Numbered from the stretch's first letter, positions 1-64,000 are shown. The stretch: DNA of 64,000 nucleotides from Pseudoramibacter alactolyticus ATCC 23263 (GCF_000185505.1 NZ_GL622359.1:1476505-1540504), one strand, 5' to 3'. Numbers and translations are program-made. Notes: generated by a model from the letters alone, not told the origin.

Positions 1-74
1 AAATCTCCTTATTTTATGGTTTACAATCTTATGCCATTATATTAAATTCAGGCGTTTCTTTCAAGCCCTTTCTG

Positions 75-100
75 AAAAATCGCCGGTTTCCGACGCTTTT
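75..100 (-). terminator. Rho-independent terminator after proS
   Basis: Hairpin with arms CGCCGG (81-86) and CCGACG (90-95) around a 3-nt loop. It is flanked by A/T runs on both sides, so it can end leftward proS transcription and could also act on the plus strand. Nothing else is seen in bases 1-133. Confidence 0.65.
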
Positions 101-133
101 TTGCCTTTCCCTTAATCGGACACGCTCAAGGTT

Positions 134-1582
134 TTAATAGGCTCTGGCGAAATAAGCCATCTTGTCGGCATGCTTACCACAGCATACGCAGGTGCCGTCG
201 CCGATGACCTCCTGTTCGCCGTCAAAGGGAATACAGCGCAGCGTCGCGCCGGTTTCGTCGTGAATTTTGTCTTCGCAGGCCGGATCGCCGCACCAGTTCG
301 CTTTGATGAAGCCGGGATTTTCCTTGAGGCGTTCGGCAAATTCCTGCATATCCTTTGCTGTGGATGTCTTGGCTTCCCGCGCCTTTAAAGCTTTATCGTA
401 AAGATTTTTCTGGATGGCCACCAGCAGATCGGCCACATGGGCTTCAATATCGTCCAGCGAGACGGCCGTTTTTTCCCCGGTGTCCCGGCGCGCCAGCACA
501 CATTCGCCTCTTTCGAGATCCCTCGGTCCAATTTCAAGGCGAATCGGCACCCCTTTCATTTCCCACTGGTTGAATTTCCATCCGGGCGAATTGTCCGAAT
601 CGTCAAGTTCCGCTCTAAAAACCTTGCCCAATTGATCTGTCAGTTTCCCGGCGGCCTCCGCCACCCTAGGCTTATGTGCCGCGACGGGAATGATCACCAC
701 CTGAATCGGCGCGATCTTCGGCGGCAGCACCAGCCCGTTGTCGTCCCCGTGCACCATAATCAGCCCGCCGATCAGCCGGGTGGACACGCCCCAGGAAGTG
801 TGATAGGGATTTTCCTGTTTATTTTCGCGGCTCAGATAACTGATATCAAAGGCTTTGGTGAAGTGTTGACCCAGATAATGGGAGGTCCCGGACTGCAGCG
901 CCTGGCCATCGTGCATCAAGGCTTCAATCGTATAGGTGGCTTCGGCGCCGGCGAACTTTTCCTTCTCGCTCTTTTGGCCCACCACCATCGGAATGGCCAT
1001 GAAGTCCTCGGTCACTTCCCGGTAAATATTCAGCATCTGCATGGTTTCTGCCCTGGCTTCTTCCTCCGTTTCGTGAAGGGTGTGCCCTTCCTGCCAGAGG
1101 AATTCCGATGTTCTTAAAAAAGGTCTTGTGGTTTTTTCCCAGCGGACCACATTGCACCACTGGTTGTATTTAAAAGGCAGCTGCCGATAAGAGTTGAGCC
1201 ATTTGCTGTACATCGAGCAGATGATGGTCTCCGACGTCGGGCGGATGGCCAGCCGTTCGCCCAGCTCTTTGCCGCCGCCCCGGGTCACCCAGGCCACTTC
1301 CGGGGCAAAGCCCTCCACGTGTTCGGCTTCGGTCTGGAGCATGCTTTCCGGGATGAGCAGCGGGAAATACATGTTCTTGTGGCCCGTTTCTTTAAAGCGA
1401 CGGTCAAAGGCTTCTTTGATGTTTTCCCAAATGGCATAGCCGTAGGGCCGGATGACCATAAATCCCTTGACCGGCGCATAATCGACCATCTCCGTCTTGG
1501 AAATCACATCCGTGTACCACCGGGCGAAATCCACGTCTCTGGGCGTGATGGCCTCGACCTGCTTACCTTTATTTTTTCCCAT
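134..1582 (-). CDS. proS: Prolyl-tRNA synthetase, short (type 3) form
   Basis: Charges tRNA-Pro with proline in the cytoplasm. The 482-residue class II synthetase has the proline-pocket motif RPTSE at about 114-118 and class II motif 2 around residues 147-168 (RWEK, then RTSEFLWQEGH). A C-terminal zinc-type region has Cys at the CGDPAC and CVCCG motifs, and the protein ends in Tyr. It lacks the large insertion that edits Ala-tRNA in the longer bacterial ProS, so it belongs to the archaeal/eukaryotic-like type common in Clostridia. The ATG start matches the family N-terminus. No T-box is seen in the short 77-bp upstream gap. It lies downstream of the OLD nuclease gene on the same strand. Confidence 0.96.
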   Translation of the reverse strand: MGKNKGKQVEAITPRDVDFARWYTDVISKTEMVDYAPVKGFMVIRPYGYAIWENIKEAFDRRFKETGHKNMYFPLLIPESMLQTEAEHVEGFAPEVAWVTRGGGKELGERLAIRPTSETIICSMYSKWLNSYRQLPFKYNQWCNVVRWEKTTRPFLRTSEFLWQEGHTLHETEEEARAETMQMLNIYREVTEDFMAIPMVVGQKSEKEKFAGAEATYTIEALMHDGQALQSGTSHYLGQHFTKAFDISYLSRENKQENPYHTSWGVSTRLIGGLIMVHGDDNGLVLPPKIAPIQVVIIPVAAHKPRVAEAAGKLTDQLGKVFRAELDDSDNSPGWKFNQWEMKGVPIRLEIGPRDLERGECVLARRDTGEKTAVSLDDIEAHVADLLVAIQKNLYDKALKAREAKTSTAKDMQEFAERLKENPGFIKANWCGDPACEDKIHDETGATLRCIPFDGEQEVIGDGTCVCCGKHADKMAYFARAY

Positions 1583-1659
1583 TAATCTTTCGATCCTTTC
1601 AGACTCCGTTTATTTTTTGCCGTTTTATTATATCACACTCCGGCCATTGTTCAATCCTA

Positions 1660-3015
1660 TTATTCCCCGGGAATTTGGGCATCCAGCCAGGCGAGCACCC
1701 GCATAAAAGAGCGCGGAATTCGGGTGACCGCCGTCGCCAGGATGCTGCCGCGCAGCGCATTTTTAGATTTTTTAAGCTGTTCCAGCTGACGCGGCCGAAT
1801 GCGGTGCATCCGCTTGCGCCCTTCGGCCGGCGTCAGGGTTTCGCCCCCCTGATGAAAGAGAAAGGCATCGATCTTCTGCAGCGTCTTAGCGCACCGGCAA
1901 TAATCTTCCCATTCGAAATGATCGTACACATCGGCTTCAAAATCATCGCCGTCGGTAAAGAAGACATCTTTTTCGTTGCGGTAGGCCGGCCGCTTATCCC
2001 GATCGATAATGGCGACCGTCTGGATATCAAAGGCCTGATACAGCCGCATGCACCGGCGCAGGCTGTCCGCCCCGTCAAGCTTCACCAGGCCGATCCCGCG
2101 GGCATCCATATCCAACCCGTAGCGCTCGGCGAAAACGGGGAAGGCCCCGAACTCCGTGTCTCCCTCCACAAAGACGATGCAGTGGCTGAACATCGCCTCT
2201 TTCAGATAAATAAAATTGTGGAGCATGTGTTTATAAAGGCGGTAATCCATTTTGAGCGCCGCCCCGCAGACCACGGCGATCCGCAGCGAACGGCACGGCT
2301 GATGGATGCGGATAAACTGATGATAATCTCCCAGCAAAATGCTGGGCGAATGGGTGGCGATAAAAATCTGTCCCTTCAGCGCGTCGATGCCGGTCGTCGC
2401 TTTAAAACGTTCCCGAAAGGCCGCATCGCCGCCGGTGACCATGGCCTCTAACGTCTTGATCAATCGGCGCTGTCGGTAAGGATGCAGGTGAATCTCCGGC
2501 TCGTCTAAGATCATCACCAAGGGCAAGCAACGCTGCCCGGTTGCGTCTGTGCACACGGCCGCCGCCTGTTTTTTGGCGATGGCCACGATGCGCCGCTCCA
2601 GATGGGCCGCATACCAAAGCTTCCCGGCTTCCGTCCCGTCCATATCGCTGCGGGCATTGGTCAGCCGCGCCGCCGCATCGTAAATCACCGGGATTTTCGG
2701 CTTCTTGGCTTGGATGGCGCCATCGCATTCCCAGGTGCAACTCGCCGCTGCCGCCGCATGGGCCTGCTGCACCGTCATCCGACACACCATTTCGCCGATG
2801 GCCAACTCCATCTGCACGCACAAGGGTTTTTCAGGGTCTTCAAAATCTTTAGCCTCGAAGGGCGCCTCCGTCAACAGATGGTGCAGCAGCTCCAGCACGT
2901 TGGTTTTGCCGATATTGTTTTCGCCGATTAAAAAGTTAACCGCCGGGTCGAAGGTGAGCGTTTGATGCGAAAGGTTGCGGTAATTCTCAATCAAGTTGAT
3001 GGCGCGGATAAACAC
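1660..3015 (-). CDS. OLD-family ATP-dependent endonuclease (AAA ATPase plus TOPRIM)
   Basis: Predicted ATP-driven nuclease of the Overcoming Lysogenization Defect family, often part of phage defence or DNA repair. An ABC-like ATPase has Walker A GENNIGKT at residues 31-38, Walker B MILDEPEIHLHP and the H-loop IATHSPS. It is followed by a TOPRIM domain with the acidic motifs VFVEGDTE and IIDRDK. At 451 residues it is shorter than the usual 550-650, with a small region between the ATPase halves, but both active sites look intact. There is no recognisable GajB-like partner next to it, so this is a stand-alone class 1 type. It sits between the rplL terminator and proS, an unusual place for a defence gene. 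The exact biological role is not established from sequence. Confidence 0.82.
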   Translation of the reverse strand: MFIRAINLIENYRNLSHQTLTFDPAVNFLIGENNIGKTNVLELLHHLLTEAPFEAKDFEDPEKPLCVQMELAIGEMVCRMTVQQAHAAAAASCTWECDGAIQAKKPKIPVIYDAAARLTNARSDMDGTEAGKLWYAAHLERRIVAIAKKQAAAVCTDATGQRCLPLVMILDEPEIHLHPYRQRRLIKTLEAMVTGGDAAFRERFKATTGIDALKGQIFIATHSPSILLGDYHQFIRIHQPCRSLRIAVVCGAALKMDYRLYKHMLHNFIYLKEAMFSHCIVFVEGDTEFGAFPVFAERYGLDMDARGIGLVKLDGADSLRRCMRLYQAFDIQTVAIIDRDKRPAYRNEKDVFFTDGDDFEADVYDHFEWEDYCRCAKTLQKIDAFLFHQGGETLTPAEGRKRMHRIRPRQLEQLKKSKNALRGSILATAVTRIPRSFMRVLAWLDAQIPGE

Positions 3016-3140
3016 GAAAAAACTCCTTTCATTTGCTTTGGTTTTCAGATCCTCATGATTGTTTTTATTGTATGCCCCGATTATTTAATTTATATTTATC
3101 TTCTGCCCTCGGCGGCCGCTCCGCCTCATTTCGGGCAATA

Positions 3141-3170
3141 AAAAAGCCCATGCTGTGCACAGGCTTTTTT
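3141..3170 (-). terminator. Terminator of the rplKAJL operon
   Basis: Hairpin of about 12 bp counting flanking A-T pairs and two wobbles (arms around 3141-3152 and 3158-3170), followed on the minus strand by a T6 run. It lies just downstream of rplL and separates the ribosomal operon from the OLD gene. Confidence 0.8.
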
Positions 3171-3186
3171 CTTCATCTTAATCCGA

Positions 3187-3564
3187 TTATTTGAGTTCGA
3201 CCGTCGCGCCGACTTCTTCGATCTTGGATTTCATTTCTTCGGCTTCTTCTTTGGCCACGCCTTCCTTGAGGGGCTTCGGTGCGCCGTCGACCAAAGCTTT
3301 CGCTTCTTTCAGGCCCAGACCGGTCAGTTCGCGGACCACCTTGATGACTTTAATCTTCTGATCGCCAACAGAAGCCAGAACGACGTCGAAGTCGCTCTTT
3401 TCAGCAGGCGCTTCGCCGCCGGCAGCAGCCGGCGCAGCAGCAACCGCCACCGGAGCGGCAGCGCTAACGCCGAATTCTTCTTCTAAAGCAGAAACCAGTT
3501 CGGATAATTCCATCACAGACAGCGCTTTAACGTCTTCAATTAATTTTTCAACTTTTTCGCTCAT
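3187..3564 (-). CDS. rplL: 50S ribosomal protein L7/L12
   Basis: Stalk protein of the large ribosomal subunit that recruits translation factors. The 125-residue protein has the usual N-terminal dimerisation helix, an Ala/Pro hinge at about 33-56, and the C-terminal domain with [20 protein letters not shown], ending in VGATVELK. It is the last gene of the operon, 48 bp after rplJ and just before a strong terminator. Length and sequence are typical. Confidence 0.98.
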
Positions 3565-3612
3565 TGGTATTCCTCCAAATTTTAATTTAATAACATGTGT
3601 TTCAGGCGGCGA

Positions 3613-4143
3613 CTAAGCCGCTTCTTCCCTTTTCTGATCGGCAATCTGACCTAAAGCGACAACCAAACCCTTGATGGTTCCGTTGAGCACATTGACCAGA
3701 CCCGCAATCGGTGCATTCAAACCTCTCAAGGTCATCGCGACCAGTTCATCGCGGCTCGGCATCTTCGCCAATTGGCCGACGCCGGCAGCGTCGATCACCT
3801 TGCCTTCAACCACGCCGGCTTTGATTTCCAGCTTTTCGTGATCTTTGGCAAAATCCGCCATCAGTTTAGCCGTTGCGACCGCATCACTTTCACAAAATGC
3901 AATCGCGTTCGGGCCTGTCAGTGAAGGCAACAAACCTTCCAGCCCCGCTTCCTGAGCGGCAAAACGCATCATGGCATTTTTGTAGACCTTATATTCGACT
4001 CCCTGTTCGCGAGCCTTGCTGCGCAGCTCTGTTACTTCCGCAACATTCAAGCCGCGATAGTCCACAACGACAGCACCCTGAGCGTTTTTCATCTTTTCGG
4101 CGATTTCGGCGACAATCGCCTTTTTTGCTTCGAGATTGGGCAT
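3613..4143 (-). CDS. rplJ: 50S ribosomal protein L10
   Basis: Base of the L7/L12 stalk; binds 23S rRNA. The 176-residue protein begins MPNLEAKKAIVAEIAEKM and contains the typical VVDYRGL and LRxxAREQGVEYKVYKNAM segments. Its C-terminal helix, which binds L7/L12 dimers, ends in a charged KREEAA tail. It is preceded by a long leader with a terminator hairpin, the normal site of L10 autoregulation. A short gap leads to rplL. Confidence 0.98.
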   Translation of the reverse strand: MPNLEAKKAIVAEIAEKMKNAQGAVVVDYRGLNVAEVTELRSKAREQGVEYKVYKNAMMRFAAQEAGLEGLLPSLTGPNAIAFCESDAVATAKLMADFAKDHEKLEIKAGVVEGKVIDAAGVGQLAKMPSRDELVAMTLRGLNAPIAGLVNVLNGTIKGLVVALGQIADQKREEAA

Positions 4144-4163
4144 TGCAATTCCTCCTTTTTTAG

Positions 4164-4340
4164 ATTTTTACAAAAATCAGATTCAGAAGGTTACACTTCC
4201 GTCAGTGACGTTTGCTTTGCATAAAATAAGGCTTTCTCCACATAGGTGAAGAAAGCCTCTTAATCCTTAAGCTTGCCACACCCTCGGCAGGATATTTGAA
4301 CGCCGGCGCTCGCCGTTGTCCCTGCTGTCTATGGATGACT
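4164..4340 (-). promoter_or_regulatory. L10 leader with attenuator hairpin
   Basis: The 262-bp gap between rplA and rplJ holds a structured leader. The clearest element is a hairpin with arms GGCTTTCT (4230-4237) and AGAAAGCC (4250-4257), followed on the minus strand by a T-rich stretch. In this position the known L10 leader lets L10 or L10(L12)4 repress rplJL. The assignment rests on position and the attenuator-like hairpin; the conserved kink-turn was not matched base by base. Confidence 0.6.
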
Positions 4341-4405
4341 TATTAAAGCTTGTTCAGTTTATCATCCCGTTTGGGGAATGTCAAGCCTTTTGTCGAACCT
4401 TGAAA

Positions 4406-5095
4406 TTAGATTCTCGCCGTGTTGATTTTAACCCCCGGGCTCATCGTCGACGCCAGGGAAACACTGCGGAAATACTGCCCCTTGGCAGCAGCCGGCTTCG
4501 CCTTTTTCAGGGCATCCAGCATAGCGCCGATGTTTTGCATCAGCTGTTCTTCGCCAAACGATGCCTTGCCGACAATCACGTGGATGATATTCGCCTTGTC
4601 CAGACGATATTCCACTTTACCGGCCTTGGTGTCTTTAACCGCTTTGCCAATGTCCATGGTGACGGTGCCGGATTTCGGATTTGGCATCAGGCCCTTCGGC
4701 CCGAGCACGCGACCCAAACGGCCGACTTTACCCATCATATCCGGCGTGGCGATGAGCACATCAAAATCGAACCAGTTTTCTTCCTGGATCCGCTGAATGT
4801 ATTCATCTTCACCAAAATAATCGGCGCCGGCTTCCTCCGCTTCTTTGAGCTTGTCGCCTTTGGCCAAAACCAGAACTTTCACTTCATTCCCGGTGCCGTT
4901 GGGCAACACGACGGAGCCGCGAACCTGCTGATCGGCGTGGCGCGAGTCAACCCCCAACCGGGCGTGCAGTTCGATGGTTTCGTCAAAATTAGCGGTCGCC
5001 ATTTTCTTGACCTGAGCCACAGCGGCATCCAGATCAAACAGCTCAGACTTGTCATAAGTCTTCACGTTTGCTTGGTATTTTTTACCTTTTTTCAT
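4406..5095 (-). CDS. rplA: 50S ribosomal protein L1
   Basis: Forms the mobile L1 stalk next to the ribosomal E site; in many bacteria it also represses its own operon. At 229 residues it has the usual length. The N-terminus [16 protein letters not shown], the conserved [10 protein letters not shown] segment, the [14 protein letters not shown] signature and the C-terminal SPGVKINT are present. It follows rplK after about 93 bp and precedes the L10 leader. Confidence 0.98.
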
Positions 5096-5188
5096 TTTTC
5101 CTCCTGTGGTCTTAACGGATAATCTCCTCCCACTTAAGGTTCTTCTTCAGATTCAATTGATCTCGGCATAATGCCGATAATCGCGGTT

Positions 5189-5614
5189 TTATTCTTCGAC
5201 GACAATCCCCATGGAACGCGCGGTCCCGGCAACCATCCGCGCTGCGGAATCAATATCCGCTGCGTTGAGGTCGGGCATTTTTGTCTGAGCGATTTCGCGA
5301 ACCTGATCCATGGTCACCGTTGCGACCTTGTTCTTATTCGGTTCACCGGAAGCTTTGTCAATACCGGCGGCTTTCTTGAGCAGAACGGCTGCCGGCGGAG
5401 TTTTTGTGATAAATGTGAAGGAATGATCCTGGAAAACGGTGATGACAACCGGAATGATCATCCCTGCGTCATTGGCTGTCTTCGCGTTAAATTCCTTACA
5501 AAAACCCATGATGTTGACACCGTGCTGACCCAAAGCCGGGCCGACCGGCGGCGCCGGGGACGCTTTCCCGGCCGGAATCTGCAATTTAATCAGTCCGATA
5601 ACTTTTTTCGCCAT
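5189..5614 (-). CDS. rplK: 50S ribosomal protein L11
   Basis: Binds 23S rRNA at the GTPase-associated centre. The 141-residue protein starts [18 protein letters not shown], has the proline-rich N-terminal turn [13 protein letters not shown], and ends with the C-terminal RNA-binding domain (GTARSMGI). It is the first gene of the rplKAJL unit, 186 bp downstream of nusG. That gap carries two perfect hairpins. Confidence 0.98.
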
Positions 5615-5691
5615 AGCGACACCTCCTCTATAGACTCGACGGCTGCGCCCAGAAACGATTAAAACTGAGCCGCCCGTCGGCGGTAAGGTTT

Positions 5692-5761
5692 GGATGCCAA
5701 AGGCATCCTGATTTGAAGAATATCTTGCCTTAAGTGTTTATTTAAAGGCCGTCTGACGGCC
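5692..5761 (-). promoter_or_regulatory. Two hairpins in the nusG-rplK gap
   Basis: One perfect stem has arms GGATGCC (5692-5698) and GGCATCC (5702-5708) around a 3-nt loop. A second has arms GGCCGT (5747-5752) and ACGGCC (5756-5761) around 3 nt. The second is followed on the minus strand by TTTAAAT, a weak U tract. They could be a partial terminator for nusG, an RNA-processing site or a regulatory leader for rplK. No clear promoter was identified between them and rplK. Confidence 0.45.
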
Positions 5762-5800
5762 AATAAATCATTGTGTTTTCTCAAGTGCCCATCCAATGCT

Positions 5801-6340
5801 TTATAAGGACTTGAGCTTTTCTGCCTGATCAAAATCAAGCTCAGTCAGCGTTTCTCGGCCGAACACCGACAGGTTGACTTTAATTTTGGATTTTTCCAGG
5901 TTGATAACCTCCACTTCGCCGGCCATGCCTTCGAAGGGGCCATCAATAATTTTAACTTGATCGCCGACCGCCAGATCAATTTCGACCTGCTGTCTTCTGA
6001 TTCCCATTTTCCGCAGTTCCTCTGGTGAAAGCGGAACGGGTTTCGATGCCGGCCCGACAAATCCGGTGACGCCTCGGGTGTTTCGAACAACATACCAGGA
6101 ATCGTCTGTCATGTACATCTGAACGATAACGTAGCCGGGAAAGAGTTTTTTCTCCTTGATGACTTTTTTGCCGTTTTTCGTTTCGACGACGTCCTGAGTC
6201 GGCACTTCCACCTGAAGGATCACATCCTCCATGCCTCGATGCTCGACCGTCGCTTCGATGCTGGCCTTCACTTTATTTTCGTAACCGGAATAAGTGTGAG
6301 CGACATACCATTGCGGTTTGTCATTATTTTCGTATTCCAT
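5801..6340 (-). CDS. nusG: Transcription elongation/antitermination factor NusG
   Basis: Binds RNA polymerase and couples it to Rho or the ribosome. The 179-residue protein has the NGN domain (WYVAHTYSGYENKV near the start, then FPGYVIVQM and RNTRGVTGFVG) and a C-terminal KOW domain (GDQVKIIDGPFEGMAGEV). It begins 28 bp after secE and likely shares its transcript. Confidence 0.98.
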   Translation of the reverse strand: MEYENNDKPQWYVAHTYSGYENKVKASIEATVEHRGMEDVILQVEVPTQDVVETKNGKKVIKEKKLFPGYVIVQMYMTDDSWYVVRNTRGVTGFVGPASKPVPLSPEELRKMGIRRQQVEIDLAVGDQVKIIDGPFEGMAGEVEVINLEKSKIKVNLSVFGRETLTELDFDQAEKLKSL

Positions 6341-6367
6341 TTGCGTTCCTTATTGATAAAGCTGAGG

Positions 6368-6883
6368 TTATTTGCCTAAGAAAAGCGCCGCCAACGCGCC
6401 GAACCCGGTATCTGCAATCCAAGTCAGCAGGGTGAAAGCCACCACGATCCCCGCCACCACTGACGTGCTTTTTACCAATTCGTCCGTCGTCAGCCAGTTG
6501 ACTTTCTTCAACTCGACGACCACTTCTTTAAAGAAGAGGACGATCCGCTGAAAGACATTAGGCTTGCGGTTTTTCTTCGCAGCCGCTTTTTGAGCGGCCT
6601 TCTTTTCTTTGGATTTCTGAGCAGCGGCCTTTTCATCAAATTTCGAATCTTTAATCGGTGCTTTCTTGATTTTAGACGGTTCCGCCTTTTCTTTGGCTTC
6701 CGATTCGATTTTGGTTTTTTGTGAGGCGCGTTCCCGGGCTTCATCCATTTCAGCAGCAAACGCCTTCGCTTCCTTGCGTTTGGCTTTCTGTTCCAGTTCA
6801 GCCTGTCTCGCGGCTTCCGCCCGGCGTTCCTGTCTGTTTTTCTTTTTTTTTCGCCATGTTTCTCCCTTCGTGCCCGCGGGCAC
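6368..6883 (-). CDS. secE: Preprotein translocase subunit SecE with a long charged N-terminus; natural start out of frame
   Basis: Clamps SecY in the membrane translocon. The C-terminal ~60 residues are SecE-like: an amphipathic segment (FFKEVVVELKKVNW), then the single membrane helix (VVAGIVVAFTLLTWIADTGF). About 100 residues before this are rich in Lys, Ala and Glu, a helical or coiled-coil extension seen in some Clostridia. In the open frame the only start is a GTG at 6883 without a clear ribosome site. A much better start, ATG at 6855-6857 preceded by AAGGGAG, is separated from the SecE frame by an A9 run (6843-6851). Eight A residues would join them as MAKKKKNRQERRAEA. The frame as read gives a 19-residue peptide ending at 6798. 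Confidence 0.85.
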   Translation of the reverse strand: MPAGTKGETWRKKKKNRQERRAEAARQAELEQKAKRKEAKAFAAEMDEARERASQKTKIESEAKEKAEPSKIKKAPIKDSKFDEKAAAQKSKEKKAAQKAAAKKNRKPNVFQRIVLFFKEVVVELKKVNWLTTDELVKSTSVVAGIVVAFTLLTWIADTGFGALAALFLGK

Positions 6884-6897
6884 AGGTTCACTGAAGC

Positions 6898-7047
6898 TTA
6901 GCGGGTTTCTTTATGCACGGTGTGCTTCTTGCAGAACGGGCAGTATTTTTTTAATTCGATACGATCCGGATTATTCTGTTTGTTCTTCATCGTATCGTAA
7001 TTGCGCTGTTTGCATTCGGTACATGCCAATGTAACCTTCTGTCTCAC
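6898..7047 (-). CDS. rpmG: 50S ribosomal protein L33
   Basis: Small zinc-ribbon ribosomal protein of 49 residues, too short for a naive ORF search. It reads [19 protein letters not shown] near the start, followed by the second Cys pair in YCPFCKKH, and ends HKETR. Four cysteines in two CxxC pairs make this the zinc-binding form. The start is GTG at 7045-7047, with a perfect AGGAGG (7055-7060) upstream. It is the first gene of the rpmG-secE-nusG unit. Confidence 0.95.
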
Positions 7048-7149
7048 GATTCTACCTCCTGTGTCCCGGTTTTCCCGGCCTATTTTCCTTTGACGGGCTC
7101 AAATGGCGCAAAGCGTCATTCGATCGCTGCGAGGTGTGCGGCCCGCAAT

Positions 7150-7180
7150 AAAAAAAGGCGGCCCGCCTTTACTTTTTTAT
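7150..7180 (-). terminator. Terminator after the acetyltransferase gene
   Basis: Stem AAAGGCG (7154-7160) with CGCCTTT (7164-7170), 3-nt loop, and a T7 run on the minus strand. It ends the 7239-7757 gene before rpmG. An A/T-rich flank on the other side makes it potentially bidirectional. Confidence 0.75.
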
Positions 7181-7238
7181 TATAACAGGCGGCCGCAGCC
7201 TTTTCAAGTTTTTTTTATGGTTTTTCACGTTCCGGCAT

Positions 7239-7757
7239 TTAAATGGCGCGGCCCATCTGAAAGCAGTCTTTGGTGTGCCCGTCGATCTCGACAATGCCGG
7301 GAAAAAGGCCCCAGGGTTCGAAGCCGAACTTTCGCGCCAGGCTCAGCGACGGCAGATTGTCTTCAAAGATGATCAACATCAGATGTCTATAGCCCAGCGT
7401 CCGGCACCGCGTGATTACCCGATCCATCAAGACCGTACCGATACCCTGATGCTGATAAGCCTTGTCCAGATAATAGCTCAGCTCGCAGGCCTTGGAAAAC
7501 CCCTCCCTGCCGGAGCGATAAGCCGTGACCGCCATCCAGCTGACCACACGGCCGTCCACTTCGGCCACAAAAATCGGATGGCGCTCCGTGCGGTGTTCGG
7601 CAAACCAGGGCACGCGCTTTTTTCGTGTGACCGGCGTTAAAAGGGCGGTGACGCGCCTGTCGGCAATCGCCATATTCAAAATATCCAAAATGCGCTGTTC
7701 GTCCTTCTCTTCAAAAAGCCGCACCCGCACTTTTGTGTTCTCACGCTGCCCTTTCAC
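7239..7757 (-). CDS. GNAT-family N-acetyltransferase
   Basis: Likely transfers an acetyl group from acetyl-CoA to an amine; the substrate is unknown. The 172-residue protein is closest in style to the phosphinothricin/methionine-sulfoximine acetyltransferase group, with PWFAEHR in the N-terminal half. The CoA-binding motif A is YLDKAYQHQGIG at about 96-114, followed by the motif B FGFEPWG. The called start is GTG; internal GTG codons at about residues 10 and 12 are also possible because the ribosome site is weak. It is a monocistronic gene ending at a terminator. Confidence 0.8.
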   Translation of the reverse strand: MKGQRENTKVRVRLFEEKDEQRILDILNMAIADRRVTALLTPVTRKKRVPWFAEHRTERHPIFVAEVDGRVVSWMAVTAYRSGREGFSKACELSYYLDKAYQHQGIGTVLMDRVITRCRTLGYRHLMLIIFEDNLPSLSLARKFGFEPWGLFPGIVEIDGHTKDCFQMGRAI

Positions 7758-7804
7758 TTTCCGTCCTCTTTGTCGTCTTTTCCCATCCGGCGCCCATCTG
7801 GCAC

Positions 7805-7993
7805 TCAGGGTTTGCGATCAATGCCGTTTTTCCAGGCGATGATGATCGTCGCGATAAACAGAATGCCGACTGGCACCGCAACCGGCACCCATCGCGACAG
7901 CACCATCCCGACGAGCCAAAGCAAGGCCGGCAAAACGAGTGCCAACGCAATCAGCAGGGCAATCGCCAGCCATCCCCCTCGATGCGGATCCAT
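7805..7993 (-). CDS. Small two-helix membrane protein, function unknown
   Basis: Predicted 62-residue protein starting MDPHRGGWLAIALL. Two hydrophobic stretches (about 8-33 and 36-53) form a likely helical hairpin, followed by a short basic tail NGIDRKP. It begins 5 bp after the stop of the dehydrogenase gene and so is probably cotranscribed with it. I do not recognise a family. The ATG was chosen because it follows directly after the upstream gene; a longer frame extends back into that gene and is less likely. Confidence 0.55.
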   Translation of the reverse strand: MDPHRGGWLAIALLIALALVLPALLWLVGMVLSRWVPVAVPVGILFIATIIIAWKNGIDRKP

Positions 7994-7998
7994 CGGCC

Positions 7999-8904
7999 TT
8001 ACGCCTCGTCCAAATCGTCTGCGGCATCCGCTTCCGCCTGATCGTAATAAGCGGCGATGGCCTGGGTCCCGCATTCGCCCATGCCGCGGCGTCGCAGCGC
8101 CTTATACATCGTCCGCACCGTTTCAAGCACCAACAGATGAATATCTTTCGCGTCGGATTCATTGCCGGCAATGGTCAAATCCTTGATCATATGCTTCACA
8201 TAAAATCCCGGATCGTAATCCCCGGCGGCCATCTTAGGGGCAAGGTTAGCCATTTGCCAGCTGCCGGCGGCCCCGGCGCCAATGCTGCCCAGCATCTTAT
8301 CGATGTCAAGTCCCATCATCTGGCCGTACTTCACCGCTTCACAGACCCCGGCCACCGTGCCGGCAATGGCAATCTGATTGGCCATTTTTGTGTGCTGGCC
8401 GCTGCCCGGACCGCCTTCATAAATCACCTGGCTGCCCATGGCCTTCAAAAGGGGCTGCGCCTTTTCAAACGCCGCCGGATCGCCGCCCACCATAATGGAC
8501 AGCGTCCCGGCTCGGGCGCCCACATCGCCGCCGGAGACCGGCGCATCGAGCGCCGAAAGACCGGCCATCGCCGCTTTTTTCGCAATCCGCACGGACAAAC
8601 TCGGGCTCGTGGTCGTCATATCGATGAGCAGCGCCCCGGCCGGGGCCGCTTCGATGATCCCCGGATGCGCTTCCTCACCAAAGTAAACCGACTCGACATC
8701 TTTGGGAAAGCCCACCATCGTGATCACCACTTCGGCGTCAGCTGCCGCTTCCTCAGCCGTTTCGGCCCAGCGTGCACCCTTCCGAATGAGCGCCTCGGCT
8801 TTTGCCTTCGTCCGATTATAAACCGTCAGATCGTGGCCTGCCGCCATCAGATGGCCGGCCATTGCCCCGCCCATTACACCGGTGCCAATAAATGTTATTT
8901 TCAT
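7999..8904 (-). CDS. NAD(P)-dependent beta-hydroxyacid dehydrogenase (HIBADH/GarR family)
   Basis: Oxidises or reduces a beta-hydroxyacid such as 2-hydroxy-3-oxopropionate or 3-hydroxyisobutyrate; the exact substrate cannot be fixed. The 301-residue protein starts MKITFIGTGVMGGAMAGHL, a Rossmann GxGxMG loop at residues 7-12. It has the substrate-loop signature DAPVSGGDVGARAGTL and the catalytic-lysine segment GSGQHTKMANQ. The start at 8904 is preceded by AAGGAAG at a proper distance; an upstream GTG-type extension of 11 codons lacks one. It is probably cotranscribed with the small membrane protein. Confidence 0.85.
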   Translation of the reverse strand: MKITFIGTGVMGGAMAGHLMAAGHDLTVYNRTKAKAEALIRKGARWAETAEEAAADAEVVITMVGFPKDVESVYFGEEAHPGIIEAAPAGALLIDMTTTSPSLSVRIAKKAAMAGLSALDAPVSGGDVGARAGTLSIMVGGDPAAFEKAQPLLKAMGSQVIYEGGPGSGQHTKMANQIAIAGTVAGVCEAVKYGQMMGLDIDKMLGSIGAGAAGSWQMANLAPKMAAGDYDPGFYVKHMIKDLTIAGNESDAKDIHLLVLETVRTMYKALRRRGMGECGTQAIAAYYDQAEADAADDLDEA

Positions 8905-9057
8905 CAGATTCACTTCCTTATTTGTTGACCAGGCCATCGCATCCCTATTGCCAATGCAATTTTCACCCGATTTTTCATTTTTTCATTATTTATATTTCGC
9001 CATTATATCCCAGCTTTCCTTAAATTAAAAGCCATTCCAAAAAAGAAAACCCTCTCA

Positions 9058-9086
9058 TTGCAAAAGTTTTTGGCCTGTGCTAAAAT
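9058..9086 (+). promoter_or_regulatory. Sigma-70-type promoter of tRNA-Arg
   Basis: TTGCAA (9058-9063), 17-bp spacer, TAAAAT (9081-9086), about 13 bp before the mature tRNA 5' end. Confidence 0.7.
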
Positions 9087-9099
9087 AAAAAAAATTTAA

Positions 9100-9176
9100 G
9101 TCCCCGTAGCTCAGCTGGATAGAGCGACCGCCTCCTAAGCGGTAGGCCGGCGGTTCAAATCCGCCCGAGGACGCCA
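9100..9176 (+). tRNA. tRNA-Arg (anticodon CCT)
   Basis: A 77-nt cloverleaf: acceptor GTCCCCG pairs with CGAGGAC with one C-A mismatch. The D-arm is GCTC/GAGC, the anticodon stem ACCGC/GCGGT has loop CTCCTAA, and the T-arm is GGCGG/CCGCC with TTCAAAT. The 3' CCA is encoded. The anticodon CCT reads AGG. It is the only plus-strand gene accepted in the window. Confidence 0.96.
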
Positions 9177-9186
9177 GAAACAAAAA

Positions 9187-9211
9187 AGAAGCTCCGATTG
9201 GAGCTTTTTTT
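9187..9211 (+). terminator. Terminator of tRNA-Arg (bidirectional)
   Basis: AAGCTCC (9189-9195) pairs with GGAGCTT (9200-9206), loop GATT, then T7. An A6 run on the left means the same hairpin can end the convergent methyltransferase gene on the minus strand. Confidence 0.85.
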
Positions 9212-9240
9212 AATGTCTGTTCCCCATTCTTTGAGCTTTC

Positions 9241-9888
9241 TCATAATTCGGAGGGTTTTTCAGCCACCAAATGCAGCCGAAAGCCCTTGCGCTTTTCCAA
9301 CACGACAGGTTCAAGACCCGCCTTTCGACAAAAATCAGCCACCTGATCCAACCGATAAGCGCGGACATCCCCATGTCCCAGCAAGTTGGCCAGGGGCATC
9401 TCCGTGTGATTTATCAGCCAAAGCAGAGGCCTTGCCGCGGTATAATCCCGCAAAATAAGGCGGCCGCCGCCTCGCAGCACCCGATAAACCCCGTCAAAAA
9501 AGCGCTGCGGATTAGGATAATGATGAAAACTATTGGCACAAATCACCGCATCGAAAGAAGCCGTCTCAAAGGGCAAGTCCTCACTGTCCCCGACGACAAA
9601 CTGTGTGTTGGGCAACGCCTTTTTCTGCGCGACGGCAATCATCCGCGGCGTGAGATCGATCCCCGTGTAATGTCTGTCCGGATAAGCTTCGACGAGCCGT
9701 TCGATCATCGGCGCTGTGCCGCACCCGACATCCAAAAGATCATGAAATGTCTTTTGTTCAAGTTCCTCTAAAATCGGCAGGTAATCGTCTTTACACAGTT
9801 CGTAAATTCCCGCATTCTCGCTGTCATAAATTTCAGCGGCTTTTGTAAACTCTTTGATTGACAAAGTTTTATATGCACGAGCATCCAT
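9241..9888 (-). CDS. Class I SAM-dependent methyltransferase (UbiE/Methyltransf_11-like)
   Basis: Probable small-molecule methyltransferase; the substrate is not identifiable. The 215-residue protein has motif I LLDVGCGTAP at about 51-60. A conserved acid follows at YTGIDLTPRM, motif II/III-like residues lie around GDSEDLPFETASFDAVICAN, and the post-motif is LRGGGRLILRDY. It is a stand-alone minus-strand gene between tRNA-Arg and the dehydrogenase fragment. It lies just outside the left direct repeat that bounds the CRISPR-Cas region. Confidence 0.82.
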   Translation of the reverse strand: MDARAYKTLSIKEFTKAAEIYDSENAGIYELCKDDYLPILEELEQKTFHDLLDVGCGTAPMIERLVEAYPDRHYTGIDLTPRMIAVAQKKALPNTQFVVGDSEDLPFETASFDAVICANSFHHYPNPQRFFDGVYRVLRGGGRLILRDYTAARPLLWLINHTEMPLANLLGHGDVRAYRLDQVADFCRKAGLEPVVLEKRKGFRLHLVAEKPSEL

Positions 9889-10110
9889 GTTATCTTCCCC
9901 CTTTCAAATATCACAATGCTTTAATTTAGACCATGCTAACTTTTTTTGATACGATAGCACGTTTCTCACTGCATTGCAAGGGGGGATTACTTATTTTACA
10001 GAATTCCTGAATCGCAAGCCTTTTCCGTTGTCTTTTAGCGTTTGCCTAATCGCAATCGACTGATCTCCCAGCAAATGATTCCGGGTAAACTATCGGCAAA
10101 AACTCTTTTT

Positions 10111-10353
10111 TCACTTCTGCATCCACACCAACAGCCGCATCGGCAGCAGCTTCGTCATCAGGCGCAGCAACTTTATCGCCGTCCCATAGACAGACACCGC
10201 CCGGCCGGCCATCGCGTCGCGGTAGGCCTTGGCGGCCACCTTCTCGGGATCGGCCATAAAGCGATTTTTAAACGCCGCCCGCCGGTGTACCTTCTCTGCC
10301 GTTTTAAAGAAGGCGGTGCGCACCGGTCCCGGGCAGACCGCCGTCACCGAGGC
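10111..10353 (-). pseudogene. 3' fragment of a short-chain dehydrogenase gene, cut off next to the CRISPR array
   Basis: The bases encode the last ~80 residues of the SDR protein at 29033-29791 (for example VTAVCPGPVRTAFF) and then end differently, in LLVWMQK. The open frame runs back into CRISPR repeats, so no proper start or Rossmann half exists. At nucleotide level 10117-10353 matches 29051-29287 with no gaps and 6 mismatches by eye. It ends 21 bp before the leader-distal repeat of the array. Confidence 0.88.
10117..10353. repeat. Left copy of a 237-bp direct repeat flanking the CRISPR-Cas region
   Basis: Same orientation as the copy at 29051-29287, exactly 18,934 bp away, with 6 mismatches and no indels when aligned by eye. 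Five of the differences are in the first ~60 bp. Beyond 10353 and 29287 the sequences diverge abruptly. Confidence 0.92.
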
Positions 10354-10374
10354 CCATGTTAAGCCCCAATTTTC

Positions 10375-13300
10375 ATTTCTACTCACACGCCTCTTGCGAG
10401 GCATGACGAAATGGAATTCTTTCTCTGTAAATTTCTTCACAATTTCTACTCACACGCCTCTTGCGAGGCGTGACTTAAAATGCGCCATAATTCCGGCGTT
10501 TTCTGCCGGATTTCTACTCACACGCCTCTTGCGAGGCGTGACAACGCCTTTATGAAACTGTCACCGACCACACAGATTTCTACTCACACGCCTCTTGCGA
10601 GGCGTGACATAAGTAGCGATCGGCTTGTCATTGTTGACGATATTTCTACTCACACGCCTCTTGCGAGGCGTGACAAAACGATGAAGCCCATTGCGAAACA
10701 GAATATGAATTTCTACTCACACGCCTCTTGCGAGGTGTGACTTTGCCCTCGTCCGCGTTGATGTATTCATCGTAATTTCTACTCACACGCCTCTTGCGAG
10801 GCGTGACTTCTGCCACATACTTTTTTAGCGCTTGCCCTTCGATTTCTACTCACACGCCTCTTGCGAGGCGTGACACAGACGCGAAGACGCAGCTCAACGC
10901 AGCGTTTAATTTCTACTCACACGCCTCTTGCGAGGCGTGACGATTAAAGGGATCACAGTCACCCTCATCACCAAATTTCTACTCACACGCCTCTTGCGAG
11001 GCGTGACTGAAATGAATGCGGATCAGTTAGCGGAGTTGGAAATTTCTACTCACACGCCTCTTGCGAGGCGTGACTTGTTTTTTCATCGCTTTCGATCGGT
11101 CTTGATCATTTCTACTCACACGCCTCTTGCGAGGCGTGACATACATGGTGTCATGTATAATATAGACATAAGATAATTTCTACTCACACGCCTCTTGCGA
11201 GGCGTGACCGCCGACAACGCTAACCGGCGGCAGTTGGCAGACATTTCTACTCACACGCCTCTTGCGAGGCGTGACAGGGCGGAGCAATTAACCGTGTTAT
11301 TAGCATTATTTCTACTCACACGCCTCTTGCGAGGCGTGACGCGCCTCGGGCGTTGTGCCAGTCTCGATTGCCTGATTTCTACTCACACGCCTCTTGCGAG
11401 GCGTGACTTGGCGTCCACCAACCCAGCCGCTCTCTCGCAAATTTCTACTCACACGCCTCTTGCGAGGCGTGACCCGATGACGAAAAGTCAAACGTTGAGA
11501 GAAGAAATTTCTACTCACACGCCTCTTGCGAGGCGTGACAAGGCTATACGCTGTATGACCACAACTCAAATAATTTCTACTCACACGCCTCTTGCGAGGC
11601 GTGACGCTATCCGTGGCGCCCTATATAGATCCGGCGTCAATTTCTACTCACACGCCTCTTGCGAGGCGTGACCCATGCTTTATGGCGAAGATGAAGAAGC
11701 TTGCATTTCTACTCACACGCCTCTTGCGAGGCGTGACACGGCGTTCCAAAATTAATCGAGGGAATGCCGAATTTCTACTCACACGCCTCTTGCGAGGCGT
11801 GACACGGCGTTCCAAAATTAATCGAGGGAATGCCGAATTTCTACTCACACGCCTCTTGCGAGGCGTGACGCGACCTTCGAGAAAGGCGACAGCGGCATCA
11901 AGAATTTCTACTCACACGCCTCTTGCGAGGCGTGACCGGGTAGCAATCCAGTTTATGGACAGTTTTCGCAATTTCTACTCACACGCCTCTTGCGAGGCGT
12001 GACACGCCGGCCCCCGAAAGGGGGCCAATTAAAATTGATTTCTACTCACACGCCTCTTGCGAGGCGTGACAAAGATATGGCGTTGAATTTAAATTCTGTA
12101 ATAAATTTCTACTCACACGCCTCTTGCGAGGCGTGACAAAGATATGGCGTTGAATTTAAATTCTGTAATAAATTTCTACTCACACGCCTCTTGCGAGGCG
12201 TGACTATCGTCTTGGCGTTCGTCGTATAAACAGCCACATTTCTACTCACACGCCTCTTGCGAGGCGTGACAATGATGGAATCACATATGATTGCATCGTT
12301 TTTAAATTTCTACTCACACGCCTCTTGCGAGGCGTGACCATAGCCACTTTCGACGGCGAAGAGCGCTTTAAATTTCTACTCACACGCCTCTTGCGAGGCG
12401 TGACCCGTGCGAAAAACTACCGATTGTACCGAAAGATGATTTCTACTCACACGCCTCTTGCGAGGCGTGACTGGTGGATTCGGGAGCACAGGAAGGTAAG
12501 CATGAATTTCTACTCACACGCCTCTTGCGAGGCGTGACTGGTGGGATTTTTTTATTGCTGTTTTTCCAAAAAATTTCTACTCACACGCCTCTTGCGAGGC
12601 GTGACGAAAACTTTAGCCGCCTGCCCGCAGCTCGGCCGAATTTCTACTCACACGCCTCTTGCGAGGCGTGACTCTATGTTTACCACGGTTCTAATTTCGC
12701 GATGCAATTTCTACTCACACGCCTCTTGCGAGGCGTGACGTGCGGACGGCGAGTTCGGCGCAGATACCGAAAATTTCTACTCACACGCCTCTTGCGAGGC
12801 GTGACTAAGATTTTTTTATATTCTTCATTGCGAATTGTAATTTCTACTCACACGCCTCTTGCGAGGCGTGACGGTCCGGAGGATGTGCATCAAGTGCTTG
12901 CTGGATTATTTCTACTCACACGCCTCTTGCGAGGCGTGACGTGAATGTAACGTCTCTGTAAACTTTATTGACAAATTTCTACTCACACGCCTCTTGCGAG
13001 GCGTGACATGCACTGATCCGCTCTGCGTTGTAGTCAAAACTTATTTCTACTCACACGCCTCTTGCGAGGCGTGACAGCATGCCTAAGTTCCGCGTATCCT
13101 GGTATAAAAATTTCTACTCACACGCCTCTTGCGAGGCGTGACGTATCTTGGTGTTGGCATTATCAACGGTATTCCAATTTCTACTCACACGCCTCTTGCG
13201 AGGCGTGACCGAGTGTTCAAGTTATTACGACTTGAGCGACGAAATTTCTACTCACACGCCTCTTGCGAGGCGTGACGTCGGACAGTTCGACGCATTCCGC

Positions 13301-16300
13301 TGGGGCATTCAGCATTTCTACTCACACGCCTCTTGCGAGGCGTGACCAGCGGGCTTGAAATTCTTTGTGATTACAAATGAATTTCTACTCACACGCCTCT
13401 TGCGAGGCGTGACCCAAGGTCTACCATCGACTGTGCAATCGGTAAGAATTTCTACTCACACGCCTCTTGCGAGGCGTGACCACAGGTTCAACCACTCAGC
13501 CGCCCAATCGCGAAATTTCTACTCACACGCCTCTTGCGAGGCGTGACACCCGGCCAGCATGTAAATGCAATCACACTTTTCATTTCTACTCACACGCCTC
13601 TTAACAAATGCATTCATTGAATAATCATTTCTACTCACACGCCTCTTGCGAGGCGTGACTGATTTTTTTGGCAGCATGCCAATTCAAGTGATTATTTCTA
13701 CTCACACGCCTCTTGCGAGGCGTGACAATCAAAATGAAATATGTTGTCACAAGATTTTGATTTCTACTCACACGCCTCTTGCGAGGCGTGACACGGCTCT
13801 TAACAAATGCATTCATTGAATAATCATTTCTACTCACACGCCTCTTGCGAGGCGTGACCTTACTTTCCGAAAAACACATGTTTTTGTATTTAATTTCTAC
13901 TCACACGCCTCTTGCGAGGCGTGACTTAATTGGGGCGGTTGCCCGCCCCACACTTTTAATTTCTACTCACACGCCTCTTGCGAGGCGTGACCCATATCAC
14001 CTGCGTTGTTCGCTCCAATGTATAAATTTCTACTCACACGCCTCTTGCGAGGCGTGACTAAAATTGGAGGTAATATATGACAAAAACATCAAATTTCTAC
14101 TCACACGCCTCTTGCGAGGCGTGACGGGCACGCCCCAAAGCAATACCGGCGTTTTCAGCATTTCTACTCACACGCCTCTTGCGAGGCGTGACCTTTACCT
14201 TCTCGTTGAGTGATGCCGCCCCGTAATTTCTACTCACACGCCTCTTGCGAGGCGTGACGGGAATCGGAAAAGCGCTGATGGCGACGATCACCGATTTCTA
14301 CTCACACGCCTCTTGCGAGGCGTGACTTGAACTCCAAAATGGTTTTAGCCTGCTCTTTGCATTTCTACTCACACGCCTCTTGCGAGGCGTGACGCCGCCG
14401 TTTACCTTTACGGTGGCAGAAAGTTAGATTTCTACTCACACGCCTCTTGCGAGGCGTGACAAGATCATTGAGGGCAATTACGCGAACCGAGGCATTTCTA
14501 CTCACACGCCTCTTGCGAGGCGTGACCAATCTGCTCCTCGGCGCGTCGGCCTTTGCCATATTTCTACTCACACGCCTCTTGCGAGGCGTGACATCGCATG
14601 CGGACACGTTTTGCTGGCCAAAGAATTTCTACTCACACGCCTCTTGCGAGGCGTGACCGCGCAAAGCTCACCACGACGCAGGCCGGTTTTATTTCTACTC
14701 ACACGCCTCTTGCGAGGCGTGACGCCAGTCTCACTGCCATCTGGATTTTGATGCTCAGATTTCTACTCACACGCCTCTTGCGAGGCGTGACAGCCGGATC
14801 GTGACGCTGCCGCCCTAATAATTCCTCATTTCTACTCACACGCCTCTTGCGAGGCGTGACTTTCCCCCTTGACGTCGCCATGGACACTAAAGTAATTTCT
14901 ACTCACACGCCTCTTGCGAGGCGTGACGCGTGTACCAGGCTGGCCGACCATGGATAATGTAATTTCTACTCACACGCCTCTTGCGAGGCGTGACTTGCGT
15001 GCCAAGCGGTGTTTTTCCCCAAAAACAGATTTCTACTCACACGCCTCTTGCGAGGCGTGACGAAGAAGCATGAAGAATATTTGACGCGGGATAAAATTTC
15101 TACTCACACGCCTCTTGCGAGGCGTGACATGGGATACCGAAAAGCATTAGAGTTCTTAGTCATTTCTACTCACACGCCTCTTGCGAGGCGTGACGCGGCA
15201 TCTGGGGCGGGCAGCGCGGCATTGTTCATTTCTACTCACACGCCTCTTGCGAGGCGTGACCTGCGGAATATGCCGAGATGCATCATCGAAGCAAATTTCT
15301 ACTCACACGCCTCTTGCGAGGCGTGACGAATCGCGTGTGGGCATGTTCTTCTGGCCGAAGAATTTCTACTCACACGCCTCTTGCGAGGCGTGACATGAAG
15401 AACACGTTGATTTCTTCCTGTGCGAAGATTTCTACTCACACGCCTCTTGCGAGGCGTGACTTGGTCCCATTGGTTTGGAATGCAACCAGCAAAATTTCTA
15501 CTCACACGCCTCTTGCGAGGCGTGACTTGAACGAAATCATCTAATCGCAGAATATAAAATTTCTACTCACACGCCTCTTGCGAGGCGTGACCTACTGCCC
15601 GTCCCATGTAAACTATTTCAAACGAAATTTCTACTCACACGCCTCTTGCGAGGCGTGACCGAGACGCTGTTTAAAAACAATGCCGACCGCGTAAATTTCT
15701 ACTCACACGCCTCTTGCGAGGCGTGACAACCGCCGGCGCCGGAGATACCGCGCAAGTCATGATTTCTACTCACACGCCTCTTGCGAGGCGTGACAACAAA
15801 GCCGAAGCTTTGCGCAAAGCTATTCGATTTCTACTCACACGCCTCTTGCGAGGCGTGACATGAATATCTCAGCGCAGGCAGCGGCAAACCTCATTTCTAC
15901 TCACACGCCTCTTGCGAGGCGTGACTTCTGGGATCACGGCGCCACAAAGGCAAACCTCCATTTCTACTCACACGCCTCTTGCGAGGCGTGACTTGCCTCG
16001 GCCCATCATTGTAAAAAATTCATTAATTTCTACTCACACGCCTCTTGCGAGGCGTGACCTATGCACCGTCGGCATTGACTATGCCAGTATGCATTTCTAC
16101 TCACACGCCTCTTGCGAGGCGTGACGCTAATGTTACCTACATGGACGACAACGCGAAAAATTTCTACTCACACGCCTCTTGCGAGGCGTGACCAGATTAA
16201 AGACCATATCAACAACATGGTCAAAGATTTCTACTCACACGCCTCTTGCGAGGCGTGACAAATCTTTAAATGTTTGTGAGTAGGCTTCAAGCAATTTCTA

Positions 16301-19069
16301 CTCACACGCCTCTTGCGAGGCGTGACAGATTTGGATTTGAAACGGCGCTAGAACAGTTTAATTTCTACTCACACGCCTCTTGCGAGGCGTGACCGCGAAA
16401 GGCTTATCCGCTGACGGCATCGTTGGAATTTCTACTCACACGCCTCTTGCGAGGCGTGACTTCGCGGACTTTATGACGACGCAAGTTGCGCTCATTTCTA
16501 CTCACACGCCTCTTGCGAGGCGTGACACAAGGAACATGTAGATTTCTTCCTGTGCGAAGATTTCTACTCACACGCCTCTTGCGAGGCGTGACGGGTGGAT
16601 TTCTGTTATGACGGCGTTCCCAACTGCATTTCTACTCACACGCCTCTTGCGAGGCGTGACGCGCGAAAGGCTTATCCGCTGACGGCATCGTCGGAATTTC
16701 TACTCACACGCCTCTTGCGAGGCGTGACGACCAGCAAAAAACCGTTCGGGCAGTCGAGATTAAATTTCTACTCACACGCCTCTTGCGAGGCGTGACTGCC
16801 CTTCGTGGTGCATTTGTATGGTCAAACCGATTTCTACTCACACGCCTCTTGCGAGGCGTGACACTATCATTTTTTTTGCGACAAATAGTTCCGACGAATT
16901 TCTACTCACACGCCTCTTGCGAGGCGTGACATTTTGGAAGGACGAATGCACCGATACGGTCCACATTTCTACTCACACGCCTCTTGCGAGGCGTGACTGG
17001 CTCCATGTATAATATAGATATAAAATAAAGAATTTCTACTCACACGCCTCTTGCGAGGCGTGACCAGACGTGGCGAATGTACACTCAAAATCTGGCCAAT
17101 TTCTACTCACACGCCTCTTGCGAGGCGTGACCGCGACCATCGTCAATAACAATGCTCACGATCATTTCTACTCACACGCCTCTTGCGAGGCGTGACTGGG
17201 GGGGTATCATGGAAGAAGTTGAAATCATTACATTTCTACTCACACGCCTCTTGCGAGGCGTGACGCCAATTTGGTTTTGATGCGCGAATCCGGCCTCATT
17301 TCTACTCACACGCCTCTTGCGAGGCGTGACCTGCCAATTTTGGATACTATAGCTTCCCACGCCGCATTTCTACTCACACGCCTCTTGCGAGGCGTGACTG
17401 GAAATCGGCGACGGATGGGCTGGCGGGTAAATTTCTACTCACACGCCTCTTGCGAGGCGTGACGGTGGGATTTTTTTATTGCTGTTTTTTTAAAAAATTT
17501 CTACTCACACGCCTCTTGCGAGGCGTGACCATGTTGGACACATCCACAACAATTGCCAATGCATTTCTACTCACACGCCTCTTGCGAGGCGTGACAAATG
17601 GGAAAGGTGGTTGAATGTTTCGCGAAAGATTTCTACTCACACGCCTCTTGCGAGGCGTGACACGGAGGGACGAACATGGAAACTGTGAATCAGATTTCTA
17701 CTCACACGCCTCTTGCGAGGCGTGACTATTTTTGGTCCATTGTCCGCCAAGTAATTAATCATTTCTACTCACACGCCTCTTGCGAGGCGTGACGGTGGTG
17801 CGACCGTCGCAACGCCACTGAAAGAAAATTTCTACTCACACGCCTCTTGCGAGGCGTGACCCGAGGCAGTTATTAGCGAACTGGAACTTTACGGCATTTC
17901 TACTCACACGCCTCTTGCGAGGCGTGACACGGGAAGCAATCCAGTTTACGGACAGCTTTCACATTTCTACTCACACGCCTCTTGCGAGGCGTGACCCGTT
18001 GCCCTTACCGTAGTCAGGATGAGCAAAACCTATTTCTACTCACACGCCTCTTGCGAGGCGTGACGGCCAGATCGTTCGACCCGTCCAGAACCGACGTATT
18101 TCTACTCACACGCCTCTTGCGAGGCGTGACATGCTTATCAAGTCGCGTGATCGACACGCCAAAGTGATTTCTACTCACACGCCTCTTGCGAGGCGTGACG
18201 ATTGCCGGACAAGAACTGTCGGTACACGTTGCAATTTCTACTCACACGCCTCTTGCGAGGCGTGACGGCCCCAAAGCACACGCCTTTTCCGCCCGCGAAA
18301 ATTTCTACTCACACGCCTCTTGCGAGGCGTGACCTGGGGAACAGTATCCGCAACGCCGTGGAGCGATTTCTACTCACACGCCTCTTGCGAGGCGTGACAG
18401 ATTATGCGCAGCAGGCAGTGGCAGTACTGGAATTTCTACTCACACGCCTCTTGCGAGGCGTGACGTTGCCCATCGTGAACGTGCCGCCGTCAGCAATTTC
18501 ATTTCTACTCACACGCCTCTTGCGAGGCGTGACCCGTGGATGATCTCGATACCACCGCCTCCAGAAATTTCTACTCACACGCCTCTTGCGAGGCGTGACC
18601 CGGAAAACCGCTGCCGGCGTTAGTGGTACTTTATTTCTACTCACACGCCTCTTGCGAGGCGTGACCGCAGTCGATCTGGCTCAAGGCAACGCGGACAACA
18701 TTTCTACTCACACGCCTCTTGCGAGGCGTGACTTTCTGGGACGGCGAACAAGAGTACGGTCAAGAAATTTCTACTCACACGCCTCTTGCGAGGCGTGACG
18801 GGGTACGGGATGCAGTTCAGATGGCAGGATTCAGATTTCTACTCACACGCCTCTTGCGAGGCGTGACGCGAGCGATGGTGATCGTCGCGCGTGATTAAAA
18901 AAATTTCTACTCACACGCCTCTTGCGAGGCGTGACTTGCGGCACCGAAAGAGCAAGCCTGTGACGCGCATTTCTACTCACACGCCTCTTGCGAGGCGTGA
19001 CCCGAATGCTTAGCGCGGGCCCGGCGAATCGGCTGGATTTCTACTCACACGCCTCTTGCGAGGCGTGAC
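10375..19069 (-). CRISPR. Type I-C CRISPR array, 131 repeats and 130 spacers
   Basis: A 33-bp repeat recurs every 65-70 bp, with spacers mostly 32-37 nt. In the crRNA (minus) sense it is GT, an 8-bp stem CACGCCTC/GAGGCGTG around loop GCAA, then TGAGTAGAAAT. This is the I-C architecture with an 11-nt handle. I counted 131 repeat starts, the first at 10375 and the last at 19037. The array is read leftward from the leader beside cas2. The leader-distal repeat (10375-10407) has one change and the repeat at 10709 another; the one at 13582-13602 is cut to 21 nt. Two tandem spacer duplications occur (11738/11804 and 12071/12138). ORFs here are artefacts of the periodic repeat. Confidence 0.98.
13582..13626 (-). 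repeat. Truncated CRISPR repeat fused to a truncated spacer copy
   Basis: Only the first 21 bases of the repeat (13582-13602) remain, joined to the last 24 bases of a spacer that is present in full at 13793-13825. The junction falls at CTCTT, a short stretch shared by repeat and spacer, so a deletion between the two copies explains it. The unit is 45 bp long instead of about 66. Confidence 0.9.
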
Positions 19070-19216
19070 GGCAACATATTGTGATTCTTTAGCTATATAT
19101 TGCTATATATTGTTTTTTTGTTTTTAATTGCTTCAATTCGTGGCCGAATATTAGATTTTTGGAACTTAAAAGTCGGCGAACATTCCGCTATTTTCTCATC
19201 ATCGGGGGTTCGCCTG
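19070..19216 (-). promoter_or_regulatory. CRISPR leader
   Basis: AT-rich, non-coding 147 bp between cas2 and the first transcribed repeat. It holds a near-perfect tandem 10-bp repeat (19091-19110, core GCTATATAT) and a T7 tract. Near cas2 there is an inverted repeat GGCGAAC (19175-19181) / GTTCGCC (19208-19214). Leaders normally carry the array promoter and the integration signals for Cas1-Cas2. Position and composition fit; individual promoter boxes are not certain. Confidence 0.75.
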
Positions 19217-19507
19217 TTAAACAATCATCACGCCTTCCGGATCATATGTCGCTTTTGCGCCAATATGTTCTACCCGCTTTTGCCAATGATTGCCCAGATA
19301 ATAAAATCTCAAACTATCCTGTTCCTGATCAATGAGCCGAATAAGCTGATCTTTCAATTTCATAAATGTCGAATAGTCCAAATCCGCTTCAAATACAGAA
19401 TTTTGCACACGCTGTGCATGATCCTGACAGGTTTTTGCTACCTTGCGCAAGCGTGTTTTACCACTGGTATCCGCCGTTGCCACATCATAACTAATTAAAA
19501 CCATCAT
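19217..19507 (-). CDS. cas2: CRISPR-associated Cas2, type I-C
   Basis: Dimer that bridges two Cas1 dimers in the spacer-integration complex. About 96 residues, starting MMVLISYDV with the conserved Asp at the end of strand 1, then the I-C typical RVQNSVFEADLD and RFYYLGNHW. Several ATGs lie close together (19513, 19507, 19504). I chose 19507 because AAAGGG upstream is better spaced. It is the last cas gene, directly before the leader. Its frame overlaps the end of cas1 only if an upstream start is used. Confidence 0.93.
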   Translation of the reverse strand: MMVLISYDVATADTSGKTRLRKVAKTCQDHAQRVQNSVFEADLDYSTFMKLKDQLIRLIDQEQDSLRFYYLGNHWQKRVEHIGAKATYDPEGVMIV

Positions 19508-19539
19508 CACCATCACCCTTTCTTTTATTAATCCGTTGA

Positions 19540-20562
19540 CTATTTTGCCAAAAAGCAAGGATAATCTTTCAAATCACCGCGAATATATTTTGCCAATAAG
19601 TTCGCCTGAACATAGGGCAGCAGGCCAAATTGGATTTTCTGCTTTAAGAAAGGATGCTGCATGGTGGTTCGTTTCTTTTCCTGCCACTTCGTCAAAACTT
19701 TTTTTCGTCCATCCTCATTGAGCCAAACAGCTCCGGAAATTTGCCGTTCGAAATCTTTTTCTCCGACAATTTTCAAATTTACTATGGTTAGCACAAATCT
19801 CTCAACAATGCATCGTGCCTCTTCCACCAAATCACAAGCTAATGATGCCCTTCCGCTTCGCAATGTATGATAATAGCCAATCGCACTGTCAAGTCCGACC
19901 GATTCTAATGCCGCCGCATATTCTGTCGTCGCCAAGGTATAAACAAAAGACAACAATGCGTTGATTGGATCCAATGGCGGGCGCTTATTTCGATATTGAA
20001 ACACAAACGGAACGGTTTTGTTGATAATCAGTTGCCCAAAAACCGAAAAATACGCTCGAGCGCAATTGCCCTCCACGCCCAGCAACATCTCTGCACTGTT
20101 TGCCGCATAGGCCGAATCAATCCCTTCTTTTAAAACGGCCACGGCTTTTTGCAGCGCCTCTGATTGCCGCAGGCGCGCATTATCATGCTGGGTCCGTTTA
20201 ATGACTTTGATGGAATTGGCAAATTTAGCCGCCATCGTATGTTGAGCAAGCATCAGCGACTGCACGCGGAAGCAATCGATTTGCGCTACTCTAAGAAAGA
20301 CGTTGCCCTTCGTCTCTCCCGATAGTTTGGCTTGAAATTTCCCTCGCGGAGAAATAAAACTGATGGGAATTTTTCGCGATACGCAAGCCCCCATTAAAGC
20401 CGGAGAACAACCGACATAAGCAAAAGACACAATCGCTTCGATATTGTCAAAGGGAACACGAAACACTTGTTTGCCCTCGATGCGGCAAACGATATTGCCG
20501 CCATCCAGTTCAAGATAGGCCTGTTCATTGGTGACATACAAGGTATTGAGTAATTTTCTCAT
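19540..20562 (-). CDS. cas1: CRISPR-associated Cas1, type I-C
   Basis: Integrase that inserts new spacers at the leader end of the array. The 340-residue protein has the metal-binding triad residues Glu164 (EGNCARAYF), His232 (GYYHTLRSGR) and the acidic D244/E247 in LACDLVEEAR, so it looks active. Its ATG overlaps the cas4 stop by 4 bp, indicating translational coupling. Cas1, Cas2 and Cas4 together form the adaptation module. Confidence 0.97.
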   Translation of the reverse strand: MRKLLNTLYVTNEQAYLELDGGNIVCRIEGKQVFRVPFDNIEAIVSFAYVGCSPALMGACVSRKIPISFISPRGKFQAKLSGETKGNVFLRVAQIDCFRVQSLMLAQHTMAAKFANSIKVIKRTQHDNARLRQSEALQKAVAVLKEGIDSAYAANSAEMLLGVEGNCARAYFSVFGQLIINKTVPFVFQYRNKRPPLDPINALLSFVYTLATTEYAAALESVGLDSAIGYYHTLRSGRASLACDLVEEARCIVERFVLTIVNLKIVGEKDFERQISGAVWLNEDGRKKVLTKWQEKKRTTMQHPFLKQKIQFGLLPYVQANLLAKYIRGDLKDYPCFLAK

Positions 20563-21221
20563 GTTTCCTCCTCAGCCAATTGATGAATCTCCCGCCGAAG
20601 ATCCCAGAGCCGCTTGCGCGTACCCGGCAGGCAAATGTCCTTAATCGAACACCCGCCGCAAAATTGTTTATCGCGAATCGGCGGAATATCTCCCGTTGTC
20701 AAATGTCTGCGGATCGCTGTAAGAATCTCCTGCATTTTTTGTTTATACGCATCATAGTGCTCCCGAATCGGCAATAGAACGCGTCGCTTGCTGTCCGCAT
20801 AATAAATCACCGCATCGCAATCCGTTTTAAAAATCGCATCCACGCAAACCTTTTGCGCGAACACCTGCATCATGTCCTCGGGATGATAATTCTTGTCCTT
20901 CGGCTGATGCGGTTTGTATTCCACAATGGTCATCGGTTTTCCGATCAAATCCTCAAGACTTTTAGCAGAAGCAGAAGTTTCCAAACAATCAGCATAACCA
21001 TAAATTCCCCAGCCATCATGATACAAGGGCACCGATGTGAACACATGTTTATTTTTTGCCGTATAGCCGCTCTTGGCATCATGCACTCGCTGGTGAATCA
21101 AATTGGCCCTGGTCACATAATAATTTTCCGACCAGACTTTATCAATTTCCAAAAGCCCCCAACGGTGCGGACAATATAAATAGTGCTGCAGTGATCGAAT
21201 TGAGATACTTTCCTCATTCAT
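20559..21221 (-). CDS. cas4: CRISPR-associated Cas4 exonuclease
   Basis: RecB-like nuclease that trims prespacers and sets PAM-dependent length and orientation with Cas1-Cas2. The 220-residue protein has an iron-sulphur cluster formed by Cys17 (YLYCPHR) and the C-terminal group CGGCSIKDICLPG, plus the nuclease motif IVEYKPH with its Lys. It starts 5 bp after the cas7 stop and overlaps cas1 by 4 bp. It is separate from Cas1, not fused. Confidence 0.96.
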   Translation of the reverse strand: MNEESISIRSLQHYLYCPHRWGLLEIDKVWSENYYVTRANLIHQRVHDAKSGYTAKNKHVFTSVPLYHDGWGIYGYADCLETSASAKSLEDLIGKPMTIVEYKPHQPKDKNYHPEDMMQVFAQKVCVDAIFKTDCDAVIYYADSKRRVLLPIREHYDAYKQKMQEILTAIRRHLTTGDIPPIRDKQFCGGCSIKDICLPGTRKRLWDLRREIHQLAEEET

Positions 21222-21225
21222 CGGT

Positions 21226-22089
21226 TTAATAGATGGTCATGTGGACCCCTTCCGGCATCGTTTCGTCTATGGTGATGGTATAATCCGAAAACTTTCTCGG
21301 TGGCTGATCGGTATTTTTTTCGATGGTTACTTTATCAAAAAGCTGCCATGACGGCGCATTGCCCAACACTGAGTCATGTTCGAATACAATTAAACGCCGC
21401 ATGCGCATCTCCCCGCGCGCTGCACTGTGATCAAGTTCAAACATATTTATCAGTGCCTCCCAAAGCAATGCAACGTCCGCTTCGGAAAGATCTGTCACCT
21501 TATTTGCCAGCGCAGCAGAAATATGTCCCTGCGCCATATAAAGACCATAGGGAATGATGCTCTTATTGCCCATTTCACCGCCGCCGGATTCCTGAAGTTT
21601 GGTTTCATCGGTTCTGGCCTGCCGCGTGATGGTCAAATCCATCACCTGAACCGGCGACAGACTTTTTGCAAAACTGATTTGAACCGGCCCCCGGACAATC
21701 CCGCAGGGGTTGTCCCCCGTTGACATCACCGCGCCGAACGCGCGTACATCAAAATAATGCTCACACATATAATCCCGAGCTTTCAGCACGTCCGGTGCCG
21801 TCTTGCTCTTTTCCTTTTTCCCGGTTTCCAATCCCAGCGCCTCATATGCCTCCGTAAAACGGGTATTGAGCGCCTTGTCCGGTTTAACCAAAATATTATA
21901 GTGTGCTTCGCCTTCCTTCACGACATCCACATAATTCCGGATCTTGCGCTTCAAACAAACATCGGTGATAAAACCAATATTGGTTTCTGCATCGACCCGC
22001 GGACTGTTACCAGCGTCCGGGTCCCCATTAGGGTTACCGTTTTCCACATCAAAAATCATCATAAAGTCATAGCGATGTTTTAAAGCCAT
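21226..22089 (-). CDS. cas7: Type I-C Cascade backbone protein Cas7 (Csd2)
   Basis: Multimerises along the crRNA spacer to form the Cascade filament. The 287-residue protein opens with MALKHRYDFMMIFDVENGNPNGDPD, typical of Csd2/Csh2-type Cas7. It contains VRAFGAVMSTGDNPCGIVRGPVQ, the family RAMP-core segment. It lies between cas8c (30 bp gap) and cas4 (4 bp gap) in the standard I-C order. Confidence 0.97.
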   Translation of the reverse strand: MALKHRYDFMMIFDVENGNPNGDPDAGNSPRVDAETNIGFITDVCLKRKIRNYVDVVKEGEAHYNILVKPDKALNTRFTEAYEALGLETGKKEKSKTAPDVLKARDYMCEHYFDVRAFGAVMSTGDNPCGIVRGPVQISFAKSLSPVQVMDLTITRQARTDETKLQESGGGEMGNKSIIPYGLYMAQGHISAALANKVTDLSEADVALLWEALINMFELDHSAARGEMRMRRLIVFEHDSVLGNAPSWQLFDKVTIEKNTDQPPRKFSDYTITIDETMPEGVHMTIY

Positions 22090-22119
22090 TGTTCTTCTCT
22101 CCTTTGTGTTCTTAAAAAT

Positions 22120-22476
22120 CTATTGCCGCTTTTCATACAATTTAGCGTTCTGATGATAATAACCAATCATAAATTTCCCCTGGTCCTGCAGGCTTTGTGT
22201 CTTGGGAAATTCGCCGCTGATCAGCGCGATAATTTCTGTCATTAACCGCTGATAATAAACGCGTGAACCCTCGCCAAGCTTTTTCAAGTGACTTTGACTC
22301 AACTTAATCAATTTTGGAAAAACCATCGCAGGGTTTGAAGATGCCGATGCAAAATACGCATCTTTGATGGTGCGGTTGAGTTTGCCGCCGCTGGCATCTT
22401 GCTGAATTTTTTCTAATACCGCAAAAAATCTGCCGCAGACATAAGCCGGACTGCTGTTGGTCGTATCTAATGCCAC
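22120..22476 (-). CDS. cas11c: Cas11c small subunit from an internal start within cas8c
   Basis: Type I-C Cascade is known to need a small subunit made by internal initiation inside cas8c. Here GTG at 22474-22476 (codon 483 of cas8c, in frame) is preceded by a perfect AGGAGGT at 22484-22490 with a 7-nt spacer. The product would be 118 residues, starting at VALDTTNSSPAYV and ending YEKRQ, helical in appearance. Family knowledge supplies the role; the ribosome site and frame are seen directly. An ATG about 10 codons upstream is a weaker alternative. Confidence 0.75.
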   Translation of the reverse strand: MALDTTNSSPAYVCGRFFAVLEKIQQDASGGKLNRTIKDAYFASASSNPAMVFPKLIKLSQSHLKKLGEGSRVYYQRLMTEIIALISGEFPKTQSLQDQGKFMIGYYHQNAKLYEKRQ

Positions 22477-23922
22477 TTGAAGTACCTCCTCATTCTTCTC
22501 GTTATTCATCCGCATCCGCCGATTAATGCAGGCTTTGATCATCGCTGCCCGCGTATGACTCACTTGCCGCTCTGTCTTTACCCGCCGAATCATCGTTGCT
22601 AAAAGATTTTCCGGATAAGGTGTTCCTTTGACGATCGCATCAAAAAGTTTTGCGACCAAAGCCGGCGACGGCTGAGCCTGTGAGCTCTTTTCTGGAACCA
22701 TGGACCGGGCAATTCGCCATAATGGAATCAATTGCCTTTCAGGCCCGATTTGAAGATCTGCCTGATGCTTTGCCACATGCGCCAACATCTGCCCGGTGGC
22801 TTGCCGCTCCATAAATTTGATCGACAGCCGGCTGGCGTTCGGCTTGATGCCAGCGATGTAAAACAGAATGCTCGGATCGATTCCCGCATTGCGGCTGAGC
22901 CTTTCGCCGGAAACAGCTCCTTCCCGCAAATCGGAAAACAACTGACCTATCAGGGCGTCTGCTGCCTCCGGGCTCATGTGTGCCGCCTCAGCGTTGATCA
23001 AAAGCGTCATCAGATCCACCGGGCGGTCGTCGTCTGTCATCGCCCAAAATAAAACAGATGTTTCACCGATGGTTATTTTGTGATTTGAATTTGCCGTCAA
23101 ATAATTCAATGCCGCCGTGTAGCGTTTCATGGTGCGCTCGCCGATGCCGCTGTTAAAGGACTGCTTGTTGCCATAAGACTCTTCCGAAGCATTATTAAAA
23201 CCGACCAAAACCGTTCCGGACATTTGACCTCCGGCAATGTGCTTGATTTTGTCATGGATTCTCGCCAGCACCTGCTCCTCGCCATCAACGGCATCTTTGC
23301 CCATCATCGTATTCGCCTTTGGTGCTTGGCGCATTTGTTCCCATTTTGCAATCATCAGCGGATCCTTTTGCAGCGTGTGAATCGGATCGTCGGCAAGACA
23401 AAAATCAAAACGCGATTGATTAAATTCTTTTGCGATGCCCAAAAGTGCCGGATTTTGAATTTCCACTTCGGGTTGCCAGCTTTGAAGAAACGCACGATAA
23501 GCATTAATCACTGGCGAATCCAATCCGTCAATAATGTCGAGATTCATCTTGACAAACGCATCATGAGATTTTTGTTCTTTGTCCGAGATTTTGCCGTTTT
23601 TCTTTTGTGGTCTCGAGGTGAATTGCCCTTTCGCTTTATCGTAGAACAATCCAAAGATATAGACGGGCCGATAATCCAAAATAATGGCTTTAACAGCAGA
23701 CGCCGTCGGCATATCGGGAAATGATCTTCCGGGAATAATAGCACGCTTTCTCTTGCTATTCGCAATAACTTCCTCCCGCCGATTATCGATAATCCGATCA
23801 ATCTTGCCATCCGGCGTCAAACAAATCGTGTGGGTAATCTCAATTTCCGTATATCCCGGTTTTGGCAATTTCCCCGCTTGGATGAGTAATTGATAATAGT
23901 CGCATAACGCATTGATTAACAT
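22120..23922 (-). CDS. cas8c: Type I-C Cascade large subunit Cas8c (Csd1)
   Basis: Recognises the PAM and recruits Cas3. The 600-residue protein is close to the Csd1 average length, with the family N-terminus (ALCDYYQLLIQAG), the FGLFYDKAKGQ segment, and SYGNKQSFNSGIGERTMKRY in the middle. Its start overlaps the cas5c stop by 7 bp. The last fifth also encodes the separate Cas11c subunit. No disruption is visible. Confidence 0.96.
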   Translation of the reverse strand: MLINALCDYYQLLIQAGKLPKPGYTEIEITHTICLTPDGKIDRIIDNRREEVIANSKRKRAIIPGRSFPDMPTASAVKAIILDYRPVYIFGLFYDKAKGQFTSRPQKKNGKISDKEQKSHDAFVKMNLDIIDGLDSPVINAYRAFLQSWQPEVEIQNPALLGIAKEFNQSRFDFCLADDPIHTLQKDPLMIAKWEQMRQAPKANTMMGKDAVDGEEQVLARIHDKIKHIAGGQMSGTVLVGFNNASEESYGNKQSFNSGIGERTMKRYTAALNYLTANSNHKITIGETSVLFWAMTDDDRPVDLMTLLINAEAAHMSPEAADALIGQLFSDLREGAVSGERLSRNAGIDPSILFYIAGIKPNASRLSIKFMERQATGQMLAHVAKHQADLQIGPERQLIPLWRIARSMVPEKSSQAQPSPALVAKLFDAIVKGTPYPENLLATMIRRVKTERQVSHTRAAMIKACINRRMRMNNEKNEEVLQVALDTTNSSPAYVCGRFFAVLEKIQQDASGGKLNRTIKDAYFASASSNPAMVFPKLIKLSQSHLKKLGEGSRVYYQRLMTEIIALISGEFPKTQSLQDQGKFMIGYYHQNAKLYEKRQ

Positions 23923-24650
23923 CGCTGCTCTCCTCTGTATTTTGCCACATCGATCACCCCGTCAATCAGATGCGGCCGGTAATAAATTGTTTCTGCGGCA
24001 TCTGAAAATTGGTCTTTGCGCCATTCGCCCTTTCTCGGGCGGCCCTCGTCCTTAAAAGCCACCTTATACGTCATAAAGCCCAGATCGTTATCGCCGGCCA
24101 AAGACGAATCAATTTGTTCCAAATCAAAGGCCTGCACCCGTTCAATGCGCGAGGCCGGGAATTCGCTGCAGCCCAAGCACGGGGTTCTAAAAAACTGACC
24201 GCGATCGAGACGCCGGGCAATTTCTGCCTGATGTTTCGCCGCCGGATTGCCTTCTTTATTCTCCCGTTCACAGCGAATCCCTGTCAACTCAAAGTGAAAG
24301 GCCACGCCATAACACACATCCTTGAGGACCATCGATGCCCGCTGACTGATCGATTCCGTTGTGTAGATGCAAGGATTGACTTCGGGCTGGCCGTTCATCT
24401 GCTGCTTCATTTTCGTCTGAGAAATTTTATCCTTCACTTCGTTTCGGCGGATATTCACAAACTTGATCGGTGAAAACACCACAATCTGATCAATCACATA
24501 CCGAATGGCTGGCTTCCAATAGATCGATTTTAACAGCCCCTCCAATGCGCCGGGTGTCGGCACGTCGTAGGATACGCGTTCAACTTTGAATTCCGGCCGC
24601 GTAAAACACGCATAATCTCCTGAAATCATCACTTTAAAACCATAACCCAT
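23916..24650 (-). CDS. cas5c: Type I-C crRNA endonuclease and Cascade subunit Cas5c (Cas5d)
   Basis: In type I-C, which lacks Cas6, this protein cuts the repeat RNA at the base of the stem and stays bound to the 5' handle. The 244-residue protein begins MGYGFKVMISGDYACFTRPEFKVERVSYDV, as in the family. It contains TPGALEGLLKSIYWKP and the later GCSEFPASR loop. No cas6 is present in the locus, which agrees with this role. It is followed by cas8c with a 7-bp overlap. Confidence 0.96.
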   Translation of the reverse strand: MGYGFKVMISGDYACFTRPEFKVERVSYDVPTPGALEGLLKSIYWKPAIRYVIDQIVVFSPIKFVNIRRNEVKDKISQTKMKQQMNGQPEVNPCIYTTESISQRASMVLKDVCYGVAFHFELTGIRCERENKEGNPAAKHQAEIARRLDRGQFFRTPCLGCSEFPASRIERVQAFDLEQIDSSLAGDNDLGFMTYKVAFKDEGRPRKGEWRKDQFSDAAETIYYRPHLIDGVIDVAKYRGEQRC

Positions 24651-24669
24651 CTTTTTTCATCCCCTTTTG

Positions 24670-26844
24670 TCACACAATAAAATAATCTTTGCCTTCAAAT
24701 TGAATCCCCGTTTCGGCATCATAGTAATCCAAATTGGTCAGACACCAAATGCCCGTGCCATAATCATCCAGAACCCCTTGCTCACGCAAAACATTAAACT
24801 CGTATGAATACACAGAGAGGGCATAGGGCTGTAACCTTCTGGCGATGCCCAAAGATGATTTTGCAAAGGACAACTGCGACACCCAGGATCGGCTCACCTC
24901 ATCTGTCGGCACAACAATCGACACCGTCTTTGAATCAATCAATTGAAACTGCTCTCCATAGGATTTAAACTGCAGCACGGAAAAATCCGGTGAAAACTGG
25001 TGCATGGCATGCCGCGTCAAGTCTTCCCGATTCACTGTGTACCAATTTTGATAATAAGCCTCGATCGCTTCTGGCGTATCAATTTGCTCAAACCGATTGA
25101 AAATCCCCTTGGCCAAACTGCTCCTAGCATCTTTATCCGGACTTTTTTCTGCTTCGTCTAATTCAAACACATACACATTGGCCGTTGCTTGTTTCCCTTC
25201 GCGATTGCAGCGACCTCCAGCCTGCAAAATACTGTCGAGCCCCGATAATTCACGATAGACCGTATCGAAATCGAGATCCACACCCGCTTCGATCAAGGAC
25301 GTGGCCACAACCAAAATCGGCTTGCCGTCGCGATGTGCCAATCGCTCTTTGATTTCACGAATCGTTTGCAGTCGGTCCGCCGCGATCATGTAAGTCGACA
25401 AATGATATTTGTGGCAATCCTCCGGCAGCATGGCATAAATTTCCCGGGCGGTCCGCCGCTTATTCACCACGATTAACACCGCCGACGCCGTGCTGGCACC
25501 GGCCACCAACACTTCTTTTGACATCAGGCCGACATCATGATATCGGCATTTCTGAAAGATGACAAAATTCCGCCGATCATCAATCAAATCCAGAATCTGC
25601 ATATCCGGCAACGTATATCGGGTAAGCAATGCCTTAAAATCCGGCATGGTCGCCGTTAAAAACAATGCCTCACTGTTTAAATAACGCACGGTAAATGCAA
25701 CGGCCTGCAGACAGGGCTGCAAGAAATTGGTAGGCATCAGATGCGCTTCATCGAAAATGACGATGCTGTCTGCCACATTGTGCATTTTGCGCAGCTGTCG
25801 CTTTTTGCTGCCGTTCATCGATTCGAAGAACTGGACGGCTGTCGTCACGATGATGCTGGCATCCCAATTTTCAACCGCATGTTTTAATTCGATGCGCACT
25901 TCTTCACGCGCATCGATATCATCATAAGAAAAGGTAGACTGGTGCCTTAAAATCCGCGCATCTTCACCAAAAATCGTTTCAAAAGTGCTGACTGTTTGGT
26001 CAATGATGCTGTTGTAGGGAATCACATAGATAATATGCCGGTAGCCTTTGCGGATGGCCCGCATCAATGCAAATTTCATGCTGCATAGGGTTTTGCCGGA
26101 TCCCGTCGGCATATTCATCAGATAAATCTCGGCATCGCGATCTGCCTTCGAAAATGCTTGTTCCTGCAGACTCCGCCGCGTCTTTTGCAGCGCCGTCTTG
26201 CAAACAAAGCCATCCAGCTGCCTGTCGATACGCTCCAAACAAGCCCGGAAATCAGAACGCACCGTCCGGCGAGAAGTGCCGGTATAAAACGCCTCTGTAT
26301 CCAGATAATCCGCATCCGTCAGACAGGAAAAGCAAAATCGCGTTAAAAACGCCAGTTTATCTGTCAGGCATTTCATGTCTTTTTGACAATCGTCCGCGAT
26401 AAATTGTGCCAGAGCGTTCTCATCCAGACAAAGTTCCGGCATCTCTCGACGAAAAACCGAGTAATCTTCAAACTGATCCTGCCGATTGATCCGCCCGTAA
26501 AGGGTCGATCCGTCATCCTGCTTGGAACCGGTGTCCGGCAAACCGGAGTGATGCCCCGCGATACAAAGGGCCAGCATCAGCCGTGTCACCGGCGTCTGGT
26601 AATGGGTCATGGCTTCAATAGCGCCGCAAGTTGAATGGTCCACCCGAATATTTTTACCGCGAATGCGCTTTTGAAAGCTGTTTTGATATTTCCCAATATC
26701 GTGAAGCATTCCCAAAATATAAGCCAACGGTTTCAATGCCGAAATCGCAAAATCAGCGCTTAATGCCGCCGTATTTTGGCTGTGCTCTAAAATGGACTGT
26801 TCCCGTTTGCCGTCTAAATGCGCAAGATACGAACTCATTGCCAT
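24670..26844 (-). CDS. cas3: CRISPR-associated helicase-nuclease Cas3, type I-C
   Basis: Unwinds and degrades target DNA after Cascade binding. The 724-residue protein carries an N-terminal HD nuclease (His21, HD at 48-49, HH at 98-99 in GHHSGLPD). An SF2 helicase follows with Walker A PTGSGKT, the DEAH box IVIFDEAHLMP and motif VI QAGGRCNREGK. All catalytic motifs look intact. It is the first gene of the operon; the ATG follows AGAGGTC. An A/T-rich region upstream (TAAAAT at 26890-26895) may hold the promoter, with only a weak -35 candidate. Confidence 0.97.
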   Translation of the reverse strand: MAMSSYLAHLDGKREQSILEHSQNTAALSADFAISALKPLAYILGMLHDIGKYQNSFQKRIRGKNIRVDHSTCGAIEAMTHYQTPVTRLMLALCIAGHHSGLPDTGSKQDDGSTLYGRINRQDQFEDYSVFRREMPELCLDENALAQFIADDCQKDMKCLTDKLAFLTRFCFSCLTDADYLDTEAFYTGTSRRTVRSDFRACLERIDRQLDGFVCKTALQKTRRSLQEQAFSKADRDAEIYLMNMPTGSGKTLCSMKFALMRAIRKGYRHIIYVIPYNSIIDQTVSTFETIFGEDARILRHQSTFSYDDIDAREEVRIELKHAVENWDASIIVTTAVQFFESMNGSKKRQLRKMHNVADSIVIFDEAHLMPTNFLQPCLQAVAFTVRYLNSEALFLTATMPDFKALLTRYTLPDMQILDLIDDRRNFVIFQKCRYHDVGLMSKEVLVAGASTASAVLIVVNKRRTAREIYAMLPEDCHKYHLSTYMIAADRLQTIREIKERLAHRDGKPILVVATSLIEAGVDLDFDTVYRELSGLDSILQAGGRCNREGKQATANVYVFELDEAEKSPDKDARSSLAKGIFNRFEQIDTPEAIEAYYQNWYTVNREDLTRHAMHQFSPDFSVLQFKSYGEQFQLIDSKTVSIVVPTDEVSRSWVSQLSFAKSSLGIARRLQPYALSVYSYEFNVLREQGVLDDYGTGIWCLTNLDYYDAETGIQFEGKDYFIV

Positions 26845-27259
26845 GCTATGACCTCTGCTTTTTAAATATTTTTCAGACCGACTTTTTTTATTTTATCACT
26901 TTCTTTTTACAAATGAAATAGTTTTTATTATGCGGCAAAAACGGGTCGGCCTATCTCTTTTTTAATTTCGCTTTTTTTCTTCTGATCCGACAGGCGCCTC
27001 AGCTCGCCGCGCGCGTTGATCCCGTCACCCAACTTCGCGCGTCTGCGCCTTCGCTCAGGCGGCAATAGCTTTGGGAAGGGGCGCCGGAAAGAAAACAGCG
27101 TCCCAATGCATTGGCTGTGCCGGGATTCGATTTGCCCTTTGCGGACGAGGCCATGTCTGCCGCCGGGGCATCCTGCTTTCATGCAAAGCAAAACCGCCGG
27201 CCGCCGTCCCTTTTCTTTCCGCACCGAATCCCCGCTTTGCCTTTTTGTCCCCCTGAATC
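26845..27259. other. Gap between the lipoprotein gene and cas3, no gene accepted
   Basis: The right 330 bp carry an open frame on the minus strand (124 codons) that overlaps the lipoprotein gene end and has no family signal, so it is not called. The left 80 bp are A/T-rich and likely hold the cas3 promoter. No terminator with a convincing U tract was found for the lipoprotein gene. Confidence 0.5.
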
Positions 27260-28684
27260 TTACTTCACCGTAAAACTGTTCAGGATCTGTTCCAGGGCCC
27301 ACCGATTCTCCGGAGCATAATGCTTTTCAAAAAGGGTGATCTGGCAATACCGGCCATCACCCATGATGTAATAGCTGCGCACGTATGCGTTGTCGGGGTA
27401 ATAAAGGTCAATGCGCCAGGCCTTGCGCCATTTGCTTTTCGCGCCGGCCTTTTTTCTATAACACTTCGTATCCGGTATGCTCCAGCCATCTTTCCAAACC
27501 CTGGGAACGCCGCCGATCGTATCGGCCCCGACCTGCATGACGCATCCGGGATGTCCCGTCATTTCAGAGCGCCAGCTTTCATTAAATTTGTGTTCTGCGC
27601 CGGCATAGGCATTCTCCGTGCCTTCGGTTATTACCCGATAGGGCATCGACGCCGTGCGAATGGTGATTTTGGCATCGCCGTCCTTCGCGCCCGCTTTCTG
27701 CCAGACATCATCGGAACCTGCTTTGCGAAAAGTCCAGCCCGGCCGCATCACATAACGGCCAAAGGATGTTTTTACACGCTTGCCGCCAAAAGGCGTATAG
27801 GCCTCGTCGCGCAGTTTTTCGGGTTTTACCCCAGCCTCCTGTTCAAGATGCAGCCGGATGAATCCTTTAATTTCCTGTTCCAGTTCCGCGACGCTCTTTT
27901 CCTTCTCGCTGAAGGAAATGCGCAGGGACGTCTCATAGGCATGGCCCATCGCAATGCCGCCGGATTGCGATTTTTTCTTTTCGCCGGGAAAAATAAATTT
28001 CAGATAAATGGCGGACATCGATGGCTGGGTGAAAACGTCAATCTCATTCGTAGAATAAAAGATCTTTTCCGGTTCCCGCACCAAAGGCGTGTTGACGCAG
28101 TTGAGCATTTCTTTGGCCATTGCCGCCAGCTTTCTGGTATCCGGAGCCGTCAGAGCAAGCTTAGCCGGGTCATAGCGCTTGATCCGATTCGCCGGTTTGC
28201 CGTTAAAATAGAGCATTATGGGCCTCGTTTCGGCCAAAGACCGGTAAGTCTTCGTGCCGAGATCCATTTCGCAGCCATATTTTCCCGCAATTTTATCGGC
28301 TTTTTCCGCAAAATGCTGCTCTTTTAACCACTGCACAAAATAAGTGTCGTGGCAGCCAAAGTGCTCCGTTCCTGCATATCCCCAGTCTTCAAGCGAAATT
28401 CTGCGGCCTTTCTCATCCAGAAAAGTGCCGGCACGTCCCAATTCCTTATCGCTTATCGACATCCTGCTTTCATCCAATGAAAAATCGTGCTCCGGATAGT
28501 TTTTTTCAAGGCAAATCAAGGCAATTTCGTTCAGACTCTTGCCGTCAAAGGGACTTTTCACCGTTAATGAATCCGTATTCGGAATCTTTTCGGCCGGTCT
28601 GTCCGGATGGAAAATTATGCCACAGCCGGAAAAATTCAGACACAAAATAATGCCAAGGCACAGAGCCGTTATTTGTCGCTTCAT
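27260..28684 (-). CDS. Predicted lipoprotein of unknown function
   Basis: A 474-residue secreted protein. The N-terminus MKRQITALCLGIILCLNFSGC is a lipoprotein signal with the acylated Cys at residue 21. The rest has no membrane helix and no family I can name. It contains several Trp/Tyr-rich segments (WKDGWSIPDTK, YYIMGDGRYCQI) and a region around 240-300 with basic and acidic repeats. The start was set at ATG 28684, since AAAGGA lies too close to the TTG and first ATG upstream. It lies beside cas3, inside the region bounded by the 237-bp direct repeats. Confidence 0.72.
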   Translation of the reverse strand: MKRQITALCLGIILCLNFSGCGIIFHPDRPAEKIPNTDSLTVKSPFDGKSLNEIALICLEKNYPEHDFSLDESRMSISDKELGRAGTFLDEKGRRISLEDWGYAGTEHFGCHDTYFVQWLKEQHFAEKADKIAGKYGCEMDLGTKTYRSLAETRPIMLYFNGKPANRIKRYDPAKLALTAPDTRKLAAMAKEMLNCVNTPLVREPEKIFYSTNEIDVFTQPSMSAIYLKFIFPGEKKKSQSGGIAMGHAYETSLRISFSEKEKSVAELEQEIKGFIRLHLEQEAGVKPEKLRDEAYTPFGGKRVKTSFGRYVMRPGWTFRKAGSDDVWQKAGAKDGDAKITIRTASMPYRVITEGTENAYAGAEHKFNESWRSEMTGHPGCVMQVGADTIGGVPRVWKDGWSIPDTKCYRKKAGAKSKWRKAWRIDLYYPDNAYVRSYYIMGDGRYCQITLFEKHYAPENRWALEQILNSFTVK

Positions 28685-28690
28685 CATCAA

Positions 28691-29032
28691 TCCTTTCTTT
28701 CAATCCGTTATATCCGCTCATGGCGCCGCCTCCGGGCGTCCGCACAAAAATCCGCGCCCCGCGGCCGTAAACGCCAATCGCTAAAGCCGGCTTTCGGGCG
28801 TTCGCCGGTCTGAAAGGAAAGGACCCTGCCAAACGTCATCCGACATCTGTGAACGCAGCCAAACCGGACAGCCTTCCGGCTTCATTCCTTCTGATCCGCC
28901 GGCGCAGATCGTTGTCAATCCCTCCGATCCTTCTTCCGGCGGTTGGCCCGAGGCCGCGCTGCGGCAAGCGGCGCGCCTTCCAAAATCCATTTTGCGGCCT
29001 TCCATTTTTTATGCCGCCCCGGTTTCGGCGCC
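28691..29032. other. Non-coding gap upstream of the lipoprotein gene
   Basis: About 340 bp of GC-rich sequence. Short overlapping open frames exist on both strands but none has a ribosome site or recognisable product. It presumably holds the lipoprotein promoter; no consensus boxes were clear. Confidence 0.4.
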
Positions 29033-29791
29033 TCAGCGCTTTCCCGGACTCTGCACCCACACCAACAGCCGCATCGGCAGCAGCTTCGCCACCAGGCGCA
29101 GCAGCTTCATCGCCGTCCCATAGACAGACACCGCCCGGCCGGCCATCGCGTCGCGGTAGGCCTTGGCGGCCACCTTCTCGGGATCGGCCATAAAGCGATT
29201 TTTGAACGCCGCCCGCCGGTGTACCTTCTCTGCCGTTTTAAAGAAGGCGGTGCGCACCGGTCCCGGGCAGACCGCCGTCACCGAGGCATCCGGCAGCTCC
29301 GCATTAAGCGCCTGGGAGAAACTGAGCACGTAGCTTTTGGACGCGGCGTAAACCGCAAAATTCGGCTGGGGCAGAAAAGCCGCCGCCGAGGCGAACTGCA
29401 CCACATGAGCGCCGGTCGAAAGATATGGCAGACACAGCCGGGTAATCGCCGTGAGTGCCCGCACGTTCACATCGATCATCGCCATTTGCACTTCGGCTGA
29501 TAGCTCCGCGATGCTGCCGATCATCCCGAAGCCCGCCGCATTCACCAAAAATCCAATTTTCAGATCGGCCGTCTCCAGCTCCCGCTGAAGGGCAATCAGC
29601 GCTTCCCCTTCCCCAAGATCCATCACAAAACAGCGCGCGGGTTTGATGAGTTCCTGCTTAAGCGCCCGCAGCTGATCCTCCCGCCGGCCGATCAGCCAAA
29701 AGGCCGTCGTCGCTTGATTTTCCCGATCGATTATCTTCGCCAGCGCCCGCCCCATGCCGGACGTCGCCCCGGTGATCACTGCTATGCTCAT
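29033..29791 (-). CDS. Short-chain dehydrogenase/reductase (SDR family)
   Basis: Probable NAD(P)-dependent oxidoreductase; the substrate is unknown. The 252-residue protein has the cofactor loop TGATSGMG at 7-14, the NNAG-equivalent VNAAGFG, a catalytic Ser in VQFASAAAF and the active-site VYAASKSYV. The segment VTAVCPGPVRTAFF follows. It is complete, and its 3' third is duplicated at 10111-10353 on the far side of the CRISPR-Cas locus. Cotranscription with neighbours is not evident. Confidence 0.88.
   Translation of the reverse strand: MSIAVITGATSGMGRALAKIIDRENQATTAFWLIGRREDQLRALKQELIKPARCFVMDLGEGEALIALQRELETADLKIGFLVNAAGFGMIGSIAELSAEVQMAMIDVNVRALTAITRLCLPYLSTGAHVVQFASAAAFLPQPNFAVYAASKSYVLSFSQALNAELPDASVTAVCPGPVRTAFFKTAEKVHRRAAFKNRFMADPEKVAAKAYRDAMAGRAVSVYGTAMKLLRLVAKLLPMRLLVWVQSPGKR
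29051..29287. repeat. Right copy of the 237-bp direct repeat
   Basis: Lies within the intact SDR gene and covers roughly codons 169-247. It matches 10117-10353 without gaps and with 6 mismatches counted by eye. The two copies bracket the array, all cas genes and the lipoprotein gene. Confidence 0.92.
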
Positions 29792-29893
29792 GATTCGCTC
29801 CTTTCAAGGTTCATTTCCTTTACGCCTATTTTACCGAATGCCCGCTGCTTTTGCGCACTTTATTTCAAATTTTGGGCACAACAAAATACCAAT

Positions 29894-29917
29894 AAAAAAC
29901 ACCCCGCAGGGTGTTTT
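29894..29917 (-). terminator. Terminator after the RimJ/RimL-type acetyltransferase gene
   Basis: AAAACACCC (29896-29904) pairs with GGGTGTTTT (29909-29917), loop of 4, then a T-rich run on the minus strand. Confidence 0.8.
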
Positions 29918-29959
29918 CTTTTAATTATCTTTTAAAACGCAATTTACCGTCTGCCGTTT

Positions 29960-30511
29960 TTAATGCTTCGCGGCATTCAGCACCCCATACAGGATTAAAT
30001 CACTGCAACGGCCGTCGGCGTCGCCCTGGCCATCTTTGATCACACCTTCCCGATGCATGCCGATTTTTTGAAGCACCCGGCCCGACGCCGCATTATCCAC
30101 ATGATGCGTCGCGAAAATGCGGCGAAAACCCACTTCGTTAAAAGCATAAGTCAGAACGGCCGACGCCGCTTCTGTCGCCAGCCCCTTTCCCCACCAGGTG
30201 CTGCCAATGCTATAGCCCAACTCTGCAGATTGAGCGGCGTCGTTCACATTGAACAAGCCGATCGAGCCGATCACCTCCCCTGCGAGCGCAATCGCCCAGC
30301 CATAAAACGCCGAATCCGTATCGTAACGGGCAAGATGCGTTTTCACAAAAGTGTCGGCCCCAGCCGGCGTCCGGCCCGGTGCCCAGCTAATATAGCGGTT
30401 CACCTGGGGATCGCTGCCATAGTGCGCATAAACCGCCGGCGCATCTCCGGCCGCGAAACGCCGCAGGCACAGCCGCTTCGTTTGAATCTGTTGTGTTCCC
30501 GAATGGTTCAT
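29960..30511 (-). CDS. GNAT acetyltransferase, RimJ/RimL type
   Basis: Acetylates an amine, possibly a protein N-terminus or a small molecule; the substrate is unknown. The 183-residue protein has the family start TKRLCLRRFAAGDAPAVYAHYGSD, GWAIALAGEVIGSIGL, the CoA loop GSTWWGKGLATEAASAVL and the C-terminal ATHHVDNAASGRVLQKIGMHREG. The start at 30511 was chosen because the longer frame runs into the preceding small membrane gene, whose stop is 4 bp away. The ribosome site is weak, so translation may depend on coupling. Confidence 0.85.
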   Translation of the reverse strand: MNHSGTQQIQTKRLCLRRFAAGDAPAVYAHYGSDPQVNRYISWAPGRTPAGADTFVKTHLARYDTDSAFYGWAIALAGEVIGSIGLFNVNDAAQSAELGYSIGSTWWGKGLATEAASAVLTYAFNEVGFRRIFATHHVDNAASGRVLQKIGMHREGVIKDGQGDADGRCSDLILYGVLNAAKH

Positions 30512-30515
30512 CGCG

Positions 30516-30803
30516 TCAATGCCGATAGGGATTGACCGGCTTGCCGCCCAGCGAGTGCAACTCGACAATGCTTTGCGTGGCCTCGCCGATATGCTCTGCC
30601 TGTTCCGTCAGTTTATAGCCGATAAGCGCCACACAAAAACCGATAAAAACCGATTCCCCCGCAACGTCCGCCGAGACCAACGTCAAACCGTGAGCGATAG
30701 GCAACAGAAGCATCATCGCCGAGGCAACAGCCATGATGAGCATGCCTGAACGGTCCAGCATCGTGGCTTTTCGCGAGTTCGAATACACGCGAACTTCTAA
30801 CAT
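30516..30803 (-). CDS. Small membrane protein, function unknown
   Basis: A 95-residue protein with two hydrophobic helices (about 18-41 and 46-63) and a soluble tail with KLTEQAEHIGEATQSIVELHSLGG. The ATG at 30803 has AAGGAAG about 8 nt upstream; the GTG three codons earlier is less well placed. I do not recognise the family. It ends 4 bp before the acetyltransferase start, so the two are likely one transcript. Confidence 0.6.
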   Translation of the reverse strand: MLEVRVYSNSRKATMLDRSGMLIMAVASAMMLLLPIAHGLTLVSADVAGESVFIGFCVALIGYKLTEQAEHIGEATQSIVELHSLGGKPVNPYRH

Positions 30804-30812
30804 TTTTCTCAC

Positions 30813-31067
30813 TTCCTTTTATTGTTAAATGCAACTTATTATATATCATCGGCGTTTCCCTTTTCAAGCCATTCTTTTTAAATTTTTTTATTTTTATCTT
30901 TGATGGTTAACACGACGGCCACATGCCGACACAAAGCCCCGCTCCATCCGCCTGCAAAAAGCGGCGCCCGGGCAAGCTGACGGTATCGCGCGGCAAAATA
31001 AAGTTTAAATTCGTTTCGTGTCTGCCGATGATAAATAGGGGCAGGTGATTGGGTCTTTGCGACGCAT
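30813..31067. other. Intergenic stretch without a recognised gene
   Basis: Starts A/T-rich, likely the promoter of the small membrane protein gene, then becomes GC-rich with no coherent open frame, ribosome site or repeat that I can support. Confidence 0.4.
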
Positions 31068-31097
31068 TTAAAAAAAGCACCGCCTAATGCGATGCTT
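31068..31097 (-). terminator. Terminator after the SEC-C gene
   Basis: Nine-base stem AAGCACCGC (31075-31083) with GCGATGCTT (31089-31097), one wobble, 5-nt loop and T7 on the minus strand. Confidence 0.75.
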
Positions 31098-31186
31098 CGT
31101 TTAATGATCGATTTATCCGCACGCCGCCCTCTTGGGATCGCTTCGCATGGGTCCCACAGCTGATCGCCGTGCCTATCGGCGCACTC

Positions 31187-31693
31187 TCAGATTCGACCGC
31201 AGCATTTCTTGTATTTTTTACCGCTGCCGCAGGGACAGGGGTCATTGCGGCCAACCTTTTGTTCTTTGATCACGGTGTTGCGGGCCCGGCATTTTTTATA
31301 AATCGCTTTTCGCCGATCGGCGCTTAAAATGCCCTCCCACTGCGGCAATTCATAAAGCCAAGGGGCCGGCACCTTCACCATGTTCCAATACAGTTTTTCC
31401 CAGTCGATGTCAAGGATCCATTCGCGGTCGGCTGTCACTTCGTCGAGCGTCGGCGGCGCATTCGTCAGACTTTCGCTGATCCCGTCGAGAAATCCGAGAA
31501 TTTCCGTTTCCGGCATCGCGTATTTTTTGGCAAAAGCCGCGACGGTTCCCGTCACCCGGGCTTCCTGCCGTCCGAGCAGATCTTCGTAAATATGTTTTTC
31601 CCGTTCGCAAAAACCGTCCCAGAAGGCGCGCTGCCCGGCGGCGGTCTGGCTGTTGTCTTCGATGGTTTGTTTCCAGTCGGCGTATAAACTCAT
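31187..31693 (-). CDS. SEC-C motif protein
   Basis: A 168-residue protein of unknown function ending with a SEC-C zinc motif, [18 protein letters not shown], the same zinc finger found at the SecA C-terminus and in several unrelated proteins. The N-terminal ~140 residues are mostly helical, with many Trp (for example [15 protein letters not shown]), and match no family I can name. It is separated from the cobalamin operon by a strong hairpin. TATAAT at 31747-31752 may be its own -10 element. Confidence 0.75.
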
Positions 31694-31754
31694 GTGCTGT
31701 TCTCCTCGCTTGATTCCTTGGCGATCGCCGCCAATTGCTTTTCATCATTATAGC

Positions 31755-31788
31755 AAAAGCCGGCGGGCTGTACAAGCCGCCGGCTTTT
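31755..31788 (-). terminator. Terminator at the end of the cobalamin operon
   Basis: Perfect 12-bp stem AAAAGCCGGCGG (31755-31766) with CCGCCGGCTTTT (31777-31788), 10-nt loop, short T4 tail. It lies 17 bp after the cobU stop. The short U run may make it leaky. Confidence 0.7.
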
Positions 31789-31804
31789 CGCACGTCGCTG
31801 TCTT

Positions 31805-32368
31805 TTATTTGATGCGCATCGGGATGCCCGACACGCAAAAGATAACCTCGTCGGCGCGGGCCGCCGCCATTTGATTGATGCGTCCGGCGATGTCCCGAAA
31901 GAGACCTCCCATGCGGTAGGCCGGCACCAGGCCCATGCCCACCTCGTTGGTGACGATCACACTGTGTTTAGCTGCGAGCAAATCCAGCGCATCGTTCACG
32001 TCGGCGGTAATCGCCGCTTCGACGGCGTCCACCCGTTTCATGCTCACGCGGTCCCAGTCCGTTTCCATGGCCAGCATCTGATTGGTGATCAGCACCGTCA
32101 AGCAGTCCAACAAAACGGTCCGGCTCTGCACAAAGGCCGGATCTTCGGCCATCGCTTTAAAATCCCGATAGCGCTCGATGGTCATCCAATGCTCGGGGCG
32201 CCTGGCCTGATGCTTGGCAATACGGTCCTTCATCCCGTCGTCAAAGGGAATGGCCGTCGCGATATAAGTCACCGGGCCAACACCCGCGGCTTCCCATTCG
32301 GCAATCCGTTTTTCGGCATAGGCGCTCTTGCCGCTGCGCGCGCCGCCGGTCACCAACGTCAATCCCAT
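31805..32368 (-). CDS. cobU: Adenosylcobinamide kinase / adenosylcobinamide-phosphate guanylyltransferase
   Basis: Phosphorylates adenosylcobinamide and adds GMP to make adenosylcobinamide-GDP. The 187-residue protein has the P-loop TGGARSGKSAYAE at 7-19. Further family segments are YIATAIPFDDGM, the guanylyltransferase region KHQARRPEHW with its His, LLDCLTVLITNQM and VTNEVGMGLVPAYRMGGLFRD. It overlaps cobD by 10 bp and is the last gene of the operon. Confidence 0.96.
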   Translation of the reverse strand: MGLTLVTGGARSGKSAYAEKRIAEWEAAGVGPVTYIATAIPFDDGMKDRIAKHQARRPEHWMTIERYRDFKAMAEDPAFVQSRTVLLDCLTVLITNQMLAMETDWDRVSMKRVDAVEAAITADVNDALDLLAAKHSVIVTNEVGMGLVPAYRMGGLFRDIAGRINQMAAARADEVIFCVSGIPMRIK

Positions 32369-33417
32369 CTGTCCAGCTCCTCCTTTAAGGCGGCAAGCAG
32401 GCGGTCGTTGTCCGCCTTCTTTTTCACCGCGATCCGAAAATACGCCTCACCCAGCCCGGTAAAATCCTCACAGGTCCGGATATTGATCCCCCGATTGTTA
32501 AGCCGTGCGTTGAGCGCAGCCGCCGTGCCGCTTTCCAGACGACACAGATGAAAATCCGCCGACGAGGGATACACCGCAAGCCCGTCCAGCCGCTCGAGCC
32601 CCATATAAACCCGATGGCGCTCCTTGGCCATATAGGATTTGGAATCGGCGATGAAACGCGCGTCGTCGAATACCGTGTCCAGCGCCGCCAGCGCCAGCGC
32701 ATTGACACTCCAGGGCATCTGATCATTCTCCATCGCACGGATGATCGCCGGATGCCCCAGCGCGTAGCCGAGGCGCAGCCCCGGAATCCCGAAGAACTTG
32801 GTCAGCGAGCGCAGAAGCACCAGCCGGCGCTCGCCCGCGAGCAGATCGCGGCAGGAATCCTTGGCCGAAAAATCGATGAACGACTCGTCGATAAACCAAT
32901 GGATGGCCGGATCGCAGCGATCCATCAGCCCGCACAGAAACGCCGGCGAATAGGCCATGCCCGTGGGGTTGTTCGGATTGCAGATAAACACCGCATCCGG
33001 CCGGGTCCGCCCGACCATTGCGGTAAAGGCGTCGGAATCGATGCGAAAATCCGAATCCGCGCCGGTCTCCCAAAGGGTGATCGGGTCCCAGCCGTTCATC
33101 GCCAGGGCGAGGCGGTATTCATTAAAGGTGGGGACGACCACCGCCGCCGAGGGGCGGCCGCGTCCGACGCTGCGGGTGTAAAGATAGATCAGATCGATGC
33201 CGCCGTTGCCGAGGATCAACTGCTCCGGCGCCACCCCCAACCGCGCCGCCAATCGTTTCTTATGCGCTGCGCCGTCCGGCTCCGGATAGCGCCCGAGGTC
33301 CGCGATCGCCGCCTCGAGATCATAGGGCAGCCGGGGCGGCATCCCCAGCGGATTGATATTGATCGAAAAATCCAGCATGTCCTGACGATCGCCGCGATAA
33401 CCGCCGTGTTGATTCAT
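32359..33417 (-). CDS. cobD: L-threonine-O-3-phosphate decarboxylase
   Basis: PLP enzyme that makes (R)-1-amino-2-propanol phosphate, the linker between corrin and lower ligand. It resembles histidinol-phosphate aminotransferase, as the family does, and context selects CobD. The 352-residue protein begins NQHGGYRGDRQDMLDFSININPLG. It has ICNPNNPTGMAY and the PLP-lysine segment LLRSLTKFFGIPGLRLGY. With PduX upstream, the threonine-phosphate route is complete in this operon. The gene symbol here is the Salmonella usage. Confidence 0.94.
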   Translation of the reverse strand: MNQHGGYRGDRQDMLDFSININPLGMPPRLPYDLEAAIADLGRYPEPDGAAHKKRLAARLGVAPEQLILGNGGIDLIYLYTRSVGRGRPSAAVVVPTFNEYRLALAMNGWDPITLWETGADSDFRIDSDAFTAMVGRTRPDAVFICNPNNPTGMAYSPAFLCGLMDRCDPAIHWFIDESFIDFSAKDSCRDLLAGERRLVLLRSLTKFFGIPGLRLGYALGHPAIIRAMENDQMPWSVNALALAALDTVFDDARFIADSKSYMAKERHRVYMGLERLDGLAVYPSSADFHLCRLESGTAAALNARLNNRGINIRTCEDFTGLGEAYFRIAVKKKADNDRLLAALKEELDRWD

Positions 33418-33436
33418 AAAAATCCCCCCTTTATTT

Positions 33437-34447
33437 TTAGCTCAGGCCCAGTGCAATCCCCGCCGCCACCGCCATGAACAGCGTCTGTGCGATCTCGGCC
33501 GCGAGCATGACGGACACGCATGCCTGAATGTGCCAGGCCGAAAGCGGCTGGTCGGCATCGCCGATGGTGGGCTTGACCACCGTCTCGCCGAAATACACAT
33601 TGGTCCCGCCGATCTGAATGTGCAGGAGCCCCGCCGCGGCCGATTCCGGATGGCCGGCGTTGGGACTTTTGTGGTTGTGCCGGTCCCGGTTGTAGATCCG
33701 GGCGCCGTTCTTCGCGTCGAAGCCGAGCAGAGCCCCGCCGATGAGCATCATCCGCGAACCGATGCGGGCAATGGGCCAATTCAACACGTCGTCGAGCCGC
33801 GCCGGCAAACACCCGAAGTCGTGATAGGGTGCCTGGGTGTAGCCCACCATCGAATCCATCGTGTTCACCGCTTTATAGGTCATGGCCAGGGTCAGCGGGT
33901 TCAGCCAGGGCAGCCAGTGCGCCGTCACCAGCCCCACCGCCATGTAAAACAGCGGCGCGAGAACGCCGTCCACCGTGTTCTCCGCCGTCGTCTCCACCGC
34001 GGCGCGCACCACCTCGTGCGCCGAAAGTGCCGTGGTGTCCCGGCCGCAGAGCCAGCCCACCTGCAGCCTTGCCGAGGCCAGATCGTCTTCGGACAAGGCC
34101 TTCGCCACCCCGGTCACCGCCTGACGCAGGCTCTTCTCCGCCAGCGCGGTTCCGAGAAACCACAGCGTCACCAAAAGAAACGCCGCCGGATGCAGTTGGA
34201 TGGCCAGCCACTGCACGCCCGCCGTCACAGCGATGGTAATGGCGACTACCAAAAGCCACATTAAAAGCCCCTTCCCTTTGCGCGCGCGGGGCGTGCCGCG
34301 ATTGAACGCTTTCGTCAAGCTGCCGACGAGCTTTCCGATCCAGACGACGGGGTGCGGAATCTTTTCCGGATCGCCGATTCCCCAGTCAAGTGCGACCGCC
34401 CCGCCGATGAGTACAAGCCACCAGCCCGTTGTTATCTCGAAGAACAT
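33437..34447 (-). CDS. cbiB: Adenosylcobinamide-phosphate synthase, membrane protein
   Basis: Attaches aminopropanol phosphate to adenosylcobyric acid. The 336-residue protein has about five membrane helices and the family motifs ALDWGIGDPEKIPHPVVWIG at the N-terminus and AVNTMDSMVGY, with DFGCLPARLDDVLNW in the middle. It sits 13 bp after cbiP. Equivalent to cobD of the Pseudomonas nomenclature. Confidence 0.95.
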   Translation of the reverse strand: MFFEITTGWWLVLIGGAVALDWGIGDPEKIPHPVVWIGKLVGSLTKAFNRGTPRARKGKGLLMWLLVVAITIAVTAGVQWLAIQLHPAAFLLVTLWFLGTALAEKSLRQAVTGVAKALSEDDLASARLQVGWLCGRDTTALSAHEVVRAAVETTAENTVDGVLAPLFYMAVGLVTAHWLPWLNPLTLAMTYKAVNTMDSMVGYTQAPYHDFGCLPARLDDVLNWPIARIGSRMMLIGGALLGFDAKNGARIYNRDRHNHKSPNAGHPESAAAGLLHIQIGGTNVYFGETVVKPTIGDADQPLSAWHIQACVSVMLAAEIAQTLFMAVAAGIALGLS

Positions 34448-34460
34448 GCATCTGCCTCGC

Positions 34461-35963
34461 TCAGCTGTTTTCGATGATGTGCATGATTGCGTCCATATCC
34501 ACCGCCTGTTTCACCGCGGCCGCGAGCAAATCGTACTGGCTCTCTTTAAATGCCGCGTAATCCTGCACTGCGCCGGCCGCAAGGTGTTTTTTCGCCTTGA
34601 TCCGGTTGAGGATCTTTTCGCGGAAATCGTCGTTGTCGAAGATGCCGTGCAGATAAGTACCCATCACATTGCCGTCGGCCGACACCGCACCATCGGCCCG
34701 GCCGTCGGCCAGAGTGCAGAAACGCGTCGTTGCCGCGTCGGTCGGCTCGGTCCGGCCCATGTGGATTTCGTAACCCGTCACGCGCTCGCCGGTCATGTCT
34801 ATATCCATAAAGCGCGCGCCCACCCGGCCGCGCTCCTGGGTGGTGGTCTTCGTTTCGCCCAGCACCGTTCGCACGTTTAGCAGGCCGAGCCCCGCCACTT
34901 CGTCCGCCGCCGATTCCACATGGTGGGGATCGGCGATGCTTTGCCCAATGATCTGGTAACCGCCGCAGATGCCGATCACCGGCACGCCCGCCGCGTGCTT
35001 GGCCGCGATCGCGTCTGCCATCTTGCTCTCCCGAAGCCCCATCGCGTCGTCGATGGTGTTTTTGCTCCCGGGAATGATCAAAAGATCCGGCTCGGCCCGC
35101 TCGATCTCCCGCTGATTTTTGTAGTATTCCACCGAGACATCCGGATACATGTCGAACACCGTCGCATCGGTGAAATTGGACACGTGGCGCAGACGCACGA
35201 CGCCGATCGTCACCGCGCCTTCGTGCCGGCCGTACCAGCGCTCGGTCACCGAATCCTCGTCGTCGATCACCACCCGGGTGTAGGGCACCACGCCGAGGCA
35301 GGGCACCTGGATCATCGGCGCCATCATATCGATGCCGGGCGCAAGCAATGCCACATCCCCCCGGAATTTATTGATGAGGTAGCCGGCGAATCGCACCTGC
35401 TCTTCCGGCGGCAGCAACTTGATCGTGCCGTAAATCGACGCGAAAACGCCGCCGCGGTCGATATCGCCGATGAGCACCACCGGCGCGTCGATGAGCTCCG
35501 CAAGGCCCATGTTCACCAGGTCGTTCTCCCGCAGGTTGATCTCCGCCGGGCTGCCCGCCCCCTCGATGACGATGACATCCGCCTGAGCCGCAAGCCGATC
35601 GTAGGCCCCGCGCACCACGGCTGTCAATTGGGGTTTATATCGATGGTATTCAGCCGCGTCCATATTAAAGGCGGCGACCCCGTTTAAAATCACCTGGGAG
35701 CCCACGTCGGAGTTGGGCTTGAGCAGGATGGGATTCATCGCCACATCCGGCGCCACCCGGGCACATTCTGCCTGGGTCACCTGGGCCCGGCCCATTTCCT
35801 TGCCGTCTGCCGTGATATAGGAATTAAGCGCCATGTTCTGCGCTTTAAAAGGCAGCACCTTCAGGCCCTGATCCGAAAGAATCCGGCACATGGCCGCGCA
35901 GATCAGGCTTTTGCCCACGGACGATCCCGTCCCCTGAAACATGATTTTCTTTGCCTTGCTCAT
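34461..35963 (-). CDS. cbiP: Cobyric acid synthase
   Basis: Glutamine-dependent amidation of four side chains (b, d, e, g) of adenosylcobyrinic acid a,c-diamide. The 500-residue protein has an N-terminal ATPase-like domain (MFQGTGSSVGKSLICAA) and a C-terminal class I glutamine amidotransferase with the nucleophile in VIGICGGYQIIGQ. The pair His/Glu is near GYEIHMGRTEP. Length is typical. It is also called cobQ. The stop overlaps nothing downstream; its start overlaps cbiJ by 4 bp. Confidence 0.97.
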   Translation of the reverse strand: MSKAKKIMFQGTGSSVGKSLICAAMCRILSDQGLKVLPFKAQNMALNSYITADGKEMGRAQVTQAECARVAPDVAMNPILLKPNSDVGSQVILNGVAAFNMDAAEYHRYKPQLTAVVRGAYDRLAAQADVIVIEGAGSPAEINLRENDLVNMGLAELIDAPVVLIGDIDRGGVFASIYGTIKLLPPEEQVRFAGYLINKFRGDVALLAPGIDMMAPMIQVPCLGVVPYTRVVIDDEDSVTERWYGRHEGAVTIGVVRLRHVSNFTDATVFDMYPDVSVEYYKNQREIERAEPDLLIIPGSKNTIDDAMGLRESKMADAIAAKHAAGVPVIGICGGYQIIGQSIADPHHVESAADEVAGLGLLNVRTVLGETKTTTQERGRVGARFMDIDMTGERVTGYEIHMGRTEPTDAATTRFCTLADGRADGAVSADGNVMGTYLHGIFDNDDFREKILNRIKAKKHLAAGAVQDYAAFKESQYDLLAAAVKQAVDMDAIMHIIENS

Positions 35964-36724
35964 GATTGTCCGCCTTTCTGGGGCATCAGCCGCGCGACCA
36001 GCGCCTCGGCCGTGGCCACCGTTTCAGGATAGTCGAGCTTCGGCCGATCGATGCAGAGCACCTCGGCGCCGCAGGCCGCCGCCGCCCGGATTTTTTCGGC
36101 CACGCCGCCGATGTCCCCGCTGTCCTTCGTCGTGACGTAGCGAATATTCAGCGCATGGATCATCGCCGCATTCAGCTCAAAAGAAAAGGGTCCCTGCATG
36201 GCGACGATCTGCCGGGGCAGGTATCCCAGTTCTTCACACTTCGCGATGACCTCTGCAGTCGGCAGCACCCGCGGGAACACCCGCTCCCGGGGCAGCGCCT
36301 GATAGCGCGAAAGCTCCCGGCTACCGGTGGTCGTCAGGACATTGCCGGGATGCGTCTTGAGATAGGCCACCGCCGCTTCATAGCTTTCGCAGCGGATCAC
36401 CGCGTCCTTCTCGGCCATGGCCTCAAGGCCCGGCCGCTCCAGCCGAATATAACGCACGCCCAGCTCCCGGCACGCGGCGAGCGCGTTTTCCGAGGCGGTC
36501 CGGGCATAGGGATGGGTGCCGTCCACCAACAGGGTGATCGCCCGTTCGCGCAGCATCGCCGCGAGGCCCTGGGCATCCATGGCGCCGATGTGCCAGCCAA
36601 GCCGCACACTTTCCGCCGGCGCATTGTAGGCGCTGATCGATGAATAAATCACGCTTCGGCCGGCCGCCGCCAGCCGCTCCGCCGCCTCCCGGCCGTCCGC
36701 CGTGCCGCCGAGCACCAAAATCAC
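35960..36724 (-). CDS. cbiJ: Cobalt-precorrin-6A reductase
   Basis: Reduces the corrin macrocycle at the precorrin-6A stage using NAD(P)H. The 254-residue protein begins MILVLGGTADGREAAERLAAAG and has VDGTHPYARTASENALAAC and VLTTTGSRELSRYQ. It ends with the CbiJ segment ATKDSG-like YVTTKDSGDIGG, all typical of CobK/CbiJ. It is flanked by cbiH and cbiP with 4-bp overlaps at both ends. Confidence 0.95.
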   Translation of the reverse strand: MILVLGGTADGREAAERLAAAGRSVIYSSISAYNAPAESVRLGWHIGAMDAQGLAAMLRERAITLLVDGTHPYARTASENALAACRELGVRYIRLERPGLEAMAEKDAVIRCESYEAAVAYLKTHPGNVLTTTGSRELSRYQALPRERVFPRVLPTAEVIAKCEELGYLPRQIVAMQGPFSFELNAAMIHALNIRYVTTKDSGDIGGVAEKIRAAAACGAEVLCIDRPKLDYPETVATAEALVARLMPQKGGQS

Positions 36725-37482
36725 AGCTGATACCCCCGGGGCGTGATCATCTGCGTGCCGTCGGCCGAAACGGTGGTCTTCGAGTTGCCGATGATCACCA
36801 GCGAGAACATGTTGATCTCCTGGTCGGCCATCGCGTCGAGGGTGGTGATGCAGACCTTTTCGCCGTCACGCTTGGCGTTTTGCACGATGCCCACCGGCGT
36901 CTTCGGATCCTTCACCGTTAGGAGAATGTCCTGACAGGTGTTGATGTTGGTGGGGCGTCCCTTGCTTTTGGGATTGTAAAGGGCGATGACAAAATCCCCC
37001 TCTCCGGCAAAGCGGATACGCTTTTGAATGACGTCCCAGTCCGTCAGCAAGTCGGAGAGACTGATCACGGCGTAATCGTGCATCAGCGGCGCCCCGAGAA
37101 TGGACGCGGCGGCATTCACCGCCGAGATCCCCGGCACCACTTCCACCTCGATTTCGGCCGGATCCTTCTCGGCCAGCGCCAGCATGATGCCCGCCATGCC
37201 GTAAACCCCCGCGTCGCCGGAGCTCACCAGCGCCACGGTCTTCCCGGCCTTGGCCAGATCCAGGCATTCCCGGCAGCGGTCGCGCTCCCTGCGCATGCCC
37301 GAAGCCCGCAGGTCTTTGCCCGCCACCACATCGAGATCCGCAATCAGATCGATATAGGTTTTGTAGCCGGCGATGATATCCGCATCCGCCATGGCAGCCA
37401 GCGCCGCCCCCGTCATATGATCAATGCCGCCCGGCCCCAGCCCGACGACGTAAATTTTCTCACTCTTCTCACTCATTGACAT
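36721..37482 (-). CDS. cbiH: Cobalt-precorrin-3 C17-methyltransferase
   Basis: SAM-dependent methylation at C17 with ring contraction. The 253-residue protein has the tetrapyrrole methylase signature IYVVGLGPGGIDHMT near the start, then VALVSSGDAGVYGMAGIML and VVPGISAVNAAASILGAPLMHDYA. The C-terminal VIIGNSKT follows. This combination (SDLLTDW and YNPKSKGR) identifies the CbiH/CobJ branch. No fusion with other domains. Confidence 0.96.
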   Translation of the reverse strand: MSMSEKSEKIYVVGLGPGGIDHMTGAALAAMADADIIAGYKTYIDLIADLDVVAGKDLRASGMRRERDRCRECLDLAKAGKTVALVSSGDAGVYGMAGIMLALAEKDPAEIEVEVVPGISAVNAAASILGAPLMHDYAVISLSDLLTDWDVIQKRIRFAGEGDFVIALYNPKSKGRPTNINTCQDILLTVKDPKTPVGIVQNAKRDGEKVCITTLDAMADQEINMFSLVIIGNSKTTVSADGTQMITPRGYQL

Positions 37483-37494
37483 TCCTCGTTCGTT

Positions 37495-38565
37495 TTATTT
37501 TAAATCCGCAGGATCCGATCGCCGCAGCCGCCAAAGCGAAAGGGTGACGCCGTCACCTTTCACCACTGGCGCAATGCAGTCGCCGAAGCCCGACGCCGCA
37601 TAGCCCGCCGGCTCGCTGACACAGCGCAGACCGGTGGTTTTTTCCACGAAATCCGAACCGTCAAAGCGATTTTGCACCAGGCGGATCATCTCGTCCTTCA
37701 CGATGCGCACCGCCCCATGGCAGTGCTCAGCCGCCGCGCGGATGCCCGCTTCCTCTGCCTTCAAGCCAATGGTGGCCAGGGTCCCAATCGCCCGGGGATG
37801 GACACCGTGCTCAGCGCAAAGCGCTTCAAGCTTTTCGATAATCAGCGTCCCCGGCGTGTTCCGGCGGCAGCCTACCCCGCAGACGATGGTCTTGGGGATG
37901 AGCTGCACGCCCGTGATCTCCGCTTCCCACGTGCAGGCTGCCTTTTCCGAAATGCGAATCTGATGGGCCGGCAGGATGTCTCCCGGCCGCGCCACAAAAA
38001 GATTGCCCGGCAGCGCGATGCCCGCGAAGTCGAGACCGGCCTCGTCCACAATGGCCACCGGCGCATCGTCGAGGATGGCCGCCGTCACGTCCTTGGCGCC
38101 CGAAAAATCCACAAGCTCGCAGCCGAGCTTCTCCGCCAGCACATCCACCGCCATCGAGCCCTTCACATCGGTGCCCGTGGTGATCACCGGCGTCGCGGAA
38201 AGCCGCTTGGCCAGCATCACCGCGGCCGCGTTGGCCCCGCCGAGATGCCCCGAGAGCAGGCTGATCACAAAACGGCCGCCGCTGTCCATCACCAGCACCG
38301 CCGGATCATCGGCCTTATGCGTCAGATGGGGGGCGATGCCCCGCACCACAATACCGCTGGCCATCACACAAAGCAGCACATCGTAATCCGCCATCAGCGT
38401 CCCCCAGAAATCCGTGAGCCTGCCGGGAATCGCCTCCGCGTCCGCCGCTACGTATTTGGGCAGGGTGAAGACGGTGACGGCCTGGTCCGCCAGGGCGCGC
38501 TTGGCCCGCAAAGCGATCTTCACGCCGTCCCGGCTCACGGCGACCGCCGCCCACTTGTTCGCCAT
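37495..38565 (-). CDS. cbiG: Cobalt-precorrin-5A hydrolase
   Basis: Opens the delta-lactone and releases the C20 fragment as acetaldehyde during anaerobic ring contraction. The 356-residue protein has the N-terminal and central CbiG domains (VLCVMASGIVVRGIAPHLTHK, VISLLSGHLGGANA, then VITTGTDVKGSMAVDVLAEKLG). The C-terminal domain begins GVGCRRNTPG and includes LATIGLKAEEAGI. It is specific to the anaerobic, cobalt-early pathway, and abuts cbiF. Confidence 0.95.
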   Translation of the reverse strand: MANKWAAVAVSRDGVKIALRAKRALADQAVTVFTLPKYVAADAEAIPGRLTDFWGTLMADYDVLLCVMASGIVVRGIAPHLTHKADDPAVLVMDSGGRFVISLLSGHLGGANAAAVMLAKRLSATPVITTGTDVKGSMAVDVLAEKLGCELVDFSGAKDVTAAILDDAPVAIVDEAGLDFAGIALPGNLFVARPGDILPAHQIRISEKAACTWEAEITGVQLIPKTIVCGVGCRRNTPGTLIIEKLEALCAEHGVHPRAIGTLATIGLKAEEAGIRAAAEHCHGAVRIVKDEMIRLVQNRFDGSDFVEKTTGLRCVSEPAGYAASGFGDCIAPVVKGDGVTLSLWRLRRSDPADLK

Positions 38566-39345
38566 TTATCGGCTGGCCTTTCGGAATTCGTGGCTGAATC
38601 CCGGATCGTAAAGTTTCGACAGGCTGTATTGATCGCCGAGGAAATCCCCGACGAGAATCTGCGCCGTCTTGCGGATGCCCGCTGCCTTCACTTTCTCCGC
38701 GATATCTGCGAGGGTGCCCGCGACGATCTTCTGATCCGGCCAGGTCGCCCGCTGCACCACCGCCACCGGCGTATCCGGGCGATAATGGGCGCGCAGTCTT
38801 GCCGCGACTTCCCCGATATTCTGCACCGACAGGAAAATCGCCATCGATGCCCGATGCGCCGCCAGGGATTCGAGCTGTTCCTTTTCCGGCACCGGGGTGC
38901 GCCCTTCAAGCCGGGTGCAGATCACCGTTTGGGAGACGTCCGGCAGGGTAAATTCTTTTTTGAGCACGGAAGCCGACGCCGTGAAAGAGCTGACCCCCGG
39001 CACCACGTCAAAGGGGATGCCCATCGCTTCAAGGCGGTCCATCTGCTCGCGGATCGCGCCGTAAATCGACGGGTCTCCCGTATGCACCCGCACCACCTTT
39101 TTGCCCGCCGCCACACCGGCCGCAATCACATCGATCACCTCGTCCAACGTCATCGAGGCGGAGTTGTGGATCCGTGCGTCCGCCTTGTGCCCTTCGAGCA
39201 CCTTGGCATTGACCAGCGAGCCCGCGTAGATGATGATGTCGGCCTCGTCGATCAGGCGCTTGCCTTTTAACGTTAAAAGCTCCGGATCGCCGGGACCGGC
39301 GCCGATCAGATAAACGGTTTCTTTTGATGTTTCTGATGCTTTCAT
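38566..39345 (-). CDS. cbiF: Cobalt-precorrin-4 C11-methyltransferase
   Basis: SAM-dependent C11 methylase of the corrin pathway. At 259 residues it shows the family motifs VYLIGAGPGDPELLTLKG, IIYAGSLVNAKVLEG, VVRVHTGDPSIYGAIREQMDRL and VPGVSSFTASASVLKKEFTLP. It is part of the cbiK-F-G-H-J run of closely packed genes. Confidence 0.97.
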   Translation of the reverse strand: MKASETSKETVYLIGAGPGDPELLTLKGKRLIDEADIIIYAGSLVNAKVLEGHKADARIHNSASMTLDEVIDVIAAGVAAGKKVVRVHTGDPSIYGAIREQMDRLEAMGIPFDVVPGVSSFTASASVLKKEFTLPDVSQTVICTRLEGRTPVPEKEQLESLAAHRASMAIFLSVQNIGEVAARLRAHYRPDTPVAVVQRATWPDQKIVAGTLADIAEKVKAAGIRKTAQILVGDFLGDQYSLSKLYDPGFSHEFRKASR

Positions 39346-39350
39346 ACTTG

Positions 39351-40142
39351 CTATATTAACTCCTTTAGTTCGGTCCCGTTTTGAGCGTGATCGATAAACA
39401 TCGCCCGCACGCTCGGATATTCCCCAAGCCCGCGCACCACTGACGCCACATCGAAGCCCTCGGCGCGCAGGCGGCTCTGCCAGGAATCGCCATCGGCGCC
39501 GGCCATGTCGTTCAGGGCGTGATCGCCCGCCACCACCATGAAGGGCATCAGGCCCACCCGGCGGTAATGCCCCGCGTGCAGCGCCGCCGTCACATCCTTA
39601 AGCGTCGGATAGCCCTCCACCGTCGCCATAAAAAGATTGCTGCCGCAGGCCTTCAGGTAATGATCCATCGCCGGATAACAACTGTTCGCGTAATGATCAG
39701 TGCCGTGGCCCATAAACACCCAGGCGTCCACCGGCGACAGCGGCGGCAATAAATCCGCCAGCACGCCTGCCATAGCCTCAAAATCCGCGTGACTGCTGAG
39801 CAGCGGCCGCCCGACGATAAAACGCTCGAAAACGTCCTGATAGGGGCGCATCTCGCGGATCATTCGGTAGAACTCGTGCCCGTTGATGATGTGCGTCGCC
39901 TGACAGACCACCTCAGCGTAGCCGCCCGCCTTGATTTTTTCAAGCGCTTCGGCCGGCGTGTCCATCACGATGCCGTCGCGTTTTTTCAGTTTACCGATGA
40001 TCATCTTTGAAGTGTAGGCGTGGAAAAAATCCGCTTCCGGAAAAGCCGCCTTCAGATCGTTTTCGATCGCTTCGATGGTTTTATGATACGTCTCGTGGTA
40101 GGACGTGCCGAAGGAGACAACGAGCAGTGCCTGTTTAGCCAT
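39351..40142 (-). CDS. cbiK: Sirohydrochlorin cobaltochelatase
   Basis: Inserts Co(II) into sirohydrochlorin without ATP, committing tetrapyrrole to B12. The 263-residue protein begins MAKQALLVVSFGTSYHETYHKTI and has VCQATHIINGHEFYRM, the metal-binding His of VFMGHGTDHYANSCYPAMD and VEGYPTLKDV. The ATG at 40142 overlaps the hemL stop by 8 bp and fits the family start; the longer open frame is spurious. It has no export signal, so it is probably cytoplasmic. Confidence 0.95.
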   Translation of the reverse strand: MAKQALLVVSFGTSYHETYHKTIEAIENDLKAAFPEADFFHAYTSKMIIGKLKKRDGIVMDTPAEALEKIKAGGYAEVVCQATHIINGHEFYRMIREMRPYQDVFERFIVGRPLLSSHADFEAMAGVLADLLPPLSPVDAWVFMGHGTDHYANSCYPAMDHYLKACGSNLFMATVEGYPTLKDVTAALHAGHYRRVGLMPFMVVAGDHALNDMAGADGDSWQSRLRAEGFDVASVVRGLGEYPSVRAMFIDHAQNGTELKELI

Positions 40143-41439
40143 GGATTGCCTCCGCGATTTCTTCGAGTACCTGTCTTTGATCCGCCACGGTTTTGGCAAT
40201 CGCCGCTTCGCTGTGCGCCGCCGAAACGAAAATCCCTTCAAATTGGGACGGCGGCATCAGGTGGCCGAGCGCAAGCATGGCCTTAAAATACCGGGCATAA
40301 AGCGCCGTATCCGAGGTCATCACCGAATCGAAATCCACGATGGGCACATCCGTAAAGAACAGCGCCGACATCCCCGCATAACGGGTGAGCGTTCCCTTGA
40401 TGCCCGTCGCGGCCAGATTGGCTGCGAAGCCGTCGGTCAGCTGCTTGGCCCGGGCTTCCAGGATGGCGTAAACCTCCGGATGATCCCGCAGATAGTGCAG
40501 GTTGTTGAGCCCCATCTTCATCGCGACCGGATTGCCCGAAAGGGTGCCGGCCTGATAAACCGGGCCGTCCGGCGCGAGCATCGCCATGATTTCGGCCTTG
40601 CCGCCGAACGCGCCGACGGGCATGCCCCCGCCGATGATCTTGCCGAAGCAGGTCAGATCCGGCGTGACGTTCATGCGCGCCTGGGCGCCGCCATAGGCCA
40701 CGCGAAAACCGGTGATCACTTCGTCAAAGATCAAAAGCGCCCCGGCTTCCTCGGTGATGGCCCTCAACCCCTCCATAAAGCCCGGCGCCGGCGGCACCAC
40801 GCCCATGTTGCCGGCCACCGGCTCGACGATCACGCAGGCGATTTCATCCTTATTGTCGGCAAAAAGTTTTTTAACCGAATCGAGATCGTTATAGGCCGCC
40901 ACCAGGGTGTCCTTCGCCGTGCCGGCGGTCACCCCGGCGCTGGTGGGCACCCCGAAGGTGATGGTCCCGGAGCCCGACTTTACCAGCAGCGCATCGCCGT
41001 GACCGTGATAACAGCCCTCGAATTTGATAAACTTTTCCCGGCCGGTGTAGCCCCGGGCCAGCCGAATGGCCGACATGGTGGCCTCCGTCCCGGAATTGAC
41101 CATGCGCACCCGCTCGATGCTGGGCACCGCATCGACGATGGTCTCGGCCATTTCGATTTCGACGGCCGTCGGCAGGCCGTAGGTATTGCCCCGGGCCAGC
41201 GCCTCGTCAATGCCGTCATAATAAACCGGTGACGAATGCCCGAGGATCAACGGCCCCCAGGAACAGATATAATCAGTGTAGGTGTTGCCGTCGGCGTCGG
41301 TGAGCGCCTCGCCGTGGGCGCGGTCCGCGAAGACCGGCGCGATGCCCACGTTCTTAAAGGCGCGCACCGGCGAATTGACCCCCCCGGGAATCACGCGTTT
41401 GGCCCGTTCAAAAAGAGCCTGGGATTTTTCGTGCTGCAT
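40135..41439 (-). CDS. hemL: Glutamate-1-semialdehyde 2,1-aminomutase
   Basis: PLP enzyme that makes 5-aminolevulinate in the C5 pathway. The 434-residue protein has VNSGTEATMSAIRLARGYTG and ALLIFDEVITGFR. The PLP lysine lies in TCFGKIIGGGMPVGAFGG, and the C-terminus is typical. With HemA, 45 kb position in the same operon, it supplies the tetrapyrrole precursor. It overlaps cbiK. Confidence 0.97.
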   Translation of the reverse strand: MQHEKSQALFERAKRVIPGGVNSPVRAFKNVGIAPVFADRAHGEALTDADGNTYTDYICSWGPLILGHSSPVYYDGIDEALARGNTYGLPTAVEIEMAETIVDAVPSIERVRMVNSGTEATMSAIRLARGYTGREKFIKFEGCYHGHGDALLVKSGSGTITFGVPTSAGVTAGTAKDTLVAAYNDLDSVKKLFADNKDEIACVIVEPVAGNMGVVPPAPGFMEGLRAITEEAGALLIFDEVITGFRVAYGGAQARMNVTPDLTCFGKIIGGGMPVGAFGGKAEIMAMLAPDGPVYQAGTLSGNPVAMKMGLNNLHYLRDHPEVYAILEARAKQLTDGFAANLAATGIKGTLTRYAGMSALFFTDVPIVDFDSVMTSDTALYARYFKAMLALGHLMPPSQFEGIFVSAAHSEAAIAKTVADQRQVLEEIAEAIHG

Positions 41440-41448
41440 GCGGACCTC

Positions 41449-42420
41449 CTAATCCTGATACGCATCGATCAGCGCCTGAAGCTGCGGCGCAAAATAAGTG
41501 ATGATGATTTCCGCCCCCGCGCGCTTGATGCACAGCAGGCTTTCAAAGATCGCCCGCTCGTCGAGCAGCCTCTGATCCACCGCGGTGCGGATCATCGCGT
41601 ACTCGCCGGAGACCTGATAGGCCGCCATCGGCAGGTAAGACAGCTCTTTGGCCTGACTGATCACATCGAGGTAGGGCATGGCCGGCTTGACCATCACGAT
41701 GTCCGCCCCTTCTTCGACGTCCAGCGCCACTTCCTTCAGGGCCTCCTTGCCGTTGGCCGGGTCCATCTGATAAGACCGGCGGTCGCCGAAGGCCGGCGCC
41801 GAATCCGCCGCGTCCCGGAAAGGACCGTAAAAGGTCGAGGCGAATTTCGCCGAGTACCCCATGATCGGAACGCTTTCAAACCCCGCGTCGTCCAGGGCCG
41901 TCCGCAACGCCGCAATGTGCCCGTCCATCATGTCGGAGGGGGCGATCATGTCGATGCCCGACCGGGCCTGGCTCACCGCGACCTTGCACAGCGTTTCGAG
42001 GGAGCGGTCCCGCCGGATGTCGCCGTTTTCTTCAAAGAAGCAGCAATGGCCGTCGCTCTTGTATTCGCAAAGGCACACGTCCCCGACGATATAAAGTTCG
42101 GGATCGAGGGCTTTGAGCCTGCGCGCCGCCCGCTGAATGATGCCGTCGTCGGCAAAGGCCGGTGAAGCCTCGGCGTCCTTCTCCGCCGGCACCCCAAAGA
42201 GCATGATGTGGCCGATGCCCTTGTCGCGGAGCATCGCCGCCACGCCGTCCAATTTATCGAGCGAATAGTGATATTGCCCCTTCATCGAGGGGATTTCTCG
42301 CCGAATGCCTTCGCCGTCGACGACAAAAATCGGATAAATCACATCGTCCATCGATAAATGCGTTTCGCGGACGAGCCGCCGAATATTTTTATTTTTCCGA
42401 AGTCTTGTGGGTAAAATCAT
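41449..42420 (-). CDS. hemB: Porphobilinogen synthase (5-aminolevulinate dehydratase)
   Basis: Condenses two 5-aminolevulinates to porphobilinogen. The 323-residue protein begins MILPTRLRKNKNIRRLVRET, with the zinc-type region VCLCEYKSDGHCCFF and Schiff-base lysines near YSAKFAS and MVKPAMPYLDV. The start at 42420 follows GGAGGTG at a suitable distance; the longer open frame overlaps the previous gene and is rejected. Confidence 0.97.
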   Translation of the reverse strand: MILPTRLRKNKNIRRLVRETHLSMDDVIYPIFVVDGEGIRREIPSMKGQYHYSLDKLDGVAAMLRDKGIGHIMLFGVPAEKDAEASPAFADDGIIQRAARRLKALDPELYIVGDVCLCEYKSDGHCCFFEENGDIRRDRSLETLCKVAVSQARSGIDMIAPSDMMDGHIAALRTALDDAGFESVPIMGYSAKFASTFYGPFRDAADSAPAFGDRRSYQMDPANGKEALKEVALDVEEGADIVMVKPAMPYLDVISQAKELSYLPMAAYQVSGEYAMIRTAVDQRLLDERAIFESLLCIKRAGAEIIITYFAPQLQALIDAYQD

Positions 42421-42442
42421 CGTGACACCTCCATGTCCTCTA

Positions 42443-43969
42443 TTAAACCGATGCCGCCGAATCCGCCTCGGCCGCCGCGAGCAGCCCGTCGATGGTGTAG
42501 GCGGCTGCCTCGATGTCGACCGCCATTCCCAGCTCTCGCATCTGCTTTGAAGTCTGGGGGCCGATAGACACCGTTTTCGCGTTTTGCACCAAATCGAACC
42601 GGTCCGCCCCGAGCTTTTCCGCAAAATATTTCGCCGTGGTGGAACTGGTAAAGGTGATATAGTCGATTTCGCGCTTCGCGAGCATCGCCGCCACGTCGAT
42701 ATCCGTCCGATCCTCGCGAATGGTTTCGTAAATCGGCAGCTCCGTCACCGGACAAAGCCTGGCCAGCTCGTCGGCCACGAGGCTGCGGGCGTTTTTCGAC
42801 CGGGGCAGGAGCACCCGATCGCCGGCACCGATCAACGGGGAGAGCTTATCGACCAGCTCCTCACCGATGTAGCGCTTTGGCACCACGTCGGGCACAACCC
42901 CGCGTTCTTCAAGCGCCGCAGCCGTCGCCTTGCCAATGGCCGTGATCGTGAGCCCGGCCAGCGCCCGGCTGTCTTGACCGCGGACGGCGAGCTGATCGTA
43001 AAACAGTTCGACCCCGTTGACGCTGGTGAAAATCAAATGGCTGTAATGCCCGAGTGCGTCAATGGCCTCGCCGAGCCGATCCATCGCCTCGGGCACCGGA
43101 CGAATGCGGATCGTCGGATACACAATGGCTTCCCCGCCCAGCTCGCGGATTTTTTCGACCGTCGACGACGCCTGGGTGCGCGACCGTGTGACGAGAAACG
43201 TCTTGCCGAAAAAGGGCTTGTTGTCGAAAAAGCGCAGCTCGTCGCGCAGGGCCACCACCTTGCCGACGACGATCAGCGCCGGCGCGTGCATCCCCGCCTG
43301 CCGCGAAGCCTCTGCGATGGTGGCCAGCGTCGCCGTCACCACCCGCTGGCTCGGCTGGGAGGCGCGGTAGACCACCGCCGCCGGCGTTGCCGGATCCATA
43401 CCCTCGCGCAGAAGATTGCCGGCGATGGCGGCCAGATTTTTCATCCCCATTAAAAAAACGAGGGTGCCCTTGGTTTGGGCCAGCACCGGCCAGTCCAGCG
43501 CTTCGCCGCCGTCCTTCAGATGGCCGGTGACCACCTGGAAGGAGGATGCACAGTCCCGGTGGGTGACGGGGATGCCGGCATAGGCCAGACCGCCGGTCAC
43601 CGAAGGAATGCCGGGGATCACCTCAAAGGGGATGCCCGCCTGGTGCAGCGCGATACCCTCTTCGCCGCCGCGGCCAAAAACATAGGGATCGCCCCCCTTC
43701 AGGCGCACCGCCGTTTTCCCCTGCTGACCCAATTCGACGAGCAGCGCGTTGATCTGCCACTGCGAAAGGGCATGGCGGTTCGCCCGCTTGCCGACGTAAA
43801 TCTTCTCGCAGGACTCCGGCGCCATCGCCAGAAAAGATTCATTGACCAGCGCATCGTAAACCAGGGCATCGCAGGTCTCGATCTTGGCCTTGGCCCGCAG
43901 GGTCAAAAGCCCGGGATCGCCGCAGCCGCCGCCGACCAAATATATTTTGCCTTTTTTTGCTTCGTTCAT
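42443..43969 (-). CDS. cobA-hemD: Uroporphyrinogen-III C-methyltransferase fused to uroporphyrinogen-III synthase
   Basis: A 508-residue two-domain enzyme. Residues 1-250 are a SUMT (YLVGGGCGDPGLLTLRA, VRLKGGDPYVFGRGGEEG, VIPGIPSVTGGLAYAGIPVTHR) that methylates uroporphyrinogen III at C2 and C7 to give precorrin-2. Residues about 255-508 are a HemD-type synthase (TFLVTRSRTQASSTVEKI, HLIFTSVNGVELFYDQL, ITFTSSTTAKYFAEK) that closes the tetrapyrrole. The fusion is common in Firmicutes and channels product to siroheme and B12. The start at 43969 is one base after the hemC stop region; the upstream extension overlaps hemC and is rejected. Confidence 0.96.
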   Translation of the reverse strand: MNEAKKGKIYLVGGGCGDPGLLTLRAKAKIETCDALVYDALVNESFLAMAPESCEKIYVGKRANRHALSQWQINALLVELGQQGKTAVRLKGGDPYVFGRGGEEGIALHQAGIPFEVIPGIPSVTGGLAYAGIPVTHRDCASSFQVVTGHLKDGGEALDWPVLAQTKGTLVFLMGMKNLAAIAGNLLREGMDPATPAAVVYRASQPSQRVVTATLATIAEASRQAGMHAPALIVVGKVVALRDELRFFDNKPFFGKTFLVTRSRTQASSTVEKIRELGGEAIVYPTIRIRPVPEAMDRLGEAIDALGHYSHLIFTSVNGVELFYDQLAVRGQDSRALAGLTITAIGKATAAALEERGVVPDVVPKRYIGEELVDKLSPLIGAGDRVLLPRSKNARSLVADELARLCPVTELPIYETIREDRTDIDVAAMLAKREIDYITFTSSTTAKYFAEKLGADRFDLVQNAKTVSIGPQTSKQMRELGMAVDIEAAAYTIDGLLAAAEADSAASV

Positions 43970-43970
43970 A

Positions 43971-44900
43971 TTATTTTTCAACTTCACTTTCCGGCTGTTC
44001 AAGCGCCTTTCGGAGTTGCTCCGCCAGCTGCGCTCCAAGTCTTTCGGCGTCCGCTGCCCTCCCCGCGGCGGATCCCTTGACCAGCCGCGTTCCGGCCTCG
44101 TCGCCATAAAGCCCGTAGAGGGTAATGGCATCCCCAGCCGCCTCGCAGTACGCACCGATGGGCAAATGACAATCGCCGTCAAGCGCCGTCAAAAAGCTGC
44201 GCTCTGCCGCCATTTGAACCCGCGCGGTCTCGTCGCTAATCGCGGCCATCAGCGCCTTAACCTCGGCATTGTCTTCCCGAATTTCCACCGCGAGAATGCC
44301 CTGAGCCGGCGCCGGGACAAAGGCCGGCGGCAAGAGCGGCACCAGATGATAATCCGCCGCGTCATAAACGTTCAGCCGCCGCATGCCGGCCGCCGCCAGG
44401 ACGATGCCGTCAAGGTGTTCGTCAAAGAGCTTGCGGATCCGCGTGTCGATATTGCCGCGGATTCCCACTGTCTGCAAATCGGGGCGCAGCGCTTTCAGCT
44501 GGAACACCCGACGCTTGCTGCCGCTGCCAATCACGGCGCCTTCGGGCAAATCGTCGAGACTTGCCGCGCCGTGAGGCGTCACCAATACGTCAGCGGGGTC
44601 TTCCCGCATCGGCGGCACCGTCAGGCACAAGCCTTCCGGCAGCGCCGACGGCATATCCTTCATGCTGTGCACCGCCATCTGAATCTCGCCGGATAGCAGC
44701 TCTGCCTCGAGTTCCGCCGTGAAAAGCCCCTTGTCCCCGATGGCGTCCAGTGCCTGATGCTGATTGCGGTCTCCCTTGGTCGTGATGATTTTAAGCTCGA
44801 ATGCGATGTCGGGGTGGGCCGCCGCGAGCCGCTCTATCAGCCAGTTCGTCTGGGTCACCGCAAGCTTGCTCCCCCGGGAGCCGACAACGATCTTTTTCAT
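43971..44900 (-). CDS. hemC: Hydroxymethylbilane synthase (porphobilinogen deaminase)
   Basis: Polymerises four porphobilinogens to hydroxymethylbilane. The 309-residue protein begins MKKIVVGSRGSKLAVTQTNWL and has KDMPSALPEGL, GSGSKRRVFQL and RGNIDTRIRKL. The cofactor-bearing Cys is in LDGDCHLPIGAYCE. Its ATG overlaps the precorrin-2 dehydrogenase stop by 4 bp. The much longer open frame is a read-back into the upstream gene. Confidence 0.97.
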   Translation of the reverse strand: MKKIVVGSRGSKLAVTQTNWLIERLAAAHPDIAFELKIITTKGDRNQHQALDAIGDKGLFTAELEAELLSGEIQMAVHSMKDMPSALPEGLCLTVPPMREDPADVLVTPHGAASLDDLPEGAVIGSGSKRRVFQLKALRPDLQTVGIRGNIDTRIRKLFDEHLDGIVLAAAGMRRLNVYDAADYHLVPLLPPAFVPAPAQGILAVEIREDNAEVKALMAAISDETARVQMAAERSFLTALDGDCHLPIGAYCEAAGDAITLYGLYGDEAGTRLVKGSAAGRAADAERLGAQLAEQLRKALEQPESEVEK

Positions 44901-45502
44901 GCTTCCTCCGATTGCTCCGATTGATTTTGCGATGCGGCCAGCTCTGCCAGTTTGGATGTCGGCAGCGCCGTCAATTCCTTTAACCGCCGCCGCTTTTCCG
45001 CCGGATCGCCCGCCCTGGCGATAATGGCCGCCCGCAATGTTTTTAAAGCGGCCAGGCGCCGGGCATAATCCTCGCCGTAGGCCGCCTTGAGTTCCTTCAC
45101 GATGGCTTTGGTCGTCATGGGACTCGCCCCTTCGGTGCATACCGAAAGGGTCAGGTCGCCCCGCCGGATCACCGCCGGAAAAAAGAAATCCGACGCGTCG
45201 GGATCGTCCGCCACGTTCACCGGAATGCCCCGAACCCGGCAGGCCGCGAGCACCGCCGCGTTCGTTTCGGCGTCGTCCGTCGCCGCCACCACGAGATCAA
45301 CCGACGCAAGATCCGCCGCCTCGAAAGCCTTCTGCACCACCTTAACGCCGGTGCTGTTCCAATCGGCCGGCGGCGCTTTGATCAACGCCGTCACCGTACA
45401 GCCGGCGTCTGCCAAGGTGCGGGCCCGGCGCCGGCCAACGCGGCCGAGGCCGACCACCAGCGCCCGCCGGCCGTTCATTTCAAAAAGAAGCGGCGTCTTC
45501 AT
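44897..45502 (-). CDS. Precorrin-2 dehydrogenase (siroheme synthase N-domain type)
   Basis: NAD-dependent oxidation of precorrin-2 to sirohydrochlorin, the substrate of CbiK. The 201-residue protein has MKTPLLFEMNGRRALVVGLGRVG, a GxGxxG Rossmann start, VAATDDAETNAAVLAACR, and NVADDPDASDFFFPAVIRRGDLTLSV, typical of Met8p/CysG-B/SirC. The C-terminal dimerisation part is short. Whether it also chelates iron for siroheme cannot be told. It overlaps hemA and hemC by 4 bp each. Confidence 0.92.
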   Translation of the reverse strand: MKTPLLFEMNGRRALVVGLGRVGRRRARTLADAGCTVTALIKAPPADWNSTGVKVVQKAFEAADLASVDLVVAATDDAETNAAVLAACRVRGIPVNVADDPDASDFFFPAVIRRGDLTLSVCTEGASPMTTKAIVKELKAAYGEDYARRLAALKTLRAAIIARAGDPAEKRRRLKELTALPTSKLAELAASQNQSEQSEEA

Positions 45503-46752
45503 GCCGGATCCTCCAAAAGGGCTGTCAGCGCTTCGCGGTACTGGGCGATCTTGGCGTCATCGTCCGTCATCTTAAGGGTATGCACCGCCGGCATCACCAT
45601 CTTGCGAAACTCCGAATGCACAATTTTCTCAAGAAAGATCTGATCCTTCCCGGTAAAACCATAGCGCTTGTTTAAAATCGCGATCGTCTCATCGGCCAGG
45701 CCCTGAGCCTTCTGGTTGAGCATGCCGATGGTGCTGTCAACCTTAGCTTTGTCGATCCAGCGCATCAGCGCGTCCACGGCATCCCCCACCTGGGCGGAAA
45801 TCCGCTGGGCCACATGTTCTCGATAAACTTTGGTCTCGTCGATGATGTGATTGAAATCGTCGATGGTCATCAGGGTGACCTGCTCGTCGTCGGCCAGCGC
45901 GCGGTCGATATCCCGGGGCAGCGCGAGATCGATGAGGACGACGGGCTTGGTCCGCGCGGGAAAATCTTCTTGCTTGATCACCCGGTGAGGCGAGGCCGTC
46001 GCCGAAATCACCACATCCATTTCGCCCATCACGTCATAACGCTCCGGATAGGGCACCACCGTCACGCCGCCACCGCCGCGGTACACCTTTTCGTATTCCG
46101 GGGCCGGATGATAGGTGCGGTTGGTCATATACACCCGGCGGAAGCCTTCGGCGTCCATGTATTGCAAGGCGAGTTTGCCCATCTTGCCCGAGCCGATGAT
46201 CATCACCTTTTTATCCGCATAATCCTTGGGGAACAGCCGCTTAATGTGCTTAACCGCCGTCGAGCTCAAAGACAGCGGCGTTTCTGAAATTTTATACACA
46301 GTCTTGATTTTCTTGGAAAAGGTGATGGCTTCCCGAAAGGCTTTGGTCAAAAATTTGCCGGCGCCGCGGTAGCGCTGCGCTTTTTCAAGGGCATCCTTGA
46401 CCTGCCCCAAAATCTGGTCTTCACCCAGAATCATCGAGTCCAGCCCCGTCACCACTCGGAAGAGATGGCGCACGGCCTCGATTCCGCGATACGCAAAGAG
46501 ATAGGTCTCGGCCTCCGGCGTCTTCATACTGATATAAAAATCCTTGAGGATAGCCACGGCCTTTTCCGCGAATTCCGACGCCACATAGATCTCACTGCGA
46601 TTGCAGGTGGATAAAATCACCGTCTCGGCCACTTCGCTGTATGCCGTGAGCGCCGCGATCCCTTCTTTGATCGTCCGACTGATAAAAGCCACCTTTTCTC
46701 TGATCTCCAGCGGTGCCCAGCGATGATCCATCCCGACAACAACGATTTCCAC
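45499..46752 (-). CDS. hemA: Glutamyl-tRNA reductase
   Basis: First committed step of C5 tetrapyrrole synthesis. The 417-residue protein has the nucleophile Cys50 in VILSTCNRSEIYV, HLFRVVTGLDSMILGEDQILGQ, a Rossmann segment MIIGSGKMGKLAL and VLIDLALPRDID. The start is GTG at 46750-46752 and fits the conserved N-terminus MEIVVVGMDHRWAPLEIRE. It follows plsC after 46 bp. Confidence 0.97.
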   Translation of the reverse strand: MEIVVVGMDHRWAPLEIREKVAFISRTIKEGIAALTAYSEVAETVILSTCNRSEIYVASEFAEKAVAILKDFYISMKTPEAETYLFAYRGIEAVRHLFRVVTGLDSMILGEDQILGQVKDALEKAQRYRGAGKFLTKAFREAITFSKKIKTVYKISETPLSLSSTAVKHIKRLFPKDYADKKVMIIGSGKMGKLALQYMDAEGFRRVYMTNRTYHPAPEYEKVYRGGGGVTVVPYPERYDVMGEMDVVISATASPHRVIKQEDFPARTKPVVLIDLALPRDIDRALADDEQVTLMTIDDFNHIIDETKVYREHVAQRISAQVGDAVDALMRWIDKAKVDSTIGMLNQKAQGLADETIAILNKRYGFTGKDQIFLEKIVHSEFRKMVMPAVHTLKMTDDDAKIAQYREALTALLEDPA

Positions 46753-46798
46753 GCTTATGATCCCCCAATTCTAATCAGGCCTGCCGCCCGACCTTCTT

Positions 46799-47551
46799 TC
46801 AACTCTTTTTTACCTTTTCACAACCTTCATCGATGCGCGCGTTCCGCGCCGCGACGATGCGCGCCCGAGCCTGCTCGGGCAGTGCCTTCCAATCCTTTCG
46901 GGAAAAACCGGCCGTGTCGATGGGCGGCAGCACCGTTAACGTCACCGCCGCCGGATGTACCGCAAGGCTCCCCCGGCGCATCATCCGATCGGTCCCGGCG
47001 ATCACAAACGGCACCACCGGCACCTGATTTTTTTGCGCGATGCGAAAAGCGCCGGCTTTAAATTCGCCGACACGGCCGTCGACACTGCGGGTGCCCTCCG
47101 GGAACACGGTCATGGCGTAGCCTTCGGACACCCAGTGCTCTGCTTCCGAAAGCGCCGCCATTGCCTTGCGCGGATTGTCCCGATCGATAAAAACACAGTG
47201 CAGCTCGCGCATCCACTGGTTGATCAGCGGGAGCCTTGCGATTCCCGCCTTGGCCATCAACGGCTTGGTATCGTCGCCCAAATAGCCGAGCACCAAAGGC
47301 ACATCAAAATACCCCAGGTGATTGGAAACATAAACCGCCGGCCCATCCGGCAGATGTTCAAGTCCCTCGACGCGCACTTGGCCGCCGGCCAGCGCGATCA
47401 GGCACCTGGCCCAGTTCCCGGTTACCTTTCGAACCAGCGCGTCATGCGCCTCGGTCCGCCCGCGACGCGCCAGATGACGCGCCCGCAGATACACCGGCCA
47501 GGCCGCGATTAAATACAGCCAAAAATAAATAAACCAGATGATGGTTCTCAA
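46799..47551 (-). CDS. plsC: 1-acylglycerol-3-phosphate acyltransferase (PlsC family)
   Basis: Lysophospholipid acyltransferase of phospholipid synthesis, membrane-associated. The 250-residue protein has an N-terminal membrane helix, the catalytic NHLGYFD at 77-83 and the substrate motif VFPEGTRSVDG near 149-158. It is the only gene in the cobalamin operon with no known link to corrin or tetrapyrrole synthesis. It sits between cbiT and hemA in the same strand with small gaps (32 and 46 bp), so it is probably cotranscribed. A corrinoid-specific role would be speculation. Confidence 0.88.
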   Translation of the reverse strand: MRTIIWFIYFWLYLIAAWPVYLRARHLARRGRTEAHDALVRKVTGNWARCLIALAGGQVRVEGLEHLPDGPAVYVSNHLGYFDVPLVLGYLGDDTKPLMAKAGIARLPLINQWMRELHCVFIDRDNPRKAMAALSEAEHWVSEGYAMTVFPEGTRSVDGRVGEFKAGAFRIAQKNQVPVVPFVIAGTDRMMRRGSLAVHPAAVTLTVLPPIDTAGFSRKDWKALPEQARARIVAARNARIDEGCEKVKKS

Positions 47552-47583
47552 TGTCTGTCCTTCTTTCCCTCGGCGCCCGGGCT

Positions 47584-48159
47584 TTATTTATCCGCCGTGA
47601 TGATGTAAATCGGATTTTGCGCCTTCATCATCGTTAAGCCTCCGACAGGCTCGCCCCGGCTGATCCCGACCTGAATCACTTCCACGTTTTGAAAATGCGC
47701 CGTCAGGTAGAGCTTAGCCCGCGCCGCGTTTTCCAGCGTGATAAAATTCGTCGCCACCCGGCCGCCGTCCCGCAGATGGTCGCGGCACCAGGCGAGGATG
47801 TCTTCCACGGCACCGCCGCTCCCGCCGACGATGATTTTATCTGCCGGCTCGCCAATGGCCCCGAGGGCCTGCGGCGCTTTGCCCTCGATAAGCGTCACAT
47901 TAGAAGCATCAAAACGTTCGATATTTTGACGAATCAGCGCCTGGGCTGCGGGCTTGGCCTCGACTGCGTAAACCCGGCCGGCACGGGCTGCATGGGCCGC
48001 CTCCATCGTCAGGCCGCCGGTGCCTGCGCCGATGTCCACCACCACATCCGTCGCTTCGATGCCCAAAAGGGCAATGGTCAGCACCCGAATTTCCCGTTTG
48101 GTGATGGGCGCCTGGCCGCGGATATAAGCTTCGTCTGAATAAACTGCAATCTCACTCAT
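47584..48159 (-). CDS. cbiT: Cobalt-precorrin-6B C15-methyltransferase (decarboxylating)
   Basis: Methylates C15 and decarboxylates the C12 acetate. The 191-residue protein is a class I methyltransferase with VVDIGAGTGGLTMEAAHAA, KIIVGGSGGAVEDIL and the N-terminal YIRGQAPITKREIRVL. Here it is separate from CbiE; in many organisms the two are fused as CobL. It overlaps cbiE by 8 bp. Confidence 0.95.
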   Translation of the reverse strand: MSEIAVYSDEAYIRGQAPITKREIRVLTIALLGIEATDVVVDIGAGTGGLTMEAAHAARAGRVYAVEAKPAAQALIRQNIERFDASNVTLIEGKAPQALGAIGEPADKIIVGGSGGAVEDILAWCRDHLRDGGRVATNFITLENAARAKLYLTAHFQNVEVIQVGISRGEPVGGLTMMKAQNPIYIITADK

Positions 48160-48781
48160 CGGTTATAATCACCACCGACATACCTTGTTCTTGGAATGTC
48201 AGTGCCTCCTCTGCCGTTAATTTGGTAATACGTTCTTCCGGATAGGAGAGATCCTCTCCGGTATAGAGCACCTTGTCGCCGCAGCCGTGAGCCAGCAGCT
48301 CGCGGGCGATGGCCGCGGTGTTGTGGGCAGCGTCGGTGAGCACGCCGACGGTCCCTGCGGTTTCAAGCGCGCCGATCAAATCCTGATTCCGGCCGTGCAG
48401 GCTCATCAGTCCGGCATCCTGCCAGGGACGACCGATCTTCGCAAACAAATACTGCAGTGACGAAATTCCCGGCAGGGCTTCGATGTGCTCCGGCCCGATG
48501 ACTTTGCGCGCGTAGTCCAGCAGGCTGTAAAATCCGCAGTCGCCCGAGACGACCAGCGCCGTCTTTCGCGTCGGATATACCGCGGCGGCCTTCGCCATCA
48601 CCGCCGGCAGTTTGTCGCCGCCGGTACCGATAATGTGTACGGTTTTGCCCGCCGCATCAAAGCTTTCAAGGTGACGCCTGCCGCAGCAGATCACCTCCGC
48701 CTCGGCGATGGCGCGCTTAGCCGCCGGCAGGATATAATCCGGGTGCCCCGGCCCAAGGCTTACCACTTTTATTTTGTACAT
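48152..48781 (-). CDS. cbiE: Cobalt-precorrin-7 C5-methyltransferase
   Basis: Methylates C5 of the corrin ring. A 209-residue tetrapyrrole methylase with VVSLGPGHPDYILPAAKRAI, LVVSGDCGFYSLLDYA and LPGISSLQYLFAKIGRPWQDA, characteristic of CbiE. It overlaps cbiD by 13 bp and cbiT by 8 bp, indicating tight translational coupling. Confidence 0.95.
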   Translation of the reverse strand: MYKIKVVSLGPGHPDYILPAAKRAIAEAEVICCGRRHLESFDAAGKTVHIIGTGGDKLPAVMAKAAAVYPTRKTALVVSGDCGFYSLLDYARKVIGPEHIEALPGISSLQYLFAKIGRPWQDAGLMSLHGRNQDLIGALETAGTVGVLTDAAHNTAAIARELLAHGCGDKVLYTGEDLSYPEERITKLTAEEALTFQEQGMSVVIITDE

Positions 48782-49905
48782 GCGAAAAACTCCTTGAACG
48801 CTCGAGCGCCGGCCGTCTGCCCCAGCAGGCCATATTCCCGGCTGAAAAGGATCACTTCAAAGGCCACGTTGCCGTAAACCTTGGCCTCGCAGCGCGCTTT
48901 TACCCGCTGCGCAATATGATCGAAATAGCCGCCGATCCCCGCCTCCCGGATAATCGGAATGGCGTCGTCCGTCGTCGTGCAGCGCAGGATGCGGTCGATG
49001 CAGCCGCGGTCCGCACCCATCCAGGCCGCGTTCGCCGCGAGAATTTCCATCCGGGCGTCGCTCACCGCCGAGTGGGTCTGAAAAATCCCTCCGGCCACCT
49101 TGATGAGTTTGCCCAGATGCCCAATGAAAAGGATTCGCTTCACCCCCATGCGCTCGGCCTGCTCCAGCATAAAGCCCACAAAGTTGCTGATTTTAATCAT
49201 CGGTGCCCGGTCGAGGCCCAGCGATTTGGCAAAATCCTCGCCATAATTCCCCGGCACATAAAGAATATTCTCGTATCCCTTCTCCCGCAGGACCGACAAT
49301 TCCAGTTTCATCGAGGCCTTCAATGACTCTTCGCTCATCGGCGTCACAACGCCGGAAGTCCCGATAACCGACAGCCCGCCGACCACACCAAGTTTGGGAT
49401 TAAAGGTGCGTTTGGCCAGCTCGATGCCTTCCGGCATGGCGATGGTCACTTCAAAACCGCCGGTATAGCCAAAGTCTTTAGCCACCACTGCCAGTTCCCG
49501 GCGCATCATCGCCCGGGGCGTCGGGTTGATGGCCGGCTCTCCGACGGGAATCGAAAGCCCGGAAAGCGTCACTCTGCCGACCCCCGGCCCGCCTTTAAAG
49601 GTCACACCCGGCGCTGTCTGCCGACGCACCGTCGCAAAAACGCGCATACCATCGGTGACATCCGGGTCGTCCCCCGCATCTTTAATCACCGAACAGGTCA
49701 CAGCTTCCGCCGTCATCTCGATGTCGTAAAGGTCGATGGCCAGCTGCCAACCCTTGGGCGTATCGATGGTAATTGCATTCCGGCGTTCCCCGGAGAGCAG
49801 CATCGTCGCCGCCCCCTTGGATGCCGCCGTCGCACAGGATCCCGTCGTATAGCCGTAGCGCATGCGCTTGCCGCCCTTTTCAATGTATTTTTCGAATTTT
49901 CCCAT
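48769..49905 (-). CDS. cbiD: Cobalt-precorrin-5B C1-methyltransferase
   Basis: Methylates C1 in the anaerobic pathway. The 378-residue protein has the signature RYGYTTGSCATAASKGAATM near the N-terminus, GGPGVGRVTLSGL, GTSGVVTPMSEESLKASMKLE and LFIGHLGKLIKVAGGIFQTH. The start at 49905 is preceded by AGGGAG; the longer open frame is not supported. CbiD is a marker of the anaerobic route. Confidence 0.96.
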   Translation of the reverse strand: MGKFEKYIEKGGKRMRYGYTTGSCATAASKGAATMLLSGERRNAITIDTPKGWQLAIDLYDIEMTAEAVTCSVIKDAGDDPDVTDGMRVFATVRRQTAPGVTFKGGPGVGRVTLSGLSIPVGEPAINPTPRAMMRRELAVVAKDFGYTGGFEVTIAMPEGIELAKRTFNPKLGVVGGLSVIGTSGVVTPMSEESLKASMKLELSVLREKGYENILYVPGNYGEDFAKSLGLDRAPMIKISNFVGFMLEQAERMGVKRILFIGHLGKLIKVAGGIFQTHSAVSDARMEILAANAAWMGADRGCIDRILRCTTTDDAIPIIREAGIGGYFDHIAQRVKARCEAKVYGNVAFEVILFSREYGLLGQTAGARAFKEFFACTK

Positions 49906-49924
49906 CGGGTGCTCCCTACAAAAA

Positions 49925-50665
49925 TTATTCTGACGCCGCAAAGCCGCCAAATCCGCCCTTTTTGATGAGCACCGTCGATAAATAGGGCACCTTGCCGGCC
50001 AGCGCCTGAATATCGGTAGTCACCTGCTGACTCGTCATGCCGATATCGGACACCATTACGAAATGCTGTTCGAGGCCGCGGGCCGACAACTCTTTCGCCA
50101 GCGCTTCATTACCCGCGGAGACCTTCATCACCACGATGTTCTGATGGGCGTCGAGCACCGCCCGAACCCTTTCGATGGGTTCGGTCATGCCCACTACGCC
50201 CAGGGATTCTTCCCCCTGAGTCAGCGGGATGTTCAGCCGCGCTGCCAGATTGCAAAACGACGGGATCCCCGAGATGGTCTCCACTGCGAGGCCGCGCTGC
50301 AGCAAATAAGCCATCACATAGGAATAAGTGGAATAAACCATGGGGTCGCCTAAGGTTAAAAACACCGCATTTTCGCCGCGTTTCAAAATCGCGTGAATCG
50401 CGTCGGCGTTTTCCTGCCACCGGGCATCCAGCGCTTCCCGCTCTTCCGACAGCGACAGCATCGGAAAGTCCATGGTGATGCAGCGCTTGTCCTCGGCAAT
50501 ATAAGACCTTGCGATGCGAAAGGCGATGCTCGGTTTGCCCATCTTCCCGGTGGGGCTGATCACCACATCGGCCGTTTCGATAGCACGGACGGCCTTGACG
50601 GTAAGCAGTTCCGGATCCCCCGGACCGACGCCGATGCCGTATAAAACGCCTTTGCTTTCCGCCAT
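49925..50665 (-). CDS. cbiL: Cobalt-precorrin-2 C20-methyltransferase
   Basis: First methylation after cobalt insertion, at C20. The 246-residue protein has LYGIGVGPGDPELLTVKAVRAI, FLTLGDPMVYSTYSYVMAYL and ISGIPSFCNLAARLNIPLTQG, diagnostic of CbiL/CobI. Its start is 2 bp after the cbiC stop. Confidence 0.96.
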   Translation of the reverse strand: MAESKGVLYGIGVGPGDPELLTVKAVRAIETADVVISPTGKMGKPSIAFRIARSYIAEDKRCITMDFPMLSLSEEREALDARWQENADAIHAILKRGENAVFLTLGDPMVYSTYSYVMAYLLQRGLAVETISGIPSFCNLAARLNIPLTQGEESLGVVGMTEPIERVRAVLDAHQNIVVMKVSAGNEALAKELSARGLEQHFVMVSDIGMTSQQVTTDIQALAGKVPYLSTVLIKKGGFGGFAASE

Positions 50666-50666
50666 C

Positions 50667-51308
50667 TTACCACTCCCTTCCCAAGCGATACAACAGCGCG
50701 TTTAAAATCGCGCCGACCACCGGGCTGCCGCCCTTGCGCCCGTTGATGCGAATATAGGGGACGCCGAAATCGTCAAGCTCGTCTAAAGCCTTCTTGGACT
50801 CGGCCGCCCCGACAAAGCCGATGGGTGCGCCGACGATCAGCGCCGGCTTGGAAGCGCCGTCCTTGATGAACGCAATCAGACGATAAAGGGCCGTCGGCGC
50901 GTTGCCGATGGCAAAAATCCCGATGTCGCCGTTCTTGATGGCCTTTTCCATGGCAACCGTCGACCGGGTCACACCCCGCTCTTTGGCCTCCGCCCGGACA
51001 TCTTCGTCGTGAACGTAGTTGACCATTTCAACGCCCTGCATCGCCATGGCCCGGCTGTTCACCGCGGATTTGATCATCATCGTATCGGCATAGATTTTCT
51101 TGCCGGCGGCCAGCGCCTTCAGACCGCTGTTCACCGCGTCGTTTTTAAACTCGATGAGTCTTGCGTATTCAAAATCGGCCGTGGTGTGAATCACCCGGCG
51201 GACAATGCTGTCTGTCTCTTCAGGGAAGTGAATGCTGCCCAATTCCTCACCGATGATCTCAAAACTGCGCTTCTCGATTGCCTGCGGATTATTAATGTAG
51301 TTTTTCAT
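50667..51308 (-). CDS. cbiC: Cobalt-precorrin-8 methylmutase
   Basis: Moves the methyl group from C11 to C12 to give cobyrinic acid. The 213-residue protein has the catalytic His in VRRVIHTTADFEYARLI, IYADTMMIKSAVNSRAM, FAIGNAPTALYRLIAF and PIGFVGAAESKKAL. Typical CbiC/CobH length. It follows pduX after 64 bp. Confidence 0.97.
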   Translation of the reverse strand: MKNYINNPQAIEKRSFEIIGEELGSIHFPEETDSIVRRVIHTTADFEYARLIEFKNDAVNSGLKALAAGKKIYADTMMIKSAVNSRAMAMQGVEMVNYVHDEDVRAEAKERGVTRSTVAMEKAIKNGDIGIFAIGNAPTALYRLIAFIKDGASKPALIVGAPIGFVGAAESKKALDELDDFGVPYIRINGRKGGSPVVGAILNALLYRLGREW

Positions 51309-51372
51309 GTGTTTATCCTTAAAATTTTTCTATTATTTTGCCATCGATTTCTTTAACAGGCCTTGCCGACTT

Positions 51373-52266
51373 TTAAAGATAAAGTGCGTCGCCTGTTTGT
51401 TCGATGCGGTAGCCGCCGGGGATCATGTTCTTCAAATAAATCCCTTCGTAATCTTTTTGAGGAACACGATTGATCCAGGCCGTCATGAAGCCGCGGTAAT
51501 CAAAATCGGCCGCATCGTAAATCACGCCGACAACCGTGCCGCTGTGACCGATGGCCACGCCGCAGCCGCCATAGCGCCGGGACAGCGCGATCATGGTTTC
51601 CAGATAGGGTTTAAACAGCACCTTTTGATTGAGCCTGGCGCTCTCGGTGCAGGCGGCTCCCATTTGATGCAGATCTGCCGCGGCCAGCCCCGTTTCGAAA
51701 TCGGCTACGATTTGTGCAAAGGCGGCACGGTCCACCGCGTCGTAAACATAGCGCTGCCCGCGAAAGCCGACCGTTGCCACCGAGCCGCCAAAATCGACGG
51801 CGAGAATTTTCGCCGACATCGCCCGGCGAAAGTCCCGGATCACGCCGCCTTTAATATAATTGAAAAGATTAAGATCCTGAAACATGATGTTGTCCGTCGG
51901 CTCGATGGCGACGCATAGTTCGGCAATGTCCGACGGGGTGACCCGCAGATCGTAATACGCCGCGAGGCCGGTGGCCACGGCCACCAAATCCGCCGTAGAG
52001 CTCGCCATCCCCTTGCCGGTCGGAATCTCCGAGCTGAGCGCAATGTTGATGCGATGCTTTTCTTCCCGCGGCAAACCGTAGCGCTCAAAAAAACAGTCCA
52101 TGATCCGCACCGCTTTGTCCGGCAAAAAGTGATCGGCCGGCCGCTCTTCGACACGCGCCCGGGTGTACAGATCCACAGGGCAGGATACCAGGCACGGCGC
52201 GTCCCGGTAAATCCCCTGAATGAGTTCCCCGCAGGAACCCGGCACGCGGACCGTCACCCTACGCAT
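51373..52266 (-). CDS. pduX: L-threonine kinase (GHMP family)
   Basis: Makes L-threonine-O-3-phosphate, the CobD substrate. The 297-residue protein starts MRRVTVRVPGSCGELIQG, the PduX-type N-terminus, with the GHMP motif 2 in IPTGKGMASSTADLVAVATG. A C-terminal GHSGTVVGVIYD completes the fold. The ATG at 52266 overlaps the cbiA stop by 8 bp; the upstream frame is read-through. Its location with cobD and cbiB supports this role. Confidence 0.92.
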   Translation of the reverse strand: MRRVTVRVPGSCGELIQGIYRDAPCLVSCPVDLYTRARVEERPADHFLPDKAVRIMDCFFERYGLPREEKHRINIALSSEIPTGKGMASSTADLVAVATGLAAYYDLRVTPSDIAELCVAIEPTDNIMFQDLNLFNYIKGGVIRDFRRAMSAKILAVDFGGSVATVGFRGQRYVYDAVDRAAFAQIVADFETGLAAADLHQMGAACTESARLNQKVLFKPYLETMIALSRRYGGCGVAIGHSGTVVGVIYDAADFDYRGFMTAWINRVPQKDYEGIYLKNMIPGGYRIEQTGDALYL

Positions 52267-53638
52267 GGCCAACCGTCCTTTCCGCCTTCGCCCGCCGCAC
52301 GCGGCCCAGCAGTGCGAACAGGAAACGATCGGCCCCGTCGGCATAAAAATGCACGTGGGGATAGCCGGCCAGGGTATTGCACCGAGTATAACCGCATTGC
52401 CAAGTCTTGCCCCGCTTCGACAATTGATAAATTTGAGGAATAGGTATTTTCGCCTCCACCAGGCTATGATGAAATTCATGAGCTTTAAAATGACAGCGAC
52501 GGCCGTCCAACATCGCCGCCACATCCACATAGCCGAAGCGCTGCAGCCGCGCCGTCATCACCGTGTCCGCCGGCAAAAAACCAACACCGGCATAGCGCTC
52601 GCCGTCTTTGTCCACAAGGCTTCGGGTCAGCGCCATCAGGCCGCCGCATTCGGCGTAGCAGGGCAGCCCCGATTCGAGCCGCTTCCGAAGGCGCGCGCGA
52701 AAAGTCCTGTTGGCTTCAAAGGCTTTCCCGAAGATTTCGGGAAAACCGCCGCCCAGATAAAGACCGTCGGCCTCCGCGGGAATATCTTCCGCCGCCAAAG
52801 GGCTAAACGGCACGAGCGTGACGCCCAGCGTCTTCAGTGCCGAAAAATTATCGCGATAATAAAAGTTAAAGGCGTTATCCCAGGCATAAGCGATGGTCAG
52901 ATCACTGTACACATCGCCATAGGCTTCAAAGGGATCCGGCCGGCCCGGCAGCGCCTTGATGCCGGAGCGCGCCGCCATGCGGTCGATATCCACATGCGCC
53001 AGCACCAGATCCGCCGCGCGATCCACCTTCCCGCGCAGATCCGCCAGCTCGTCCGCCGGAATCAGCCCGAGGTGACGGCTCTCGAGGGTCAGCGCCGCGT
53101 CGTTCGGCAGCCACCCCACACAGGGAATCCCCGTATGTGCTTCGATGGCCGTTTTCACCAAAACGTAGTGAGATTTCGTAGCAATGCGGTTGACAATAAC
53201 CCCGGCGATATGCACATCCGGATCAAAATCCGCATAGCCTTTTACCAAAGCCGCCGCCGAGGTGGACATGCCCCGGCCGTCGATGATCAGAAACACCGGC
53301 AGACCCAAAACTTTCGACAAATAGGCCGAGCTGCCGATTTCCCCGCCGGACGAAGCGCCGTCGTAAAGCCCCATAACCCCTTCGACCACGGCCAGATCCT
53401 CCGGACCGAGCCTGCGGCAGAACAGAGTCTTGATCATCTCGGGATCGAGCATCCAGGTGTCGAGATTGGTCGAAGCTTCGCCGGTCACAAAATGATGAAA
53501 CATCGGATCGATATAATCCGGGCCGGTTTTGCTCGGCATCACGCGGTAGCCTTTTTTCTTAAAAGCCGCCATGATGCCCATGGTCACCGTCGTTTTGCCG
53601 ACGTTGCTATTGGTTCCTGCCAGCATCAATCCGCGCAT
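52259..53638 (-). CDS. cbiA: Cobyrinic acid a,c-diamide synthase
   Basis: ATP- and glutamine-dependent amidation of the a and c side chains. The 459-residue protein has the P-loop-like AGTNSNVGKTTV at 7-18, VVEGVMGLYDG and an MFHHF/FYYRDNFSAL central part. A class I glutamine amidotransferase domain follows, with Cys in CYAECGGLMALTRSL and a C-terminal GYPHVHFYAD. Typical of CbiA/CobB. It starts 100 bp downstream of cbiO. Confidence 0.97.
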   Translation of the reverse strand: MRGLMLAGTNSNVGKTTVTMGIMAAFKKKGYRVMPSKTGPDYIDPMFHHFVTGEASTNLDTWMLDPEMIKTLFCRRLGPEDLAVVEGVMGLYDGASSGGEIGSSAYLSKVLGLPVFLIIDGRGMSTSAAALVKGYADFDPDVHIAGVIVNRIATKSHYVLVKTAIEAHTGIPCVGWLPNDAALTLESRHLGLIPADELADLRGKVDRAADLVLAHVDIDRMAARSGIKALPGRPDPFEAYGDVYSDLTIAYAWDNAFNFYYRDNFSALKTLGVTLVPFSPLAAEDIPAEADGLYLGGGFPEIFGKAFEANRTFRARLRKRLESGLPCYAECGGLMALTRSLVDKDGERYAGVGFLPADTVMTARLQRFGYVDVAAMLDGRRCHFKAHEFHHSLVEAKIPIPQIYQLSKRGKTWQCGYTRCNTLAGYPHVHFYADGADRFLFALLGRVRRAKAERTVGHA

Positions 53639-53738
53639 CGCCCCTCTCCTTTCGTTTGGCTATCTGCCATTTTTATTTTACCGCGTTTCGCGTCATCTTT
53701 AAATGAAATTTCTTGTTAAATGTTTGCACACCGTCCAC

Positions 53739-54581
53739 TTATTGGGCAATCTTCTCCAGCCAGGCGTTAAACTCGTCGACATCCTTCGGATAGCTGCCGT
53801 CGGCCGGCGCCATGCCGTGGGCGATCATGTCCTCATAGATGTCGAGCATCGTCGGCCGGCGCAGATTCGCCTGCTCGCAGACGGCTTTGTCACGCATGAT
53901 TTCAATCGGTGTGCCGTCGGCAATCACCCGTCCGTCGGAAAAAACAATCAGCCGTTCGGCCCAGCGATAAGCGAAGTTCATGTCGTGAGTGGAAATCAAC
54001 AGGGTTTTGCGCTGGGCCACCAGCTTTTCGAGCACTTCTTCGAGCATCGCCGCGTTCAGCGGATCCAAGGCGGCCGTCGGCTCGTCAAAGACGATAACCT
54101 CCGAATGCATGGCAATAATATCCGCGATGGTGATGCGCTTCTTTTCGCCGCCGCTGCAATAATGGGGCGCCCGCTTTTTAAAGTCGGAAATATTCATATA
54201 GGCCAGCGCCTCATCCACCCGGGCCGCCACTTCCGATTCCGGCAGGCCCAGGTTCATCGGTCCGAAGGAAACTTCCCCCATGACCGTCGACGCGATGATC
54301 TGATTGTCCGCGTCCTGAAAAACGATGCCGACGCCGCGGCGCAGCTCGTTCATCACCTTTTTGTCATCGGTGATTTTCTGACCTTTAAAATAAATTTCGC
54401 CGGAATCCGGCCGCAAAACACCGTTAATGTTCAAAAAAAAGGTGGATTTGCCGGCGCCGTTGTTCCCGACGACACAAACCCGCTCCCCCGGCATCACGTC
54501 CAGGGTGATCCCCTTGAGAGCCTGATGGCTGCCGGAATAGGTATAGGTCAGATCTTTGACCTTTAAAATCGGTTCAGACAT
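53739..54581 (-). CDS. cbiO: Cobalt ECF transporter ATP-binding protein
   Basis: Energises CbiMNQ. The 280-residue ABC ATPase has Walker A VVGNNGAGKSTFF, Q-loop GIVFQDADNQI, signature YCSGGEKKRITIAD, Walker B VIVFDEPTAALD and H-loop ISTHDMNF. It overlaps cbiQ by 8 bp when the called stop/start are used. Substrate (Co versus Ni) is inferred from the operon. Confidence 0.95.
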   Translation of the reverse strand: MSEPILKVKDLTYTYSGSHQALKGITLDVMPGERVCVVGNNGAGKSTFFLNINGVLRPDSGEIYFKGQKITDDKKVMNELRRGVGIVFQDADNQIIASTVMGEVSFGPMNLGLPESEVAARVDEALAYMNISDFKKRAPHYCSGGEKKRITIADIIAMHSEVIVFDEPTAALDPLNAAMLEEVLEKLVAQRKTLLISTHDMNFAYRWAERLIVFSDGRVIADGTPIEIMRDKAVCEQANLRRPTMLDIYEDMIAHGMAPADGSYPKDVDEFNAWLEKIAQ

Positions 54582-55509
54582 TTAAATTCACTCCTTGGAA
54601 AGTCATGATCCACACGCAAACAAAATAGGCCAGCGGCAGCGCCCCCCAGAGCCACTGGGCCCGGGTAACGGGTTTCTTCGCTTCGAGAAAGCGCAGGTCG
54701 CCGTCATAGCAGCGGGCCTCCATCGCGTCGAAAAACTGATTGCCCCGCTTCATCGACACCACAAAAAGATTGCTGGCCGTGCTGCCGAAGGAATACAGCG
54801 CCTTTCTAAAATCGGTATAGCCCAGCCGAGATTCCGCCGAATTGCGCATCTTGCTGTTGGTATCCAGCAGGATAAAGATAAAGCGGTACATCATATTCAT
54901 CAGTTCGATAATCAGCTTCGGCACGTGGCATTTTTTGAGCACCGAAAAAATCTCGCCCGACATGGTGGACAGTGACATCATATACATGGCAGAAATGGCA
55001 CCGAAAGCCTTGCTCCACAAAATCGCCGTGTTATAAAGCGTTTGGGGCGTGATGATCACATATCCCCAATGCGCGAAAAAATTAATCAGCGCGTTATCGT
55101 AGGGTGTCTTCGAAAATTCAAACAGGACAAAAATGGACCCGGCGATCATGAAGACCAATGGAATCGTCAAGAGGCTGATGTAGTTGTGCAGATCTAATCC
55201 GCCGAGAACCACCGTCACAAAAAAGGTGAACAGGATAATGCTGAAGGAAACGTAGGGATTGTTTGAAATGATACACATCAGCAGTAAAATAATACCAAAT
55301 CCGATTTTAAACGAAGGATTCCATTCGGAAATGGCAGAATTATAGGCATAGATATCAATCGACAGGGTCGACTCGCCATGTTTGTGTCCAAAGCCGCCAT
55401 GACGGTGACGGGCCTCACCGCGATGCCGATAGACCTTGTAAATCCCTCCGCCGATCAGCAATAACAAGGGCGGCACCAGCCACAAAAAATGGGTAACATT
55501 CAATTTCAT
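54574..55509 (-). CDS. cbiQ: Cobalt ECF transporter membrane protein CbiQ with His-rich N-terminal extension
   Basis: Transmembrane coupling subunit of the cobalt uptake complex. The 311-residue protein carries an extra N-terminal membrane helix (about 7-25) and a His-rich loop with five His between residues 29 and 44. The usual CbiQ core follows, with several helices and the EAR-type cytoplasmic coupling motif in FFDAMEARCYDG. Typical CbiQ is about 220-270 residues. The ATG at 55509 has AAAGG upstream; a TTG five codons earlier is possible. Confidence 0.9.
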   Translation of the reverse strand: MKLNVTHFLWLVPPLLLLIGGGIYKVYRHRGEARHRHGGFGHKHGESTLSIDIYAYNSAISEWNPSFKIGFGIILLLMCIISNNPYVSFSIILFTFFVTVVLGGLDLHNYISLLTIPLVFMIAGSIFVLFEFSKTPYDNALINFFAHWGYVIITPQTLYNTAILWSKAFGAISAMYMMSLSTMSGEIFSVLKKCHVPKLIIELMNMMYRFIFILLDTNSKMRNSAESRLGYTDFRKALYSFGSTASNLFVVSMKRGNQFFDAMEARCYDGDLRFLEAKKPVTRAQWLWGALPLAYFVCVWIMTFQGVNLNV

Positions 55510-55531
55510 TTTCAGACCTTTCAAAAGCCCG

Positions 55532-55593
55532 GCAGCATGTAGGCATGCTGCTATAAAGAGGGGCTGAAAGGCGCGAACGCCTCCCAGCCCCTC
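55532..55593 (-). promoter_or_regulatory. Two strong hairpins between cbiN and cbiQ
   Basis: GCAGCATG (55532-55539) pairs with CATGCTGC (55544-55551). GAGGGGCTG (55558-55566) pairs with CAGCCCCTC (55585-55593), with an inner AGGCG/CGCCT stem. No U run follows, so they are more likely processing or stability elements than terminators. Confidence 0.6.
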
Positions 55594-55622
55594 AATGCTT
55601 TTATCAATTTGGGCACAAAGCC

Positions 55623-55943
55623 TTAAAGTTCCTGATCTTCTTTGCCGAGCTTTTTGCGTTCGACAAAACGTCCCAGGAAAAACGCCATAATGCCAACGCC
55701 GATGCCCGTCTGCACACAGAAGAGCAACGATTCAACTTCGCCCGGCAGTTCACCGCCGATGGCCTTTTCCAAAACCGGTGTGGCCCAGGCTTTGTAGGAA
55801 CTGTCGTTCTTTTCGACCAGGGTTCCGCCGGCATCGTCAGAGCCGCCGAATTCGGCCTTGCCGGACAATGCGAAGAATGGAATCACTGCAATCGCCACAC
55901 ACACGAGCAACAGGATTAAAGCTGTTTTTTTGTTTTTAGACAT
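55623..55943 (-). CDS. cbiN: Cobalt transport protein CbiN
   Basis: Auxiliary subunit that helps load metal into CbiM. The 106-residue protein has two membrane helices (about 8-26 and 70-90) joined by an extracytoplasmic loop with FGGSDDAGGTLVEKNDSSYKAWATPV, the typical CbiN pattern. Its ATG shares a base with the cbiM stop region. Confidence 0.93.
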   Translation of the reverse strand: MSKNKKTALILLLVCVAIAVIPFFALSGKAEFGGSDDAGGTLVEKNDSSYKAWATPVLEKAIGGELPGEVESLLFCVQTGIGVGIMAFFLGRFVERKKLGKEDQEL

Positions 55944-56701
55944 TATTCTGCTCCTCCCAAGAAACCAATCGCCTTCATTTCAGCCGTGGCATAAGATTCG
56001 AGCGCCATGATGATGATGACCGACAGAATCCCTTCGATGATCGCCAGCGGCACCTGAGTCGCAGCGTAAACACCCATATTGGAAACGAAAGCTGCCCCAA
56101 AACCGACATTGGAATGATGAGCCCACGCCATCTGCACGGCCGTCACGCAATAGGTGAAAAGATCCCCTAAGGCGCAAGCCAGGAAGATATTCACTTTGCG
56201 GTTAACATGCGCTTTGTCCATCAGTTTGTAAAGGCCGAAAGAAACGAACGGCCCCGCAATGGCCATCGAGAAACAATTCGCCCCAATGGTGGTCAAGCCG
56301 CCGTGCGCCAACAAAATGGCTTGAAACAGCAGCACAATCAAGCCGAGAACAGCCACCGCGGCCGGCCCGAAGAGCAACGCGCCGAGGCCCGTCCCGGTCA
56401 TGTGCGAACAGGAGCCCGTCACAGACGGAATCTTCAGAGAAGAAATCACAAAGATGAAAGCACCGGCCATGGCCATCAGCGAAATGGTGCGGCGATTCGC
56501 ATTGACCGTTTTACGAATGGAGAAAAAACCCCAGATGACAAACGGCAACGCCACCACACCCCAGAATACACAAAGACTGGCCGGAAGGTAACCTTCCATA
56601 ATGTGCATGGCGTTTGCCGCCGGCATCACGCCGAAACAAACGGCAAAGGCGATGGACGCCGCAACGATCCATTTTTGCTTCTTAGACAAAGATTGTGACA
56701 T
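55943..56701 (-). CDS. cbiM: Cobalt ECF transporter substrate-binding protein CbiM
   Basis: Membrane protein that binds Co(II). The 252-residue protein has an N-terminal signal-like helix ending ANA at 29-31, so cleavage would expose MHIMEGYLP, the metal-binding N-terminus with His in position 2. About six further helices follow, with GSCSHMTGTGLGALLFGP. Ni(II) is a possible alternative substrate, but the operon speaks for cobalt. It is the first gene of the operon, with AGGAGG upstream of the ATG. Confidence 0.95.
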   Translation of the reverse strand: MSQSLSKKQKWIVAASIAFAVCFGVMPAANAMHIMEGYLPASLCVFWGVVALPFVIWGFFSIRKTVNANRRTISLMAMAGAFIFVISSLKIPSVTGSCSHMTGTGLGALLFGPAAVAVLGLIVLLFQAILLAHGGLTTIGANCFSMAIAGPFVSFGLYKLMDKAHVNRKVNIFLACALGDLFTYCVTAVQMAWAHHSNVGFGAAFVSNMGVYAATQVPLAIIEGILSVIIIMALESYATAEMKAIGFLGGAE

Positions 56702-56945
56702 AAGAAACCTCCTAATAAGAATTTATAAAAATCACACGCTCAAAGACTTCCCTCAAAACGATCCCCTGAGACTTCGCCAAACGCCGTCACTTCCCCCACC
56801 GCGTCTTTTGCGAATAATCAAAAGATAATTATTACAGGATTATGTTTTCCCAGACAATCATATGGCGAGAACGCTAACGGATAACGGTGCATTAACGCTA
56901 TTTCTGCGCCAGTGCGGATCCTAATGAGCCACGAATTTTATATTG
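56702..56945 (-). promoter_or_regulatory. Structured 5' leader of the cobalamin operon
   Basis: About 240 nt of transcribed leader before cbiM. GTCTTT (56803-56808) and AAAGAC (56742-56747) can pair to close a 67-nt domain. A nested hairpin can form near the 5' end (GGAT/ATCC, GCA/TGC, CGC/GCG around AGAAATA). I could not find the conserved B12 box or other parts of the AdoCbl riboswitch. The leader could be a cobalt, nickel or cobalamin sensor of another class, or simply structured RNA. Confidence 0.45.
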
Positions 56946-56951
56946 CTTTAG

Positions 56952-56980
56952 ATCATACCTATCACCTTATAATCTGTCAA
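56952..56980 (-). promoter_or_regulatory. Sigma-70 promoter of the cobalamin operon
   Basis: TTGACA (complement of 56975-56980), 17-bp spacer, TATGAT (complement of 56952-56957). Transcription would begin near 56945. It is the best consensus promoter seen in the window and reads into cbiM. Confidence 0.8.
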
Positions 56981-57316
56981 GATTAGTGGTCAAATTTGCC
57001 GATCCATCTGATGAATTTTTTGGCACAGATTTTGAATTGACATGCTTTAAACGCGAGAACAACATTTTCGATTTTTATATGTTCATTTATTCATTGTTTA
57101 ATGACAACTTGTTAGGTTTTTCAATCATTTTCATGCATTTTGCCGATAATTATCCTTAAAATTCCTGCAACTATTTTCATTGCCTATACTTTTTTGCTTT
57201 TGCCGGTGCTCTATTTTACAAATTGCAACATCCGCCAAAGCGATTTGTTCCATTTTTTACATTTGTGATGCCGCCCACTCCCGATTCCTCGTCCGCAGCC
57301 GGCTGATTTCCCGCAA
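56981..57316. other. A/T-rich intergenic region upstream of the cobalamin promoter
   Basis: About 340 bp between the promoter and the tRNA-Ser terminator. It is A/T-rich with no open frame, repeat or RNA gene I can support. Confidence 0.5.
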
Positions 57317-57317
57317 A

Positions 57318-57344
57318 GAAAAACGAAGCCCCCAAAGGACTTCG
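57318..57344 (-). terminator. Terminator after the tRNA-Ser pair
   Basis: CGAAGCCC (57324-57331) pairs with GGACTTCG (57337-57344), one wobble, then T5 on the minus strand. Confidence 0.75.
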
Positions 57345-57358
57345 CTTCAATTTTAAAA

Positions 57359-57451
57359 TGGCGGAGAAGGAGGGATTTGAACCCTCGCGCCGCGTTAACG
57401 ACCTACACCCTTAGCAGGGGCGCCTCTTCAGCCAACTTGAGTACTTCTCCA
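57359..57451 (-). tRNA. tRNA-Ser (anticodon GCT)
   Basis: A 93-nt class II tRNA with a long variable arm. On the minus strand the acceptor is TGGAGAA, the anticodon loop CTGCTAA gives GCT, and the T-loop is TTCAAAT. The encoded 3' end is GCCA. It reads AGC and AGU. Confidence 0.95.
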
Positions 57452-57514
57452 TGCCTCGCGGATCGCCGCTCCCGACTGATGGGTTTTGTACGACTCCCGT
57501 TTATTCTATTATCA

Positions 57515-57605
57515 TGGCCGAGAGGGTGGGATTCGAACCCACGCGGGCTTGCGCCCAAACGGTTTTCAAGACCGCCTCGTTATGACCACTTCGATACCTC
57601 TCGGC
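57515..57605 (-). tRNA. tRNA-Ser (anticodon TGA)
   Basis: A 91-nt class II tRNA. The acceptor GCCGAGA pairs with TCTCGGC, the anticodon loop CTTGAAA gives TGA, and the variable arm TTGGGCGCAAGCCCG is long. CCA is encoded. It is 63 bp upstream of tRNA-Ser(GCT) and probably cotranscribed with it. Confidence 0.95.
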
Positions 57606-57714
57606 GGACATTCCTGCATCGCCGGAAATGCACAACAAAAATTATAACAGGGGTCTTCTCCCCTGTCAAGATTTTTATTGGTGCATTTCTCTATCAGATC
57701 CGCCAAAATCGCCT

Positions 57715-58779
57715 TCAACAGACCTTTTCAACCCAGCCGAAGCTGTCTTCCACAATGCCGCGCTGAATGCCGCAGAGGGTGTCATAAACCTTCTGCGCGT
57801 AGGGACCGATCTGATCATCGTTAAAAACCATATCCTCGCCATTGTAGTTGAGTTTGCCGATAGGCGCCACAACGGCCGCCGTCCCCATGCCAAAGACTTC
57901 TTCAACTTTGCCCGCATGATAATCGGCTACCAGCTCTTCGATGGGCAGCACCCGTTCTTCGACGGTTTCGCCCCAGCTTCTGAGCAGTTCGATGATGGAC
58001 TTGCGGGTGATCCCCGGCAGGATGGTGCCCGTCAGCTTGGGCGTAACAAACTTGCCGTCGATGCGGAACATCACGTTGCAGGAGCCGACTTCTTCGATGT
58101 TTTTGCGGGTGGCCCCGTCGAGCCACAGGGTTTCTTCATAGCCTTCGGCGTTGGCTTTTTCGGTCGCCGCCAGCGATCCGGCATAGTTGCCGCCGCATTT
58201 GGCTTCCCCGGTGCCGCCGACCACCGTCCGGGCATAAACCTGCTCGATATGCATCATCGCCGGTTTAAGGCCTTCTTCGTAATAGGCGCCGACCGGGCAA
58301 AGGATGATGAAAAATTTATAGCTATTGGACACGTGGACGCCGATGTATTCTTCCGTTGCAAATACAAAGGGGCGGATATAAAGCGCCGTGCCGGGAGCGG
58401 TTGGGATCCAGTCCTGGTCAAGCGCTACCAGCTGCTTGAGGGCATCAAGCACGAAAGCCTCGTCAATTTCCGGAATACACATCCGCTTGTTGGAACGGTT
58501 CATCCGCGCGAGATTTTCCGTCGGGCGAAACATCTGCACATGCCCTTCCGGCGTCTTATAGGCCTTCAGCCCTTCAAATACTTCCTGGGCGTAATGAAAA
58601 ACGCAGGCGGACGGTTCCAGCGTGATCGGGCCGTAAGGCTCGATCTGGGCGTTGTGCCAGCCTTTTCCGGCATCATAATCCATTGTGAACATGTGGTCGG
58701 TAAAAATCCGGCCAAAGGGCAAATGATTTTGATCCGGCTTTTCTTTGGGATGGGTCGTTTTGGTAACCTTGATTTCCAT
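57715..58779 (-). CDS. ilvE: Branched-chain amino acid aminotransferase
   Basis: PLP enzyme interconverting Leu, Ile and Val with their keto acids. The 354-residue protein belongs to the larger BCAT group: FHYAQEVFEGLKAYKTPEGHV, RPTENLARMNRSNKRMCIP and YIRPFVFATEEYIGV. The PLP lysine lies in GTGEAKCGGNYAGSL, and EVGSCNVMFRI and GTILPGITRKSIIELL follow. It is monocistronic, with its own promoter and a palindrome over the -10 region. Confidence 0.96.
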   Translation of the reverse strand: MEIKVTKTTHPKEKPDQNHLPFGRIFTDHMFTMDYDAGKGWHNAQIEPYGPITLEPSACVFHYAQEVFEGLKAYKTPEGHVQMFRPTENLARMNRSNKRMCIPEIDEAFVLDALKQLVALDQDWIPTAPGTALYIRPFVFATEEYIGVHVSNSYKFFIILCPVGAYYEEGLKPAMMHIEQVYARTVVGGTGEAKCGGNYAGSLAATEKANAEGYEETLWLDGATRKNIEEVGSCNVMFRIDGKFVTPKLTGTILPGITRKSIIELLRSWGETVEERVLPIEELVADYHAGKVEEVFGMGTAAVVAPIGKLNYNGEDMVFNDDQIGPYAQKVYDTLCGIQRGIVEDSFGWVEKVC

Positions 58780-58854
58780 GATGGTTCTCCTCTTCGTTTA
58801 TCAGATTCGCCAAACGGCGACAGCTTGTCGCATGGTGATTTATACATTGTTTTT

Positions 58855-58883
58855 ATTGTATCAATCATGTATACAATCGACAA
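58855..58883 (-). promoter_or_regulatory. ilvE promoter with overlapping palindrome
   Basis: TTGTCG (complement of 58878-58883), 17-bp spacer, TACAAT (complement of 58855-58860). A perfect inverted repeat, ATTGTAT (58855-58861) and ATACAAT (58871-58877) with 9 bp between, covers the -10 and spacer and could be a repressor operator. Downstream, a hairpin GCGACA/TGTCGC (58817-58831) lies in the leader. Confidence 0.6.
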
Positions 58884-58960
58884 GTCCTCCTTTGCATTTT
58901 TATGTATTTTTTGGCGTACATGATTTTCGATAAACTCATCTTAAAGATGCAATCATCAAA

Positions 58961-58997
58961 AAAACCATCGGACGATTTGATGAAAACCGATGGTTTT
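58961..58997 (-). terminator. Terminator of the eut/pdu gene cluster
   Basis: Perfect 11-bp stem AAAACCATCGG (58961-58971) with CCGATGGTTTT (58987-58997), 15-nt loop and T7 on the minus strand. It lies about 185 bp after eutQ; the stretch between (58998-59181) holds no gene I can support. Confidence 0.75.
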
Positions 58998-59181
58998 ATG
59001 AGGCGGTGCCTGCCGGGTATTCCCCGAAATTTATATGGATATGGAGGTGTGATTCCTATCCGAACATCCGGCACGGTGGTGTGTGGACTGCGCCGGGTGA
59101 TTCGCTAAGCACCATGTCAATATTATTTTTTCAAAAGGTCTGCAGCCGCTTGATGCAGCTGCAAAACCAAAATACGGTTTG

Positions 59182-59616
59182 TCATTGCCAGTCCGCCGGA
59201 TAAACAAAATAGGCAAAACGCGCCTTGTCGGGCGAACGAAAATGAATATGGCTGCCTTTGGGGATATAAAGTATATCCCCGGCCTCTCCGCACACGACCC
59301 GTTCGTCGATCACAATTTCCAAGGTTCCTTCGAGAACCATGTCATATTCGTCGTAGCTTAATGTCCATTCAAAATCCGTATGGTCGACTTCCATGACGCC
59401 GGCCCCCATGCGCGGCGCCTCCTCAAGCGTCATCACGTCTTTTAAGCGCACATCTTCTCTGCCTTCAAAAGGTTCACATTTCACGGTTGATACTTGAATA
59501 TGGGTTATCCCGCTGGGATCCCTTTCTTTCTTAAAGGGCTGATCGCCCTGAAGAAAATCGCCGGCTTCCATTACCCGATGCACAATATCTGCAATTAAGG
59601 CTTCTGTTACGTTCAT
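59182..59616 (-). CDS. eutQ: Ethanolamine utilisation cupin EutQ
   Basis: A 144-residue cupin-type protein with VEGTLEIVIDERVVCGEAGDILYIPKGSHIHF spread over about 94-127 as the beta-barrel core. EutQ of enteric bacteria has acetate kinase activity and helps microcompartment assembly. This version lacks most of the N-terminal extension of the 233-residue enteric protein. Its start overlaps the eutH stop by 4 bp. It is the last gene of the cluster. Confidence 0.85.
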   Translation of the reverse strand: MNVTEALIADIVHRVMEAGDFLQGDQPFKKERDPSGITHIQVSTVKCEPFEGREDVRLKDVMTLEEAPRMGAGVMEVDHTDFEWTLSYDEYDMVLEGTLEIVIDERVVCGEAGDILYIPKGSHIHFRSPDKARFAYFVYPADWQ

Positions 59617-60869
59617 TGGTCACCTCCCGTTTGTTCCGTTGCCGAGTCTGCTGTTTGACCGCCTTGAATTTTCCCCAAAAGTTTCGGCGCTAACATATTG
59701 GCCAGTATGAGCGCGGTGATCCCGGCAACAAGCTTGCCCACAATCACCGGAAAAATCATCTTCGGATTAACACCGGCTGTAAATCCCAAATGATCGCCGA
59801 AAACAAAGGCTGCCGACACGGCAAAAGCCACGTTGAGCAGTTTGCCTTTAGCGTTCATTTTATCCATGATATTAAACATCGCAATGTTATTGGCCAGATT
59901 GGCCACTAAGCCGGCGGAACTATTTTCGTCAATACCGAGTTTCTGGCCGACCTTCTGTAGCGCGCCGCCAAAAGTATCCGTAATCCATTTGACCATCGGA
60001 AAAGCGCCGATCAGCACAATGGCAATCGTCCCGCAGACCAATAGGCCCGATTCCAACGGAATCGTCCCATTCGCATCCGGTTTGACCATCAGATTCATCA
60101 GCGGGAAACGAATACCGGTTTCATATTCAAAGACGGCCACCGCCGTAAAAAATGTGATAATGATAGTCACGGCCTTACCAAAAACATTAAACCCGTTGAT
60201 CATCTTGTCGGGCTTAAACCACAGCCCAATCACGATGAGTCCGGCGATGATAATAACTGGAATCAGATTAACCAAAATCGTTCCGATACTGATTTTATAT
60301 TCTGTGAGGTTCATCACCAATCCCCCCGCAATACAGCCGATGGGAATCGTGATCAAGCCGGCTAAAATACCAGCGCCTAAATAAGGGCGATCCTGCTTTT
60401 TAATGATGGACAAAGCCACCGGAATGGTAAAAACAATGGTCGGTCCCATCATAGATCCCAGAATCAAACCTGAAAAATTTCCAAGCGTCGCATTTGCTGC
60501 CATCTTCATGGCTAATGGATATCCGCCCATATCACAGGCGAGCAAGGTTGTCGCGAACATCGACGCATCCGCCCCGAAAAACCGATAAATCGGCACGATG
60601 ATGGGCTTGAGAATAATGGCCAGCACCGGGGCTGCCGCGACGACGCCCGCCATAGCCATCGCCAAAGGCCCCATCGCGTTGAACCCTTCTTCAAACTGTT
60701 CGCCGTAGCCAAGCTTGTTGCCCCGCATTTTGTCAACGGCGCCGATGATCATGAAAATCATCATGATCATGATGATCACCGCATTGATCGATAAGTGCGA
60801 CACCCAATGGCTGACGCTTTTTGTGAAAACCGCCGTATTGGTCAGATTGCTCACTAACTCATTAAACAT
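59613..60869 (-). CDS. eutH: Ethanolamine permease EutH
   Basis: A 418-residue membrane protein with about ten helices, the length of the EutH family. Recognisable segments include AVDKMRGNKLGYGEQFEEGFNAMGPLA, the conserved N-terminal stretch. Others are CDMGGYPLAMKMA, GSMMGPTIVFTIPVALSII and FGDHLGFTAGVNPKMI. It takes up ethanolamine at low concentration or low pH. It lies 41 bp after pduT. Confidence 0.93.
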   Translation of the reverse strand: MFNELVSNLTNTAVFTKSVSHWVSHLSINAVIIMIMMIFMIIGAVDKMRGNKLGYGEQFEEGFNAMGPLAMAMAGVVAAAPVLAIILKPIIVPIYRFFGADASMFATTLLACDMGGYPLAMKMAANATLGNFSGLILGSMMGPTIVFTIPVALSIIKKQDRPYLGAGILAGLITIPIGCIAGGLVMNLTEYKISIGTILVNLIPVIIIAGLIVIGLWFKPDKMINGFNVFGKAVTIIITFFTAVAVFEYETGIRFPLMNLMVKPDANGTIPLESGLLVCGTIAIVLIGAFPMVKWITDTFGGALQKVGQKLGIDENSSAGLVANLANNIAMFNIMDKMNAKGKLLNVAFAVSAAFVFGDHLGFTAGVNPKMIFPVIVGKLVAGITALILANMLAPKLLGKIQGGQTADSATEQTGGDQ

Positions 60870-60910
60870 CTCTTTGTCCTCTTTCGTTCTCTATGTTATT
60901 TGCTTTCACG

Positions 60911-61450
60911 TCACATTAAGGCATCGGTTAAAGGCATGGCCGGCCGCGGAATCACGGTGGTTTCCACCAGCAGATCCCGATCGTCTTCAGCGGCAGACAC
61001 CGCTGCCTTGACGGCTCCAACATCCCCTGTGAGGGTTACGAATCCCTTGCCGCCAATCGCGTAGCCGATGCGAACTTCTATCAACTGAATCTGAGCCGCT
61101 TTGGCTGCGGTATCCGCAGCGGTAATCGCCGATGCAATGGAATAAAATTCCAAAACGCCAAGGGCCTCGGGCTTAACGACTTGTGTCGTTCCCATCAACG
61201 CGGGCACCAGTTGCTCGTGGATATTCGGAATTAACAGTGTATTAACCGTGTATGCCGCCGCCAGTTGTTTGCCGGCTTTCATGGATGCTTCTACCTCACC
61301 GACCTCCCCGGCAATAATGACGATGTATTTACCGGGACATACGGTTAATGATCGCACCAGATCAACCTGAGACGCCTTGAGCATTTCGTCCGTCGCGCGG
61401 ATTCCCCGAGCAATGCTGTTTAATTCGATCATACCAAGCGCTCGTCTCAT
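60911..61450 (-). CDS. pduT: Microcompartment shell protein with two BMC domains (PduT-like)
   Basis: A 179-residue trimer-forming shell protein with two tandem BMC domains (about 1-85 and 95-175): MRRALGMIELNSIARGIRATDEML and later LGVLEFYSIASAITAADTAAKAAQ. A Cys in LTVCPGKYIVI of the first domain matches the Cys that holds an Fe-S cluster at the PduT pore. The ATG at 61450 was chosen because it begins the first BMC strand and overlaps the pduS stop by 4 bp. Adjacent pduS supports the assignment. Confidence 0.88.
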   Translation of the reverse strand: MRRALGMIELNSIARGIRATDEMLKASQVDLVRSLTVCPGKYIVIIAGEVGEVEASMKAGKQLAAAYTVNTLLIPNIHEQLVPALMGTTQVVKPEALGVLEFYSIASAITAADTAAKAAQIQLIEVRIGYAIGGKGFVTLTGDVGAVKAAVSAAEDDRDLLVETTVIPRPAMPLTDALM

Positions 61451-62817
61451 CGGTCTTCTCCTTTTCTTCGCATCTCTTTTTCTTTGGTAATGGTTATGCG
61501 GCATTCATCGATGGCTGTCACGATGCCATCAATGCTGCTGTGAACATTGGCTGAAACGGCACCCGTCGCTTCGCCAATCAATGTTCCCCGAGCCACTTCT
61601 TCTCCCAAAATAACCACCGGTTTGGCCGGTGCGCCAATGTGGGTATTGAGCGGGATCCGCACTTCATTTGGCTTATGGTCCGCCACTTCGAGATTTTGTC
61701 CTTGGTATTCCGAAAGGCCCAGGCGCGCAATCAGCCGATTTGTCGGCACGCGTCTGAAATCAATCATCGGGCTGGCCTTCGGCGTCTGACTGAATTCCGG
61801 CGCTAATTTGCGTTCCCGCAGCTGGCCTTTGAAATAATCGTTGATGCGTTTGGGCGACAGCCCCATCGGGCAGGCAAACATCTCGCAGACGCCGCATCCG
61901 CAGCAATTGACCACGCTGCCGTAAGCCGACAAATAATCGGCATCAGCCGTCAGCGCCGCCTCTTTAAAAGCGTTGCGCATCACACGGTGAGGCGTCACCC
62001 GATGGCCGATCAATTGCCGCGGGCAAAGATCGGTGCACATCCGGCACTGAATGCACGCGGCCATCGCCTGTCGTTTCATCTGGCGAATAGAAAGTTGACG
62101 ATGCGCCGCCAAAAAATGATTTTTCGGAAGCACCAGCAGGTTGCCCAGCGTTTTGCTTACCACTTCTTCAGCAAGGGCGTCTTCTTGCCAAATCATTCGC
62201 CCCATCATCGGGCCGCCGAGAATCACCGCGGCCCCTTTCGGCATCCCGCCGGCAAGGGCCAGACAATCCGTCACCGGTGTTCCGATCGGCACCGTTAAAA
62301 TCAGCGGCTTGGGCACTGCGCCGATCACGGACAGCGTCTTTTGGGTGACCGGCGCTCCCGCGGCTGCCTGGGCAATCCCGCAAACAGTCCCCACATTATC
62401 GACTACCGCCCCGACAGCTGACGGCAATCCTCTTTCAGGGATGCTTTTTCCCGTTACCGCCTGAACGACAATCTGCTCATCTCCGGCCGGATAAAAGGGC
62501 GCCATCTTAAAAAGTTCAATCGACGCGCCGGCTGCATTAATCGCTGCCTGCAAGCTTTCGATTTCTCGCCGATAGGTTTTTTTGAGGGCGATCACAATGT
62601 GCTGGGCGTTCACAGCCGCTGCAGCTAAGAGGGTGCCCGCCACGATCTGTTCGCTTTGTTCGCGGCAGCAATATTTATCCACGGCAATAAGGGGCTCGCA
62701 TTCGAGTGCGTTGACGATAAAATATTCGGCCGATGCCCCAAGCTTGACATGCGTCGGAAAGCCGGCCCCGCCGGCGCCGATCACGCCGGCCTGTTTAACT
62801 TTTTCCAGTAAATCCAT
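61447..62817 (-). CDS. pduS: Cobalamin reductase PduS (RnfC-like, Fe-S and FMN)
   Basis: Flavoprotein that reduces cob(III)alamin to cob(II)alamin in microcompartments, recycling B12. The 456-residue protein has the Rnf-C N-terminus (VIGAGGAGFPTHVKLGASAEYFIVN) and an SLBB-like part. Two 4Fe-4S motifs follow, CIQCRMCTDLCPRQL and CCGCGVCEMFACPMG. The ATG at 62817 fits the family start; the longer open frame overlaps eutN. It is expected to pair with PduT, which is next to it. Confidence 0.93.
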   Translation of the reverse strand: MDLLEKVKQAGVIGAGGAGFPTHVKLGASAEYFIVNALECEPLIAVDKYCCREQSEQIVAGTLLAAAAVNAQHIVIALKKTYRREIESLQAAINAAGASIELFKMAPFYPAGDEQIVVQAVTGKSIPERGLPSAVGAVVDNVGTVCGIAQAAAGAPVTQKTLSVIGAVPKPLILTVPIGTPVTDCLALAGGMPKGAAVILGGPMMGRMIWQEDALAEEVVSKTLGNLLVLPKNHFLAAHRQLSIRQMKRQAMAACIQCRMCTDLCPRQLIGHRVTPHRVMRNAFKEAALTADADYLSAYGSVVNCCGCGVCEMFACPMGLSPKRINDYFKGQLRERKLAPEFSQTPKASPMIDFRRVPTNRLIARLGLSEYQGQNLEVADHKPNEVRIPLNTHIGAPAKPVVILGEEVARGTLIGEATGAVSANVHSSIDGIVTAIDECRITITKEKEMRRKGEDR

Positions 62818-63109
62818 GGTTTTTTTCCTTCCAGCAAGCCGCATCCACATCCATATCGTCAATAATGCCCACGACCGACGCGTCCACCGGCGTGCGATTG
62901 TCACCAGTCGCGCTTCGCGCCGAGCTGCCGGAAACGACAATCACCCATTCGCCGATGCCGGCGCCCACCATATCGGCGGCTACAAATGGAACCGCCGTCG
63001 GATTTTTTTCTGCCGACAGCATTGGCTGAACGAGCAAAAGCTTTAGCCCGGAGAGCCGCGGCTCTTTTTGCGTGGCCCAAACGCTGCCGATAATCTTGCC
63101 GACCTTCAC
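62795..63109 (-). CDS. eutN: Microcompartment vertex protein (EutN/CcmL)
   Basis: Pentameric capsomer that closes the corners of the microcompartment shell. The 104-residue protein has KVGKIIGSVWATQKEPRLSG at the start and VPFVAADMVGAGIGEWVIVVSGSSAR, followed by VDASVVGIIDDMD. The start is GTG at 63107-63109 with GGGGTGA upstream. It overlaps pduS by 23 bp. Confidence 0.93.
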   Translation of the reverse strand: MKVGKIIGSVWATQKEPRLSGLKLLLVQPMLSAEKNPTAVPFVAADMVGAGIGEWVIVVSGSSARSATGDNRTPVDASVVGIIDDMDVDAACWKEKNHGFTGKS

Positions 63110-63113
63110 TGTC

Positions 63114-63911
63114 TCACCCCCGTTTTACGATGGCGATATGATGATCCTCCAGCAATTCTTCGGCCATATCTGTCACGATTGCATTCGGGGCGATGATAAC
63201 AGCGCGGATATCCCGCCGCTCTGTCAACGGAATGACCGCCTGCTCTGTAATAATGCGCCGCGCGATTATAATCTCGCCTTCTGCTGCGGCCTTTGCCGGT
63301 TCGTCGGCCGCCGGCGCTGCTTCTTTCTCCGGTGCCGGCGATACCCGTTTGCCCCGGGAGGCTTGCATCACGTCGCTTTCAAAAGTCGGCTGTTCCCCAC
63401 CGAGTAAAACTGACGGCAAATCCTTCTTCGCACAGACGGTCACGCCGTTTTGCATCAGTCGATGATACGTTTCTTCAAAATGACGATAAAAATTAATCGG
63501 CGCGCTGGCCTGGTAGGTCATAAAGCCCACCCCTTCCTTCAATACGATGACGGGCTTGCCAGACAAAAGCGCATCGATCACCCGATTGGCAAGCGCGCTC
63601 CCGCCAATCCCATCAACAATGCGGCACATATCCGTCGGCGGCAGTTCTGCGACCACCAACCCCTGAGATGCATCCGAGGCTTCGCTAACCAAACGGTATG
63701 CCGCATTCAGTTCGGCATCCCCGGCCAATGCCGCCTGGAGGGATTCCGTCGCCCCGCACAATTCCCAAACGCAACGCGTATCCGACTGCCCGGATGCTTC
63801 AGCGGCCGTCGGCTCTTGAATGTCGACAAGCCTCGCCTGCACGCGTTCGGCAATTTGAGCGATCAGCCTTTCCATCTGCTCTGATTGTGCCGCAGATTTA
63901 TCCTTTGCCAT
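63114..63911 (-). CDS. Conserved eut/BMC-locus protein, TIGR02536-like
   Basis: A 265-residue protein of unknown biochemistry that recurs in Firmicute ethanolamine and diol microcompartment loci (recalled from family knowledge; not verified here). It has a central part with VVAELPPTDMCRIVDGIGGSALANRVIDALLSGKPV in the region 88-122, resembling a flavoprotein-type fold, and a YRHFEETYHRLMQNGV helix. An Ala/Pro/Glu-rich linker (about 185-212) leads to a C-terminal module with IIARRIITEQAV and AELLEDHHIAIVKRG. The ATG has AAGGAAG upstream. Confidence 0.7.
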   Translation of the reverse strand: MAKDKSAAQSEQMERLIAQIAERVQARLVDIQEPTAAEASGQSDTRCVWELCGATESLQAALAGDAELNAAYRLVSEASDASQGLVVAELPPTDMCRIVDGIGGSALANRVIDALLSGKPVIVLKEGVGFMTYQASAPINFYRHFEETYHRLMQNGVTVCAKKDLPSVLLGGEQPTFESDVMQASRGKRVSPAPEKEAAPAADEPAKAAAEGEIIIARRIITEQAVIPLTERRDIRAVIIAPNAIVTDMAEELLEDHHIAIVKRG

Positions 63912-63926
63912 GCTTTCTTCCTTTCT

Positions 63927-64000
63927 CTAATCCGCCGGCGAATCATTATACCAGCCTGCCAGATAACGGCACATGATGATGTGCAAAACGCTGGACAGCC
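63927..64000 (-). CDS. C-terminal end of a gene cut by the window edge
   Basis: The last 23 codons and stop (TAG at 63927-63929) of a minus-strand frame, reading LSSVLHIIMCRYLAGWYN and on. It ends 16 bp before the next gene, in the usual spacing of the cluster. The hydrophobic helix ending is faintly like the C-terminus of EutT-type cobalamin adenosyltransferases, but this is too short to call. Confidence 0.4.
   Translation of the reverse strand, partial: LSSVLHIIMCRYLAGWYNDSPAD

Follow-up and report, generated by a model that had tools for sequence, protein, structure and literature searches.

The type I-C CRISPR array of Pseudoramibacter alactolyticus ATCC 23263 holds pairs of spacers that are nearly but not exactly alike, which raises the question of whether such spacers were copied inside the array, resemble each other by chance, or were taken separately from related phages, and whether their differences record phage escape. 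A complete type I-C operon and its array lie within the window, the whole 64,000-nt stretch of DNA that was analysed, and its coordinates are used below unless another record is named.

19217..26844, minus strand: type I-C cas operon, cas3-cas5-cas8c(csd1)-cas7-cas4-cas1-cas2, with Pfam matches for all seven genes
19070..19216, minus strand: presumed leader, AT-rich, between cas2 and the first repeat, assigned from position and composition
10375..19069, minus strand: type I-C CRISPR array of 130 repeats of 33 nt and 127 distinct spacers, with its leader side at high coordinates; repeat on the transcribed (minus) strand, GTCACGCCTCGCAAGAGGCGTGTGAGTAGAAAT

The type I-C assignment is based on cas3, cas5, cas8c (csd1), cas7, cas4, cas1, and cas2 standing in one operon, a repeat of 32 to 33 nt with a stem-loop and a GAAAT-type 3' handle, and spacers of about 33 to 36 nt. 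The repeats are almost all identical to each other, and a degenerate last repeat at 10375-10407 marks the trailer end. Because cas2 and the AT-rich stretch adjoin the high end of the array and its low end finishes in a degenerate repeat, the newest spacers lie at high coordinates. Spacers were numbered from S1 (newest, 19002-19036) to S129 (oldest, 10408-10441).

The first-pass annotation had named six pairs of similar spacers. All 12 of the intervals that it gave coincide exactly with spacer boundaries.

17929..17962, minus strand: S17, newer member of S17/S106, starting 1 base later than S106
11937..11970, minus strand: S106, older member of S17/S106
16661..16695, minus strand: S36, newer member of S36/S40, 35 nt, antisense to AKGLSADGIVG (a peptidoglycan-binding lysin motif)
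16394..16427, minus strand: S40, older member of S36/S40, 34 nt, with a single difference from S36, at seed position 4
16527..16559, minus strand: S38, newer member of S38/S55, with differences only at positions 20, 23, 29, 31, and 32
15395..15427, minus strand: S55, older member of S38/S55
17464..17496, minus strand: S24, newer member of S24/S97, AT-rich, 33 nt, with differences at positions 6 and 7
12539..12572, minus strand: S97, older member of S24/S97, 34 nt
16998..17031, minus strand: S31, newer member of S31/S118, reaching 4 nt over the S118 PAM position, where it reads CTT
11141..11175, minus strand: S118, older member of S31/S118, a promoter-like AT-rich sequence
15328..15361, minus strand: S56, newer member of S56/S67, 34 nt, antisense IACGHVLLAE
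14593..14624, minus strand: S67, older member of S56/S67, 32 nt, antisense IACGHVLLAK

The spacers were compared all against all in both orientations, with ungapped identity taken over the overlap. Identities were 33/34 for S36/S40, 31/33 for S24/S97, 29/33 for S17/S106, 28/33 for S38/S55, 25/30 for S31/S118, and 25/32 for S56/S67. The six pairs have the highest scores after exact copies (31.5, 28, 23, 20.5, 17.5, and 14.5), far above those of 60 Markov-shuffled spacer sets that followed the average composition. The list of six is correct and also complete, because the next-best candidate scores 9.0 and the maximum in the shuffled sets averages 7.5 and reaches 11.5. That candidate, S48/S124, was dropped as a seventh pair since 10% of the 60 shuffled sets score 9 or more. 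The pairs had been described as far apart in the array, which does not hold for all of them: S36/S40 are separated by only 4 units. S56/S67 are 11 units apart, and the three widest pairs are separated by 73 to 89 units. The extent given for them, 11141-17496, leaves out the member at 17929-17962.

Recombination between repeats is a known source of repeated spacers within an array, and the present array contains such products.

12071..12171, minus strand: S103=S104, exact tandem duplicate, an array rearrangement
11738..11836, minus strand: S108=S109, exact tandem duplicate, an array rearrangement
13548..13626, minus strand: chimeric unit of spacer S82b, a truncated repeat, and a fragment of a second S79 copy, joined at a CTCTT microhomology

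These two duplicates and the truncated S79 copy (S79/S82a), all missing from the first-pass annotation, differ in origin from the six pairs. The structure of the chimeric unit fits a history in which a unit was duplicated and 21 nt between CTCTT microhomologies were then lost. Unit duplication is thus real in this array, and the six pairs could in principle be duplicated units that later mutated; however, true copies here are 100% identical and adjacent or 3 units apart, with the common ends that such recombination gives, whereas the six pairs differ by 3 to 22% and have unrelated neighbours. In addition, five of the six differ in ends or length despite the near-identical repeats. The lengths are 35 and 34 nt in S36/S40, 33 and 34 nt in S24/S97, and 34 and 32 nt in S56/S67; S17 starts 1 base after S106, and the start of S118 is four bases inside S31. 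Substitutions in a copied unit cannot move its ends, which argues that each member of the pairs with different ends came from its own acquisition event. Duplication followed by mutation is therefore extremely improbable as the source of the pairs.

Chance resemblance of low-complexity sequence concerns S24/S97 and S31/S118 only. Both pairs are AT-rich and could derive from unrelated replicons with simple sequence in common, and a 27-nt match to S24 in a genome of the same family (L010) was itself dropped as an AT-rich chance match. Nevertheless, both pairs score above the null maximum of 11.5 (28 and 17.5, respectively), and chance similarity is highly improbable even for these two. S31/S118 is less secure than S24/S97, since the null follows the average composition.

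The reading that we favour, with good though not complete confidence, is that the two members of each pair were acquired independently by the type I-C system, at different times, from one site (usually with the same PAM) in temperate phages that were related and had already diverged, and that several of these sites lie in conserved phage genes. The first-pass suggestion that the same protospacer was taken from different phage variants agrees with the different ends, the reused starts, the differences compatible with coding, the lysin motif of S36/S40, and an overlap between the type II-A and type I-C arrays. Independent acquisition is supported by the sequence, from which we infer the phage sources and the priming. 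In type I-C systems, the protospacer is preceded by TTC as its PAM, which reads GAA on the far strand (PMC5071653). New spacers would be cut at TTC-type PAM sites by the adaptation proteins Cas1, Cas2, and Cas4, and because the PAM fixes the start of a spacer, a later meeting with a related phage would give a spacer with the same start and a few changed letters. The first base is the same in four of the six pairs, as expected from a PAM-fixed cut with the same PAM used twice. In some cases, the newer spacer may have been acquired through priming by the older one, which still matched the site in part.

Coding content was examined by comparing the residues kept in each pair with those kept under random placement of the differences, taking the best of six frames. 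The S36/S40 frame, AKGLSADGIVG, is a peptidoglycan-binding motif that four IMG/VR lysins contain, and in this frame the only base difference between the two spacers is synonymous. S56/S67 keep 9 of the 10 residues of IACGHVLLA(E/K) over 7 base changes (P = 0.024). S17/S106, in the frame GSNPVYGQ(L/F)S, and S38/S55 also keep 9/10 residues, and neither is significant alone (P = 0.35 and P = 0.18, respectively), so that, taken pair by pair, the codon evidence is weak for all but S56/S67. For S38/S55, the frame SHRKKSTCS considered at first was replaced, the antisense frame (E/K)EHVDFFLCE being equally conserved, and no relative was found for either frame. The differences in the coding pairs mostly fit synonymous drift between related phages, not selected escape mutations. 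Conserved phage genes are matched by other spacers too: S127 matches the tape-measure gene of the cell's own prophage perfectly (see below), S98 encodes the dUTPase end GGFGSTGR, and a prophage from the same genus has sequences related to S66 in its integrase and to S63 in its replication initiation protein.

The pair members might instead have been drawn from paralogous or repeated genes in one phage genome, or from one mixed infection, and would then carry no time information. Peptidoglycan-binding motifs are repeated inside some lysins (L146 and L147), and the closeness in the array of S36/S40 and S56/S67 (4 and 11 units) favours such a source. However, the single difference in 34 bases between S36 and S40 makes them closer than motif repeats within a lysin, the separation of the three widest pairs is against paralogues in one genome, and all six different sites would need to be duplicated. 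We therefore regard this explanation as improbable.

The genome (2.36 Mb) carries types I-C, II-A, and III-A together, as reported previously for this strain (PMC6739104), and the other two arrays were compared with that of type I-C.

L057:9780-10540 (own genome C1, about 2223880-2224640): type II-A array with 11 spacers, beside cas1-, cas2-, and csn2-like genes
12673..12706, minus strand: type I-C spacer S95, with a 25-nt overlap with II-A spacer 4 and one mismatch
L157:319-1976 (own genome C1, about 1262118-1263775): third array, close to the type III-A cas10 and split into two blocks whose repeats differ slightly

The overlap of S95 with II-A spacer 4 is an independent, seventh case of variant sampling, in which a second system would have met the same phages. 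II-A spacer 7 resembles a site beside the cell's own prophage, with 4 mismatches (L064). The comparison of the III-A-associated spacers with those of type I-C gave no overlap.

Protospacers for the pairs were sought in several collections. A blastn search of the array against 50,697 phage records gave only a solitary repeat and one weak match; the 12 pair spacers had only weak matches in phage records (E values of 2 to 5), the P1-type ones of which crossed a separator, and none in plasmids. Exact and codon-degenerate patterns for four of the six pairs gave no protospacer in IMG/VR, and neither did one pair pattern in genome_contigs. The relatives searched likewise yielded none for the pairs. 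All spacers were also compared with 80 relatives that the cell's own prophage has in IMG/VR; these contained homologous but nonmatching sites and none for the pairs. An IMG/VR match to IACGHVLLA (L060) was dropped, as it lies in a high-GC contig with no plausible gene at the match.

The number of same-site pairs can also be read as a birthday-problem estimate of the size of the phage pool that a host meets. The 127 distinct spacers form 8001 possible pairs, and 4 to 6 same-site pairs imply about 1300 to 2000 effective PAM sites, equal to 35 to 52 kb if sampling is uniform and TTC is as dense as in the region of the cell's own prophage. This suggests that the spacers were drawn from a limited group of related phages, about one phage genome's worth if sampling is uniform; with hot spots of acquisition, the true pool would exceed this estimate. 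Variant spacer pairs in one array preserve a record, readable without phage genomes, of how a host has met related phages again and again.

The first-pass annotation had further proposed that the pairs may record recurrent exposure to one evolving phage lineage or escape from earlier spacers. In the newer variant, the seed of the older spacer is mismatched (at positions 1 to 5, 7, or 8) in five of the six pairs. As computed for positions 1 to 8, 3.8 such pairs are expected by chance given the observed number of differences (P of at least five, 0.26), which does not support escape. Array positions likewise fall into no eras, the apparent old-era/new-era pattern of the three wide pairs not being significant (P = 0.27), and the single evolving lineage is not supported. 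An arms race, in which one lineage mutated its seed or PAM, escaped, and was sampled again at the same site through priming, would agree with these seed differences, with S36 and S40 differing at seed position 4 alone at a distance of 4 units, and with S31 covering the PAM position of S118, where it reads CTT and not TTC; there is also a precedent for escape and priming in a type I-C array (PMC5071653). Against it stand the chance expectation for the seed, the differences of S38/S55, which all lie outside the seed, and the largely synonymous changes of the coding pairs, a mark of long drift. An arms race is thus possible but unlikely, an estimate that overlaps with that for the main reading; the escape reading is allowed by the sequences but not supported by the seed or era tests. 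A stronger proposal, in which the array dates how one lineage repeatedly broke the seed or PAM of recorded sites and was recorded again there by I-C and II-A in parallel, appears distinctly unlikely. Should protospacers be discovered, seed escape could be tested with the six pairs on natural, time-ordered data.

Repeated sampling of related phages is already known, and the present array is a new, richer example of the kind described by Rao et al. (2016) for Legionella pneumophila str. Toronto-2005, whose array, also of type I-C, contains overlapping spacer pairs against the element LME-1 (PMC5071653). In both arrays, spacers of different age are directed against the same or overlapping sites. 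A further likeness may lie in the newer member of the Legionella pairs having fewer PAM or seed defects (PMC5071653). Those authors inferred repeated invasion by related elements with possible priming, and their priming experiment gave two independently acquired spacers on the same protospacer (PMC5071653). However, the target element was sequenced and priming was tested in the laboratory for Legionella, whereas the present pairs are known from spacers alone, and, unlike in the Legionella case, the six pairs here are spread over 129 intervals. Primed adaptation in type I systems, in which an old spacer that matches an invader imperfectly can stimulate further spacer uptake from it, is another possible parallel. 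Taking the identical site a second time is not known to be, by itself, a signature of primed adaptation.

Two spacers match the cell's own genome. The newest spacer, S1, has a perfect 35-nt match to the pyrC-like (dihydroorotase) gene at L056:10001-10035, with AGC as its 5' flank, or CTC if insertion was in the flipped orientation; this non-TTC flank may explain the survival of the cell. S127 (10543-10575), among the oldest spacers, matches perfectly the tape-measure gene of the cell's own prophage at L055:10004-10036, with the 5' flank ATT and C as the first spacer base, as if the cut had slipped by one and spoiled the PAM. The flanks AGC and ATT, in place of TTC, would fit tolerated self-targets. 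A 2019 survey listed self-targeting in this strain only for III-A (PMC6739104). The same prophage encodes, beside its tail genes, a 756-aa protein (L055:6682-8952) in which ricin-type beta-trefoil lectin domains are repeated and which is probably a receptor-binding or tail-associated protein.

The solitary repeat found among the phage records lies in MT836150.1 (L042, reversed; 8604-8679, minus strand), a phage scaffold from human feces with terminase, portal, head, SSB, and dUTPase genes, and is identical to the I-C repeat at 31 of 33 positions. It is preceded by a TATAAT box, which a consensus promoter scan did not list, and a strong intrinsic terminator lies downstream of it (fold z-score of -6.3). 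Because this layout is that of the Racr anti-CRISPR RNAs (PMC10651486), the solitary repeat is a candidate RacrIC.
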